Shown here piece after piece: positions 1 through 55,773 of a stretch of DNA of 55,773 nt. The first letter of the stretch is position 1, and every line of letters starts with the position of its first letter. Where the stretch lies: positions 1 to 55,773 of the forward strand of contig SUVV01000017.1 of NCBI GenBank assembly GCA_015061805.1. The letters run 5' to 3'. The position numbers and the translations under genes were made by a program. The notes under the pieces are model-generated. The model had not been told where the DNA came from and ran no database searches. It was given only the letters and a program-made list of their open reading frames with translations. This DNA comes from Lentisphaerota bacterium (GTDB lineage Bacteria > Verrucomicrobiota > Lentisphaeria > Victivallales > Victivallaceae).

Positions 1-2
1 GG

Positions 3-59
3 GCGGCTCCGTCTGCATCCGATATATATACTGTAACTCAAAATACAACCGCTGAATAA
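3..59 (+). CDS. 3' end of an upstream gene (partial, tentative)
   Basis: The frame starting at base 3 stays open to a TAA at 57-59, four bases before the ribosome binding site of the prepilin gene. The encoded tail (about 18 residues, ending NTTAE) is too short to identify. Another frame is also open until 53-55, so the assignment is tentative. Confidence 0.35.
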   Translation, partial: AAPSASDIYTVTQNTTAE

Positions 60-62
60 TTC

Positions 63-80
63 AAAGGAGTGTAATTTATG
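63..80 (+). promoter_or_regulatory. Ribosome binding site and ancestral ATG of the prepilin gene
   Basis: AAAGGAG at 64-70 lies at a good distance from ATG 78-80. This identifies 78 as the original start, although the downstream duplication puts it out of frame with the prepilin body. Confidence 0.65.
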
Positions 81-89
81 GAAAAAAGT

Positions 90-157
90 CTCTGCCATGG
101 CAGAGTGAAGTTGTACAACTTCACTCTGCCATGGCAGAGTGAAGTTGTACAACTTCA
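90..157 (+). repeat. Tandem 34-bp unit made of two perfect palindromes
   Basis: Two identical 34-bp units, 90-123 and 124-157, are followed by CTCT, the start of a third. Each unit joins two perfect palindromes. A is CTCTGCCATGGCAGAG (16 bp, 90-105 and 124-139). B is TGAAGTTGTACAACTTCA (18 bp, 106-123 and 140-157). Because 34 is not a multiple of three, the copy number decides whether ATG 78 is in frame with the prepilin. Confidence 0.95.
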
Positions 158-810
158 CTCTTATCGAACTTCTTGTAGTCATCGCCATTATCGCCATTCT
201 TGCGGCGATACTGCTGCCGGCTCTGCAGAGCGCCCGTGAACGCGCCAGAGGAATCGGGTGTCTCAATAATCTCAAGCAGATCAGCGGAGTTTTCAACACT
301 TACAGTGATTCATTCGATGATATCGTGCCGCCTTATGAGTTTTTCCGTCCGCCCGGCACCGGCAGCGGCAGTACGATCCACTGGCTTGCTACTGACAGTT
401 GGTTCGTCCGTCAGATCAATGCCGGAGCTACGACTGCCAATTATCCGCAGGCATTTACCTGTCCGTCTGCAATAAAGTCCAATTTGAGCTGGAAACATTT
501 TGCTATGCCGTGGGGCGCAAGTTTTTCTGCGTACTATGACAACAAGCCGGATACTGCCGGTTGGTGCAAAAAACGTGGCATGTTCAAGAATATTTCCAAG
601 GTGGTACAGGCGATCGATTCCAACGGACAGACCAGTTATGATTCACAGAATACGGCGTACTTTATTCGGGGCGGAACCAGTTTGCGTCTGTCCTGGAGGC
701 ACAAAAAAATGATCAATGCCATTGCCATGGATGGACATGCGGTTACAGTCAGTGAATTGATCAAAACCGGGGGACGTTATGTCGTTTCCCAGCAGCGCCA
801 TTTGCCGTGA
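139..810 (+). CDS. Prepilin-like protein (N-methylation domain, H-X9-DG C-terminus), 5' end frame-disrupted
   Basis: The product carries a type IV prepilin/pseudopilin N-terminus: a short leader, then [20 protein letters not shown] with the conserved Glu five residues after the processed Phe, then a globular domain. Near the C-terminus, His followed by nine residues and DG ([14 protein letters not shown]) matches the H-X9-DG signature of the large pseudopilin families of Lentisphaerae and Planctomycetes. The natural start appears to be ATG at 78, preceded by AAAGGAG (64-70). That start is now out of frame because a 34-bp unit is duplicated (90-123 and 124-157). With one copy, the frame would run unbroken from 78 through [11 protein letters not shown] into the prepilin motif. 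As written, only GTG 139 lies in frame, without a clear ribosome site. The gene may therefore be off, weakly translated or phase-variable. Function beyond an envelope or secretion pseudopilin is unknown. Confidence 0.8.
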
Positions 811-849
811 CCGGTTTCGGCAGTGTAATAATTTCAGGAAAGTCGTATT

Positions 850-3800
850 ATGAAAAGAGCAGGAGTGTTGTCTTTTTTTCTGGCGGCAAGTTCACTTTTT
901 GCCGCTGCAGAAATTCCCTTTGAACGGCAGTTCTACCAGAGTGAAATGATCACCGGTTCCCGTCCCCGGCAGACGCCGCATACCTTGATCTACGGACGGA
1001 TCCAGCCTTATAACCTTTATGGAAATTATCTGGACAAATGGATCGACCGTCCGCTCTATCACAATGCCGCGTGGCGTACTGAAGTTGATGGTGTGGTCAA
1101 GGCATTTCATCAGGATATGCGCGCCGCCATGGAGTATGAGATCGAAGGTTTCACTATGCTGGGTAATGCCTACGGGACCCGTTACCGGGATGCGTTGAGA
1201 CTCATCGGTAAAAATCCTCCGGTGCCCGGATTCAAATTTATGCCGGGGATGGGATGGCGGCCGACTCCCGGCGAACGGGATTTCAACAACTTCAAATCGG
1301 CTTTTGAAAGCAAACTTACTCCGCGCATCAACGGGAAAGTTCCCTTTTTCAGTTACGGCAACGCGACATATCAGGCGGTGAAAAGTTACCGTGAATTCAT
1401 GAAAAAAAATAATTGGCAGGATTCATTGCTTTTCGGCGGTATCTGGCTGGATGTCTACAACAAATACCGCAACGGCATCCTCCCGGCGGAACACCTCGCT
1501 AATGCCCGCAAAGCCCTTGAAGCCCGTTTGGGATATCTCGATGGTGTTATACTTACCAACAGCCATATGTACCGCAATCCTGCCAAAGATTACTTCCTGT
1601 CGGTGAAATTCTACCCTGACCTGGATAAGAAATATCTGGCGCCGATGTTCGAAAAAGTTTTCTCTGATCCGAAGTTTGCCGGCAAATTGCTCGGATTCAA
1701 TGTCCGGCATTGTTATGTCGGGCACATGAGCGGTGTCGTCGAAGCCGAGCAGGGAACTCTTCAGCTCCGCGAAGCTATCGATACCGCCATGCTCTACAAT
1801 CCCGATATTATTTCGCTGGTGGAGTGGAATGAAGCCAATGAAAATACCTCATTCCAGCCCACTGTTCTGAACGGTAAAGTGCTGATGCGGCTCGTCCGTT
1901 ACTATTCCCGCTTTTTCAAGGGACAGAAAGCCGCTCCCCTTGCCGGAGATGATACCTCTATTCCGCCGCTTGCCGTTTCGGTCAGGCGGACGGTGAAACT
2001 CGGTGAGATGTACCGTCTCGAATTGCTCAATATCCCCGATGTGGAACAAAGTGAAAAATATTCGGTCAAGGCGAAACTGGTCAATGAAAATAATCAGGTG
2101 ATTCTGGAACTTCCTCCGGAAACTTTTGACCGGAGCAAACTTGCCAGTGTAACCTTTAAGGTTCCAAGCGAAAAACTGGCAAATTATAAGACCGTCGCCC
2201 CGGTCCTTGAGATCGTTTATCAGGGTAAGAGTTCGAAATGGGAAACTTTGCGTTTTACCCGGTTGGAGAATTCTGCCGGATGGGATTACAAAGAGGTTCG
2301 TACCGCTTTGCGGGACATTCCGGAATCTCATGCAGAAGTTGCATACAATGACGAAAAGATCTCCGCTTCGTTTGACGGCGGCAAAGAGATGCTGCAATCC
2401 TTTGAATTGCTTCACGATGACCGTGAACTCTTTGCGGTTGACAATATGCCCTTGATCGATCCGGTCAAATATGATACCATCCTGGTCAAGTTCGGCGCCC
2501 GCAAACAGGGTACCCATCCGGTGAAAATCACCGCAAAAAATGTTGACAGCTTGAAATTTCAGCCGTGGGGCGCACCATACAGCGGTTTCGGAAAACTTGC
2601 TCCGCAGGGTAATACGCTTGCCGGAGAGCTGCTTTTATGGCATGATGGTGCGTCTTTGCTTCTGGGAATTCCCAAAAATGCTGCCGCTGCGGAAATCGAT
2701 ATTGAAGTTTCCGGTAAAAAGGTGAGTGTCCCGGTTGCCGCTATTCGCAAAAACGGTAATTACGGTGCGGAAATGGGTATGCTCTGCCACGTTTATCTGG
2801 AAAAACGCGACTATCTCGCTGATCATCCGAAAGCACTGAATAGTACCAAAGCCGAATTTTCTTTCCCGGTGAAAGCTCTTTCCGGAGTTTTCCACGTCCG
2901 GGCTGTTACGGCAAGCGGAAAAGTTTTCCGCTCCGCTCCCATTGTCCGCAGAGCGGCAGGCGAAGCGGTTTCGCACCCGGTTTATTCGGTCAATGATGGA
3001 AAAGTCTGCAATGTTTCGGTTCCCGGCAATGAGATCAAGCATCTCAAATATACTTTCAACCGCGAACTTGGAACCGTTTTCAAATGTAATTATCCGGAGT
3101 TTGACGGTCGTCTGGGGGCCGGTTTCCGGTACGTTTATCCCATGTGGCACGGCCGGTTGCCCAAAGATGCGGTAACGTGCGCTCCGACGATCGCTGACGG
3201 CGTACTGAAGTTTGACGGCAAAGGGAATTATATCGTATTCCCGGTGGATGCTCTTCCAGCCGGAGCGTTTACGGTCAAATTCTCCTGCAAGCCGCAGAGC
3301 AAGGGCAATATGGTGCTTTTCCGCCACGCCAAATACATCCCGACCTCGATTGAAAGCTGGATCGAAAACGGTAAACTTAAACTCGGTTACACCTCCATGG
3401 GACTCAATTACCGCAATTTCAGCCATGAGTTTGAAACCGGTCTTGAGGTGAAACCCGGGGAGTGGAACGATATCGAAATCAGTTACAATTATCAGTATTT
3501 GAAAGCATACGTCAACGGCAAAGCCGCAATTTTCCCCTTCAGCAAACGTCCCGGGAACTATGCGACCGCCTGTTTCGGCGGCTTCAACCAGTTGGATAAA
3601 AACTGTATCGGCAGAGATTTGAAATTCTTCCACGGCGAATTGCGTTCTCTGGAGATCATCCACACCGCACTCCCCGGTCTTACCGCCAAAGAAAAGGCGG
3701 TTTTGGAAGCCAAACGTGATGCTGATTCCCGCAGAATCAATGTCAATGGCAAATTCATCGGCGGTCAACTGCCCCGGCAGTGGTATGTCAACAAGGGAAT

Positions 3801-4167
3801 GAAACCGGTCGGTAAAACTTCTGCGGCAAAAAGCACGGTCGGCAATGCGGTGAAACTTCTTCCGCAACCGGGCGCGGCAATGCAGATATATTGTGCGCCT
3901 TTCGCTGTGAAGCCGGGGGAGGTCATCAAAGTTCGGCTGCATGTCAAAGGTAAAACCGGTGCGGTCGGTATCAATTTCTACGATGCCAAAAGCCGTTACA
4001 TCCGGCTGGGCGCGTCTGAAAAATTTGCCGATAGCGATGATTATAAAGAATACACTTTTACGGTTCCGGTATCAGGCAAAGGCGGAATTCCGGCTCTGGG
4101 CAGAATAACTTTGATGGTGACGGGCGGAAATCCGGCTGAGTTTTACGATCTTACAGTTTCCCGTTAA
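850..4167 (+). CDS. Secreted GH71/GH99-like glycosidase with C-terminal LamG-type domain
   Basis: A 1105-residue protein with a clear signal peptide (MKRAGVLSFFLAASSLFAAA), so exported. Residues about 40-350 resemble the TIM-barrel catalytic region of alpha-glucanase/mannanase-like families GH71 and GH99; the stretch SLVEWNEANENTSF near residues 323-336 resembles their late-barrel acidic motif. The middle has beta-sandwich character. Residues about 785-945 read as a concanavalin A-like (LamG) fold, with FDGKGNYIVFP, WNDIEISY, KAYVNGK and GELRSLEI segments. A final jelly-roll-like segment resembles a carbohydrate-binding module. It starts 39 bases after the prepilin gene, so the two may be co-transcribed. 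The family assignment rests on remembered motifs; the catalytic residues and substrate are not established. Confidence 0.6.
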   Translation: MKRAGVLSFFLAASSLFAAAEIPFERQFYQSEMITGSRPRQTPHTLIYGRIQPYNLYGNYLDKWIDRPLYHNAAWRTEVDGVVKAFHQDMRAAMEYEIEGFTMLGNAYGTRYRDALRLIGKNPPVPGFKFMPGMGWRPTPGERDFNNFKSAFESKLTPRINGKVPFFSYGNATYQAVKSYREFMKKNNWQDSLLFGGIWLDVYNKYRNGILPAEHLANARKALEARLGYLDGVILTNSHMYRNPAKDYFLSVKFYPDLDKKYLAPMFEKVFSDPKFAGKLLGFNVRHCYVGHMSGVVEAEQGTLQLREAIDTAMLYNPDIISLVEWNEANENTSFQPTVLNGKVLMRLVRYYSRFFKGQKAAPLAGDDTSIPPLAVSVRRTVKLGEMYRLELLNIPDVEQSEKYSVKAKLVNENNQVILELPPETFDRSKLASVTFKVPSEKLANYKTVAPVLEIVYQGKSSKWETLRFTRLENSAGWDYKEVRTALRDIPESHAEVAYNDEKISASFDGGKEMLQSFELLHDDRELFAVDNMPLIDPVKYDTILVKFGARKQGTHPVKITAKNVDSLKFQPWGAPYSGFGKLAPQGNTLAGELLLWHDGASLLLGIPKNAAAAEIDIEVSGKKVSVPVAAIRKNGNYGAEMGMLCHVYLEKRDYLADHPKALNSTKAEFSFPVKALSGVFHVRAVTASGKVFRSAPIVRRAAGEAVSHPVYSVNDGKVCNVSVPGNEIKHLKYTFNRELGTVFKCNYPEFDGRLGAGFRYVYPMWHGRLPKDAVTCAPTIADGVLKFDGKGNYIVFPVDALPAGAFTVKFSCKPQSKGNMVLFRHAKYIPTSIESWIENGKLKLGYTSMGLNYRNFSHEFETGLEVKPGEWNDIEISYNYQYLKAYVNGKAAIFPFSKRPGNYATACFGGFNQLDKNCIGRDLKFFHGELRSLEIIHTALPGLTAKEKAVLEAKRDADSRRINVNGKFIGGQLPRQWYVNKGMKPVGKTSAAKSTVGNAVKLLPQPGAAMQIYCAPFAVKPGEVIKVRLHVKGKTGAVGINFYDAKSRYIRLGASEKFADSDDYKEYTFTVPVSGKGGIPALGRITLMVTGGNPAEFYDLTVSR

Positions 4168-4170
4168 AGA

Positions 4171-7100
4171 TCAGAGCAGCATATTCTGCCACGCATCTTC
4201 CAGTTTGGCAACGGGGGATTTGATCTTGCACCGGACTTCGGGAGCAAAGATGGCAATGCGGCACTCTTCCAACAATTGCCAGAATTCATACAAGCCGTCG
4301 GAGAAAGTGATATCTCCGACGGTTTCCCATGCCGCGTAGAATTTATCCAGATAATCTTCCAGCACTTCCCCTTTTTGCATATCCCGTGCCGGAGCGTTGA
4401 TCAGACGTTCGGCGCGCAGTTTCAGCGCCCGCAGATAGCGCGGATAGTCGGTAACTACCGCACGGCGGCGGAGAAATCCCGGAGAAAAGAGCAAATCAAG
4501 GTGTTCGGTGATGGGCGCTGCATTCTCTTTGGCGCGGCGGGCAAGCGCCCGGATGTTGGAATACTCCGTACAATACTGCTCCAGAGATGCTGTTATCTGG
4601 TCGATCTCATCAGCCCAGTTCATCTGCATGGTTTCACATATCTCATCAAATTTCTGCCGGGAACGGACTTCCCATAAATCGCAGTCCGATGCATTTTCCA
4701 GCGCGGCGTAAAGCAATTGATCTTCAAAATCGGACATGTTTGCCCCCAGAACCAGAGACATTTTGACCTCGTTGGAGAGTTTCAGACTCCGCTTGAGGAA
4801 TTTGAACTGCTGTTCGTGAGAGATGATAAACAGTTTCAACACTCCGGCTTTGTGGCGGCGGCGCGCTTCGCTGATCTTGAGGAAAAGTTGACGGGAAACC
4901 TTTCCTTTTTCCACCGCCAGGGCAGGGTAACTCATCCTGCCGGAACCCGGCGGGATCTCGACCGATTCCGGCATTGCTCCGGCATCATCGGGCCAGTCGG
5001 TGAGTTCTGAATCGATATGGCGCGCGGCCCCGGGAAGCGCCGCCGAGAGTTTGGAATTGCGTACCATTCTGCCGGGGAGTTCACGCAGACGAACTTTAAG
5101 TTGTCCTTTTTCATTGAGGACGCCGAGTTTGAGTTTGAGGTATTCCGGAATGCGGCAGGCTTCCAACGCGCGCGGCGGTATGGAGAGTTCCGAATCGTAA
5201 AGCAGAAATTCCGCCATCGCTTCCGCCGGTGGCAACTGCCGGGCAGATATATCATTTTTCAGATAATCGGCAAAACGTTGAGCCGTCTGGGAGATGGTAC
5301 CGTCAAATTTCCGGCGCAGTTCCTTGGGCAGGGCGCGGAGCATCGCTTCCCCGAAATCGGCATAGTAGCCCGGTATCGGATAGTCCAGCACCCGATCCGG
5401 CAGAATATTGAGCATCGATTCTTTTACCAGAAGAGTGACCCCGTCATATTCAGACCCCGGTTCAAAGAGGTAAGAAAGAGAAAACTTCACCTTGTTGAAT
5501 TCCAGATGGCCGGGAAAATCTGCCGGAGTGAATTTTATGAATTGCTCCAGCATCAGATCATCGGTGTCGATGTCGAATGAATCCGGATGGCGGAGCATGT
5601 ATTGTTTCAACGATTTTACCGAGTTTACCTCCGGCGGGATGTGGGCGATGAAAAAGTCGGCGGCGGCATTTTCATCGTAGAGTTGACCGGGACGGCGCAT
5701 CCGCAATTCCAGAGTGAGCAGTTCATCCCGGCGGGAGGTGTATTTGGCAAGCGGAGTTCCCGGCAGAATGACCATTCCGGCGAGGATGCCTTCGCGGATG
5801 AAGATTTCCCGCGCCGCTTCCGGATTGCATCTGCCGAAATCGACCTGCCGCCCGGAATGGACGGTCAATCCGCCGAGTACAACCTTTTCTCTGGCGCGGA
5901 CATAGCCGCTGCGGGAATCGAAGTGTTCCGAATCATAGACCCGGCTGCAGAGGTGGCCGGCACAGCGTTCGACCGCATCGGGATCGATCGCGGCGGCAGT
6001 CCGTCCGAAGACCCGGCTGGTTTCCACCAGATGAAAACAGAGCAGCCACTCCGGGAGTTTCTTTTTTTTGCCCGCCAAACCGCTGCCGGGGAAAATGTGG
6101 AATTTTTTGCCGTCCGTTCCCCGGTAGATGCGTTCAACCTTGTCCAGAGTCGCAATATTGCGGGGGATCCCGGTCAACAGTGCATCGTGGATGTGATCGT
6201 ATGGAGCGGTGTCAACTGCGGTGAAATCCTGCCGGAAGCGGATGGCATCGGCAAGTTCCGTTACGAGATTGCGCCATTCGCGCACCCGCTTGAAATTGAG
6301 AAAATTCTGCTGACAGAATTTGCGGAGCAGACTGTTGGATGTGCAATCCGAAAGGGCGTTCCAGAGATTGAGCATGGCAATAAAATCGCTGTTTTCATCT
6401 TTCCAGCGGCGATGGGCTTCATCGGCGGCTTGAGTTTTTTCCGCAGGGCGTTCCCGGACATCTCCGACCGTCAATCCGGCAGTGAGAACCAGCAGTTGCG
6501 GAACCACTTTCAACTGACTTGACGAGAGCAGCATTTTGCCGAGAGCCGGGTCGAGCGGCAAGCGGGCGAGCATTCTGCCGTTCGGGGTGAGATGAAAATC
6601 TTTATCGAAAGCCTTGAGGTCGCACAAGGTGCGGATGCCTTCGCGGATGCTGTTGTTTTTCGGCGGCTCAATAAACGGGAATCGGTAAATATCCGGGAGT
6701 TTCAACGCCGCCATTTGAAGAATGACTCCGGCAAGTGAACTGCGCTTGATCTCCGGATCGGTAAAAGGCATCATCCGGTTGTAGTTCTCTTCGGAGTAAA
6801 GGTGCACACAGATGCCGTCCGCGGTTCGTCCGCACCGTCCCCGGCGCTGGCGTACGGAGGCTTGGGAAATCATTTCGATCTGCAGTTCCTGGATCCTGGT
6901 TCGCGGATTGTAGCGGCTGATCCTCGCCAGCCCGGAGTCGATACAGAATTTGACATCCGGAATCGTCAGACTGGTTTCCGCAACGTTGGTACTGAGGATT
7001 ATCCGCCGTTTGGCACTCGGCTGAAAGACCTTTTGCTGATCGGCATTGCTGAGCCGGGCATAGAGCGGCAGGACTTCGGTATTGCGGTAGTTGCGTCCGT

Positions 7101-7869
7101 TGAGCATATCGGTACATTCCCGGATTTCTCTTTCGCCGGGGAGAAAGACCAGAATATTGCCCCGGAAATCAAATCCGGAGAGCAGTTCAACTGCGCGGGC
7201 GACATGTTCCGGCAGTTCCTCATCGAGTTCCGGCATCAGGAAAATATCTTCCACCGGGAAAGTCCGCCCTTCGACAGTGATCACCGGCGCACCCGGGAAA
7301 AACTCCTGAAACTTCTCCAGATCCAAGGTCGCTGAAGAAATGGCGATTTTCAAATCTTTGCGGCGCCGGAGCAGGTTTTTGAGCAGTCCGAGCAGGAAAT
7401 CGATGTTGAGAGAACGTTCATGGGCTTCATCGATGATGATGGTGTCGTATTGGCGGAGCAGGGGATCATCTTTGAATTCCGCCAGCAGAATGCCGTCGGT
7501 CATAAATTTGAGAACGGTCTCTTTGGAGGTGCGGTCTTCAAAACGCACCTGACTGCCGACTCCGGAGCCGTATTCGGTTTTTAATTCCAGAGCGAGCCGC
7601 CGCGCCATTGCCGTTGCCGCGATCCGCCGGGGCTGGGTGCAGCCGATCCTGCCGGAGATGCCGCGTCCGAGTTCGAGAGCGACTTTGGGAAGCTGGGTGG
7701 TTTTTCCGGAACCGGTGGCGCCGCCGAGAATTATCAACTGGTGTTTCTGCCACAACTCTTTTATGGCGGCAATGTGGGAACTGATCGGAAGAAAATCCGG
7801 GTAACTTACGACAAACTTTTCAACAATGTTTTTCCGGGCATCAAAAAACGCGGATTTGGGGTCGTTCAT
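4171..7869 (-). CDS. hrpA: ATP-dependent RNA helicase HrpA (DEAH box)
   Basis: A 1232-residue DEAH-box helicase, close to the ~1300 residues of enterobacterial HrpA. Motif I is GATGSGKTTQLP (about 50-61), motif II DEAH (147-150), motif III SSAT (178-181), and motif VI is the RQRRGRCGR stretch. The helicase-associated (HA2) and OB-fold regions follow, then the long HrpA-specific C-terminal domain. HrpA acts on RNA and ribosomes in the cytoplasm and is linked to rescue of stalled or collided ribosomes. The start is 30 bases downstream of the encoded CCA of tRNA-Gly on the same strand with no clear promoter between, so both probably share the tRNA promoter. The gene converges on the upstream glycosidase with only 3 bases between stop codons. 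Confidence 0.95.
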   Translation of the reverse strand: MNDPKSAFFDARKNIVEKFVVSYPDFLPISSHIAAIKELWQKHQLIILGGATGSGKTTQLPKVALELGRGISGRIGCTQPRRIAATAMARRLALELKTEYGSGVGSQVRFEDRTSKETVLKFMTDGILLAEFKDDPLLRQYDTIIIDEAHERSLNIDFLLGLLKNLLRRRKDLKIAISSATLDLEKFQEFFPGAPVITVEGRTFPVEDIFLMPELDEELPEHVARAVELLSGFDFRGNILVFLPGEREIRECTDMLNGRNYRNTEVLPLYARLSNADQQKVFQPSAKRRIILSTNVAETSLTIPDVKFCIDSGLARISRYNPRTRIQELQIEMISQASVRQRRGRCGRTADGICVHLYSEENYNRMMPFTDPEIKRSSLAGVILQMAALKLPDIYRFPFIEPPKNNSIREGIRTLCDLKAFDKDFHLTPNGRMLARLPLDPALGKMLLSSSQLKVVPQLLVLTAGLTVGDVRERPAEKTQAADEAHRRWKDENSDFIAMLNLWNALSDCTSNSLLRKFCQQNFLNFKRVREWRNLVTELADAIRFRQDFTAVDTAPYDHIHDALLTGIPRNIATLDKVERIYRGTDGKKFHIFPGSGLAGKKKKLPEWLLCFHLVETSRVFGRTAAAIDPDAVERCAGHLCSRVYDSEHFDSRSGYVRAREKVVLGGLTVHSGRQVDFGRCNPEAAREIFIREGILAGMVILPGTPLAKYTSRRDELLTLELRMRRPGQLYDENAAADFFIAHIPPEVNSVKSLKQYMLRHPDSFDIDTDDLMLEQFIKFTPADFPGHLEFNKVKFSLSYLFEPGSEYDGVTLLVKESMLNILPDRVLDYPIPGYYADFGEAMLRALPKELRRKFDGTISQTAQRFADYLKNDISARQLPPAEAMAEFLLYDSELSIPPRALEACRIPEYLKLKLGVLNEKGQLKVRLRELPGRMVRNSKLSAALPGAARHIDSELTDWPDDAGAMPESVEIPPGSGRMSYPALAVEKGKVSRQLFLKISEARRRHKAGVLKLFIISHEQQFKFLKRSLKLSNEVKMSLVLGANMSDFEDQLLYAALENASDCDLWEVRSRQKFDEICETMQMNWADEIDQITASLEQYCTEYSNIRALARRAKENAAPITEHLDLLFSPGFLRRRAVVTDYPRYLRALKLRAERLINAPARDMQKGEVLEDYLDKFYAAWETVGDITFSDGLYEFWQLLEECRIAIFAPEVRCKIKSPVAKLEDAWQNMLL

Positions 7870-7899
7870 CTCTCTGTACCGGGGATTTGGGCAAAAAAA

Positions 7900-7975
7900 T
7901 GGAGCGAGTGACCGGATTCGAACCGGCGACAGTCACGTTGGCAACGTGATACTCTACCAGCTGAGTTACACTCGC
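7900..7975 (-). tRNA. tRNA-Gly (anticodon GCC), CCA encoded
   Basis: The minus strand folds as a canonical 76-nt tRNA. The acceptor arm is GCGAGTG paired with CACTCGC. The D arm is ACTC/GAGT. The anticodon stem TCACG/CGTGA encloses loop TTGCCAA (anticodon GCC). The T arm carries GGTTCGAATCC, the discriminator is T, and the 3' CCA is encoded. Confidence 0.96.
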
Positions 7976-7991
7976 TCGTTGTTGTACTCAT

Positions 7992-8019
7992 AATATAGCC
8001 CGTTTTTGATAATTGTCAA
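7992..8019 (-). promoter_or_regulatory. Promoter of tRNA-Gly (and probably hrpA)
   Basis: On the minus strand, TTGACA (8014-8019) and TATATT (7992-7997) are separated by 16 bases. This places the start point about 10 bases upstream of the mature tRNA 5' end at 7975. Confidence 0.8.
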
Positions 8020-8077
8020 ATGGTTTTCAGTAAAAAAAGCCGAAAAAATCGTTTTTTTCACCGTTTGCTCGGGCAAA

Positions 8078-9472
8078 TTACTTCTGCAACGCGGCGTTTT
8101 TTGCCACAGCGATTTCCCGTTTCCTTTTGGCAATAAGTTTTTTTATGGCAAAAAAGAGTATCGTTCCATTGATGAGAATGGCAATTATCCATGAGACGGG
8201 ATAGGAGCTTATCAGCATGGAGAGAGTATTATTGAGCGGCAGGATCATATATACCCAGAATATCCGGAATATACATACGCAGAAAATCATTACAAACATC
8301 GGGATGAAAGAGTAGCCGAGACCGCGCAATGCTCCGCTGATGGCATCCATCGTGCTGCAGAGGAAGTAAAAGACCATCATTATTTTCAGCCGGATCATAC
8401 CCCATTCAATTACAGTCGGATCGGTGGAGTAAATGCCGAGCAGTTCTCTGCCGAAGAGCAATCCGGTCCAGCCGATAACAATATCACTGACTGCCGCGCA
8501 CACCGCACTGAGCAATACCGCCCGGATTATCCGGTGATATTTTTTTGCTCCGTAATTCTGACCCACGAAATTGAGAGAAGTATGGAAAAAACAGACTCCG
8601 GTCATATAGACCAGACCGTCGATATTCGATCCTGCGGTATTTCCCGCGATTGCCAGCGCACCGAAACTGTTGATCGAAGACTGGATAATAATATTGGAGA
8701 TGGAAAAGCAGGAACCCTGCACACCAGCCGGGACACCGAGTTTCAACATTTGGATAAAAAGCTGCCAGTCGATTTTCATCCGTCTCCAGGAGAAATGGGT
8801 CGCATCCGTGGCGCGGCGCAGTGCCTGAATGACCAGTACCGCCGAAATCAGATTGGCGATCTTGGTCGCGATCGCCACGCCTGCCACATCCAATTTGCAG
8901 ACAATTACGAAGAAAAGATTCAACAGGACATTGATGATTCCGGAATATATCATATAGTAAAGCGGACGGCGTGTGTCGCCGGTCGCCCGGAGTACCGCAC
9001 TGCCGAAAGCGTAGAGAACAACGAAGGGGATCCCCGCGCAATATATCCACATATATATACATGCCTTGTGCAGGATTTCCGCCGGAGTTCCCATTAACAG
9101 CAATATCGGTTTCGATATGATGATGCCGATGATCGCCATGGCTGTACCGCCGTATACCGCAACTGTCATGGCTGTGTGGACCGTCCGGGAAAGGGATTTG
9201 TTGTCACGCGCTCCAATGAAACGCGACGAAAGTACGCTTACTCCGGAACTCAATCCGAAAAAGAGATTGAGTACCAGCATCGTTAAACCGCCGGTAGCTC
9301 CCACTGCCGCCAGGGCTTTTGCACTGGCGAAACGTCCGACCACGATCATATCTGCTGAATTGAAGAGCGTCGCAATGACATTGGCGGCAATCAACGGGAC
9401 GGTGAAAATTACAATTTTATTGAAAAGCGGCCCATGGCACATATCAATTTGATATTTTTTCGCGTTACCCAC
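8078..9472 (-). CDS. MATE family efflux transporter
   Basis: A multidrug/toxin extrusion type antiporter of the inner membrane with about 12 hydrophobic segments. The N-terminal pattern PLIAANVIATLFNSADMIVVGRFAS, the following AVGATGGLT and the internal pseudo-repeat from about residue 240 are typical of the family. I place the start at GTG 9472 (464 residues): GGAG at 9481-9484 lies 8 bases upstream, and the length then matches the family. A longer frame to 9538 has no ribosome site and would overlap the promoter. MATE proteins exchange organic cations for H+ or Na+; the substrate here is unknown. It is transcribed divergently from the hydrogenase operon. Confidence 0.9.
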   Translation of the reverse strand: MGNAKKYQIDMCHGPLFNKIVIFTVPLIAANVIATLFNSADMIVVGRFASAKALAAVGATGGLTMLVLNLFFGLSSGVSVLSSRFIGARDNKSLSRTVHTAMTVAVYGGTAMAIIGIIISKPILLLMGTPAEILHKACIYMWIYCAGIPFVVLYAFGSAVLRATGDTRRPLYYMIYSGIINVLLNLFFVIVCKLDVAGVAIATKIANLISAVLVIQALRRATDATHFSWRRMKIDWQLFIQMLKLGVPAGVQGSCFSISNIIIQSSINSFGALAIAGNTAGSNIDGLVYMTGVCFFHTSLNFVGQNYGAKKYHRIIRAVLLSAVCAAVSDIVIGWTGLLFGRELLGIYSTDPTVIEWGMIRLKIMMVFYFLCSTMDAISGALRGLGYSFIPMFVMIFCVCIFRIFWVYMILPLNNTLSMLISSYPVSWIIAILINGTILFFAIKKLIAKRKREIAVAKNAALQK

Positions 9473-9509
9473 AATCTGTTCTCCGTAAAAAGTAGTATAC
9501 ATTTCATTT

Positions 9510-9538
9510 AATGTAGATGCGAACCGGAAGATTTGCAA
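9510..9538 (-). promoter_or_regulatory. Promoter of the MATE gene
   Basis: On the minus strand, TTGCAA (9533-9538) and TACATT (9510-9515) are 17 bases apart, about 40 bases upstream of GTG 9472. Confidence 0.55.
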
Positions 9539-9630
9539 TCAAAAAGAGCATAAAAAAGCATTTTTTTATATGTTTGCAATGGTGCTGCTGATGACATTGA
9601 TATTTTTTTATCAAATAGGTGGAAAATGAT

Positions 9631-9659
9631 TTGCAATTGATTTGAAACGGTGCTATATT
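9631..9659 (+). promoter_or_regulatory. Promoter of the hydCBA operon
   Basis: TTGCAA (9631-9636) and TATATT (9654-9659) are 17 bases apart. The leader to ATG 9789 is about 120 bases and holds no palindrome I recognise as a Rex operator. A GGGAGA ribosome site precedes the start. Confidence 0.65.
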
Positions 9660-9788
9660 TTACCCTTGTAGTTTTGTACCTTGCAGAAAAAATGGAATGT
9701 TGAAAAAATCAAAATTCTGTTTTAGTCGGCAAAGGAGATTTTTAACATTAATGCAATTCGACCATAAACTATTAACAGGGAGAAAATT

Positions 9789-10307
9789 ATGAGTTGTTGC
9801 AAAAAATTGTCGGAGGGAGCTGAAGCCAAGTTTGCTGAACTTGATGCTTTTATCGCAACCCTCGGCGTTGACCGTGATGATGAACGGCGGCGCGGAAGAC
9901 TGATTCAGGTACTGCACAAGGCACAGTCGATTTTCGGCTATCTGCCCCGTGAAGTCCAGCAGTATGTTGCGCAGAAACTTTTCCTCACCGAAGCACAGGT
10001 TTCCGGCGTGGTCAGTTTCTATAACTACTTCAGCACCGAGCCCAAAGGCAAATACTGCGTCGACGTCTGCATGGGAACCGCCTGCTACGTCAAAGGTGCC
10101 GAAAAGGTCCTTTCCGAACTGGAACGCGTTCTCGGCGTCAAGGCTGATACCCATCCCACTGAAGACGGTCTTTTCTCCATCTCCGCTCTCCGTTGCGTCG
10201 GTGCCTGCGGTCTGGCTCCCGTTATGATGGTCAATGGCAAGGTTTACGGCAAAGTCACCCCCGCCAAGGCTGTTGAAATTGTCAATGAATACAAGAAACA
10301 GGGATAA
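9789..10307 (+). CDS. hydC: NADH-dependent [FeFe]-hydrogenase subunit C (NuoE-like)
   Basis: A 172-residue thioredoxin-like [2Fe-2S] protein of the NuoE/HydC/HndA family. The four ligand cysteines are visible in CMGTAC (CX4C) and CVGAC (CX3C), about 37 residues apart. It is the small electron-transfer subunit of the cytoplasmic HydABC complex, which couples NADH (and in many organisms ferredoxin) to H2. It is the first gene of the operon, with hydB starting 3 bases after its stop, so translation is probably coupled. Like the two following genes, it strongly prefers C-ending codons, which suggests high expression. Confidence 0.92.
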   Translation: MSCCKKLSEGAEAKFAELDAFIATLGVDRDDERRRGRLIQVLHKAQSIFGYLPREVQQYVAQKLFLTEAQVSGVVSFYNYFSTEPKGKYCVDVCMGTACYVKGAEKVLSELERVLGVKADTHPTEDGLFSISALRCVGACGLAPVMMVNGKVYGKVTPAKAVEIVNEYKKQG

Positions 10308-10310
10308 CTT

Positions 10311-12242
10311 ATGAACAAGATCGTTTCTAAAGATTGTCTTATTGCCGCTTATAACGAATGCAAAGGCAAACTCGTTCTGCGTGAAACCGCTGAACACGAT
10401 ATCCACTCCGTCAAAAAAGAACTGCTCTGCTGCGGCGGTACCGGATGCCATGCTTCCAATTCCAAAGAACTGATGGAAAACCTCACCGCTGCAATCAAAA
10501 AGCACGGTCTGGAAAATGATGTCAAAGTCGTGCAGACCGGCTGCTTCGGTTTCTGCGCCCAGGGCCCGATCGTCAAGGTCATGCCCGACAACGTTTTCTA
10601 CGTTCAGGTCACTCCGGAAGATGCCGACGAAATCGTTGAAAAGCACATCGTCGGTAAAGAACTCGTCGAACGTCTGCTTTTCGTCGAACCCCAGCTCAAA
10701 GCCCGCGTCGCCGATTATGCCAAGATGAGTTTCTATGCCAAACAGAAACGTATCGCTCTGCGTAACTGCGGTCTGATCGATCCCGAAGATATCAGCGAAT
10801 ACATCGCCAACGAAGGTTATCAGGCCCTCGCCAAATGTCTTTTCGACATGAGCCGCGAACAGGTCGTTCAGGAAGTCCTCAACTCCGGTCTTTGCGGACG
10901 CGGCGGTGCCGGATTCCCGACCGGTCTCAAATGGAAGATCGCTGCCGGTGTCCAGGCTGATGAAAAGTATATCGTCTGTAACGCTGACGAAGGTGACCCC
11001 GGTGCCTTCATGGACCGTTCCATCATGGAAGGTGACCCCAACAGCATCATCGAAGCCATGGCCATCGGTGCTTATGCTATCGGCGCCCAGCGCGGTCTGG
11101 TCTACATCCGTGCTGAATACCCGCTCGCCGTCAACCGCCTCCAGATCGCCATCGACGAAGCCCGCGAACTCGGCTTGCTCGGTGACAACATCATGGGAAC
11201 CGACTTCTGCTTCGATATCGAAATCAAACTCGGTGCCGGTGCGTTCGTCTGCGGTGAGGAAACTGCTCTGATCCACTCCATGGAAGGTCAGCGCGGCGAA
11301 CCGACCACCAAACCGCCGTTCCCCGCCAACATCGGAGGCGGCTACTGGGGCTGCTCCACCAACGTCAACAACGTTGAAACCTATGCCACCATCCCCCAGA
11401 TCATCCGCAATGGTGCCAAATGGTTCAGCAAGATCGGTAACTGGCAGGCTGAATTCGATGAAAACGGCAACTTTGTCCGTACCATCAGCGGCAACGCCGG
11501 TACCAAGGTGTTCGCTCTCGCCGGTCAGATCAACAACGTCGGTCTGGTCGAAGTCCCCATGGGAACCACTCTGCGCGAAATCATCTACGAAATCGGCGGC
11601 GGTATCTCCGGCGGCCGTGAATTCAAAGCGGTTCAGACCGGTGGTCCTTCCGGCGGCTGTATCACTGCTGAAAACCTCGACACTCCCATCGACTTCATGA
11701 ACCTCTCCAAGATCGGTTCCATGATGGGTTCCGGCGGTATGATCGTGCTGTCTGACAAAGACTGTATGCCCGCTATGGCGAAGTTCTATCTCGACTTCAC
11801 CAAGGACGAATCCTGCGGTAAGTGCACCCCCTGCCGCGTCGGTACCCGCCGCATGCTGGAAATGCTCGAAAAGATCTGCGATGGTAACGGTACCATGGAA
11901 ATGCTTGACGATCTCGAAAACCTCGCCAAGACCATCACCGATACTGCTCTCTGCGGACTCGGACAGACCGCTCCGAACCCGATTCTGAGCACTCTGCGTT
12001 ACTTCAAGGATGAGTACATCGCTCACGTTGTTGACAAACGCTGTCCGTCCGGCACCTGCCGCAAGCTCTTCACCCTCAAGATCAATGACACCTGTATCGG
12101 TTGTACCAAATGTAAGCGCAACTGCCCGGTCGACGCCATCACCGGCGAACTCAAGCAGAAGCACGTCATCGATCAGAGCAAGTGTATCAAATGCGGTGCC
12201 TGTATTGAAGGATGTCCGAAAAAATCCATCGTTATGGAGTAA
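10311..12242 (+). CDS. hydB: NADH-dependent [FeFe]-hydrogenase subunit B (NuoF-like flavoprotein)
   Basis: A 643-residue three-part protein. Residues 1-125 form an NuoE-like thioredoxin fold with CGGTGC and GCFGFC cysteines. The middle is the NuoF-type FMN/NADH-binding domain, with GRGGAGFPTGLKW, CNADEGDPGAFMDR and GAGAFVCGEETAL, followed by the [4Fe-4S] motif SCGKCTPCRVG. The C-terminus carries two ferredoxin motifs, CIGCTKCKRNCP and CIKCGACIEGCP. This is the architecture of the HydB/HndC subunit that oxidises or reduces NAD(H) in the trimeric hydrogenase. It sits between hydC and hydA; the hydA start is 8 bases after its stop. Whether the complex bifurcates electrons cannot be read from the sequence. 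Confidence 0.93.
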   Translation: MNKIVSKDCLIAAYNECKGKLVLRETAEHDIHSVKKELLCCGGTGCHASNSKELMENLTAAIKKHGLENDVKVVQTGCFGFCAQGPIVKVMPDNVFYVQVTPEDADEIVEKHIVGKELVERLLFVEPQLKARVADYAKMSFYAKQKRIALRNCGLIDPEDISEYIANEGYQALAKCLFDMSREQVVQEVLNSGLCGRGGAGFPTGLKWKIAAGVQADEKYIVCNADEGDPGAFMDRSIMEGDPNSIIEAMAIGAYAIGAQRGLVYIRAEYPLAVNRLQIAIDEARELGLLGDNIMGTDFCFDIEIKLGAGAFVCGEETALIHSMEGQRGEPTTKPPFPANIGGGYWGCSTNVNNVETYATIPQIIRNGAKWFSKIGNWQAEFDENGNFVRTISGNAGTKVFALAGQINNVGLVEVPMGTTLREIIYEIGGGISGGREFKAVQTGGPSGGCITAENLDTPIDFMNLSKIGSMMGSGGMIVLSDKDCMPAMAKFYLDFTKDESCGKCTPCRVGTRRMLEMLEKICDGNGTMEMLDDLENLAKTITDTALCGLGQTAPNPILSTLRYFKDEYIAHVVDKRCPSGTCRKLFTLKINDTCIGCTKCKRNCPVDAITGELKQKHVIDQSKCIKCGACIEGCPKKSIVME

Positions 12243-12250
12243 GATCAGCA

Positions 12251-13993
12251 ATGAAAACTGTAAATCTCACAATCAACGGCAAGGCCGTTACTGTTCCCGC
12301 CAATTATACCATTTTGGATGCGGCAAAGCAGCTTAATATCAACATCCCGACCCTTTGCTACTGCGCCCATCTGGGCAGCGGCGAATGCAACAAGCCCGCC
12401 AGCTGCCGCGTCTGCGTGGTCGAAGTCGAGAAACGCCGCAACCTGGCTCCCGCCTGCGCCACCCCGGTCATGGAAGGTATGGTCGTTCACACCAACAGCC
12501 AGCGCGCCCTCAAGGCCCGCCGCACCATCGTTGAACTGATGCTCAGCGACCACCCGCAGGACTGCCTGGTCTGTCCGAAGAACCGCTACTGCGAACTGCA
12601 GAAACTGGCGGTCGAATTCGGTATCCGCGAAATCGAATACAAAGGCGAAGTCAACAAGTTTGAAGCTGACACCTCCAGCAACGCCATCATGCGCGACCTT
12701 TCCAAGTGCGTCATGTGCCGCCGCTGCGAAACCGTCTGCTCCAAGGTTCAGACCGTCGGCGCTCTGACCGGTTACGGCCGTGGTTTCAGTGCCAAAGTCG
12801 GTACTGCCAGCATGATTCCGCTGGCTGACACCAGCTGTACCTTCTGCGGACAGTGCGTCAACGTCTGCCCGGTCGGTGCCATCACCGGTATCAGCTATGT
12901 GAAAAAAGTCTGGGCGGCGATCAATGATCCCTCCAAGACTGTCATTGTTCAGACTGCTCCGGCTGTCCGCGTCGCGGTCGGTCAGGAATTCGGTTTTGCC
13001 CCCGGCGTCCCTGTCACCGGAAAAATGGTTGCCGGTCTCCGCGCTCTGGGATTTGACAAAGTTTTCGACACCAACTTCTCTGCTGACCTTACTATCATGG
13101 AAGAAGGCAACGAAATCGTCGAACGCATCAAATCCGGCAAGAACCTGCCGATCCTGACCAGCTGCTGCCCCGGCTGGATCAACTTCATCGAACACAACTA
13201 CCCTGATCTGCTCCACATCCCCTCCAGCTGCAAATCCCCGCAGCAGATGTTCGGCGCCATTGCCAAGAGCTACTACGCCGAAAAGATCGGTGTCAAGCCG
13301 GAAGATCTGATCGTTGTTTCCGTCATGCCCTGCCAGGCGAAAAAATACGAAGCCGCCCGTCCGGAATTCGCTCCCAACGGCGTCCGCGATGTTGACTACG
13401 TCGTCACCACCCGCGAACTCTGCCGCATGTTCAACGAAGCCGGTATCAACCTCGCCAACATGGATGACGAAGAATATGACAGCCCGCTCGGCGCTTCTGC
13501 CGGTGCTGCTGACATCTTCGGTGTCACTGGCGGTGTGCTTGAAGCTGCCTGCCGTTCCGTCTACTTCATGCTCAACGGTAAGGAACTCGAAGGCGATGCC
13601 ATCAACTTCCGCGCTGTCCGCGGTCTGGACGGCATCAAGGAAGCCAAGGTCGAAATCGCTCCGGGCAAAACCATCAACGTTGCGGTCTGCTCCGGTCTGG
13701 GTAACGCCCGCAAGGTTCTGGATATGGTCCGTCAGGATCCCAACCGCTTCCAGGCTATCGAAATCATGGCTTGCCCCGGCGGTTGTATCAACGGCGGCGG
13801 TCAGCCCTTCCTCTTCGGCGATGCCGAACTGCTTGAAAAGCGCATGAAAGGTCTCTACAGCGAAGATGAACGCAAAGTCATCCGCTGCTCCCACAACAAC
13901 CCGGATATCAAGGCTCTCTATGCTGAGTTCCTCGGTACCCCGGGCAGTGAAAAGGCTCACCACCTGCTTCACACCAAATATCACTCCAAATAA
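12251..13993 (+). CDS. hydA: [FeFe]-hydrogenase catalytic subunit A
   Basis: A 580-residue group A [FeFe]-hydrogenase. In order: an N-terminal plant-type [2Fe-2S] domain (cysteines within 36-69), the His-ligated [4Fe-4S] motif H102-X3-C106-X2-C109-X5-C115, two ferredoxin motifs (CVMCRRCETVC, CTFCGQCVNVCP), then the H-cluster domain. All three H-cluster signatures are intact: P1 TSCCPGW (304-310), P2 MPCQAKKYE (360-368) and P3 MACPGGCINGGGQP (507-520). The proton-relay cysteine in P1 is kept. A C-terminal small-subunit-like tail ends in HTKYHSK. The start is ATG 12251, not an upstream in-frame start inside hydB. Maturation genes hydE, hydF and hydG are not in the window. Confidence 0.95.
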   Translation: MKTVNLTINGKAVTVPANYTILDAAKQLNINIPTLCYCAHLGSGECNKPASCRVCVVEVEKRRNLAPACATPVMEGMVVHTNSQRALKARRTIVELMLSDHPQDCLVCPKNRYCELQKLAVEFGIREIEYKGEVNKFEADTSSNAIMRDLSKCVMCRRCETVCSKVQTVGALTGYGRGFSAKVGTASMIPLADTSCTFCGQCVNVCPVGAITGISYVKKVWAAINDPSKTVIVQTAPAVRVAVGQEFGFAPGVPVTGKMVAGLRALGFDKVFDTNFSADLTIMEEGNEIVERIKSGKNLPILTSCCPGWINFIEHNYPDLLHIPSSCKSPQQMFGAIAKSYYAEKIGVKPEDLIVVSVMPCQAKKYEAARPEFAPNGVRDVDYVVTTRELCRMFNEAGINLANMDDEEYDSPLGASAGAADIFGVTGGVLEAACRSVYFMLNGKELEGDAINFRAVRGLDGIKEAKVEIAPGKTINVAVCSGLGNARKVLDMVRQDPNRFQAIEIMACPGGCINGGGQPFLFGDAELLEKRMKGLYSEDERKVIRCSHNNPDIKALYAEFLGTPGSEKAHHLLHTKYHSK

Positions 13994-14034
13994 TTAAAAT
14001 GATTTGGATTCCCGGCGGCAGTCAAGCCGCCGGA

Positions 14035-14087
14035 GATAAAAAAATTGCCGGAGAAAACGGAATGTTTTCTCCGGCAATTTTTTTATC
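14035..14087. terminator. Long perfect-stem bidirectional terminator after hydA
   Basis: A perfect 24-bp inverted repeat (14035-14058 with 14064-14087) has a five-base loop GGAAT. The G/C core TTGCCGGAG is flanked by runs of seven A and seven T, so it can terminate transcription in both directions in this convergent gap. Confidence 0.9.
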
Positions 14088-14107
14088 TGATAAGGGAAGA
14101 TGGCATT

Positions 14108-14178
14108 GTGGGGAGGGGAGCTTTTCCCCACCCCCCACCCCACCCCTTTTCGAAAAAAGCGAGGTATGTTTGCTCCCG
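14108..14178 (-). repeat. Copy of the dispersed convergent-gap repeat (inverted orientation)
   Basis: Read on the minus strand it shows the family order: GGGAGCAAA, a TACCYCGC-type box, CTTTTTTCGAAAAGGGG, then a G-rich run (GGGGTGGGG). This copy lacks the long terminal hairpin seen at 23450-23503 and 38683-38738. Confidence 0.75.
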
Positions 14179-14220
14179 TTGACCGCAATCAGAAGGAAAT
14201 ATTCAACAGGTGAATGATCC

Positions 14221-15096
14221 TTAAATTTCTCCGAGTTCCGCGAATTTCTGACAGGTTTCAGCGATTGTTTCGCCGGGGCGTTGGATAACTTCGCACTGAA
14301 TTACCTGCAGTTTTGGAGCGCTTTTCAAGAGCGGAATGACCTTTTGCCAGTTGATTGTCCCGTTCCCCGGCAGACGGTGACCGTCGATCGAAGCATCGTT
14401 GTCGTGGAGATGACAGTTGACGATTTCCGGAAGCATGCGTTCCAGCGCCTGATCGTCCCATTCCGGCTCATTGACTCCGACGGTACGCCAGTATTGATGG
14501 ATGACTGAATCGGCAAGATTCCTCGCCGCATCCAGTTGATGCGCGTGACCGGAATCGTAGCACAAACCGAGGTAAGGTGAATCGTATTCCGCTTTGAGTT
14601 CAGTAACCCGTCTGGGACAGGCGGCGCGGGACATACTGTTTTCAATACAGACGATAACTCCGCATTTTTCGGCTTCCGGCAGCAGGGTGTCGATGGCATC
14701 GCGCATCAGATCCAGGTGTTTTTCGAGCGGTATTTCCGGAAAGAAGCGGTCACTTCCGGGGTGGATGGTGATGGTTTTGACCTCCATGAAAGCACAGATG
14801 TTGATCGCCAGTTTGTGCCGGGCGAGCATCTGTTGCCGGAAACATGGATCGGGGCAGTTCAAATCCAACACGCCGCCGAAAGGAGAATGGGCATCCATGA
14901 AAGTCAATCCGCATTCTGCCATTTCAGCATTGATTTGTGCGGCGTATTTGTGATCGCGCATGATTTCAGAAATAAAATGGTTGCTTAAAACCAGATGCTT
15001 GGCTCCGGCGGCGGCAAAGGCTTCCATTGAACTGCGGCGGACTTCATCGCTGCCGAATTCTCCGGCGAGGACATAGGTGACTGGTACATTGAACAT
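14221..15096 (-). CDS. Sugar phosphate isomerase/epimerase family protein (AP endonuclease 2-like TIM barrel)
   Basis: A 291-residue xylose-isomerase-like TIM barrel without a signal peptide, so cytoplasmic. Visible hallmarks are metal-ligand segments such as ITIHPGSD, VIVCIENSMS, LCYDSGHAHQ and NCHLHDND. These place it in the IolE/hydroxypyruvate-isomerase/D-tagatose-epimerase superfamily. The substrate cannot be told from the sequence. GGGAG lies 9 bases before ATG 15096, supporting the start. It is a single gene, convergent with hydA and divergent from the peptidase gene. Confidence 0.8.
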   Translation of the reverse strand: MFNVPVTYVLAGEFGSDEVRRSSMEAFAAAGAKHLVLSNHFISEIMRDHKYAAQINAEMAECGLTFMDAHSPFGGVLDLNCPDPCFRQQMLARHKLAINICAFMEVKTITIHPGSDRFFPEIPLEKHLDLMRDAIDTLLPEAEKCGVIVCIENSMSRAACPRRVTELKAEYDSPYLGLCYDSGHAHQLDAARNLADSVIHQYWRTVGVNEPEWDDQALERMLPEIVNCHLHDNDASIDGHRLPGNGTINWQKVIPLLKSAPKLQVIQCEVIQRPGETIAETCQKFAELGEI

Positions 15097-15166
15097 GATA
15101 AAATTCTCCCTGAAATTTTTAATTAATAACTTTTCATGTGTTAGATAAGTTGATTGTGTTTTTTAT

Positions 15167-15194
15167 AAAATACTCCGGTATTCTTTTTTTGCAA
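15167..15194 (-). promoter_or_regulatory. Promoter of the sugar isomerase-like gene
   Basis: On the minus strand, TTGCAA (15189-15194) and TATTTT (15167-15172) are 16 bases apart, about 70 bases upstream of the start. Confidence 0.45.
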
Positions 15195-15258
15195 GTGGTT
15201 TTGTATGTGGTGAATTACCTTATATCTGATAAAAAATAAATTATTATAAAATAACGCT

Positions 15259-15287
15259 TTGACAAAAGTATTTTCTTGTGCTCTATT
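15259..15287 (+). promoter_or_regulatory. Promoter of the C10-peptidase/RTX gene
   Basis: A consensus TTGACA (15259-15264) is followed after 17 bases by TCTATT (15282-15287). It overlaps an upstream in-frame ATG (15276), so translation must begin at ATG 15327, which has GGTGGG just before it. Confidence 0.6.
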
Positions 15288-15326
15288 AATAGCAAGTGTT
15301 ATTGCAAAAGTAAAAATGGTGGGAAT

Positions 15327-18300
15327 ATGATTGATTTTGAAAGTGTAATTGATCTTGGCACAATCACCGTAGACAAGGTTTTTGATGATTTGACGTTTTC
15401 GTCGATGTCGATCGGTGGTGCGATTTTTTCATTTACTGTGACTCGGGAGTGCTATCTCTCGCTGAAAATTACAGATTCAAGTGAGATTATGTCCGGTATG
15501 ATTCAAGTTTGTGATGAAGACAGCAATCCGTTCATGCTTGGAGTGAATGGGGATGGTATCTTCGTCCCTGGAACGTATTATATATTTACCGACCCTGTTG
15601 GATTTCAAAGCGGCAAATTGATTTTTGATACGGAAGATATTCTGGCAACTGGAAATGACAGCATTGAAAACGCCTGCGACCTCGGTGAAATCGAAGGTGA
15701 AAACAGTTTTTCCGGAGTTTATTTGCAAGGATATACTGCTTATTACAAATTCACGTTGCCCCAGGACGGTATTCTTACATTTTGTGCTGATTCCTCAACT
15801 GATTATATGTCTCCGTCTGTAGCATTATATCATGACGATGCTATCTATATTGGCAGTGGAATTCCCGGGGAGGCTATCGTTGCAGAGTTGGAAGCGGGAA
15901 CTTATATCATTGCTCTCGACGGACACGATATGATGGTATCAATGAACTTTGAACTGGAGCAGGTTATTTCAGGAAACAATAGCATTGAAACAGCTCATGA
16001 TCTCGGTACGATTACCGGCGAAATGAGTTTTGAGCAGATTTTTTTAAAGCAATACGAAGATGACTATTTTCGATTTACGATTGATAAAGAATGCAGACTT
16101 TGTATAAATGCATTGGCCAATCAAGAGTGGAAGATGATGCAAATAACGGTCTATGACGAAAATTATAATAAAATAGATTTGGGGGATGGATCGGTCGTCA
16201 ATGCTGAATTTTTGACAGGAACATATTATTTGAAGTTAAATTCCTCGGATACCAAGGTGACATTGAATTTTATTCAGGAAGAATGCAAGGATAATACCTC
16301 TTTGTCGAATGCCTCTCCTCTGGGCAATATCAAAGACGTGATGTATCTCGAAAATATGTTGGTTTCATCAGTTCCGGAATATTATTCTTTTTCACTTGAT
16401 GAGGATAGTGTCATTACAACGCGTTTGCAAGCAGATGTACCACATACCGTAACCTTTTTTAATGAGAGCGGGCAAAAAATATATCACAATGTTTTTCAAA
16501 AATCAGGTGATATTAAGTTTGAATTGGATGCCGGAAATTATTATGTGTCTGTGGAATCTGACCAGCTGAATCGCTGTAATATAGTGTTTTTACAAGAATT
16601 GGATGAAGTAGATGAAACTGACCCTGCGCATGCACCTGAGCTTTCAAAAGATTCTTTGAAAGGAACATATTTCAAAAAAAATGAAGTGAAATATTATTCG
16701 TTTTATCTGTCAGAACCCCAAATGATCTGTTTTGATCTGCCTTCTGACAGCGGTTTGAAAGTTACAAATGTTTTTCCTGAAGGTTATTACCCTGACATTT
16801 ATGGTGAAATTTCTGTATTTCAAAATAATTACGGCTATTGTTGTGATTTGAAAAGCTCTGGATATTATTTGTTAGAAGTCAGTTCGGAGAGAGAACAGGT
16901 CGTGTCAGATGATCTGTCAATCAGTTATTTGGATGGGAATATTCTTGCCAACAATTCTCAGAATTTTTCTTTTGCTTCGGCAGCATACATCGGTATTGAT
17001 GGTTTTGTCAGTTTTTGCAATATTTCTCAGCAGGCTCGATATTACAAGTTTGATGTTACACGCGGAGCACCGGTGGTGAATATTACTGCGTTAGGGGATG
17101 CCGAGATAATTCTTTATGATTTATCCGGAAATGTACTTTCAAGTTCAGCAGAAGATGCTTGGACACTTGCTCCCGGCTCCTACTATGTCTCGATTCGCAG
17201 CTGTGATGATGATATCATCGATTCTTTCCATATTGAAAAAAGTGGTTTGGGAGTTGTTCGTGGAAATAACTCGTGGGATGATTCGTTGGAACTTGGTGAT
17301 TTGTCGATCCCCGTAGAATTTACAGCAGAGGATGATGGAGAAAAGTATTTTAAATTTACTCTCGATTCCGAAGAATCTATTTTGATTGCAGCACAAAATG
17401 CAAGTGCCAAAGCATTCAATAATATTGGAATTGAGCTGTATGATGAAAATCAAAAACTTATTTCCCGAAACACAAATTATTTGTTGCAAAACAATCTTGA
17501 ATCCGGCACATATTATGCCAGAGTTCAAGATAATACATCCAATAAAAAGGAACAGTCAAGTTTCAGCATTGTACTTACTGCCGTTGACACCGACAGTAAG
17601 TATAATGGAAAAGTGTTGCTGAATACACTGTGGCGTCAGGACTACCCATATAATATGTATTGTCCAACCATAAATAATGCGAGATGTGTGACTGGATGTG
17701 GCAGTACAGCAGCTTCGCAGGTGGCATACTATTGGATAAAGCTCGGATATTTAAACTCATTATACCTTTATCTTGATGAGTCTAATTCATACGAATCATT
17801 CGACACTTTCAGTACTGATGGGACTTACAGCCCAGCACAATATTATGAAATTTCAGATTCTGAAGCTGCTGCTGCCGCAGCTGGATACTTACCTTTTGAC
17901 AAAGTAAACGAAATCATTGCAGCCGGAAATATCAATTCAACAGAATTTATTGCGGCGTTGTGCTTTTCTGTTGGAGTTTATTCCAAAGCTCTATATGGCA
18001 CACGCGGAACAGAAACATCCAACGAACACATAGGTAATGAAGCTGCTTTAAATGTTCAGAGATATTCCAACGGCGCTTTCGGAGGACAGGATATACCTCC
18101 AAAAACATCTTCAATTCCGGTAGACAAACTTATTGAGGATTTGCTTGCAGGTCATCCTGTTTTAGCATCAACTGCGCCTGTTACCAATATGATTGTCGCA
18201 TCTCATGCGATAGTGATTGATGGATATAATTCTCTCAATGACACTTTTCATATTAATGTCGGATGGGGGGGGAATTCTGACGGATGGTATTCGCGGCAAG

Positions 18301-19361
18301 TTCTTGCAGATTGTCTTTTCTACACAACATTTGTGCCGGCGGAATATTTGGCTGTTGAGACAACCGCCTGTATTGAGGCAGAATATTTGCAAATCTCTTT
18401 TGACGATTTCAACTCTATTCTGAATATATCAACACCCGATGATATGAATGGTGTTGTGCTTTATAATTATTCAGAAGGGAATTATATTGCTGAGCCGGAT
18501 GTTGAAGCGACTCGCCTGAAATCGGTAATTAACGCCCCTGTTCCAAAAATGGTTGCCGGGGAAACGGATAATTTTCTTGATGTCATGTTTGCTAAATCTT
18601 TTGAAATATGGAATAGTACATTTGAAGCGCAACATCAGGGAATCGTCGGGGAATGGAATGGAACCGGAGACCGGGTTAAATTATTTGGAAAAAACAAAAT
18701 CTGTGATGTTTTTGTCGGTTCTGAAGAATATACTGAACTTTATTTGACGGATGACCATAATGGAGATGCTCTCTTTGTCGATGATATTTTTTCTGACTCA
18801 TATCTGGGGGTGGGCAATTTAAGTTCGCGCGTGAATTATATTGATAAAATTTATGCCGGTGCCGGAGATGATATCATTGATTTCACAAGTCAGAGATTTA
18901 CATATTTCGGAGATGGTATTGAGATATACGGCGGTGATGGCAACGATACTATTTGGACGAATTCCGGCAGCAACCTTATCTTCGGTGATGCCGGAAATGA
19001 CAATATTATCGGCGGCAATAACGATGATATCATTTCCGGCGGCAGCGGCAACGATACCATGCACGGCGGCGGCGGATACGATATTTTCTGCTTCGGTGGC
19101 GATTGGGGCAACGATACGGTTGAACAACTTTCCGACGGTACAGCGATCCTGTGGTTTGAAGATGACAACGGCGAATGGGATGAACTTACTCGCACCTATA
19201 CTGCCGGAGAAAACAGCGTTACCTTCGCCGGAAATGGTACGGTAACTGTGATCTGCGGTTCTGAAATCGGTGAAGAGCATTTCGCTGCTATCGACTCTTT
19301 AGGATGCTTTAGCGAAGCTGCTTTCGGAAAGATTTTCAAGGACAACGGAGTTCTTGCCTGA
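15327..19361 (+). CDS. Large secreted C10 (streptopain-like) cysteine peptidase with PPC-type repeats and RTX C-terminus
   Basis: A 1344-residue protein. The first ~740 residues contain about six repeats of pre-peptidase C-terminal (PPC) type, each opening with N-S-x-x-x-A-x-x-LG and containing an aromatic YYKF/YYSF strand. The middle (about 755-1010) resembles a C10/streptopain peptidase: WRQDYPYNMYCP, CVTGCGSTAASQVAYYW with the likely catalytic Cys near residue 791, HAIVIDGYN with the catalytic His, and NVGWGGNSDGWY. Residues about 1170-1270 carry hemolysin-type calcium-binding nonapeptides (GAGDDII, GGDGNDTI, GDAGNDNI, GGSGNDTM). There is no signal peptide, which with RTX repeats fits type I secretion, though no ABC exporter is nearby. 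The PPC and peptidase parts are more AT-rich than neighbouring genes, while the RTX part is not. This hints at a mosaic or acquired gene. Confidence 0.85.
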   Translation: MIDFESVIDLGTITVDKVFDDLTFSSMSIGGAIFSFTVTRECYLSLKITDSSEIMSGMIQVCDEDSNPFMLGVNGDGIFVPGTYYIFTDPVGFQSGKLIFDTEDILATGNDSIENACDLGEIEGENSFSGVYLQGYTAYYKFTLPQDGILTFCADSSTDYMSPSVALYHDDAIYIGSGIPGEAIVAELEAGTYIIALDGHDMMVSMNFELEQVISGNNSIETAHDLGTITGEMSFEQIFLKQYEDDYFRFTIDKECRLCINALANQEWKMMQITVYDENYNKIDLGDGSVVNAEFLTGTYYLKLNSSDTKVTLNFIQEECKDNTSLSNASPLGNIKDVMYLENMLVSSVPEYYSFSLDEDSVITTRLQADVPHTVTFFNESGQKIYHNVFQKSGDIKFELDAGNYYVSVESDQLNRCNIVFLQELDEVDETDPAHAPELSKDSLKGTYFKKNEVKYYSFYLSEPQMICFDLPSDSGLKVTNVFPEGYYPDIYGEISVFQNNYGYCCDLKSSGYYLLEVSSEREQVVSDDLSISYLDGNILANNSQNFSFASAAYIGIDGFVSFCNISQQARYYKFDVTRGAPVVNITALGDAEIILYDLSGNVLSSSAEDAWTLAPGSYYVSIRSCDDDIIDSFHIEKSGLGVVRGNNSWDDSLELGDLSIPVEFTAEDDGEKYFKFTLDSEESILIAAQNASAKAFNNIGIELYDENQKLISRNTNYLLQNNLESGTYYARVQDNTSNKKEQSSFSIVLTAVDTDSKYNGKVLLNTLWRQDYPYNMYCPTINNARCVTGCGSTAASQVAYYWIKLGYLNSLYLYLDESNSYESFDTFSTDGTYSPAQYYEISDSEAAAAAAGYLPFDKVNEIIAAGNINSTEFIAALCFSVGVYSKALYGTRGTETSNEHIGNEAALNVQRYSNGAFGGQDIPPKTSSIPVDKLIEDLLAGHPVLASTAPVTNMIVASHAIVIDGYNSLNDTFHINVGWGGNSDGWYSRQVLADCLFYTTFVPAEYLAVETTACIEAEYLQISFDDFNSILNISTPDDMNGVVLYNYSEGNYIAEPDVEATRLKSVINAPVPKMVAGETDNFLDVMFAKSFEIWNSTFEAQHQGIVGEWNGTGDRVKLFGKNKICDVFVGSEEYTELYLTDDHNGDALFVDDIFSDSYLGVGNLSSRVNYIDKIYAGAGDDIIDFTSQRFTYFGDGIEIYGGDGNDTIWTNSGSNLIFGDAGNDNIIGGNNDDIISGGSGNDTMHGGGGYDIFCFGGDWGNDTVEQLSDGTAILWFEDDNGEWDELTRTYTAGENSVTFAGNGTVTVICGSEIGEEHFAAIDSLGCFSEAAFGKIFKDNGVLA

Positions 19362-19419
19362 ACCCAAAACCTTAAAAAAGGTGAGCAACAGCCATTTTTA
19401 TATTTTAACTGAAGAAGAG

Positions 19420-20553
19420 TTATTTTTTACCGGTCAACTCCCGGAAGCGGGAGTAATTTCCGGCATCGCACCGTGCTTTGGCAACCGCTTCGGCACTCAT
19501 ACGGACAACGGCATCGGGATCTTTTGCCAGTTTTGCAAGAGCTTCCGGCAATTCAACCGGAGACAGCGTGTGCGGCAGCAGCAGCGCCGCAACCGCCCGC
19601 CGTCCGGAATCCGGATCGTCGATCAACTGCGGGAGCAGGGGGAGCAAACAGGAAATATCCCGCTTCATCAACTCTCCGAAAGCGAATGAACGCAACCGCA
19701 GATCGACTGAATCCGAGGCCAGCAAACAGAGTTTTACAAACTTTTCCCGTTCCATACTGCTTTTGTTGACCATAAGAAAATTTTCCACCGTCCTGGGATG
19801 AGTGTGCATCTCACTCAGGATCAGTTTCACCGGGTCACGCCGGGACAATATCTCCATCCGGTTGCGCCGCATCGGAGTTATCCGCTGAAGCATCGCATTG
19901 ATGGTAAATCCTGCCGGAGTCGCCAGTGCCGTCATGATATCCGGTTCATGGAAATAGAGCCGGATAAAGAATGGTAATGCTGATTCATAATCTTTCGCCG
20001 CCAGATAGAGATAATTCGCAGAAGCAAGGTTGAATTCCAACAATCCTGCCAATTTACTGTCGGTGGCGGATTTGAGAATTTTTTCCCGGATAAAGGCAAT
20101 ATCAGCTTTGTCTTTGCTGTTCCACTTTTCTGAATCAGCGGCAAAACGCAGATAATTTGCGGCATCCGGATCGGTAAAGGCGTTGCGGCGGATTATTCCC
20201 TGAAAATGGCTGTGCTGCTGTTGCGGAGTACTTTTCGCCGGAGGCTCCGGAGTGTCGGCCGACAGGAGCGGCTTCAATTTCCGCCGGGCATGATCGTTGA
20301 AGTATTGGATCACCTTGCCGGTGGCGGCATTTTTCAGCAGGGTTTCCACATTGGCAAAGGCACTCTCCAGACATCCGTTGTCGTAGAGGAACCCGGCAAA
20401 TTTGAAATGGGCTTCCAGTTGGTCGTAATTACGGTAACACTCCTGTTTCGCGGCGGCAAGACGCTTCTCCAATCCGGTAGCTTCCCGGTACGGGGCGGCG
20501 AAAGCGGCGATCTGTGCCAGAAGCAAGACCAGCGATATTGTGAACTTTTTCAT
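19420..20553 (-). CDS. Exported protein with HEAT-like repeats, function unknown
   Basis: 377 residues from ATG 20553, chosen because GGAG lies 6 bases upstream and a signal peptide follows at once (KKFTISLVLLLAQIAAFAAP). The mature protein is alpha-helical. Its C-terminal part has paired-helix repeats of HEAT type: ELMKRDISCLLPLLPQLIDDPDSGRRAVAALLL, then ALAKLAKDPDAVVRMSAEAVAKA. It is probably a periplasmic scaffold or interaction protein. I recognise no catalytic motif. It converges on the C10-peptidase gene and is divergent from the KDG-kinase-like gene. Confidence 0.7.
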   Translation of the reverse strand: MKKFTISLVLLLAQIAAFAAPYREATGLEKRLAAAKQECYRNYDQLEAHFKFAGFLYDNGCLESAFANVETLLKNAATGKVIQYFNDHARRKLKPLLSADTPEPPAKSTPQQQHSHFQGIIRRNAFTDPDAANYLRFAADSEKWNSKDKADIAFIREKILKSATDSKLAGLLEFNLASANYLYLAAKDYESALPFFIRLYFHEPDIMTALATPAGFTINAMLQRITPMRRNRMEILSRRDPVKLILSEMHTHPRTVENFLMVNKSSMEREKFVKLCLLASDSVDLRLRSFAFGELMKRDISCLLPLLPQLIDDPDSGRRAVAALLLPHTLSPVELPEALAKLAKDPDAVVRMSAEAVAKARCDAGNYSRFRELTGKK

Positions 20554-20576
20554 ATACTTCTCCATGGTGCTGGTAC

Positions 20577-20605
20577 AATATAGCTGTATTTTTATTGTTT
20601 TACAA
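20577..20605 (-). promoter_or_regulatory. Promoter of the HEAT-like exported protein gene
   Basis: On the minus strand, TTGTAA (20600-20605) and TATATT (20577-20582) are 17 bases apart, just upstream of the start at 20553. Confidence 0.65.
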
Positions 20606-20616
20606 GGTATTATAAC

Positions 20617-20644
20617 TTGACAAAAATAGTTTTTACGGTATATT
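20617..20644 (+). promoter_or_regulatory. Promoter of the sugar kinase gene
   Basis: TTGACA (20617-20622) and TATATT (20639-20644) are 16 bases apart, back to back with the divergent promoter and about 45 bases before ATG 20689. Confidence 0.7.
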
Positions 20645-20688
20645 TTATCCAAATACTCTTTTTATAATTTATCAAAGGATTTTTTGCT

Positions 20689-21771
20689 ATGCTGAAATAT
20701 AAAGATGCTTCGGTTTGCCGCTATGATATCGTCAGTCTGGGCGAGGTGATGCTCCGCCTTGATCCCGGTGCCGGAAGAATACACACCACCCGCAGTTTCA
20801 ATGTCTGGGAAGGCGGCGGCGAATACAATGTCGCCCGCGGTATGCGGCGCTGTTTCGGTCTGCGTGCCGGTGTGGTTACCGCTTTTGCTGATAACCCGGT
20901 CGGCCGACTGGTCGAAGACTTTATCCTGCAGGGCGGCGTCGATACTTCGCTTATCAAGTGGATGACCTATGACGGAACCGGAAGGACGGTTCGTAACGGT
21001 TTGAATTTCACTGAACGCGGCTTCGGTTTGCGCGGTGCGGTGGGATGTTCCGACCGGGGCAATACGGCGGTTTCCCAGCTGAAAGCAGGAGACATCGATT
21101 GGGAAGATCTCTTCGGCAGGCAGGGGGTCCGCCACTTCCACACCGGCGGAATTTTCGCGGCTCTTTCTGATACCACTCCGGATGTGGTGATCGAAGCTCT
21201 CAAGTGTGCCAAAAAATATGGCACCATCACCAGTTATGATCTCAACTACCGCCCCAGCCTCTGGAAAAGTATCGGCGGCAAAGCGCGCGCGCAGGAGGTC
21301 AACAAGGAAATCGCCGGATATGTCGATGTGATGATCGGCAATGAAGAGGATTTCTCTGCGTGTCTGGGAATGCAGGAAAACGATCTTGCCAATATCGACA
21401 CTTCCAAGTTTGAAAATATGATCCGTGAAGTGGTCAAACTTTATCCGAATTTTCAAGTGGTTGCCACCACTCTGCGGCAGGTTATCTCCGCTTCGATCAA
21501 TGACTGGTCGGCGATCGCATGGCAGGATGGCGAATTTTTCAAATCCAAAGAACGCAAAGGTTTGGAGATATTCGACCGGGTCGGCGGCGGTGACAGTTTC
21601 GCTTCCGGACTGATCTACGGCCTGCTGACTTACGGCAAGGCGGATATCGCAGTCGAATACGGTGCCGCTCACGGCGCGCTGGCGATGACTACCCCCGGTG
21701 ATACCTCCATGGCGACCAAAGCCGAAGTCGAAAAACTTATCGGCGGAGGTTCTGCCCGGGTCGACCGCTGA
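20689..21771 (+). CDS. PfkB family sugar kinase, probably 2-keto-3-deoxygluconate kinase
   Basis: A 360-residue ribokinase-fold (PfkB) kinase. The N-terminal signature SLGEVMLRLDPG and GGGEYNVARGMRRCFG resemble KDG kinases. The C-terminal PfkB signature is DRVGGGDSFASGL (about 294-306), where Asp in GGGD is the expected catalytic base (GGGD replaces the common GAGD). KDG kinase would feed hexuronate or gluconate catabolism to KDPG. No KDPG aldolase lies nearby, so the substrate is inferred only from similarity. It heads a small cluster with two downstream genes at 5- and 6-base gaps. Confidence 0.8.
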   Translation: MLKYKDASVCRYDIVSLGEVMLRLDPGAGRIHTTRSFNVWEGGGEYNVARGMRRCFGLRAGVVTAFADNPVGRLVEDFILQGGVDTSLIKWMTYDGTGRTVRNGLNFTERGFGLRGAVGCSDRGNTAVSQLKAGDIDWEDLFGRQGVRHFHTGGIFAALSDTTPDVVIEALKCAKKYGTITSYDLNYRPSLWKSIGGKARAQEVNKEIAGYVDVMIGNEEDFSACLGMQENDLANIDTSKFENMIREVVKLYPNFQVVATTLRQVISASINDWSAIAWQDGEFFKSKERKGLEIFDRVGGGDSFASGLIYGLLTYGKADIAVEYGAAHGALAMTTPGDTSMATKAEVEKLIGGGSARVDR

Positions 21772-21776
21772 CGATC

Positions 21777-22478
21777 ATGAAAATATTGAATGTTTTGCTC
21801 GGAGTTGCCGCCATGTGTTGTATTGCAGAGGCGTTTGAATTCAAAACATCTTTTGCCAGAGGTTGTTGGAATCCTGCCGATTTTGTGATGGTCAAAGGAC
21901 CTCGCTGGAATAAACTCGGTGCGTGGAGTCAGCAGGATGACCACATCGTACAGCTGCTTCCGGAAAATGCTTCCGAAATCGATTTGCAAAAGCATATGCA
22001 CGAAGATGCTTACGTCGCTATGTGCTATGCAAAAAAGATCAGAATGGCAAAAAAGGTGATCTGTTCATCGGTGATGTCATTTGATTACCGGATGGCGCCT
22101 TTGATCGTGATCGCCCCGGAACTGGGCAAAAATGAACAGTTCAACGCACCGGAATTCAGGGAACATTGGGAGATCGTTCTCTATGATCAGGGCATCAATG
22201 TCTGGCATCACACCTGGGAAAATGGAAAACCTGCCTGGGTGAAGTTTTCCTATCTTCTGGCGCCGTTTAAGCCAAAGGTCAACTATGAACTTAAAGCCGC
22301 CATTACCGATACTTCAAAGGGGCAGATGCTCGAAATCGAGTGCAACGGCAAAAAGTTCGGCTGTTATCTGCCCGGTTTGGGCAAATCTTTCTATCTCGGA
22401 ATAATCGGCTGCGAAGGGCGCAACCGCTTCTATGATTTTAAAATTTCCGCTGATAAAGGCGAAGCTTTGACGGAGTAA
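21777..22478 (+). CDS. Exported protein of unknown function, beta-sandwich-like
   Basis: 233 residues with a signal peptide (MKILNVLLGVAAMCCIAEA). The mature part is rich in alternating strands and aromatic residues (FEFKTSFARGCWNP, YELKAAITD, FYLGIIGCEG, FYDFKIS). This recalls lectin-like or 3-keto-disaccharide hydrolase-like jelly rolls, but I see no diagnostic motif. It starts 5 bases after the sugar kinase stop, so they are probably co-transcribed. Confidence 0.65.
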   Translation: MKILNVLLGVAAMCCIAEAFEFKTSFARGCWNPADFVMVKGPRWNKLGAWSQQDDHIVQLLPENASEIDLQKHMHEDAYVAMCYAKKIRMAKKVICSSVMSFDYRMAPLIVIAPELGKNEQFNAPEFREHWEIVLYDQGINVWHHTWENGKPAWVKFSYLLAPFKPKVNYELKAAITDTSKGQMLEIECNGKKFGCYLPGLGKSFYLGIIGCEGRNRFYDFKISADKGEALTE

Positions 22479-22484
22479 TGAAAT

Positions 22485-22835
22485 ATGGCTTATCCGATTA
22501 TCTTGAAAACTGTCCTGCTTTTGATAATTTCCAACTGCTTTATGACCTACGCCTGGTACGGTCACTTGCGTACCCTCGGCAACAAGCCGTGGATCATCGC
22601 CGTGCTGGTCAGTTGGGGAATCGCCTTTTTTGAATATCTCATTCAAGTTCCCGCCAACCGCATCGGTCATGATGGAAATCTTTCCCTTGCCCAGTTGAAG
22701 ATTTTGCAGGAAGTCATCACTCTTTCCATCTTTGTTCCGTTCAGCGTGATTTACATGAAAGAACCTCTGCGCTGGAACTACCTCTGGGCAGGACTCTGCA
22801 TGGTGGGCGCCGTGTATTTTATGTTTAAGAAATAA
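22485..22835 (+). CDS. DUF486 family small membrane protein (DMT-like)
   Basis: 116 residues with four predicted membrane segments, matching the DUF486 pattern LKTVLLLIISNCFMTYAWYGHL followed by FFEYLIQVPANRIG and a C-terminal YLWAGLCMVGAVYF helix. The family is related to half-size drug/metabolite transporters; no substrate is known. It is the last gene of the kinase cluster, 6 bases after the previous stop, and is followed by the repeat-rich gap. Confidence 0.85.
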   Translation: MAYPIILKTVLLLIISNCFMTYAWYGHLRTLGNKPWIIAVLVSWGIAFFEYLIQVPANRIGHDGNLSLAQLKILQEVITLSIFVPFSVIYMKEPLRWNYLWAGLCMVGAVYFMFKK

Positions 22836-23345
22836 CGGAGCGATCTCGCTTGCTCCCGCTGGCCTTGTCGGCGGACTCAGCCTCGGTCGAGTACGTGAGT
22901 ACACTCCCTCGGCTTCGCCTTGACAAAACCACCGGATAGCGGCGCGATATCGCTCCTTGAGCGGCTGGAGTTGCGCATATTGTCGGGCTTTTCAGCCCGA
23001 CATGCGTGAGGTAGCCGCTGTCGCGGCAGATGATTCCGCCTGACGGCGGTTGTTTCTCGGTTTGCCGGAGCGATCTCGCTTGCTCCCGCTGGCCTTGTCG
23101 GCGGACTCATCCTCGGTCGAGTACGTGAGTACACTCCCTCGGCTTCGCCTTGACAAAACCACCGGATAGCGGCGCGATATCGCTCCTTGAGCGGCTGGAG
23201 TTGCGCCAGTCGTTGCGCTGAACGCGCAACAGGCGTGAGGTAGTTTGTGAGTTGCGCCTGACGGCGGATTTTTTTGCTCCCTCGGCTTCGCCTTGACAAA
23301 ACCACCTGTAAAAGTTCCTGTTCAAGGCTCTGCAAAGGATAGAAA
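22836..23345 (+). repeat. Duplicated ~230-base structured repeat with exchanged hairpins
   Basis: A 141-base block occurs twice, 22836-22976 and 23066-23206 (period 230), with one mismatch noted. Between and after the blocks lie shared short boxes (GCGTGAGGTAG, CGCCTGACGGCGG) around different hairpins. The first copy has a 9-bp stem at 22981-23002 and a 5-bp stem at 23014-23027. The second has a 7-bp stem at 23212-23230. A partial third copy (CTCCCTCGGCTTCGCC onwards) starts near 23278. Small open frames here are compositional artefacts. This fills most of the 670-base gap before tcdA. Confidence 0.85.
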
Positions 23346-23503
23346 CGTGAAGCGCTCACTGCATGAGTAAGGACATGATAAATTTATATATGTCATGCCG
23401 CGACAACGGAGCGGCAATACTCCGCTTTTTTTGAAAGGGGTTGGGGGTCCGGGGGAAGGGGAAAACTTTTTTTCTCGTGAAAAAAAGTTTTCCCCTTCCC
23501 CCG
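23346..23503 (+). repeat. Dispersed convergent-gap repeat with 25-bp terminator hairpin
   Basis: This begins with GTGAAGCGCTCACT and GAGTAAGGACATGATAA, as in the arrays at 55.4-55.7 kb. It continues with GCGACAACGGAGCGGCAA, a CCGC-T7 box, GAAAGGGG and a G-rich run. It ends in a perfect 25-bp inverted repeat (23450-23474 with 23479-23503, loop TCGT) containing A and T runs suited to bidirectional termination. It lies between convergent genes. Confidence 0.85.
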
Positions 23504-23507
23504 AGCA

Positions 23508-24218
23508 TCAACTCTTTTTAATCAAAGAGTTGACGGCTTCGGCGGCGCAGAAGCAGCCGAAGATGGCGGGGATGAAACTGATGGAACCGATTTTGCGGTC
23601 GGCGAAGTGTTTGAGGGGTGGTTCCGGGGAATAGACGGTTTTGACGCCTTTTTCGATATGGTATTCCCGGAGTTTTTTGCGGACATTCCGGGCGAGGGGG
23701 CAGCCGGAAGTTTTGGAGATATCGGCGATTTTTATCTGGGATGGATCGAGTTTACCGCCTGCGCCCATGGCGCTGATAAAGGGGATTTTGCGTTTTTTCA
23801 GCGCCACGATGAAGGTGATTTTTGGAGTGAATTCATCAATGGCATCGATGGCAAAATCGAAGTGAGCCGTGTCCAGCAGATAGTCGATATCTTCCTGAGT
23901 ACGCAGGAAGCATTGACGGGCATCGACTTCGGCATCGGGATTTATCGCTTTGATCCGTTCTGTCCAGACTTTGGTTTTGGGTTTTCCGACGGTGGTGGTC
24001 AGGGCGGATAATTGGCGGTTGCAGTTGGTGATATCGACGGTATCACCATCGATGATGGTCAATTTGCCGATACCGGCGCGGGCGAGATTTTCCACAGCGT
24101 AACCGCCGACACCGCCGATACCGAGGATGAGGATATGGGCGGCGGCGAGTTTTTGGCAATTTTCTTCGCCGATAAGCAAGCTGGAACGGTCAAAGATGGG
24201 AGCGGTATCACAATTCAT
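23508..24218 (-). CDS. tcdA: tRNA threonylcarbamoyladenosine dehydratase (TcdA/CsdL)
   Basis: A 236-residue ThiF/E1-like enzyme that cyclises t6A37 to ct6A in ANN-decoding tRNAs using ATP. The nucleotide-binding GIGGVGGYAVENLARAGIG, the IIDGDTVDITNCNRQ segment, DAIDEFTPK and the TcdA-like GAGGKLDPSQI are present, as is SGCPLARNVRKKLR further on. ATG 24218 is preferred over TTG 24227 because GGAG lies 10 bases upstream; the gene then overlaps the previous one by 11 bases. It is last in the long minus-strand block. The sulfur-transfer partner CsdA/E is not nearby. Confidence 0.9.
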   Translation of the reverse strand: MNCDTAPIFDRSSLLIGEENCQKLAAAHILILGIGGVGGYAVENLARAGIGKLTIIDGDTVDITNCNRQLSALTTTVGKPKTKVWTERIKAINPDAEVDARQCFLRTQEDIDYLLDTAHFDFAIDAIDEFTPKITFIVALKKRKIPFISAMGAGGKLDPSQIKIADISKTSGCPLARNVRKKLREYHIEKGVKTVYSPEPPLKHFADRKIGSISFIPAIFGCFCAAEAVNSLIKKS

Positions 24219-24828
24219 TGGCAACAAACTCCATAAAAGTATTATTGGCGATATTTATCAATGCCGGGTTGTCAGCGAGGCGGCAGGTTTCTTCCGCGAT
24301 GATATCGAGGTCGATATCGGGAGATCCATCGCTTTCAAAGGCGATTTTTCCAGATGGGTGGTGAAGTTCTGATAACAACGGAGCGTTTTTCACAATTGAG
24401 GGGTGAAGCGAAACGATGCCGCCGCGCGTCCAGATCTCTTTCAGCAGTTCAACTTTGCCGCGGAAGCCGTGGACAGCCCAGCGCAGAGAATATTTTTTCA
24501 ATAATGAAAACAACTCCGGGAAAGCCCGCACACAATGAAAAATTACCGGTTTCCGGCAATCGGAAGCAATTTTCAGCAGTTCATCAAGATATTTTTTCTG
24601 GACATCAAGAGCGGGCGGGCGCATGGTATCCAGTCCGATCTCGCCGAGAGCGGTAAAGTTTTTAAGATTTCCGGTGAACTCTCCGGGCAGGAGAGAAAAG
24701 GTTTCCGGCAGGTTCCACGGATGATATTCCAGTGAATCCCATCGGATGTCAGAACGTTTTTCTTTACAGGAAACCAACTCCGGGCGTTTCCCTGTAAAAT
24801 GGTGGGTGTGAAAGTCGCAGACGGTCAT
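24208..24828 (-). CDS. Short TatD-family metal-dependent hydrolase
   Basis: 206 residues from ATG 24828, shorter than the usual ~260 of TatD DNases. Metal-site motifs are recognisable: HTH in CDFHTHHF (residues 7-9), Glu in LGEIGLD, His in VIFHCVRAF, and Asp in FESDGSPD. The protein looks complete but compact, so it may be a divergent TatD-like hydrolase rather than a standard 3'-5' exonuclease. It starts 2 bases after the ruvC stop and overlaps tcdA, so translation is coupled. An apparent longer frame upstream is the shadow of ruvC. Confidence 0.8.
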   Translation of the reverse strand: MTVCDFHTHHFTGKRPELVSCKEKRSDIRWDSLEYHPWNLPETFSLLPGEFTGNLKNFTALGEIGLDTMRPPALDVQKKYLDELLKIASDCRKPVIFHCVRAFPELFSLLKKYSLRWAVHGFRGKVELLKEIWTRGGIVSLHPSIVKNAPLLSELHHPSGKIAFESDGSPDIDLDIIAEETCRLADNPALINIANNTFMEFVANEL

Positions 24829-24830
24829 TA

Positions 24831-25340
24831 TTACAACGGCTTTCCGGTGATCCCGCCGGGGATGGGGTATTGTACGCGCTGAATGTGGCATAGCGCCAGC
24901 GCCAACGCATCGGTACTGTCCAGCGGAATCTGATCGACAGAAATTCCGAATTCCGCCGAAAGCAGAAATGCAATACGGCTTTTGTCTGCTCCGCCGCTGC
25001 CGGTTGCGGCGCGTTTGGCGACTGATGGATTGTAGGCGTATGCCGGAATTTGATGATTTGCCAGCGCAGAGAGAATTCCGCCGCGTGCCATGCCGAGAAT
25101 AATGGCGGTTTTGGCATTTTTGCCGACAAATGGTTCTTCCAATGCGGCGCAATCCGGGTGCCACAGCGAAATCAATTCAGTGATTCCGCCGTAAAGCCGC
25201 CGCAGACACTCGGTGTGCGGCAGTTTTTGGGAGTTGGCAATGACCCCACAATCCAAAATTTTACACTTGCCGGACGGGGTGAGTTCGATCACCCCATATC
25301 CGGTAGTGCGGATCGCCGGGTCAATGCCGAGTACGACCAT
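24831..25340 (-). CDS. ruvC: Crossover junction endodeoxyribonuclease RuvC
   Basis: A 169-residue Holliday-junction resolvase. Acidic catalytic residues are D7 (GIDPA), E68/E69 (ALEEPF), D141 and D144 (DSTDALALA); FVGKNAKTA and GGADKSRIA are also typical of the family. The start is ATG 25340, 7 bases after the gatA stop. RuvC resolves junctions bound by RuvAB, and ruvA and ruvB are not in the window. The position between gatA and a TatD-like gene suggests operon sharing rather than a dedicated repair cluster. Confidence 0.93.
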   Translation of the reverse strand: MVVLGIDPAIRTTGYGVIELTPSGKCKILDCGVIANSQKLPHTECLRRLYGGITELISLWHPDCAALEEPFVGKNAKTAIILGMARGGILSALANHQIPAYAYNPSVAKRAATGSGGADKSRIAFLLSAEFGISVDQIPLDSTDALALALCHIQRVQYPIPGGITGKPL

Positions 25341-25347
25341 TTTCGCC

Positions 25348-26787
25348 TCAAGCGCGCATGAATGCGGCAGTTGCCTGAAGCAATCCGGCTTCGCCGAGGG
25401 CAGGGCCGAGGAGCTGCATGGCAACCGGCATACCGGTTGCTTCGTCGATACCAGCCGGGACGGCGATACCGCAAGTTCCGGCGAGGTTGAGCGAAATGGT
25501 GAAGATATCAGAGAGATACATCTGAAGCGGGTCGGACTTCTCTCCGAATTTGAATGCCACCTGCGGCGCCGCCGGGGTGAGCATCATATCGCACTGTTTG
25601 AATGCGTTTTCAAAATCCTGACGGATGAGGGTGCGCACCTTCTGGGCGCGCAGATAGTAGGCATCGTAGTAACCGCTGGAGAGAACGTAGGTTCCCAGCA
25701 GGATACGCCGCTTGACCTCATCTCCGAAGCCTTCACCGCGGGATTTGAAATAGGTGTCGGTCAGGTCTTTGCCTTCGATACGTCTGCCGTAGCGCATACC
25801 GTCGAAACGCGCCAGGTTTGCGCTGGCTTCTGCGGTAGCGATGATGTAGTAGACGGCGATGGCATATTTGGTGTGGGGCAGAGATACATCGACGATCTCG
25901 CCGCCGAGTGATTTGACCCGTTCGATCGCGCTGTCGAGGACTTTGGCGCTTCCGGCATCGATGCCGCCCGAGTAGTATTCTTTGGGCAGACCGAATTTCA
26001 TACCTTTGAGCGAACCGGATTCACTGCCGCGGCGCGCCGCATCGGCAAAGCCGCCGGCATTCCCCGGAAGACTGGTCGAATCCATTTTGTCAAAACCGCT
26101 GATCGCATCCAGCAGGATACCGGCATCTTCTGCATCATTGGTAAAGGGGCCGATCTGATCCAAACTGGAAGCAAACGCCACCAGTCCGTGACGGGAAACT
26201 CTGCCATAGGTCGGTTTCATACCGACAACGCCGCAGAAAGCCGCCGGCTGACGGATGGAACCGCCGGTGTCAGATCCCAGCGCGGCAGGTGTGAACCCGG
26301 CGGCAACGCAAGCTGCTGAACCGCCCGAAGAACCTCCGGGGACACGGGAGGTGTCCAGCGGATTGCGGGTCTTCTGGAAAGCGCTGTTTTCGCAACTGGA
26401 ACCCATGGCGAATTCGTCCATGTTGAGGCGGCCGAAGGGGATGAATCCCTGATTGCGGAGTCGCTCCACCGCAGTCGCATCATAGGGGGAATTCAGGTTT
26501 TCCAGAATCTTTGAAGCGCAGGAACAGCGTTCATCTTTGACGCAGATATTGTCTTTGATACCGATGGGAATACCATCGAATTCGCTCAATGTTTCGCCTT
26601 TGGCGCGGCGAGCATCCGCTTCGGCGGCAGATTTGAGCACATTGTCCCGGTTGATCTCCAGAAAGGCGCCGATTTCACCATCGCGCTGATCGACTTCAGC
26701 AAGACAGGCGCGGCACAATTCTGCCGAACTGATCTCTTTGGATGCCAACTGGGCGGCAAGTTCATGCAAAGTAGTTTTGATATTCAC
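25348..26787 (-). CDS. gatA: Asp-tRNA(Asn)/Glu-tRNA(Gln) amidotransferase subunit A
   Basis: A 479-residue amidase-signature enzyme that releases ammonia from glutamine for transamidation of mischarged tRNAs. The Lys of GIKDNICV and the Ser-rich GGSSGGSAA with a later GSDTGGSIRQP make up the Ser-cisSer-Lys triad region. The length is normal. It starts one base after the gatC stop, giving a gatCA pair; gatB is not in the window. Confidence 0.96.
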   Translation of the reverse strand: MNIKTTLHELAAQLASKEISSAELCRACLAEVDQRDGEIGAFLEINRDNVLKSAAEADARRAKGETLSEFDGIPIGIKDNICVKDERCSCASKILENLNSPYDATAVERLRNQGFIPFGRLNMDEFAMGSSCENSAFQKTRNPLDTSRVPGGSSGGSAACVAAGFTPAALGSDTGGSIRQPAAFCGVVGMKPTYGRVSRHGLVAFASSLDQIGPFTNDAEDAGILLDAISGFDKMDSTSLPGNAGGFADAARRGSESGSLKGMKFGLPKEYYSGGIDAGSAKVLDSAIERVKSLGGEIVDVSLPHTKYAIAVYYIIATAEASANLARFDGMRYGRRIEGKDLTDTYFKSRGEGFGDEVKRRILLGTYVLSSGYYDAYYLRAQKVRTLIRQDFENAFKQCDMMLTPAAPQVAFKFGEKSDPLQMYLSDIFTISLNLAGTCGIAVPAGIDEATGMPVAMQLLGPALGEAGLLQATAAFMRA

Positions 26788-26788
26788 T

Positions 26789-27088
26789 TTATGCCTCCTC
26801 CTGCGGCAGAACGCGCGGAAGTTTGATCAACGTGTCGTTGATGACTCCGGGGGCATTGGCGAACATGGTATTGCGCGGGAATGACTCTTTGACCACATCT
26901 TCTCTCCACGCGTTGGTCAGCGCGGCGGCATGGGCGGTCGGCTCCACGCCATCGACATTGACCTCTTTGAGTTCATCGATATAGCCGACGATACGTTCCA
27001 ACTCCTGCTGGAGTTTTCCGGTTTGTTCACCGGAAAGTTCCAGCCGGGCAAGTTCGGCAATGTATTTGATATTGATATCAGATTCCAT
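26789..27088 (-). CDS. gatC: Asp-tRNA(Asn)/Glu-tRNA(Gln) amidotransferase subunit C
   Basis: 99 residues from ATG 27088, with GGAA upstream. The helical GatC pattern IKYIAELARLELSGEQTGKLQQEL is followed by VDGVEPTAHA, REDVV and NAPGVINDTLIKLPRVL. It stabilises GatA in the GatCAB complex. Apparent longer frames run into the end of pfp and are not the real start. Confidence 0.94.
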   Translation of the reverse strand: MESDINIKYIAELARLELSGEQTGKLQQELERIVGYIDELKEVNVDGVEPTAHAAALTNAWREDVVKESFPRNTMFANAPGVINDTLIKLPRVLPQEEA

Positions 27089-27114
27089 AACGCCGGAATT
27101 TCCTTTCAGGGCAA

Positions 27115-28773
27115 TCAGATATTGCCGCCTTTTTCGAGAGTCAGGGTTTTGGTCACGAGGTCGCAGACTTCGGAGGGACCGAAGTACTGGATCGGGCCGG
27201 GATAGACGTAGCTGGTTTCGATCGCCCAGGCTTCGCGGTTGGCGACGAAGTGTTTGTACGGGGCTCCGTCGAGTTCGACCAGCGCCTTGCGGATAACCGG
27301 CTTGTCGGCACCGTGACGGCGTTCCATGTTGAGCATCATGGTGATCGGAATACCGCCGGCGATCCATTCAGAAGCGGGCTTTATGGTATTGCGGACGCTG
27401 GACATGTAACCGGTACATCCGGCACCGATCAATGCAGCGGCGTTGAAGCCGAGGCTGTAGCAGTAGTCGGCATCGTAGTTTGAGGGAGCCGCGCAACGGC
27501 CTTCATAACCGAAGAAGTGGGTCTGGGTGGAGAATTTGCCGCTGTAGTTTCCTTCGGCTTTCATTGCTTTCAGCTTGGTACCGACCATTTCGGCGAGCAT
27601 CTTTTCGGTTTCGATGAGAGAAACCTGGACGTTGCCGTGGGGGTCGCGGTCATTGCAGAGCTGCATCTGGATACCGGCGGGCAGAGAAGCGAAGACCTTG
27701 GCGGATTCGGCGGAAAGTTTTCCGGCGGCGAAAGCGACCTTTTCGTTTTTGTCCATCTTTTCGACGGCATCGGCATTGGCTGCGAGCAGATCGTTGAGTT
27801 CAGCGATCAGGACTTTGATTTCGGGGATGAATTCGACCAGACCTTCGGGAATGAGAGCGATACCGAAGTTCATCTTGTTGGCGGCGCGGGCGGCGACGAC
27901 GGAAGCCATGTAATCCACGATTTCACCGAGGGTCTGCTTTTTGGCGGCGACTTCTTCGGAGATGATGGTGATGTTGGGCTGAACCTGGAGCGCGCATTCC
28001 AGCGCAATGTGACTGGCACTGCGGCCCATCAGTTTGATGAAGTGCCAATATTTCTTGGCGGAGTTTGCATCGCGGCCGATATTGCCGATAAGTTCGCTGT
28101 AGACGCGGCAGGCGGTATCGAAACCGAAGCTGGCTTCGATCCATTCATTTTTGAGGTCGCCGTCGATGGTCTTGGGGCAGCCGATGACCTGAATGGGGAT
28201 GTTGTTCGCCTTGAAGTATTCAGCCAGCACGCAGGCGTTGGTGTTGGAGTCATCACCGCCGATGATGACCAGCGCGGAGATTGCGGCTTTTTCGCAGTTG
28301 GCTCTGGCTGCTTCAAACTGTTCTTCGGTTTCCAGTTTGGTACGTCCGGAACCGATCATGTCAAATCCGCCGGTGTTGCGGTGGGCATCGATGATGGCAT
28401 CGTCAAGTTCGACCATTTCGCCTTTGACCAGACCGTCGGGACCCTTGAGGAAGCCGTAGAGACGGTTGTCAGCGTTGAGGGATTTCAGACCGTCATAGAG
28501 ACCGGCGATGACGTTGTGTCCGCCGGGAGCCTGACCGCCGGAGAGGATGACGCCGACATTGCGGGCGGCAGATTTTTCACCTTTGCCGGGGGCGAAGGTC
28601 AGCACCGGGCTGCCGAAAGTAGTTTTGAACAGCGCCTGAACTTTTTCCACATCAGCGACCGCGGTGGTGGCACCGCCTTCGTTGATGGTGACAGCCGCGC
28701 CGTTGGCGAGGGCGGCGGGAAGTTTGGGGGCATAAGCCGCGCGGGCTTTTTGCAGAGCAGAGATCTTGTTCAT
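27115..28773 (-). CDS. pfp: Pyrophosphate-dependent phosphofructokinase (long type)
   Basis: A 552-residue PPi:fructose-6-phosphate 1-phosphotransferase, the size of the plant beta/spirochaete long PPi-PFK group. GGDDSNTNA (about 168-176) carries the Asp typical of PPi-using enzymes, and [10 protein letters not shown] holds the catalytic TIDGD. The reaction is reversible, so it serves both glycolysis and gluconeogenesis and saves ATP. An AGGAG ribosome site precedes ATG 28773. A 76-base gap separates it from epmA, with only a weak promoter candidate. Confidence 0.95.
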
Positions 28774-28849
28774 TTTTTCACACTCCTGTTGGTTTGAATT
28801 GTGTTATATTGTTGTTATTTATATAAAGTAATTTAAATTTTCTGTTTTA

Positions 28850-29767
28850 TCAAGGGCGTTTTGCTTCAAAAATGACATCTTTGATATCATAAGCGTTGCA
28901 GAAGATCATGGATAGCCGGTCGAAACCGATGGCACATCCGGACGATTCCGGCATTCCGTTTTCCAGCGCATCGAGGAATTCGGTGGCTTCGGGGTAGGCG
29001 AGCATTCCGGCTCCGGCGCGGAACTTCAATGCTTCATCGAAGCGGCGGCGCTGTTCGGCGGCATCGGTCAACTCTCCGAAAGCATTTCCCAGTTCGATAC
29101 CGTTGATGTAAAGTTCCCATCTTTCGGCGACCCGGGGATCGGCGGCGGATATCCGGGAGAGCGAAGCCCGGCTTGCCGGGTAGTCGATGAGAAATTCCGG
29201 ATTATTCTGTCCAAGATTGGGTTCAACTTTCAGCACCATGAGTTCGTCGAAAGAACCATCTTTATCGGCAGCGAATGCAGATACTCCGGCATATTTGCGG
29301 AATGCTTCATCCACCGTAATAAAGGAGGGCTTGCAGAAATCGATCACTTTATCCTGATAGACAAGTGTCGTTGAACCGGTCACTTTTTCGGCGGCAGAGA
29401 TGAGCATTTTCGCGGTGAAGTCGGCAAGTTTCCGGTAATCCCAGTTTACGGCATAATATTCCATTATGGTAAACTCTTCGCGGTGCTTGCGTCCCTTTTC
29501 TTCGGCGCGGAACGCCGAACCGATCTGGAAAATCCGTTCCATCCCGGCACAGAGCATCTGCTTCATCGCCAGTTCCGGACTGGTGCGGAGGAACTCTCCC
29601 TGACACGCCACCGATTCGATGTATTCTTCGGGGGCAGGGGCGGGAATCTTTACTTCAGTTGCAACTTCCACGAAATTTTCGGCATAAAAAGCCTCCCGCA
29701 CCGCCCGGAGCAGTTCCGAGCGGCGCATGAGATTGGCTTTTTTAGCAGAAAAATTTATCGGTTCCAT
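28850..29767 (-). CDS. epmA: EF-P-lysine lysyltransferase EpmA (PoxA/GenX)
   Basis: A 305-residue class II lysyl-tRNA synthetase paralogue lacking the anticodon-binding domain, the hallmark of EpmA. Core motifs are visible: RTSPELAMKQMLCAGMERIFQIG, FRAEEKGRKHREEFTIMEYY, NAFGELTDAAEQRRRF and GCAIGFDRLSMI. EpmA attaches (R)-beta-lysine to elongation factor P. EpmB and efp are not in the window. The gene overlaps the end of prfB by 13 bases, an intimate link between two translation factors. Confidence 0.9.
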   Translation of the reverse strand: MEPINFSAKKANLMRRSELLRAVREAFYAENFVEVATEVKIPAPAPEEYIESVACQGEFLRTSPELAMKQMLCAGMERIFQIGSAFRAEEKGRKHREEFTIMEYYAVNWDYRKLADFTAKMLISAAEKVTGSTTLVYQDKVIDFCKPSFITVDEAFRKYAGVSAFAADKDGSFDELMVLKVEPNLGQNNPEFLIDYPASRASLSRISAADPRVAERWELYINGIELGNAFGELTDAAEQRRRFDEALKFRAGAGMLAYPEATEFLDALENGMPESSGCAIGFDRLSMIFCNAYDIKDVIFEAKRP

Positions 29768-30849
29768 TTCAAATAGGCTTCTACAAAGTTGTCAAGTTCG
29801 CCGTCCAAAACTCCGGCGGTATCGCTGGTTTCCACATCGGTACGCAAATCTTTTACCATCTGATAGGGCTGGAGAACGTAACTGCGGATCTGACTGCCCC
29901 AGCCGTTTTCCATTTGCTCACCGCGCTGGGCGGCGGCGGCATCTTTGCGTTTGCGTTCCTCCATTTCATAGAGTTTGGCTTTCAGCATTTTCATCGCGGT
30001 AGCGCGGTTCTTGTGCTGGGAACGCTCATTCTGACAGGCGACCACCACACCGGTCGGGATGTGGGTGATCCGGACGGCGCTGTCGGTGGTGTTGACGTGC
30101 TGACCGCCGGCACCGCTGGCACGGTAGGTATCAACGCGGATATCGCAGTCATTGACTTCAATATCGATATCGTCATCGATCTCGGGGATGACTTCCACTG
30201 AGCAGAAACTGGTGTGACGCCGGGCATTGCTGTCAAAGGGGGAGATGCGCACCAGACGGTGGACACCGGTTTCTCCCTTGCAGTAACCGTAGGCAAAGTC
30301 ACCGATAATGCGGAAAGTTGCACTGCGGATACCGGCTTCGTCGCCGGGCTGATAGTCGATCATCTCCTCTTTCCAGCCGTTGCGTTCGGCGAAGCGGCGG
30401 TACATGCGGAGCAGGATGCTGCCCCAGTCGCAGGATTCAGTACCGCCGGCACCGGCGTGGATGGTAAGGAAGAAGTTGTTTTTATCGAAGCGTCCGGAGA
30501 GGAAACTTACTACTTCAAGTTTGTCCATGTGGGCAGCCATGATTTTGGATGCAGTTTCGGCTTCGGCGAGGAATTCCTCATCTTCGGAAGCCAGTTCCAA
30601 GGCGGTGTTGAAGTCTTCCATTTCCGTTTGCATCTTGCGGTAGGGGGCGAGGAGGTTGCGGCAGCTGGAAGCGGCGGCAACGGTAGCCTGAGCCTTTTCC
30701 TTATCGTCCCAGAAATCGGCGGAATTCATCTTTTCTTCCAGAGCGGCAAGTTCCGCTTCTTTTGCCGGAATGTCGAGAAAACCGCTGACCTGTTCCATAC
30801 GGGCAATGAGATCAGCTTCGATTTGGCGTAATTCGTCAACAGTCATCAT
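29755..30849 (-). CDS. prfB: Peptide chain release factor 2, without programmed frameshift
   Basis: A 364-residue class I release factor. It has the catalytic GGQ (GAGGQHVNTTDSAVRI) and the RF2-type recognition tripeptide SPF (RISPFDSNARRHTS), so it should read UGA and UAA. Many bacterial prfB genes carry an in-frame UGA and slippery site near codon 26. Here GFLDIPAK is read straight through (GGT TTT CTC GAC) with no stop, so autoregulatory frameshifting is absent. It overlaps nifU by 4 bases (ATGA type) and epmA by 13. Confidence 0.95.
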   Translation of the reverse strand: MMTVDELRQIEADLIARMEQVSGFLDIPAKEAELAALEEKMNSADFWDDKEKAQATVAAASSCRNLLAPYRKMQTEMEDFNTALELASEDEEFLAEAETASKIMAAHMDKLEVVSFLSGRFDKNNFFLTIHAGAGGTESCDWGSILLRMYRRFAERNGWKEEMIDYQPGDEAGIRSATFRIIGDFAYGYCKGETGVHRLVRISPFDSNARRHTSFCSVEVIPEIDDDIDIEVNDCDIRVDTYRASGAGGQHVNTTDSAVRITHIPTGVVVACQNERSQHKNRATAMKMLKAKLYEMEERKRKDAAAAQRGEQMENGWGSQIRSYVLQPYQMVKDLRTDVETSDTAGVLDGELDNFVEAYLKWNR

Positions 30850-31436
30850 ATTTTAGCTTGCTCCAATTTCCACATATCATCGAGAATGTGCTGGATTTCG
30901 TCGAGGCAGGCGCCGCAGGCACCGCCGGCTTTACAGTAGTTGGTGAGTTCTTCGGCGCGGGTGAGTTTGTGTTCCCGGGCGATGGCGATGATCTTGAGGT
31001 CGGTCACTCCGAAACATTTGCAGACGAGTTTGCCTTCATGGTCGCCGAGTTTTTCAAAGGGATTGGGTTCGCCTTTGTAGTTGGCGATGGCGGCCTGAAG
31101 CGCTTCCATGCCCATGACCGAGCAATGGATCTTGGCTTCCGGCAGATCGCCCAGCATGGCGACGATATCATCATTGGAAACTTTGGAAGCCTCTTCGATG
31201 GTCATGCCTTTGATAAGCTCAGTCAGAGCTGAACTGGAGGCAATGGCGCTGGCGCAGCCGAAAGTTTTGAATTTGACATCGGCGATCTTGCCGTCATTAT
31301 CCAGTTTGAAGGTGAGTTTAAGCGCGTCGCCGCAGGCGGCATTTCCGACTTCGCCCACGCCGTCGGGATTTTCCACTTCGCCCACGTTACGCGGGTTCAT
31401 GAAGTGATCCATCACTTTTTCAGTATAGTTCCACAT
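30846..31436 (-). CDS. NifU-type Fe-S scaffold (IscU domain plus BFD-like [2Fe-2S] domain)
   Basis: 196 residues in two parts. Residues 1-125 are an IscU-like scaffold with the three ligand cysteines in GNAACGD, FGCASAIASSS and IHCSVM. Residues about 135-185 are a BFD/NifU-middle [2Fe-2S] domain with CKCF and CKAGGACGAC. The C-terminal Nfu domain of classical NifU is missing. It assembles Fe-S clusters on a Cys desulfurase, probably serving enzymes such as the hydrogenase, but no nifS/iscS lies beside it. Its start overlaps the upstream stop by one base and its end overlaps prfB. Confidence 0.9.
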   Translation of the reverse strand: MWNYTEKVMDHFMNPRNVGEVENPDGVGEVGNAACGDALKLTFKLDNDGKIADVKFKTFGCASAIASSSALTELIKGMTIEEASKVSNDDIVAMLGDLPEAKIHCSVMGMEALQAAIANYKGEPNPFEKLGDHEGKLVCKCFGVTDLKIIAIAREHKLTRAEELTNYCKAGGACGACLDEIQHILDDMWKLEQAKI

Positions 31437-32677
31437 TATTTTTTATTCCCTTGGGTTGATTTTGCTTTTTCTTTTGCTCTTGATAATATCCAAGATATGG
31501 TATCTCCGGCTTGTTTGTCCGGATAAAGTTTTTTGGTGAGAATGGTCTCCAGATAGAATCTGACCACCCGATGACGCACACTGTTGGCGATCAGGGAACC
31601 TGCGGAACCTACCCGGATGACACTGTTCAAAAGATGCTGACGCTGTTCCGGGGAAAGTTTTTTGCCGGATGCCATGATTTGTTGGGCTTCCTTTGCAGAT
31701 AATTCCGGCTGTTTTTTTAAAGTTCCGGCGATTTTGTGAACAAATTCAAATTTTCCGTTAGCATAAAATTTCATCCACAGCAGATCGAGCTGCTGGGGGA
31801 ATTTTATTTCATCATTTGCCGTAATGAGCGGCTTTTTGTATTTTGATATCTGTTTCAGAATAACAGGATTGATCTTATCTTTATGTAAATCGATAAACTT
31901 TTGTCCGATATGGTAATAAATCGTGGCAAAATATTGATCTTTGGGTTTGGCAGAATTGCCCATTTTGATCAATTCATCAAAGAATTGGGGATTGTACCGG
32001 AACGCATCTGCAAAAAACAGCAATCCCGGAAGCGGATTGAACCGGCGGCTTTTGTGGCGTAATTCGGTGATGCCTTCCGTGAGATAGTAATTAAGTGCCG
32101 CCAGCAGCCGTTCCGGTTTCGGTGCCATATAATAAGATTGGATGAATTTATTGAATTCTTTGAAATCCATCATCCGGAAATCGGTGATGCTGTCCACCAG
32201 TTCGATTTCCGCAGATGCTGTTTGGGCATTACCGCAATCATCGCTGACGGTCAGAGAAAAACGTTGTTTGCCCCGCTTGTCCTGCTTATCGGCTTTGACG
32301 ATAATGCCGTTGGGGAAAATGTGGATGCCTCTGGCTCCGGCGGGCATTGTGAAACTTATATTCGCCGGTTTGGGGAATGCCGCTTTCCCGTCCGGATCGG
32401 TCATGGTGATGCTGCCGGAAAACTTTACCGGCTTTTTGAGCGGAGTTTTCAGGATCAATGCTGCATTGACGTAAAACGGCTGATCCGGTTCAACTTTGGA
32501 TACGGAGGTGATTTGCAAGCCGCGATGCGGCAGAACATAACGGAGTTGATCGCCGAGATTTGCCATTATATGCGGCATGACCTTGATCTCCCAACCGGCG
32601 GAAAGCGGCAGTGTGCAAAACAATATCAGGGCAATGCTGAAAATTTTAGTTTTCAGAATATCTTTGAACTGTTTCAT
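31436..32677 (-). CDS. Exported protein of unknown function
   Basis: 413 residues from ATG 32677, where a signal peptide follows (IFSIALILFCTLPLSAG). The first third has a beta-sandwich-like stretch (NAALILKTPLKKPVKFSGSI, DPDGKAAFP, RFSLTVSDDCGNAQTASAEIEL) resembling Ig-like or cadherin-like folds. The rest is helical and basic, resembling the tail of the HEAT-like exported protein at 19420-20553 in style only. I recognise no enzyme motif. It sits between proS and nifU in a tight operon, with gaps of 34 and -1 bases. Confidence 0.65.
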   Translation of the reverse strand: MKQFKDILKTKIFSIALILFCTLPLSAGWEIKVMPHIMANLGDQLRYVLPHRGLQITSVSKVEPDQPFYVNAALILKTPLKKPVKFSGSITMTDPDGKAAFPKPANISFTMPAGARGIHIFPNGIIVKADKQDKRGKQRFSLTVSDDCGNAQTASAEIELVDSITDFRMMDFKEFNKFIQSYYMAPKPERLLAALNYYLTEGITELRHKSRRFNPLPGLLFFADAFRYNPQFFDELIKMGNSAKPKDQYFATIYYHIGQKFIDLHKDKINPVILKQISKYKKPLITANDEIKFPQQLDLLWMKFYANGKFEFVHKIAGTLKKQPELSAKEAQQIMASGKKLSPEQRQHLLNSVIRVGSAGSLIANSVRHRVVRFYLETILTKKLYPDKQAGDTISWILSRAKEKAKSTQGNKK

Positions 32678-32711
32678 TTGCTGTCGCTCCCGGAATGCGG
32701 TTGAAGATTGT

Positions 32712-34451
32712 TCAGAACTCAAATTTTTTGAGTTCTTCTTTGACTTTGGCGGCGATATCTGCGGCGGCGGCATCCAGTTTGATCCGGATACTGTCGCGGC
32801 AGGCGCGGGTGCGGAATTCGGCTTCGTTTTCAGCCAGCGTCTTGGGAGAGATCACCAACCGCAGCGGAATACCGAGCAAGTCGGCATCGCTGAACATACT
32901 GCCTGCTTTTTCGCCGCGGTCATCATAGAGGACTTCCACGCCGAGACCTTCGAGTTCAGCGGTGAGTTTTTCGGCGGCTTCACCGACACCGGCTTTCTGC
33001 GGGTCGAGGGCGCAGATTTGAACCTGATAAGGTGCGATCGACATCGGCCAGACCGGACCGTAATTGTCGTGGCAGTTTTCGATGACAGAAGCCATGGCAC
33101 GGCCGACGCCGATACCGTAGCAGCCCATGATCATCGGATGGCTTTTGCCGTCCTTGTCCAGATAGTTGCACGCCATGGATTCGGAATATTTGGTTCCCAA
33201 CTGGAAGATATTTCCGACTTCGATACCCCGGAGCATCTGCAACGGTTCACCGGTGATGGGGCAGGGGTCGCCTTCGCGGACGGTGGCGATGTCAACACAG
33301 GTGTATTCCACGCCTTCAAGGTCACGTTCGGCGTTGAAGTTTTTGTAGTGGTAATCCGGCTCATTGGCACCCACGACCAGATTGGAACTGTTCAGCGCGG
33401 AGGGGTCGATGAAGACCCGGACTTTGGCGCCGGATTTGAGACCGAGGGGGCTGGCGTAGCCGGGGACAGCACCGCAGGCGGTGATGGCGGCATCGTCGGC
33501 GAATTTGAGTTCGGAAATTCTTGCGGCATTGGCAAGTTTGCTCTCGTTGACTTCAAAATCACCGCGAATGAGGCAGAAAATCAACTCTCCGGTGATCGCA
33601 TCCTGATAGAAGACCGCTTTGCCGGTCTGTTCAGGTTTGACATTGAGGAAATTCGCCACTTCGTCAATGGTTTTCTGTCCGGGGGTTGCGACCTTTTCCA
33701 GAGGAAGCATATCGGATTTTTCAAACTTCCAGGCGGCGGTGGCGATTTCGCGGTTGGCGCGGTAACTGCGGTCGGGGGAGACGAAAATCGTATCTTCACC
33801 GCAATCGGCGATCGCCATGAATTCGTGGGAAATTTTTCCGCCCATCATGCCGCTGTTGGATTCAATGCTGACCACATTGTCCAGACCGATCCGCTTGAAG
33901 ATGCGTTCATAGGCCTCATGGGCGCGGACGTAATACTTTTCCAGATCCTCCTGATCGGTGTGGAAACTGTATGCATCTTTCATGGTGAACTCGCGGGTAC
34001 GGATCAAACCGGCGCGGGGACGCGCTTCATCCCGGTACTTGGTCTGGAGCTGATAGAGCATCACGGGAAGCTGCTTGTAACTGTTGACTTCGGTGCGAAC
34101 CAGCGCGGTGATGCACTCTTCATGGGTCATGGCGAGGATCATCGGTTTGTCGTTGCGGTCGTTGAATCGGAGCAGTTCGGCGCCGACGGAAGCGTAACGG
34201 CCGGACTCTTCCCACAGCGAGGCGGGCAGGACGACCGGCATCAGGACTTCCTGCCCGTCGATCTTATTCATCTCCTCGCGGATGATCGCTTCGATTTTGG
34301 CAACGATGCGTTTTCCGGCAGGGAGAATATCGTAAATTCCGGCGGAAACCGGACGGATGTAACCGCCGCGCACCAGAAACTGGTGGCTGACGGTCTTGGC
34401 ATCTTTGGGTACTTCTTTGAGTCGGCGTCCGACCAATTTGCTCATTTTCAT
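32712..34451 (-). CDS. proS: Prolyl-tRNA synthetase (bacterial type)
   Basis: A 579-residue class II synthetase that charges tRNA-Pro. It has the core RAGLIRTREFTMKDAYSFH, the inserted YbaK-like editing domain (about 220-400, with KTIDEVANFL and LIRGDFEVNESKLAN), GCYGIGVGRAMASVIEN as motif 3, and a C-terminal anticodon-binding domain. The length is normal for the editing-competent type. It lies 36 bases downstream of lysC. Confidence 0.96.
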   Translation of the reverse strand: MKMSKLVGRRLKEVPKDAKTVSHQFLVRGGYIRPVSAGIYDILPAGKRIVAKIEAIIREEMNKIDGQEVLMPVVLPASLWEESGRYASVGAELLRFNDRNDKPMILAMTHEECITALVRTEVNSYKQLPVMLYQLQTKYRDEARPRAGLIRTREFTMKDAYSFHTDQEDLEKYYVRAHEAYERIFKRIGLDNVVSIESNSGMMGGKISHEFMAIADCGEDTIFVSPDRSYRANREIATAAWKFEKSDMLPLEKVATPGQKTIDEVANFLNVKPEQTGKAVFYQDAITGELIFCLIRGDFEVNESKLANAARISELKFADDAAITACGAVPGYASPLGLKSGAKVRVFIDPSALNSSNLVVGANEPDYHYKNFNAERDLEGVEYTCVDIATVREGDPCPITGEPLQMLRGIEVGNIFQLGTKYSESMACNYLDKDGKSHPMIMGCYGIGVGRAMASVIENCHDNYGPVWPMSIAPYQVQICALDPQKAGVGEAAEKLTAELEGLGVEVLYDDRGEKAGSMFSDADLLGIPLRLVISPKTLAENEAEFRTRACRDSIRIKLDAAAADIAAKVKEELKKFEF

Positions 34452-34487
34452 AGTAACAGATTCTCCTGTAATGGCAATATAAGCGTT

Positions 34488-35894
34488 TTACTGCAGTTCG
34501 ACAAGTTCTTTGTGAAGCGCTTTCTGGGCTTTTTCGAAATCATCTCGGGAGATGATGAACTGCATGTTGACCTGACGCATGCACTGATCGAGAGCCAGCA
34601 CGTTGATATCAGATTCGGCGAGCGCTTTGGCGGCACGGGAGAGGAAGCCGGGGATCTTCATGTTGCTGCCGATGACCGCGATGATCGCAACCGGACGGGT
34701 CGTGATCTTGGCGCCGGGGAAACTGTAGGAGAGGTCTTCCATGCAGTCGCGCAGTCCTTTGGTCTTTTCGGAAACGTAATGAGTGATGGTGTTGGCGTTG
34801 GTATTTTTGGCAATGTAACTGACATTGTGACGGGCGAAACTGGTGAGCAGACGGTAGTCATAACCGCTGGCACCGACCATTTCGGTATCAAAAACTTCAA
34901 TGGCGACGATATCTTTTCTGCCGCAGATCATGTCAACTTTGGGGTCGGGAGAAACAAAATCCTGACTGATCAAAGTTCCGGGGTGACCGGGATCGAAAGC
35001 GTTGTCGATGCGGATGGGAATACCGTTGCGTTCCATCTCCTTGGAGGCTTTGGGATGGATGGCTTCCATCGCCATATCCGAAAGCTGATCGGCGATGTCG
35101 AAATTGGTATGACCGATGGTGCGTACTTTGTCGACACCGATAAGTTTGGGGTCGCCGGTGGAGAGATGGAATTCCTTATGGATGATACCTTCTCTGGCTT
35201 CGGTCACGACTGCGAGTTTGCTGAAAGTGATTTCACTGTAGCCGCGGTCGAATTTCGCCATGACGCCTTCGGCGCATTTGGCGTATCCGGTGATGATCGG
35301 CATGCAGGTGGCGAAATCGAGGTCGGCGAGCTGACGGGAGATATTTTCTTCCATTGAGCCGGATTCGCTGTCTTTCCATCCGGAGAGGTCAACGAATACC
35401 GCATTTACACCGTGCTGTTTCAGGATGAGGGTCGAGTTGTAGGCGCTGTGGGCTTCGCCGACGGAACTGAGCAGTTCGCGGGCGGCGGGCAGATAGGCGC
35501 TGGAGTTGAAGTGACCGAACGTGCGCAGCTGCATGAGGTTCATCAGGCAGCTTTTGACACCGTCCATGCGCTCATTGACGAAGGCATCGGCTTTGTCCTG
35601 ATCCAGACCGAGAGTTTCAAAAGAACGGTTGAGTTCGATAAGCTTGGTTCTGGTATTTTCCAATTTGGCGAGCCACTCTTCGTTGTTTCCGGCGGCGAAA
35701 CTGCCGTAAATGCCGGGTTCCCCGCTTTTTTTGTCTTCGAGCAGCCAGTTGGTGACGCCGCCGTAAGCGGAAACGACAAAGATGCGGTTGTAGAGTTCAT
35801 TGGCTTTGCGGGAGCCGATGAAAATGTTGTCCAACAGTTCGCCGAAGCGGGTCATGCTGGTGCCGCCGATTTTTTCAACAGTATGAATACCCAT
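34488..35894 (-). CDS. lysC: Aspartate kinase
   Basis: 468 residues. The N-terminal VEKIGGTSM corresponds to the KFGGTS nucleotide-binding motif (Ile for Phe), and IITGYAKC and FDRGYSEITFSKLA form the active-site region. Two C-terminal ACT-type segments (GASGYDYRLLTSFARHNVSYIAK and VIGSNMKIPGFLSRAAKALAESDINV) imply feedback control. It phosphorylates aspartate for Lys, Thr and Met synthesis. It begins 3 bases after hom, so the two form a pathway operon. Confidence 0.92.
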   Translation of the reverse strand: MGIHTVEKIGGTSMTRFGELLDNIFIGSRKANELYNRIFVVSAYGGVTNWLLEDKKSGEPGIYGSFAAGNNEEWLAKLENTRTKLIELNRSFETLGLDQDKADAFVNERMDGVKSCLMNLMQLRTFGHFNSSAYLPAARELLSSVGEAHSAYNSTLILKQHGVNAVFVDLSGWKDSESGSMEENISRQLADLDFATCMPIITGYAKCAEGVMAKFDRGYSEITFSKLAVVTEAREGIIHKEFHLSTGDPKLIGVDKVRTIGHTNFDIADQLSDMAMEAIHPKASKEMERNGIPIRIDNAFDPGHPGTLISQDFVSPDPKVDMICGRKDIVAIEVFDTEMVGASGYDYRLLTSFARHNVSYIAKNTNANTITHYVSEKTKGLRDCMEDLSYSFPGAKITTRPVAIIAVIGSNMKIPGFLSRAAKALAESDINVLALDQCMRQVNMQFIISRDDFEKAQKALHKELVELQ

Positions 35895-35897
35895 TTT

Positions 35898-37193
35898 TCA
35901 AATATCCTCAATTCTCAAAAGTTTGATCGGAGAGCTGTTGACAGAGAGCACTCCAAGTTCAGACAATGCTGTACGCATATTGCGTTCTTTTACCGGGTGA
36001 GTCAGAATGACCAGCGAAACCGAATCGGACTTGCCGGACTGGTTTTCGTGCTGGATCAAACTGGAAATGTTGATGCCGCGTTCCGCCAGGATCTGGGTGA
36101 TGGAGGCGATGACTCCCGGAGTATCTTTGACCTGCAGACGCAGATAGAAGCGACTGACGGTGTTTCCGATCGAAAGCACCTGTTCAAACTGTTTGCCTTC
36201 GCGGAAATTAGGTACACGCTGACGGCAGTTGTGCGCGTAGTTCAGCGCGGCATCGGTGATGTCGGCAACAACTGCGCTGGCGGTCGCTTTACGTCCGGCT
36301 CCGCGACCGTAGAAGAGGGTCTGACCGACGGTATCGCCGTCAACGACAACGCCGTTGAAAACATCCGAAATACCGGCGAGCAGCGCCTGCTTGGGGATCA
36401 GGGTCGGATGCACGCGCATCTGAACGGCACCGTTTTCATTTTTGATGATGCCGAGAAGTTTGATCCGGTAGCCGAGTTCATCGGCGTAGGAGAGGTCGGA
36501 AAGTTCCAGATCGCGGATGCCTTCAACGTAGACATCGTCGTGGGCGAACCACTGACCGAAAGCGAGCGAAGCCAGAATGCTGGTCTTGTGTGCGGTGTCA
36601 AAACCGTCAATATCCAGCGAGGGGTTGGCTTCGGCATATCCGAGTTTCTGGGCATCGGCAAGGACGGGACCGAAATCGGCACCTTCGCGTTCCATCCGGG
36701 TGAGGATGTAGTTGCAGGTTCCGTTCATGATGCCGTAGATGCGTTCGATGCGGTTGCTGACGAGACCTTCGCGCAGGGACTTGATGATGGGGATGCCGCC
36801 GGCGACACTGGCTTCATAGTAGAGGTCAGTACCGGATTTTTCGGCGGCTTCAAAGAGTTCCTGCCCGTAGTGTGAAAGCAGTGCCTTGTTGGCGGTCACA
36901 ACGGATTTACCCTTTTTGAGCGCTTCAAGGATGAATTTTTTGGCGATGGTGGTTCCGCCGACCAGTTCGACCACGATATCGCAGCTGTCGATGACACTTG
37001 CGGCGTCGGTAGTAAGAATGCCTTCCGGGATTTTTACTCCGCGATCGGTAGTAATATCCAGGTCAGCGATCTTGAAAAGAGCCGGGCGTACGCCGGTACG
37101 TTTGGCGATAACATCGGCGTTGGCGAGCAGATTTTCTGCCACACCGGCTCCGACGGTACCGAATCCGATAATTCCTACTTTGTATTCTTTCAC
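35898..37193 (-). CDS. hom: Homoserine dehydrogenase with ACT domain
   Basis: 431 residues. The Rossmann motif is GIIGFGTVGAGVAENL, the substrate region is EASVAGGIPIIKSLREGL, MNGTCNYILTRM and LGYAEANPSLDIDGFD, and the C-terminal ACT domain is LQVKDTPGVIASITQILAERGINI. It reduces aspartate semialdehyde to homoserine. It is the first gene of a 13-gene minus-strand block. GTTGAACC-GTG-like bases and an upstream promoter at 37246-37274 support expression from here. Confidence 0.95.
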   Translation of the reverse strand: MKEYKVGIIGFGTVGAGVAENLLANADVIAKRTGVRPALFKIADLDITTDRGVKIPEGILTTDAASVIDSCDIVVELVGGTTIAKKFILEALKKGKSVVTANKALLSHYGQELFEAAEKSGTDLYYEASVAGGIPIIKSLREGLVSNRIERIYGIMNGTCNYILTRMEREGADFGPVLADAQKLGYAEANPSLDIDGFDTAHKTSILASLAFGQWFAHDDVYVEGIRDLELSDLSYADELGYRIKLLGIIKNENGAVQMRVHPTLIPKQALLAGISDVFNGVVVDGDTVGQTLFYGRGAGRKATASAVVADITDAALNYAHNCRQRVPNFREGKQFEQVLSIGNTVSRFYLRLQVKDTPGVIASITQILAERGINISSLIQHENQSGKSDSVSLVILTHPVKERNMRTALSELGVLSVNSSPIKLLRIEDI

Positions 37194-37245
37194 GGTTCAA
37201 CCTTTCTTTAAGGTAAAAAATTGCACTTGTACAGTATTAATATTT

Positions 37246-37274
37246 AATATAGCACATATACAAGTTCTTTTCCA
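37246..37274 (-). promoter_or_regulatory. Promoter of the hom-lysC block
   Basis: On the minus strand, TGGAAA (37269-37274) and TATATT (37246-37251) are 17 bases apart, about 50 bases before the hom start. The -35 box is weak. Confidence 0.5.
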
Positions 37275-37353
37275 CAGAAAAATCAAATATTTATGCAGAT
37301 ATCCGACATTTTTGTAAAACGGACTGAAATGTAACAATCGTGAGAGATTTTGC

Positions 37354-37382
37354 TTTATTTTGCAAAACAACGGTGATATATT
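37354..37382 (+). promoter_or_regulatory. Promoter of the SGNH hydrolase gene
   Basis: TATATT (37377-37382) is preceded after 17 bases by a poor TTTATT -35 box (37354-37359). The gene start at 37414 has GGAG 9 bases upstream. Confidence 0.45.
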
Positions 37383-37413
37383 ATCCCAAAGCATAATCCA
37401 CGGAGTATTTTTT

Positions 37414-38589
37414 ATGAAAAACAGTGATAAAAGTTGTGAAATCCCCGGTCGTCCGACTGATCCGGTGGCTGTATTGAATGATTTTATTCCGCTCTGGCAG
37501 AGCGGTAACGGGAAACCGTTTGCCGGCAAGGCTCTCAAACTGGATCCGGGATTGAAAAACATCGACGTTTCAAGTGCCGTGAATCTGACTTTGCCCAAGG
37601 CGTTTTTCGGTGTGACCGGCGTGGAATGCCGGATTATCTTGAACAACCTCTTTGTGCTTCACAACAAGAATCAGGCAAAAGTTAATTTTTCCTGCCCGGT
37701 TGGAACTGTTACTGACGGAGTCTGGAGTTACACCGCCGGAAAAACGGGACGCTTTCCGGTCAGGGTTGAAGTCACCGACCTGGCTGGCCGTCAGTTGGGA
37801 ATGGCGCAAAGTGAACTGATTATTTCCGATGCCGCTGCCGGAAATGATCAGAATGTTTCAATGCTGATGATCGGTGACAGCCTTTTTGCCGGGGCGCAGA
37901 GTGCCGGTTTTCTGTTGGAGAGCATCCGTGAACATGGAAATCCCAACTTTTATCTTTTCGGCAGTCACTCCGGCGCCGGGAAGCCGCTGGCTCCGGATAA
38001 GGCAGCGGTCGAAGCTTACGGCGGATGGCGCTGGGCGCACTTTATGGAAAAGTATGAATCAACCGGTTTATACAATTCCAAAAGCAAGTTTCTGCAACCG
38101 GATGAAAACGGAAATCTGAAACTTGATTTCAACGCTTATTTGCAGAAATACCATCAGGGAAAAGCCCCCGATGTGATCGTTATCCTCCTGGGATGCAACG
38201 ATATTGCTCATGCTTCAATGGATGACTTCGATGAATGGATGGAAGCATCCCGGAATTATCGCCGCCAACTTTTGGAACATATCCGCAGTTGCGCTCCGGA
38301 GGCGGTTATCGGTCTGGTCACTTTGCCGCCCGGAAACAAGCGCAACAAGAGTTATCTTGATAATTATCAGGGGCGTGTGGTGTTTCAGCAGTTCGCCTAC
38401 AATCAGATCGCTTATGTCCGGCAGATGATGCTGGATTATCAGGATGACCCGGCATATTCGATCGTACCGATCTATCAGGCGGTCGATGGTTTGGCAGACT
38501 TCCCGGAAGATAACGCCATCCATCCGGCTCCGCAAGGATATCGCAATATGGCAATTGCCATTGAAGCGTGGTTCAAATCGCTGTTTTGA
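37414..38589 (+). CDS. SGNH/GDSL-family hydrolase
   Basis: 391 residues from ATG 37414. After an N-terminal beta-rich segment (about 1-145), the SGNH fold shows block I GDSLFAG, block III LLGCNDIAHA and the C-terminal block V NAIHPAPQGYRNMA with the catalytic Asp/His region. No signal peptide is obvious from this start. Enzymes of this fold deacetylate or de-esterify sugars and lipids; given the glycan-active genes in the window, a carbohydrate esterase is plausible but unproven. It stands alone between two minus-strand blocks. Confidence 0.8.
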   Translation: MKNSDKSCEIPGRPTDPVAVLNDFIPLWQSGNGKPFAGKALKLDPGLKNIDVSSAVNLTLPKAFFGVTGVECRIILNNLFVLHNKNQAKVNFSCPVGTVTDGVWSYTAGKTGRFPVRVEVTDLAGRQLGMAQSELIISDAAAGNDQNVSMLMIGDSLFAGAQSAGFLLESIREHGNPNFYLFGSHSGAGKPLAPDKAAVEAYGGWRWAHFMEKYESTGLYNSKSKFLQPDENGNLKLDFNAYLQKYHQGKAPDVIVILLGCNDIAHASMDDFDEWMEASRNYRRQLLEHIRSCAPEAVIGLVTLPPGNKRNKSYLDNYQGRVVFQQFAYNQIAYVRQMMLDYQDDPAYSIVPIYQAVDGLADFPEDNAIHPAPQGYRNMAIAIEAWFKSLF

Positions 38590-38605
38590 CTGCTTGTAGC
38601 ATTCC

Positions 38606-38738
38606 CCGTCCGCTGACGGCTGCACGGAACTTGCGACCAACGGGAGCAAAATACCCCGCTTTTCTTGAAAAAGGATGGGGGTGTGGGGGAAGGGAAAAAC
38701 TGCTTTTCTCGTGAAAAGAAGTTTTTCCCTTCCCCCAC
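38606..38738 (+). repeat. Dispersed convergent-gap repeat with 26-bp hairpin
   Basis: It has the family order CGGGAGCAAAATACCCCGC, TTTTCTTGAAAAAGG, a G-rich run, then an inverted repeat of 26 bp with one mismatch (38683-38708 with 38713-38738, loop TCGT). It lies between the convergent SGNH hydrolase and CDF genes and probably terminates both. Confidence 0.85.
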
Positions 38739-38742
38739 ATTC

Positions 38743-39915
38743 TTACACAAAGCAATCGATGAATTCGATCACGAGTTCCACCCCGGGAGCGGTTTCTCTG
38801 ATCCGGGCGGTGAATTTCCGGTGCAGATTTTCCAACTCTTCCGGATAGTTGCGTGGAACGAGCAGGTGGAAGTGAAGCTGCAGGGTACCTGATTCTGTGT
38901 GTTTCAATCGGAAATCGTAAAGTTTCAACTGGCAATCGTGGGAAGATACGATCTCTTCCATTTTTCCGCGCCATTTGATCACTTCCGGATCTTTGGTGTT
39001 GCAGGGATCACAGTGGAGCAGCAGCCGTATCGGCATCCGTTTTGCCACATCGATTTCCGCTGATTCAAGCATGTCGTGGACTTGGAACAATGTGCCGTCG
39101 GGATCGACTTCGGCATGGGCAGTGGCGAAGTACTGATTGGGGCCGTAATTGTGGATGATGATGTCGTGGACACCCTTGATGCCGTCACATTGCAGCAGAC
39201 AATGGCGCAGATTTTCGACCACTTCCTGAGAAGGGCATTCGCCAAGCAGCGGATTGGCGGTCGAACGGAGCAGTTGAATTCCGGCAAAGATCACCAGTCC
39301 GGCGACGATCGTGCCGGTGGCGGCATCCAATGGAAATGAAATATTTTTGCCGATGATCGTTGCCGCCAGTACCGCAGTTGTGCAGACCGTATCGCTCAAA
39401 CTGTCTGCGGCAGAAGCTTTTATTACCTGAGAACCGATTTTGTTCCCGATCTTGCGGTAAAAGAAAAACAACCATACTTTCAACAGCAATGATGCACCCA
39501 GAATGATCAGCATTGTACTGTTTACCGCCAATTCGTGCCGCTGGAAAAAACGGACGATACTGTCCTTGAAAAAAGTGAATCCGACCACAATAATGATCAC
39601 CGATACCACCGCTCCTGCCAGATATTCCACTCTGCCGTGACCGAACGGATGATCGCGGTCAGGCGGCATCGCCGAAAGTTTGAATCCGACCACAGTCACT
39701 ACTGCCGAGCCGGCATCCGCCAGATTGTTCGCGGCATCGGCGGCGATGGCGATACTGCCGGAAAGCAGTCCGATGGTCAGTTTCAGCAGGAAGAGGATGA
39801 TATTTACTGCGATACCGGTTATTCCGGCGAGAATGCCGTAAGCAAGGCGCACTTTGGGACGCTGAATATTTTCCGGGTCGCGGATGAAAATTTTTATCAG
39901 TATATCAGTCAGCAT
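38743..39915 (-). CDS. Cation diffusion facilitator (CDF) transporter
   Basis: 390 residues from ATG 39915. Six membrane segments hold the metal-site motifs AADAANNLADAGS and HPFGHGRVEYLAG, followed by a segment resembling the helix V site (SAADSLSDTVCT). The C-terminal cytoplasmic regulatory domain is unusually long and may hold two ferredoxin-like units (VHDIIIHNYGPNQYFATAHAEVD, then a second basic segment). It exports divalent metals (Zn, Mn or Fe) by H+ antiport; the metal is not predictable here. It lies downstream of serS after a hairpin. Confidence 0.9.
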   Translation of the reverse strand: MLTDILIKIFIRDPENIQRPKVRLAYGILAGITGIAVNIILFLLKLTIGLLSGSIAIAADAANNLADAGSAVVTVVGFKLSAMPPDRDHPFGHGRVEYLAGAVVSVIIIVVGFTFFKDSIVRFFQRHELAVNSTMLIILGASLLLKVWLFFFYRKIGNKIGSQVIKASAADSLSDTVCTTAVLAATIIGKNISFPLDAATGTIVAGLVIFAGIQLLRSTANPLLGECPSQEVVENLRHCLLQCDGIKGVHDIIIHNYGPNQYFATAHAEVDPDGTLFQVHDMLESAEIDVAKRMPIRLLLHCDPCNTKDPEVIKWRGKMEEIVSSHDCQLKLYDFRLKHTESGTLQLHFHLLVPRNYPEELENLHRKFTARIRETAPGVELVIEFIDCFV

Positions 39916-39935
39916 GAGCGATTTTTCCGGGGTGT

Positions 39936-39975
39936 TAAAATGCGCTCCGTCAACAGCACGGTCGGCGGAGCGCAT
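39936..39975 (-). terminator. Terminator after serS
   Basis: The 10-bp inverted repeat ATGCGCTCCG/CGGAGCGCAT (39940-39949 with 39966-39975) is followed on the minus strand by TTTTAA. This is a moderate intrinsic terminator between serS and the CDF gene. Confidence 0.55.
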
Positions 39976-39996
39976 GGAGAATTGTTATTCCCGCAA

Positions 39997-41241
39997 TTAC
40001 TTTTTGGGAACGATCCGGTCAAAGCCGGTGTACGGACGCAGAACTTCCGGAACGATGATGGTTCCGTCGGCCTGCTGGAAGTTTTCCATGATACAGATCA
40101 GCATCCGGTCGGTAGCGGCGGTTGCGCTGATCGTGTGGACAAAGTCGCGTTCGGCACCGTCTTTGTAACGGATGTTCAGGCGGCGGCTCTGGAAACTGGT
40201 GAGGTTGGTGTTGCTGGTGACTTCCCGGTAGCCGTTGAAGCTGGGGAAGTAGGCTTCGATATCATACTTCTTGTATCCGGGAGCGCCGAGGTCGCCGACG
40301 CAAACGTTGACCACATGATAGGGCAGTCCGAGAGCCTGGAGGATGGCTTCTTCATTTTCCAGACAGAATTCATGATATTTGACGGAATCTTCCGGTTTGC
40401 AGAAAATGATCTGCTCGACTTTGTGGAACTGGTGCACCCGGAAAATACCGCGGGAAGCTCTGCCGTAACTTCCGGCTTCGGTACGGAAACAGGGGGTGTA
40501 GGCGGTGTAGCACAGCGGCAGATCAGCGCCGTTGAGGACATCATCGGCGTGGTAGCCGACCAGAGTCTGTTCACTGGTGCCGATCAGGGCGAGGTCTTCG
40601 CCGGAGAGGTTGTAGGTTTGGTCGGCAAAGAAGGGCAGGTAGCCGGTACCGAAGAGGGTACGTTCTTTGGCGGCGCAGGGGGTCATGAACATTGTGAATC
40701 CACGTTCGACCAGGAACTTCTGAACCCAGAAGAAGAATGCCTGTGCCAGCATCGCTCCCTGACCTTTCCAGTAGTAGAAACCGGTCTGGGCAACTTTGGA
40801 ACCGCGGGCGATATCGAGGATATCCAGCGCTTCGCCGAGTTCCTGATGATCTTTGATCGGGAAATCAAAAGTGGGGATGACTCCGACCTTTTTGATTTCG
40901 ACGTTGCCGGTGTCGTCGGTGCCATCGGGCACATCATCGGCGAGCAGGTTCGGCATGCGGATCAACACCTGGCGGATACGTTCCTGCAGGTTATCGAATT
41001 TGTTCTCTTTTTCACCGAGCTGCAGTTTGATCTGTTTGACCTGATCGCGGGCTTCGGGATTGGCGGCGCACTCTTTGCTCAAGCGGTTGCGTTCACTGCG
41101 GAGGGTTTCGATCTCCATTCCGAGGGCACGGCAGTCGGCATCAAGTTTGACCAGACCTTCGATATCGATGGGATATCCGCGGCGCTGGCAGTTTTTCTGA
41201 ATCATTTCCGCATTGTCGCGGATAAGTTTGATATCAATCAT
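39997..41241 (-). CDS. serS: Seryl-tRNA synthetase
   Basis: A 414-residue class II synthetase. It has the N-terminal coiled-coil arm (about 25-110, with LRSERNRLSKECAANPEARDQVKQ), motif 2 CFRTEAGSYGRASRGIFRVHQFHKVE and motif 3 near TISATAATDRMLICIMENFQ. The serine-binding TSEQ is GTSEQTLVGYH. The length is normal. It starts 28 bases after the RpiB-SHMT fusion stop; placing serS beside a serine-consuming enzyme may be functional. Confidence 0.96.
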   Translation of the reverse strand: MIDIKLIRDNAEMIQKNCQRRGYPIDIEGLVKLDADCRALGMEIETLRSERNRLSKECAANPEARDQVKQIKLQLGEKENKFDNLQERIRQVLIRMPNLLADDVPDGTDDTGNVEIKKVGVIPTFDFPIKDHQELGEALDILDIARGSKVAQTGFYYWKGQGAMLAQAFFFWVQKFLVERGFTMFMTPCAAKERTLFGTGYLPFFADQTYNLSGEDLALIGTSEQTLVGYHADDVLNGADLPLCYTAYTPCFRTEAGSYGRASRGIFRVHQFHKVEQIIFCKPEDSVKYHEFCLENEEAILQALGLPYHVVNVCVGDLGAPGYKKYDIEAYFPSFNGYREVTSNTNLTSFQSRRLNIRYKDGAERDFVHTISATAATDRMLICIMENFQQADGTIIVPEVLRPYTGFDRIVPKK

Positions 41242-41269
41242 TTTATTTCAACTCCAAAAGTTATTCGGT

Positions 41270-42985
41270 TCAGAACTGGGGCATGGGGAAGTCAGCCATG
41301 AATTCGGTGACCTCTTTACCAATGGCACGGAGAGCGGCTTCGTCAGCGCGGACGGCAACGGCGCGGTCGATGAATTCAGCGACTTTGACCATTTCAGCTT
41401 CCTTGAGACCGCGGGTGGTGATCGCCGGGGTACCGATGCGGATACCGCTGGTGACGAAGGGTTTTTCCGGGTCGAAGGGAATCATGTTCTTGTTCGCGGT
41501 GATGTGGGCGATATCCAGAGCGTTGGCGACCTCTTTGCCGGTGGCGTTTTTGGGACGGAGGTCGATCAGCGCGAGGTGGTTGTCAGTACCGCCGGAAACA
41601 ATGCGGAATCCGCGGGCCTGCAGTTCGGCAGCCAGTTTCGCTGCATTGAGTTTGACCTGATGCTGATAGGCTTTGAATTCCGGTTTGAGCGCTTCGCCGA
41701 AGCAGACCGCTTTAGCGGCGATGACGTGTTCGAGGGGGCCGCCCTGCAGTCCGGGGAAGACGGCGGAGTTGATCGCTTTGATATACTGTTCTTTGCCGAG
41801 GATAAGACCGCCGCGGGGGCCGCGCAGAGTCTTGTGGGTGGTGGTGGTCACCACATCGGCATAGGGAACCGGGCTGGGATGTTCGCCTGCGGCAACGAGA
41901 CCGGCAATGTGAGCCATGTCAACAAAGAGCAGCGCTCCGACCTTGTCCGCGATGGCGCGGAGGCGGGGGAAGTCGATAATGCGCGGATAGGCGCTGGCAC
42001 CGGCGAGGATCATTTTGGGTTTGCATTCGATGGCGAGGGCTTCGACTTCATCGTAATCGATCTGTTCGGTTTCGCGGTTGACACCGTAGGGAACCATGTT
42101 GTAGAGTTTGCCGGAGAAGTTGAGCGGGTGGCCGTGGGTGAGGTGACCGCCGTGGTCAAGGCTCATGGCAAGCACGGTATCTCCGGGCTGGCAGAGCGCG
42201 GTGTAGATCGCCTGATTGGCGCCGCTGCCGGAGTGGGGCTGAACGTTGGCGGCTTCGGCGCCGAAGAGGGTCTTGGCGCGTTCGATGGCGAGGGATTCGA
42301 TCTGGTCGATGAATTCGCAGCCGTTGTAGTAGCGTTTGCCGGAGTAACCTTCGGCGTATTTGTTGGTGAGGACGGAGCCCTGAGCGGCGCGGACGGCGCA
42401 GCTGGCGAAGTTTTCGCTGGCGATAAGTTCGATGCCGTCACGCTGACGGATGGCTTCGGCATCGATCATCGCGGCGATTTCGGGGTCGGCGACCCGGACG
42501 GCGGCGATGTCGTCATAACACTTCTGCTCCAGTTTGAAAAGGCGGTCGGCATGACGTTTTTCATTGCTGAAAGGGGTGTTGATGAAAAGTCCGGTAAGTT
42601 TGACCGCAGTTTCGGCATCGGTCACGTCGGCGGAGAAAACCAGCGCATTGGCGCAGTTGTGCTGACGGGCGCGGATAACACTGTCTTCGCATCCGCCGAT
42701 CGCGGCGCGGACACCGTGGAAACGGTTGGCGGCGATGCTCATGCCGATTCCGGAACGGCAGATCAGAATGCACATATCGGCTTTGCCGTCGGCGACCATC
42801 ATCGCCGCTTTGGAGGCATAATCCGGATAATCGCAGGCATCGGCAGAACTGCATCCGCAATCAACGATTTTGTGTCCCATCGCGCTGACGGCGGCACTGA
42901 TGGTACCTTTCAACGCGAAACCGCCATGATCAGCGCCGATGGCGATGGTGAGATTGTTACCCTGGAAATCGGTGATTTGTTTCAT
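41270..42985 (-). CDS. Bifunctional ribose-5-phosphate isomerase B - serine hydroxymethyltransferase fusion
   Basis: 571 residues combining two complete enzymes. Residues 11-152 are RpiB: GADHGGF (D19-H20), DYPDYA, the catalytic Cys76 in [21 protein letters not shown] with H109, and EKRHADR. The usual CGTG is CRSG here, with Thr replaced by Ser and Gly by Arg. Residues about 165-571 are SHMT (GlyA): [27 protein letters not shown], the PLP motif [14 protein letters not shown] with K385, and [10 protein letters not shown]. No stop or frameshift separates them. RpiB interconverts ribose- and ribulose-5-phosphate; SHMT makes glycine and methylene-THF from serine. Both act in the cytosol and feed purine synthesis, which may be the rationale for the fusion. 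Confidence 0.95.
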
Positions 42986-43017
42986 GTTAACGACCTTTCA
43001 AATATGGTTATTATAAG

Positions 43018-43473
43018 TTAATTGGTTTGCTTCTTTTCGATTTCATCAGCCCACTTCAGCAGAGCCGGGCGCATTGTTTCAAAGGTGGCGCGGTATTCAT
43101 CGATCGAACCGCCGTAGGGGTCGGGGACATCGCCGCCTGAAACGATATCAAGTAAACGGAAGGTTTTTCCGGCAACGTCGGGCAATGCTGATACGATTGT
43201 CTGACGGTGGCTGCCGGTCATCGTGATAATGATATCTGAAGTCTCCAGCAGTTCGGCGCTCAATCTTGAACTGCGGAAGCTGCTGCTGGTGATGCCGAGT
43301 TCAGCGAGTACTGCGGCGCTCTGAGCGCTGATGGTGGAGTTGGGAAATGCCCCGGTTCCGGCAGAGCGACCGACCGTTCCCGTCAGTTTACGTCGCTTGA
43401 GTTCCGCATTGAAAAACAACTCTGCCATGGGACTGCGGCAGGTGTTTCCGGAACAGACAAACAGCACGACCAT
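43018..43473 (-). CDS. Low-molecular-weight protein phosphatase (LMW-PTP/arginine phosphatase family)
   Basis: 151 residues. The P-loop CSGNTCRSPMAE (CX5R) begins at residue 7, and the general-acid Asp lies in PDPYGGSIDEY. The CSGNTCRSPMAE form resembles YwlE-type protein-arginine phosphatases and bacterial tyrosine phosphatases; the sequence alone does not decide between them. It has its own promoter (43511-43539) and is followed 32 bases later by the RpiB-SHMT gene. Confidence 0.9.
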   Translation of the reverse strand: MVVLFVCSGNTCRSPMAELFFNAELKRRKLTGTVGRSAGTGAFPNSTISAQSAAVLAELGITSSSFRSSRLSAELLETSDIIITMTGSHRQTIVSALPDVAGKTFRLLDIVSGGDVPDPYGGSIDEYRATFETMRPALLKWADEIEKKQTN

Positions 43474-43510
43474 AATAACAAATTACTCCAGATAAAAATT
43501 GATTTTATAT

Positions 43511-43539
43511 AATATAGCGCATATTTTGCATTATTCCAA
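43511..43539 (-). promoter_or_regulatory. Promoter of the phosphatase and RpiB-SHMT genes
   Basis: On the minus strand, TTGGAA (43534-43539) and TATATT (43511-43516) are 17 bases apart. The -35 box overlaps the stop region of the upstream MTHFR-like gene. Confidence 0.6.
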
Positions 43540-44919
43540 ATCAAAAGGCAACTTTATATCAGAAGAAAAGCGAACAATTTTGGAATGAACACATTCCGCG
43601 TTGGCAATTTCGCACATCCCGTTCTCTTTTACACCGCCGCACGGACCTTCATCAAGGCGTTTGGGGCAGTTCTCCACGCAGACAAATTCGTGTTGGGGCA
43701 ACCGGCAGTGATCACAGCTGCGGCAGGATACCAGAAGTTTCTTCAACAGCCGGTCGCGGGTGGCTTTGTGCTGATCGGCATTGTGAAAGAGTTTGCGGCA
43801 GAGGCGGTGTTTGAACCTTTCGCCTTTGCTCAGTTCCAGTTTCACCGGCGCTGTTCCGGTTGGAGGATTGTCAAAGGGGTAGGGGCGGCGCAGAACGCGG
43901 TCGTAGAGCCGGAAGTTGTTGAGCGACATGCTCATTTCCAGTTCGGCCTGATAGTGGTTGTATTCGTCGAGCCACTGCTCAAAACTTTTGAATTCATCCA
44001 GCGCGGTGCGGATGCGGTTGGCGACTATCTCCGCTTTGCCGGGGAAAGATATACCGTTGACCAGAACTCCGGATGCGCCCATCAGTCTGGCACCGGCGAC
44101 CTGGAGTTCCAGGCGGCGGTACTGGGCGGCTTCAAACTGGGCGCTGCTGCCGCAGAGTTCCTGTTCGAGTTGACGGCGGAAATCTTTGGATATCCGCATG
44201 CCGGGGACTTCTCCGGCGACGATTTTTTCAATTTTGTCCGGGGTCAGCAGGGTTATCCGCATGATAGTCGGCAGATAGAAGCGGTTTCTCAGCATGTACC
44301 AGAGCAGAGTCTGGGTTTGAAGCATATCCCAGCCCGACTGGATAATTGCAAATTCCGCTCCGGAAAGCAGTTTTTTACGGAAATAATTCAAACTGCCGAT
44401 CATGGTCGATGCCCGGTAATGGTAGGGGTTGACGGTCGCACCCTGCCAGAATGAACCGCTCTCCTGCAGGGTTTTGAGGATATCAAGGGTTCCGGTGTAA
44501 GTGCGGGCGCGGCAACTGCGTACATTTCCGCCCCAGGCATCTCCGGTGACGGCGGCGATATTTTCGATTCCGGCACCGGCGGCTATTTTCAACTCTTTGC
44601 TGATGTCGGAAATATTTCTGCCGGAACCGGAGAGGAAACAGAGGTTGCGGTTGCGGAAATTTTCCGGGAGGGCGGCGGCGAATTCTGCCGCGCTGAAAAC
44701 GCTCCCCGGCAGATCATTGATCGCCAGACCGCCGCAGAGATCATCAAAACTCCACATCTTTTCAGCAAGCGGCAGGATCCGGGAACGGGTATCCTCCAGA
44801 GAACGGTTTTCTTCAGGCAGACGGCATTCGGCAAGAAAGACGAATTTTCCGTCACCCAGTGCGGTGCGGAGCGGATTGGAACTTTTTTCAAGGGCGATGT
44901 TCAACTGTATTTCACTCAT
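43531..44919 (-). CDS. Methylenetetrahydrofolate reductase-like protein with cysteine-rich C-terminal domain
   Basis: 462 residues. The first ~330 match a divergent MTHFR TIM barrel (KFVFLAECRLPEE near the N-terminus, NIAAVTGDAWGG, QSGWDMLQTQ, ASGVLVNGISFPGKAEIV). The last ~80 are the MTHFR_C/MetV-type domain with CRSCDHCRLPQHEFVCVENC, then PKRLDEGPCGG, NGMC and ECVHSKI, likely binding Zn or an Fe-S cluster. In acetogens and related anaerobes such proteins support methylene-THF reduction with ferredoxin-linked partners. The usual flavin-binding residues are not obvious, so activity is uncertain. It overlaps the upstream flippase gene by 8 bases and lies two genes before SHMT. Confidence 0.8.
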   Translation of the reverse strand: MSEIQLNIALEKSSNPLRTALGDGKFVFLAECRLPEENRSLEDTRSRILPLAEKMWSFDDLCGGLAINDLPGSVFSAAEFAAALPENFRNRNLCFLSGSGRNISDISKELKIAAGAGIENIAAVTGDAWGGNVRSCRARTYTGTLDILKTLQESGSFWQGATVNPYHYRASTMIGSLNYFRKKLLSGAEFAIIQSGWDMLQTQTLLWYMLRNRFYLPTIMRITLLTPDKIEKIVAGEVPGMRISKDFRRQLEQELCGSSAQFEAAQYRRLELQVAGARLMGASGVLVNGISFPGKAEIVANRIRTALDEFKSFEQWLDEYNHYQAELEMSMSLNNFRLYDRVLRRPYPFDNPPTGTAPVKLELSKGERFKHRLCRKLFHNADQHKATRDRLLKKLLVSCRSCDHCRLPQHEFVCVENCPKRLDEGPCGGVKENGMCEIANAECVHSKIVRFSSDIKLPFDLE

Positions 44920-45973
44920 GGTTGACGGATTCCTGTTTGGGGGCGGATTTTGAAACGGCGGAGTCGAAAATCAGAAACAGTCCGCCGAGCAGATTAATAA
45001 AAATGGTTATCCCGGTTGTCAGCAGTTGGGCGGTTTCTCCGGTGCCGGAGGTGATGCCGCCCGCGTGCAACAGGGTTATCACGGTGAGGTCACGCATGCC
45101 GATACCGCCGGGGGTGATCGGGATGAGGCCGGCGATATTGCCGAGGCAGACCGCCGTCAGGATCAGCAATACAATACTGCTGCTCAATTCAACTCCGGCT
45201 CCGGCAAGCATGAAAAGAGTCGGTAAAATGCACATGATATGAACTCCGGCGATGCTGGCAAGCGTGAGTTTTATCAGTTCCGCAGGGTATTTCGCGTATT
45301 GGTCAGCCATTGCGGTCATCCGGGATGCCAGATTTCCGCAGCGGCGGTCGATCCAGCGAAGCAGCGGATCGACTCCGGGAATTTTTCTCAATGCCCGGTG
45401 AAAGAATATGGCAATACCGCAGATGATCCCGGCAAGACATATCGCGGATATCACGGCGGCACCGAGGCAGATGCCAGCAGAATCAAGTTCGATTCTGCCG
45501 ATTTGAAGCATCCGGCGGTTCACCGCAAAAGTCCAGACCAGAATAATGCAGAGCGCAAAGAGCGCGATCATGCCGATCACCCGATCCATGAAGACCGTGA
45601 ATATCCCTTCAGCGCGGCTTCCCGGCTGACTGCGGCGGGCGAGCAATCCCATTTTCGCCACATCGCCGCCGATGGCTCCGCCGGGAATGACCAGCGAAAA
45701 AAAGTAACCTTGCATGGTTAGCGAATAGGCTTCCAACTCAGACAGCGAAAATCCCTGGAGTTGTGCCAGGTGCCGCCAGCGCCAACTGCAGACCATCGTA
45801 TGAAACAGAACGCAAACCAATGCCGGAATTCCCCACGAACAGTTGAATTCCTGCAGGCATTCCCGGAGTTGATCTTGGCGCAGCCAGACCAACGAACCGA
45901 TGATCGCTGCTGCCAGAGATATCCGCAGTACGGCTTTCAAAAATTTGTAAAAAATGGTTTGCTGCTGTTTCAT
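44912..45973 (-). CDS. Flippase-like membrane protein (LPG synthase TM/UPF0104 family)
   Basis: 353 residues from ATG 45973, with about eight membrane segments. Family hallmarks are the early SWRWRHLAQLQG, FFSLVIPGGAIGGDVAKMGLLAR, VFMDRVIGM and the late GLIPITPGGIGMRDLTVI. Relatives flip or translocate lipids or lipid-linked sugars, or form the membrane half of lysyl-phosphatidylglycerol synthase; the synthase domain is absent. The role is probably in envelope lipid or glycan assembly. Its end overlaps the MTHFR-like gene. Confidence 0.85.
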   Translation of the reverse strand: MKQQQTIFYKFLKAVLRISLAAAIIGSLVWLRQDQLRECLQEFNCSWGIPALVCVLFHTMVCSWRWRHLAQLQGFSLSELEAYSLTMQGYFFSLVIPGGAIGGDVAKMGLLARRSQPGSRAEGIFTVFMDRVIGMIALFALCIILVWTFAVNRRMLQIGRIELDSAGICLGAAVISAICLAGIICGIAIFFHRALRKIPGVDPLLRWIDRRCGNLASRMTAMADQYAKYPAELIKLTLASIAGVHIMCILPTLFMLAGAGVELSSSIVLLILTAVCLGNIAGLIPITPGGIGMRDLTVITLLHAGGITSGTGETAQLLTTGITIFINLLGGLFLIFDSAVSKSAPKQESVNHE

Positions 45974-46012
45974 AAAAAATACTGAATCCGGTTGAAAAAA
46001 GGTTACCCGTAT

Positions 46013-46041
46013 AAGATAGCACCTCAAACACGATTTCTCAA
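46013..46041 (-). promoter_or_regulatory. Promoter of the flippase-like gene
   Basis: On the minus strand, TTGAGA (46036-46041) and TATCTT (46013-46018) are 17 bases apart, about 40 bases before ATG 45973. Confidence 0.6.
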
Positions 46042-46076
46042 CCGTTGTTTTAATAAAAATATTATTAAATAATCTC

Positions 46077-49340
<3,264 letters not shown>

Positions 49341-49349
49341 TATAACGCA

Positions 49350-50963
49350 ATGAGTGGAGCAATGAAGTTATCCGGTTTCAAACGGCGCATTTTGCGCGGT
49401 GTTTCGGCACTTGTACCTTTGCTCTTGGGGGGGATCTGGGGAGCATTCTGGGTGAGCGCCGCCGGAGGGGTCGATGATATTTATCCCGACGGTTTGCGGT
49501 TGCTTCTTGCGTTTGCCGCCGGAACATTATTCCGGTCGTTCCGCAATATTTCCAGCGGTAAAATGTGGTGCTGGTTTATTGCCTGTATAAGTTGTGTCAA
49601 TTGGCATTGTCTGGAACCGATGGCATTTTATTTCGGTTTGAGCCGGGGAGTGGTCAAACGGCGCAGTTCCGGTAATTTCATTGCCGGGATGGCGGCAGGA
49701 GTCCTGTTCGGCAGCTGTTTTCCGGTATCGTTGGGAGTTATGCTGACTCTGACCGGCATATCTCAACTTATCTCCAGCTGCCGGGAACACCGGGTGGTTT
49801 GTTCCCGGCAGGTAAAAATCATCGCAACAGTTTTCAACACTGCGGCACTGGTGGTGTCATTGTTTTTTGCCGGCTTGATTTATACCGGAAAGGTTGAGGT
49901 CAAAATGGAGTCGGACGGAGAGATTTCACCTGCGACCTGGGTGAGTGCCGCCGGATTGAGTGAGAAAAAGATTCCGGATATTCTGATGATATCAAAAAAA
50001 TATCCGGCTGCCGGATCAGTGATCGAAGCGGCGGCGGCTGAACATGTCGAAGTCATCCATCCCGGCTGGATGCCGAAGCGTAAATATGATATTGTGATCA
50101 TCGTTGACGGTTCTGCCTCTATGCGCGCCGCCCCGGGACGAATTCTCAATATGCTTTCTGCTGACGGAGTGCTGGTAATGCCGCTTGAATTATGTGCATT
50201 ACTGCCGGAGCTGCCGTGGCGCACGATGCCGGGCGGTGGTCAGCGGAGATTTGCTGCCGCAGTTCCGGATAAAAAAGCACCTCTGGAAATTTCCGGAGAT
50301 AAAATTGAAAAAAATCTGCATGAGATCTTCCGCAATTCAAATTCTGAATACAGCAAAAATATCTTGAATGGGGCGATTTCCGGAGTGCTGATCGATTTTG
50401 TTTCGACCGCTCCGCTTTTGCCGGAACTCCCGGGCAGAAGCGACGGTTCGACGGAAATGCTGTGGGGCGTTGCCGGAATATTGCTTCTGCTGGAAATTTT
50501 TCTGCACAACAGATCCGGCAGAGAATATATCGTTTCGATCATCAGCGCGGCAATCTACGGCTTGAGTTGCGGTATTTTGGCTGGCAACAATGAGATATAT
50601 CAGAGTACGGGCGGTGGAATAGTCTTCTATTTGCTGGCAGTTTTGCCTTTATGGTGTAAACTGCCTTTGAATGGAATCGCGTTGCGGATAATTTCGGTGC
50701 TGGCCGGTGGCGCGCTGTGGGGGTGGTATCTGATGCCTTGCATCTATTCTGCGCTGGCGGCGCTGGTGCTCGCCGGATTGAATTTCTCCGGCTGCCGGAG
50801 TCGTTTTCAAACTGTGCGAAGATCATCTCTTGAGTGGCAGGATGCTTTGATTTTTGCCGCGCTTGCCGGGGCATTCTGGCTGGGCGGAACAATGCACAAT
50901 GCGGTGATGATGGTCTTGCTTGTAATATGTACTTTGAAATTCTGGTTACAAATAAAATCGTAA
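49350..50963 (+). CDS. Polytopic membrane protein with central soluble domain, function unknown
   Basis: 537 residues. About five membrane segments span 15-185, a soluble region lies at about 190-365, and about six segments lie at 370-535. The soluble part contains KYDIVIIVDGSASM and ILNMLSADGVLVMPLE. The layout (membrane-soluble-membrane) and the DIVIIVDG/LSADGVLV pair recall membrane-fused spermidine-synthase-like proteins with a degenerate cofactor site. DGSAS also fits the DxSxS of a vWA metal site, so both readings are open. It begins 10 bases after the beta-galactosidase stop and is probably co-transcribed. The start is uncertain because no good ribosome site precedes either ATG (49350, 49362). 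Confidence 0.6.
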   Translation: MSGAMKLSGFKRRILRGVSALVPLLLGGIWGAFWVSAAGGVDDIYPDGLRLLLAFAAGTLFRSFRNISSGKMWCWFIACISCVNWHCLEPMAFYFGLSRGVVKRRSSGNFIAGMAAGVLFGSCFPVSLGVMLTLTGISQLISSCREHRVVCSRQVKIIATVFNTAALVVSLFFAGLIYTGKVEVKMESDGEISPATWVSAAGLSEKKIPDILMISKKYPAAGSVIEAAAAEHVEVIHPGWMPKRKYDIVIIVDGSASMRAAPGRILNMLSADGVLVMPLELCALLPELPWRTMPGGGQRRFAAAVPDKKAPLEISGDKIEKNLHEIFRNSNSEYSKNILNGAISGVLIDFVSTAPLLPELPGRSDGSTEMLWGVAGILLLLEIFLHNRSGREYIVSIISAAIYGLSCGILAGNNEIYQSTGGGIVFYLLAVLPLWCKLPLNGIALRIISVLAGGALWGWYLMPCIYSALAALVLAGLNFSGCRSRFQTVRRSSLEWQDALIFAALAGAFWLGGTMHNAVMMVLLVICTLKFWLQIKS

Positions 50964-50972
50964 GGAGGCAAA

Positions 50973-52577
50973 ATGAAACTTTGTGCTATCCAAATCCCAT
51001 TCGCATATAATTTGGACGATGCGGAAAAATCGGTCGCACTTGCAATCGATGAATTGAAAAAATGCGACAGCAGTTGTGATATTATTCTCACTCCCGAATA
51101 CACCAATGCTCCGGCGGCATTCCCTCAAGGTGAATGTATCCCGTTTGCCAAGGCGCATACTGAAAAACTGCTCGCCGCCGCCCGGGATGCCGCCATACGG
51201 TGCAATGCCATTGTAGCGGTAAATTATGTTTGTGAAGCCGAACCGGATATTTTCCGTAACACCACCGAGATATTTGACCGTCAGGGCAACAGTGCCGGAC
51301 GCTTTTTCAAACAGCATCTGCCGCGTGCCGAGAAAAATATCAACCTGCTGGATGAGGAATATACCCGGAGTTTCCGTTCGCCGGATATCATTGAAATCGA
51401 TGGGATCCGTTTCGGTTTTCTGATTTGCTACGACACCTACTTCAGCGAATACGTTGCCCACATCGCTCATCGCAAACCGGATGTGGTACTGGTTTCCAGT
51501 TTTCAGCGGGCGGAACGTCAGGATATTCTGCGGATGCAGAATCAACACCTGGCATTCAACTGCAATGCTTATGTACTGCGGGCCTCGGTGTCGATGGGAG
51601 AAAATTCCGTCCTTGGCGGCAATTCGATGGCGGTTTCTCCGGAAGGAACCATCCTCGGGGAATTCGGAAGCCAAGTCGGAACTTTTATGTGCGAAGTTGG
51701 TGATGTTAAACACAAATATATGCGATCCAACAGTTTCGGCGGGAAACTCATCCCGAATGATCAGTTCGTTGAACAATCTCGCGCCACCTGGGCGTACCGT
51801 CCCTGCGGCAGCATGACCGTTGAAGGCGATGCGAAGATGGGCTATCCGCGAATTTGTGCGCATCGCGGCTTCAAGACGGTCGCTCCGGAAAATACCCTTG
51901 CTGCTTTCGGCGCGGCGATCGCGATGGGTGCTGATGAAATCGAAATGGATATCCGTTTTACTTCAGACGGTGTTCCGGTGGTTGCTCATGACAGTTTTCT
52001 GGAACGGGTTTCCAACGGTACCGGAATTATCGAAGAGACCACTTTTGCTGATTTGCGCAAACTTGATTTCGGCAGCCGCTTCGGAGAACGTTTCGCCGGT
52101 GTGAAAATTCCGACTTTCGAAGAGGTGCTTGCCAAATTTGCCCGTCATGCCATCATCAATCTCCATTTGAAAACTGATGAAAAAGAGGGATGTACCGAGT
52201 TCCCGAAAGAGAAAATGGAGTTGATCGTTTCTCTGCTGGAAAAATATGATCAGCAGGATCATGTCTATTTCATGGGCGACTATTCGGTGATGGAAAGTGC
52301 TCTCAAGTACGCGCCTCAGATTCCCCGTTGTATGGGGGCATTCCCCAATCCCTTTGAAATCGTTGACCGCGCCATCAAGTATCAGTGTCAGAAGGTTCAG
52401 TTTTTCACTCCGCACTACAATCAGGAAATGATCGATAAGGCTAAAGCCAACAACATTATCTGTAACCTCTATTTCTGCGATGACCCGGCAAAAGTCGGTG
52501 ACCATCTGATGGCAGGCATCGACACCATCCTTACTAACGACTACTGGTCGATACGGCGGGCGATGGATGAACTTTGA
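50973..52577 (+). CDS. Nitrilase-superfamily amidase fused to glycerophosphodiester phosphodiesterase
   Basis: 534 residues, two enzyme domains in one frame. Residues 1-270 are a carbon-nitrogen hydrolase with the Glu-Lys-Cys triad E42 (LTPEYTN), K113 (RFFKQHLP) and C152 (LICYDTYF). Residues about 292-534 are a GDPD barrel with HRG at 297-299 (CAHRGFKTVAPENT), E324/D326 and H339 (EMDIRFTSDGVPVVAHD). No signal peptide is seen. GDPD would release glycerol-phosphate or a similar phosphodiester product, and the amidase would hydrolyse an amide or nitrile, so a lipid or N-acyl conjugate is one possible shared substrate. A perfect AAGGAGG precedes ATG 50973. It follows the membrane protein by 9 bases. 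Confidence 0.9.
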   Translation: MKLCAIQIPFAYNLDDAEKSVALAIDELKKCDSSCDIILTPEYTNAPAAFPQGECIPFAKAHTEKLLAAARDAAIRCNAIVAVNYVCEAEPDIFRNTTEIFDRQGNSAGRFFKQHLPRAEKNINLLDEEYTRSFRSPDIIEIDGIRFGFLICYDTYFSEYVAHIAHRKPDVVLVSSFQRAERQDILRMQNQHLAFNCNAYVLRASVSMGENSVLGGNSMAVSPEGTILGEFGSQVGTFMCEVGDVKHKYMRSNSFGGKLIPNDQFVEQSRATWAYRPCGSMTVEGDAKMGYPRICAHRGFKTVAPENTLAAFGAAIAMGADEIEMDIRFTSDGVPVVAHDSFLERVSNGTGIIEETTFADLRKLDFGSRFGERFAGVKIPTFEEVLAKFARHAIINLHLKTDEKEGCTEFPKEKMELIVSLLEKYDQQDHVYFMGDYSVMESALKYAPQIPRCMGAFPNPFEIVDRAIKYQCQKVQFFTPHYNQEMIDKAKANNIICNLYFCDDPAKVGDHLMAGIDTILTNDYWSIRRAMDEL

Positions 52578-52598
52578 TTTCAAGATAAGGCAGATGCC

Positions 52599-52706
52599 CG
52601 GGAGAAGGGAAAACTTTTTTTCACGAGAAAAAAGGTTTCCCTTCTCCCGAACCCTCATCCCTTTTCAAAAAAAGCGGGGTATTTACCGCTCCGCTGTCGC
52701 GGCAAA
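52599..52706 (-). repeat. Dispersed convergent-gap repeat (inverted orientation) with long hairpin
   Basis: Read on the minus strand it runs GCCGCGACAGCGGAGCGG, TACCCCGC, TTTTTTTGAAAAGGG and then the near-perfect hairpin (52599-52622 with 52627-52649, loop ACGA, one bulge). It lies between the convergent nitrilase-GDPD and lipoprotein-like genes and is probably a bidirectional terminator. Confidence 0.85.
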
Positions 52707-52769
52707 ACTTTTCGCAATTAGCGCGAATAATTGTAAAAACTTAATGTTATCTTCTGGAATAGAAATAGA

Positions 52770-52794
52770 AAACCACCGGTAAAACCGGTGGTTT
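52770..52794 (-). terminator. Terminator of the small zinc-ribbon gene cluster
   Basis: The perfect 10-bp stem AAACCACCGG/CCGGTGGTTT (52770-52779 with 52785-52794, loop TAAAA) is followed on the minus strand by a T-rich stretch. It lies about 55 bases after the stop of the last cluster gene. Confidence 0.65.
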
Positions 52795-52849
52795 GGGGAT
52801 ATGTCGGATTGTGTATGCCAAAATCATTATGGTATACAACTTTTAATTG

Positions 52850-53116
52850 TCAATTTTTGAAGCGTTTTTCGATATAAGCCCATCCTCCACAAATGGCAAC
52901 TCCAATCAAAATCCATCTCCACCAATTCGAGTTCCTGTTTCTGGTTCTTGTTCTACTGTCATGCATAATACAATCATAACAAAGATTATTATCGTGGTAT
53001 GGACTGTATTTGCAGTATACTCCGCAACGCTCACACGGTCCCTCCATTCTTACTTCCTTTTTACATCCGCAAAAGAATGCCAATACCAAAACTGATATTA
53101 TAATTAATCTTTTCAT
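52850..53116 (-). CDS. Small membrane-anchored protein with two Cys pairs
   Basis: 88 residues. An N-terminal hydrophobic segment (LIIISVLVLAFFCGC) could be a signal anchor or a weak lipobox. It is followed by a zinc-ribbon-like CERC...CYDC region (about residues 28-49) and a C-terminal membrane segment (WWRWILIGVAICGGWAYI). Function is unknown. It is the last of three AT-rich minus-strand genes with Cys pairs and membrane segments. Confidence 0.6.
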   Translation of the reverse strand: MKRLIIISVLVLAFFCGCKKEVRMEGPCERCGVYCKYSPYHDNNLCYDCIMHDSRTRTRNRNSNWWRWILIGVAICGGWAYIEKRFKN

Positions 53117-53182
53117 TGTTAATTCTTTCTTGTTCGTTTTTTTATTTTATTACGTCATGAATAATAAGCAGAGAAATATTTT

Positions 53183-53683
53183 TTATCTTCCCATTTCCCG
53201 CTGCAATTTGTTAAGATCATCTTTGAAAGCACCCGACAACCCTAATGCCTGTACTTTATACATTACATCGATACTGCGATCAGAATTACTGAAATAACCA
53301 TGAGATACTAAATCATCTGCCTCTTGCTCTGAAAGACGATATTTGCGCTGAAAATGGTATTTCCATTCTGTTTTTTCATATCCGGAGAGTCCTCCGGAAC
53401 GGCTCCTTGATTGGCTTGATGGCGAAGATGAAACAATACTTAAAGTAATTATTACAGCAATTACAAAAACTGTTATGCCTAAAGCCAGCAGGGTCTTTTT
53501 AGTGAAAAATTTACTAAGATCAAGTTTTGGTGCTTTGTTGGTTGTTGCTTGTATTATGAACTTCGCTTTGCATTTTGGACATTCCGTCCATAAACCAAGC
53601 CATTCATTTTGTGCCATCATAACTAACTTGCATGATGGACAGCAGGTTTTGAATTCAGAATTTTTATTCGTGTTGGTTTGCAT
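53183..53683 (-). CDS. Zinc-ribbon membrane protein of unknown function
   Basis: 166 residues. The N-terminal zinc ribbon is CPSC with ECPKC (about 15-39), one membrane helix follows (LLALGITVFVIAVIITLSIV), then a Ser-rich linker and a C-terminal helical segment (SEQEADDLVSHGYF to LNKLQREMGR). Topology would put the ribbon in the cytoplasm. AAAGGA precedes the start at 53683. Codon use is AT-rich compared with the housekeeping genes. Confidence 0.7.
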   Translation of the reverse strand: MQTNTNKNSEFKTCCPSCKLVMMAQNEWLGLWTECPKCKAKFIIQATTNKAPKLDLSKFFTKKTLLALGITVFVIAVIITLSIVSSSPSSQSRSRSGGLSGYEKTEWKYHFQRKYRLSEQEADDLVSHGYFSNSDRSIDVMYKVQALGLSGAFKDDLNKLQREMGR

Positions 53684-53737
53684 GATCCTTTACTCCGTAT
53701 TATAGTAGTGAATTAGCAGAAAAAGTTGAGAATTGTT

Positions 53738-54844
53738 TTATAGTCTATGAAATACGCTGCATACAAAAGCGATTTGTTGTCCTTCTGTATATATATAAGG
53801 CTCGGAATAACCATCTGAAGCAACAAAAACATCAGATCTGCTCATAGGACTTTGACTTTTCATTAACTGTCTGAACTCATCCGTCAGTTGCATTGTTACG
53901 AATATTTTTCTGTTTCCTTCGGGTAGAGATACTTTTATATCAACGCCATCTTTCATGTCATAATCATATGCTACATTTTTTTCAGTATGAATGGGGGTGG
54001 TAAGCTTGTCGTTGGTATTAGTGATATCGTAAATATAGATGTTATATCGGAATGCCCCCGAAGCCTTTGAGGTTTGTCGTGTTTGAACAACTTTGCTGAA
54101 ATCAAGATATTGTCTTGGAATAATATTTTTCATGCGGACATTTACAGTAACATTCAGAATCTTTGGAGACTGTTGATAACAAAAATATCCTGTCGCTGAT
54201 GCAATGATTGCAAAAATAAAAATAATTGATGCAACAATAATCTTATTTCTTTTTTTGGTCTTGCCTAAGTCTTTTTGAGGTGTTTGAGGTGTCGGGATGA
54301 TTATTTGGGTGTTGCATATAGGACACTCTGTTTCCATGCCACAATATTCAGACTCAATTTCAAGAATGTTGTGACAAATAGGACATTCAAACTCGAAATG
54401 CGTGTTATTTTCAGGAGAATCTGACGCTTCAAGTGGAATCGTGTTGTTGTCGTCAGTAAATACTGAAGCAGGATCAATTTTTACAATGTCATCTGCATCG
54501 ATTTTGGAAGTGTCAACTCCTTCTGAATTGCCAGGAGTTTTATATTTTTCCATGATGACTTTTTTTAATGTGTTGACACCCTCGACTGTTTTAGTTGTGG
54601 CAGTCATCAATCCGGTCTTAAGATCAGACAGTCTATATTTGCGAGAATTGACTGACTTGTGGCAGAAACGACATATTTTAGCGTTTATTTTGATGACTTC
54701 TGCACAATGAGGACACTTTTTTTCAGTTGATGGCTCTAAAACAACGGTTTCACAGCACTCCGGACACTCTTGTTTGGTACCTTTTAACGCGTCATCAATT
54801 TCTGTTTCAGTATTACAGTAGGGGCAGATAAAACGAAACGCCAT
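53738..54844 (-). CDS. Multi-zinc-ribbon membrane protein of unknown function
   Basis: 368 residues with three four-Cys ribbons: CPYC...CPEC (about 7-30), CPHC...CRFC (44-59, resembling the UPF0547 type), and CPIC...CPIC (about 157-182). A membrane helix follows (IIVASIIFIFAIIASATGYF, about 207-226), then an exported beta-rich domain of about 140 residues (LNVTVNVRMKN, FRYNIYIYD, IKVSLPEGNRKIFVTMQL). It resembles a cytoplasmic sensor coupled to an outer domain, but no partner is known. AAGGAG precedes the start at 54844. It is first of the three-gene cluster. Confidence 0.7.
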   Translation of the reverse strand: MAFRFICPYCNTETEIDDALKGTKQECPECCETVVLEPSTEKKCPHCAEVIKINAKICRFCHKSVNSRKYRLSDLKTGLMTATTKTVEGVNTLKKVIMEKYKTPGNSEGVDTSKIDADDIVKIDPASVFTDDNNTIPLEASDSPENNTHFEFECPICHNILEIESEYCGMETECPICNTQIIIPTPQTPQKDLGKTKKRNKIIVASIIFIFAIIASATGYFCYQQSPKILNVTVNVRMKNIIPRQYLDFSKVVQTRQTSKASGAFRYNIYIYDITNTNDKLTTPIHTEKNVAYDYDMKDGVDIKVSLPEGNRKIFVTMQLTDEFRQLMKSQSPMSRSDVFVASDGYSEPYIYTEGQQIAFVCSVFHRL

Positions 54845-54915
54845 TTTTTAATCTCCTTTTTTTATGACGTTATTCCACCACCTTTTTTTGTGCAGTTATT
54901 TTTGTAAAATTGCAA

Positions 54916-54945
54916 CAAAAAAAGGCACATCCCGAGGAAGTGCCT
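54916..54945 (-). terminator. Intrinsic terminator of the structured RNA
   Basis: AGGCAC/GTGCCT (54940-54945 with 54923-54928) is followed on the minus strand by a run of seven or more T. The stem abuts the closing helix of the RNA. Confidence 0.85.
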
Positions 54946-55076
54946 ATCCCTGCGTCTGCTACAACGCCACAAATCCGCACACAACCAGAATGTGCCGTAA
55001 CTATATTTTACGGACATGCTGATTTTAAACATGGGATTTGTGTTACGTCGTTGTTTGAAGTAGCAGTTCAGGGATA
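54916..55076 (-). ncRNA. Structured small RNA, 6S RNA-like candidate
   Basis: The minus strand folds into one long interrupted hairpin. The closing stems are UAUCCCUG/CAGGGAUA (55069-55076 with 54945-54952) and CUGCUAC/GUAGCAG. The next stem is ACAAAUCC/GGAUUUGU. After an internal loop, a terminal arm contains CCGUAA/UUACGG with loop AAUAUAG. An intrinsic terminator follows at once. A ~160-nt rod with a large internal loop and its own terminator matches 6S RNA architecture, but I cannot confirm the family. The upstream -35-like TTGAAA with a 17-base gap to AATGAT is weak. Confidence 0.6.
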
Positions 55077-55221
55077 GACGTTTACAATCATTTATTTCAG
55101 TTTATAAAGTTTCAAATTCTTTGTCGGTTTACCTCATATTACATGTTGAGTTGTCTCAAAATAAACACATTAAAAATATAGCACGTAATTATAAAAATGC
55201 AAGTTGTAACTGCAAAACGCT

Positions 55222-55773
55222 GTGATAAGGATATGATAATTTTATAGTTTTGCAACTATCCGCCGTCGCTGAAGGCTATGGCGTGACACGTCGGGAGCAA
55301 AAATACCCCGCTTTTTTCGAAAAGGGGTGGGGATAGTGTTGGTTTGCTTGCAAACCAACGTGAAGCGCAGGATAAATCCTGCATGAAGCATTGCTTCGCA
55401 ATGTGAAGCGTTTGCCTTTGGCAAACATGAAGCGCTCACTTCGTGAGTAAGGATATGATAAGTTTATGTTTCCTGTTTTGCGACCATCCGCCGTCGCTCA
55501 GGGAGCTGTGGCGGGACAAGTCGGGAGCAAATATACCCCGCTTTTTTCGAAAAGGGGTGGGGATAGTGTTGGTTTGCTTGCAAACCAACGTGAAGCGCAG
55601 GATAAATCCTGCGTGAAGCATTGCTTCGCAATGTGAAGCGTTTGCCTGCGGCAAACGTGAAGCGCTCACTTCGTGAGTAAGGACATTATAAGTTTATCGC
55701 TTTGCCGCGACAGCGGAGCGGCAAATACCCCGCTTTTTTCGAAAAGGGGTGGGGTGTGGGGAGGGGAAAAACC
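55222..55773 (+). repeat. Tandem ~230-base repeat with hairpin arrays spaced by RTGAAGC
   Basis: Two near-complete units (period 228-230) plus truncated flanks fill the end of the window. Each unit has CCGCCGTCGCT, GGGAGCAAA, TACCCCGCTTTTTTCGAAAAG and GGGGTGGGG. Then come five hairpins separated by GTGAAGC or ATGAAGC, and finally GAGTAAGGA-ATGATAAGTTTAT. The hairpin parts are 55338-55448 and 55567-55678. The last copy, from about 55703, switches to the GCGACAGCGGAGCGG form with GTGTGGGGAGGGG seen in the dispersed repeats. No coding sequence is supported in 54845-55773. Confidence 0.9.

Follow-up and report, generated by a model that had tools for sequence, protein, structure and literature searches.

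The DNA analysed here (the window, 55,773 nt; C17:1-55773) is the very start of contig C17 of genome G000 (34 contigs, 2.29 Mb, 91% complete). Its first gene raises the question of why a prepilin-like body lies out of frame with the start codon placed before it, and whether the tandem duplication between the two could act as a switch. A Shine-Dalgarno-like AAAGGAG (63..69, + strand) is followed by the leader ATG (78..80, +), whose frame leaves that of the prepilin motif (the FTL frame) and reaches a stop at 237-239. The body (154..810, +) begins with FTLIELLV (154-177), and the last upstream stop in its frame is a TGA (106..108, +) at -48 from the FTL codon. Between the ATG and the motif, two identical 34-nt units were found (90..123 and 124..157, both +; 34/34 positions alike). 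Each is composed of a 16-bp palindrome, CTCTGCCATGGCAGAG, and an 18-bp palindrome, TGAAGTTGTACAACTTCA (90-105 and 106-123 in the first unit), and CTCT follows directly 3' of the second (158-161). The sequence-only reading had reported this duplicated double palindrome and the trailing CTCT, and both are present as described. Its frame arithmetic also holds: the ATG-to-FTL distance is 76 nt (1 mod 3, out of frame), and it becomes 42 nt (0 mod 3, in frame) when one unit is removed.

The second copy also creates a perfect palindrome of 60 nt (102..161, unstranded), which forms a 28-bp stem in the predicted RNA and is absent without that copy. Its 3' end is an element, X (TTCACTCT; 154..161, +), in which the opening codons of the prepilin motif double as the 3' arm of the second palindrome (P2). 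No known structured RNA family was matched when window positions 1-850 were searched against Rfam (0 matches).

Profile searches identified the body as prepilin-like, with matches to the N-terminal cleavage/methylation motif TIGR02532 (22.8 bits, cut-off 16.3) and to DUF1559 (30.6 bits, cut-off 23.3); Pfam N_methyl scored just under its cut-off (20.8 vs 21.2). The next gene (850..4167, +; 1105 aa) has a weak Laminin_G_3 / 3-keto-disaccharide hydrolase match, and beyond it lies a 1232-aa ORF (4171-7869, -) whose motifs suggest an HrpA-like DEAH RNA helicase. Among the genes that follow the examined prepilins of G000 and G005, most are without a Pfam match, two match Laminin_G_3 and one DUF4838.

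When the window prepilin was compared with 78 genomes of the family, five matched at 1e-10, its own included. G005 holds the only clear ortholog (the other matching genomes reach 30-35%), and the counterpart of the 850-4167 gene is again the next gene there. This ortholog (G005:C50, 66-70% aa) is also two-copy, with a different unit sequence. A second comparison is found within G000 itself: the first 127 nt of the window (1..127, +) are 100% identical, over exactly that length, to the start of contig C28. There the same leader carries one copy, and its frame is open into a different prepilin body. The relative of the C28 gene in G005 is likewise one-copy (G005:C36, 56% aa, with 77% nt synteny downstream), and C50 and C36 are separate loci. 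An overlap of precisely this length looks like a junction in the assembly graph at k=127, and C17 and C28 may be one leader before two bodies or two loci with a common leader.

Palindromic leaders in the genus

Prepilin-motif sites number about 44 in G000 (2.3 Mb) and 69 in G005 (2.6 Mb). Across the genus, 122 of 243 usable sites, in 20 of the 30 genomes giving sites, have two palindromes (P1 and P2) just before the FTL codon; this sample was enriched for such leaders, and the ten without P1P2 gave 1-5 sites each. The first survey covered 241 unique sites in genus loci with palindrome arms of at least 7 nt; sites were left out when their leader contained N or when a locus end was within 60 nt (3 in this survey). 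The 238 usable sites were divided into 119 with P1 and P2, 8 with P1 only, 8 with P2 only and 103 with neither. Of the 119 P1P2 leaders, 101 have their two centres at precisely -22 and -5, counted from the FTL codon. Since a P1 and a P2 palindrome together occurred in 0/4760 shuffled leaders and at 1/601 gene-body positions, their frequency exceeds chance. In the near-complete sets, P1P2 was found at 13/44 sites (G000) and 27/69 (G005). The other genomes (130/243 sites) were picked by similarity to queries, mostly with VKLYS-type leaders, so the overall P1P2 fraction is inflated.

Detection of P1P2 leaders itself demands complementarity. Covariation was scored in 90 leaders chosen only on TRAAG at -14..-10, a choice that still conditions the outer arm of P2. 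In P1, 81.7% of cells were paired (60.1% when shuffled) and 218 cells were changed on both sides (74 when shuffled); for P2 the values were 95.3% (83.0%) and 152 (52.8). None of 500 shuffles reached these paired fractions and two-sided change counts, and structures slid along the same 90 leaders were 36-54% paired. The measure "pairs with a change on both sides", taken alone, was not above shuffles (303 and 105 of 500 reached it). The base-pair covariation indicates that the structure is kept while the sequence turns over.

One unit, in most cases 34 nt long, consists of both hairpins (P1 and P2), and its pattern is built on the motif itself. X has the form TTYACNC, in which the F-T codons serve as the 3' arm of P2, and it is mirrored upstream in 17-nt steps with palindromic cores between: X' (GNGTRAA, read as V-K) lies at -17 and X again, often partial, at -34. 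As X' is an arm in both P1 and P2, the extended stems are mutually exclusive, as in an attenuator. Outside the genus, the best 80 loci kept contained 101 sites; some palindrome was present at 10 of them, and a tandem unit at none; from this limited look at the best 80 outside loci, the P1P2 feature looks restricted to the genus.

Second units and the reading frame

An exact second unit is present at 22 of the 243 sites, in seven genomes. The spread is uneven, a point against a switch, with 14 of the 22 in G005, three in G011 and one each in G000, G003, G006, G008 and G026. A further two-copy array, missed by the motif filter, lies inside a stacked insert at L117 (G005) and fits the frame rule with one of four candidate ATGs, and an N gap at L146 interrupts what looks like another. 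The units are 31, 32, 34, 35 or 38 nt long, never a multiple of 3, which is weak as a count because most share the length of 34. Copies are identical over the unit and over 1-8 nt of extra repeat at its edge; the repeated runs measure 37-42 nt.

All 21 two-copy genes with a placed Shine-Dalgarno and ATG are out of frame, and by length all would be in frame with one unit less; no ATG was placed at the 22nd site (L272). The one-copy P1P2 genes are in frame and open in 82/82 cases with a placed Shine-Dalgarno and ATG (19 others have no placed ATG). For sites without P1P2 the count is 50/56 (64 without a placed ATG). The last stop in the FTL frame falls inside the array in 13/20 two-copy genes (10 at -48, the rest at -42, -45 and -54) and further upstream of it in 7/20. 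A palindrome centred on the second P1 has arms of 23-33 nt at 15 of the 20 two-copy sites with P1P2 and arms of 14-15 nt at the other five. Predicted leader RNA folds, calculated on stretches of unlike length, were -57.1 kcal/mol for the window against -21.6 for C28, and -50.8 for the two-copy against -22.5 for the one-copy form of a gene (gene A) described below.

In 12/20 two-copy genes the last stop is followed by an ATG, GTG or TTG in the FTL frame (an in-frame ATG at -54/-60 in six of them). Some two-copy genes may therefore be translated after all, which counts against a switch. A downstream start as a general rescue was rejected, as it is absent in 8/20 (L063, L106, L133, L150, L283, L290, L319 and L342). 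A single programmed +1 or -1 frameshift was rejected too, because unit length is 1 mod 3 in part of the genes but 2 mod 3 in the rest, and no one shift suits both. Arrays of three were not seen, unlike in classic slippage; three copies would form a repeat of about 75 nt, which short-read assembly may not resolve, and the limit of exactly two may thus be an assembly ceiling.

The copy number also differs between nearly identical genes. Gene A has one copy in G011 (L269) and two in G026 (L327); in their alignment 551 of 601 columns are identical, and the single unit accounts for 34 of the 35 gap columns. Gene B shows the opposite arrangement, with two copies in G011 (L354) and one, in frame, in G026 (L360); here identity is 96% over 852 nt, and an upstream segment of 71 nt (90%) shows an offset of precisely 34 nt. 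Both genes are thus 96-97% identical between two species and differ by one unit in opposite directions. Their flanks are about 80-83% identical over 3-8.7 kb, and in 100-nt windows identity is 94-100% across much of each gene but 65-90% in the surrounding DNA. A recent exchange of these genes between the two species may explain this contrast, which is a further point against a switch; the unit would then have been gained or lost after the exchange. Prepilin genes form islands of high identity when G011:C21 and C14 are compared with G026:C5 and C16 (L361-L364).

In two other ortholog pairs, C17/G005:C50 and L342/L354 (72%), both members carry two copies, and their units differ in sequence. Such pairs require either frequent turnover or a kept two-copy state; the state can then look kept, which counts against a switch. 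For L283, no orthologs were found outside G011 at 1e-40.

The one-unit differences in genes A and B, together with the 21/21 and 82/82 frame counts, indicate that copy-number variation in these leaders is very likely real. The idea of a copy-number switch, raised for the window by the sequence-only reading, thus gains support from the one-copy C28 leader, the 22 two-copy sites and the opposite differences between G011 and G026: searched for in this genome and its relatives, the unit is neither unique to the locus nor fixed at two copies, although the one clear ortholog of the window gene has two copies as well.

Explanations for the second unit

The architecture, its covariation, the exact second copies, the frame arithmetic and the species differences in two directions are observations. 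Judged from the assemblies alone, we give a probability of about 55% to the reading that the unit is a copy-number frame switch providing reversible on/off phase variation. With one unit, the ATG, the leader and the FTLIELL body would share one frame (ON). Exact gain of a second would shift the frame (OFF), bring a stop of the FTL frame into the array (as in 13 of 20 arrays) and form the long palindrome, with a predicted long hairpin at the 5' end of the mRNA. Units might be gained and lost by hairpin-promoted replication slippage or by template switching at the 1-8 nt repeats. The two-copy gene would then be silent, and switching would be reversible within a population and selected as phase variation.

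A wider form of the frame switch is offered tentatively, at somewhat below even odds. It would amount to genome-wide phase variation by a switch without a fixed sequence and perhaps without a dedicated recombinase, in which dozens of prepilin genes build double hairpins from their own FTL codons, unit gain and loss turn them off and on, and pilin-like proteins come under combinatorial control in one genus. If true, this would be a phase-variation device set by structure and not by sequence, one that escapes short-repeat scans and works on many paralogues at once. The many independent natural units in both states also provide material for studying hairpin-driven exact duplication and deletion in replication.

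The main rival, which we consider rather unlikely, is unprogrammed instability: template switching would make and keep the palindromes, and the second copies would be ordinary duplications, promoted by hairpins and tolerated, with no selected switch. Tolerance could rest on the dozens of prepilin genes per genome (44 in G000, 69 in G005), and the 1-8 nt repeats at the unit edges fit such events. The P1 centre is inverted between like leaders in two clear cases (CC/GG and GT/AC), the pair of prepilin sites at L249 in G010 and G011 L279 / G003 L343. A non-palindromic P1 centre that is reverse-complemented between like leaders is a signature of template switching. Six shifted axes gave 0 inverted pairs, and a third case, in P2, is ambiguous. 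In a study of coding palindromes elsewhere, template switching is proposed as well (PMC6649704). Against instability, the palindromes lie at fixed distances from one codon in many genomes, the bodies of two-copy genes remain open, and 14 two-copy genes in one genome are many for a harmful accident.

The sequence-only reading had also suggested a recombination site that swaps prepilin bodies behind a common leader, and support for that suggestion is indirect. C17 and C28 share at least 127 nt of leader and a further 33 nt after the array before different bodies (64/100 positions agree beyond that point). In G006, L319 (two copies) and L320 (one copy) are 0.90 identical upstream, 0.89 in the motif and 0.60 in the available body, the last being the level of unrelated pairs. 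Leader and upstream DNA shared before different bodies in both pairs indicate that leader/body exchange happens. Nothing marks the palindromes as the crossover site: the stretch shared by C17 and C28 continues beyond the array as far as the motif codons, which places the join outside the palindromes. The units of two-copy genes also differ from gene to gene, and a search for Y1_Tnp, the only recombinase sought, gave none linked to them. It is thus improbable that the arrays are sites at which a recombinase or homologous recombination exchanges leaders and bodies.

Very improbable, too, is translational bypassing, in which the ribosome would skip one unit and two-copy genes would be expressed. 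The units form hairpins, have lengths not tied to 3 and offer identical flanks as take-off and landing sites, and the two-copy state is found in both orthologs of some pairs. However, the second unit stands in tandem with its own copy, and of two genes with 96-97% identity one has it and the other lacks it, as local duplication predicts. Least probable of all is an assembly artefact of the palindromes: the starts of C17 and C28 are alike over exactly 127 nt, N gaps adjoin units in L146, L237 and L341, several two-copy loci (e.g. L115, L124 and L150) are near contig ends and, by our own reasoning, a one-copy graph permits a double walk at k near 21, but the repeated runs of 37-42 nt are shorter than a final k of 55, a number of arrays are found far from the ends of contigs of 58-153 kb, and one gene was resolved as one-copy in one species and two-copy in the other.

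Related systems and other leader elements

Several known systems resemble the frame switch in part. In slipped-strand contingency loci, gain or loss of tandem copies in an ORF shifts the frame, and pneumococcal capsule genes undergo phase variation by exact tandem duplication. As in both, a tandem copy in the ORF sets the frame of the prepilin genes (in 21/21 two-copy genes with Shine-Dalgarno and ATG) and close gene copies differ in number (genes A and B, G011 vs G026). In contrast to contingency loci, the prepilin unit is one double hairpin of 31-38 nt with a new sequence in nearly every gene, and it lies at a fixed place in dozens of paralogues with only one and two copies seen. By analogy, the pneumococcal tandem duplications would be the nearest in function.

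Rickettsia palindromic elements also place palindromes within bacterial ORFs. They belong to one mobile family whose members are related in sequence and sit in frame within unrelated genes, whereas the prepilin units vary in sequence from gene to gene, all precede the prepilin motif at the prepilin sites searched, and break the frame when added. The hairpin-forming inserts known as byps and the bypassed insert of T4 gene 60 share with the prepilin units hairpins, a length not tied to 3 and matching flanks; the prepilin unit differs in being an exact local copy that one of two near-identical genes can have and the other lack. REP/BIME elements, which are associated with RAYT transposases, likewise place many short palindromes in one genome, whereas the prepilin units lie inside one gene family. 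RAYT/REP as the engine was rejected: PF01797 (Y1_Tnp) matched in 11/34 genomes, the G000 match has stops, and none was found in G005, G006, G008, G011 or G026, that is, in 5/7 two-copy genomes (some incomplete).

Nearest in form are coding palindromes of Nematomorpha mitochondria (PMC6649704). The study describes perfect inverted repeats in translated genes, perhaps arising by template switching, notes overlapping repeats whose hairpins compete, and mentions bypassed palindromic elements in a yeast (PMC6649704). The Nematomorpha palindromes are spread over many genes and are given no known role there (PMC6649704), whereas the prepilin palindromes are tied to one codon position, to copy number and to frame. 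No description of a palindrome-unit prepilin switch was found in a literature search, largely without subscription papers, on prepilin palindromes, Lentisphaerae pseudopilins, Victivallales phase variation, DUF1559 and phase variation by palindromes or tandem duplication.

Two other kinds of element were observed in prepilin leaders. Long in-frame inserts lie between two copies of FTLIELLV in G000 (L015, L020, L028, L032, L034, L038, L040, L042, L046, L048 and L051) and in G005 (L107 and L117), and are stacked at L042, L107 and L117. The 5' FTLIELLV copy varies in its codons from gene to gene and, in one element type, the 3' copy is nearly constant (beginning TTCACTTTAATAGAA). These inserts resemble a family of mobile elements directed at the prepilin motif. 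A second leader type consists of several small hairpins, each followed by GCTTCA, and ends at FTLIELL. It was seen at L026 (G000), at L101, L103, L108, L113 and L117 (G005), and at L199 and L208, two named Lentisphaeria MAGs from yak and sheep gut with long leader arrays like that of L026, a likeness that makes Lentisphaeria the probable affiliation of G000. The GCTTCA resembles the start of the prepilin-motif codons.
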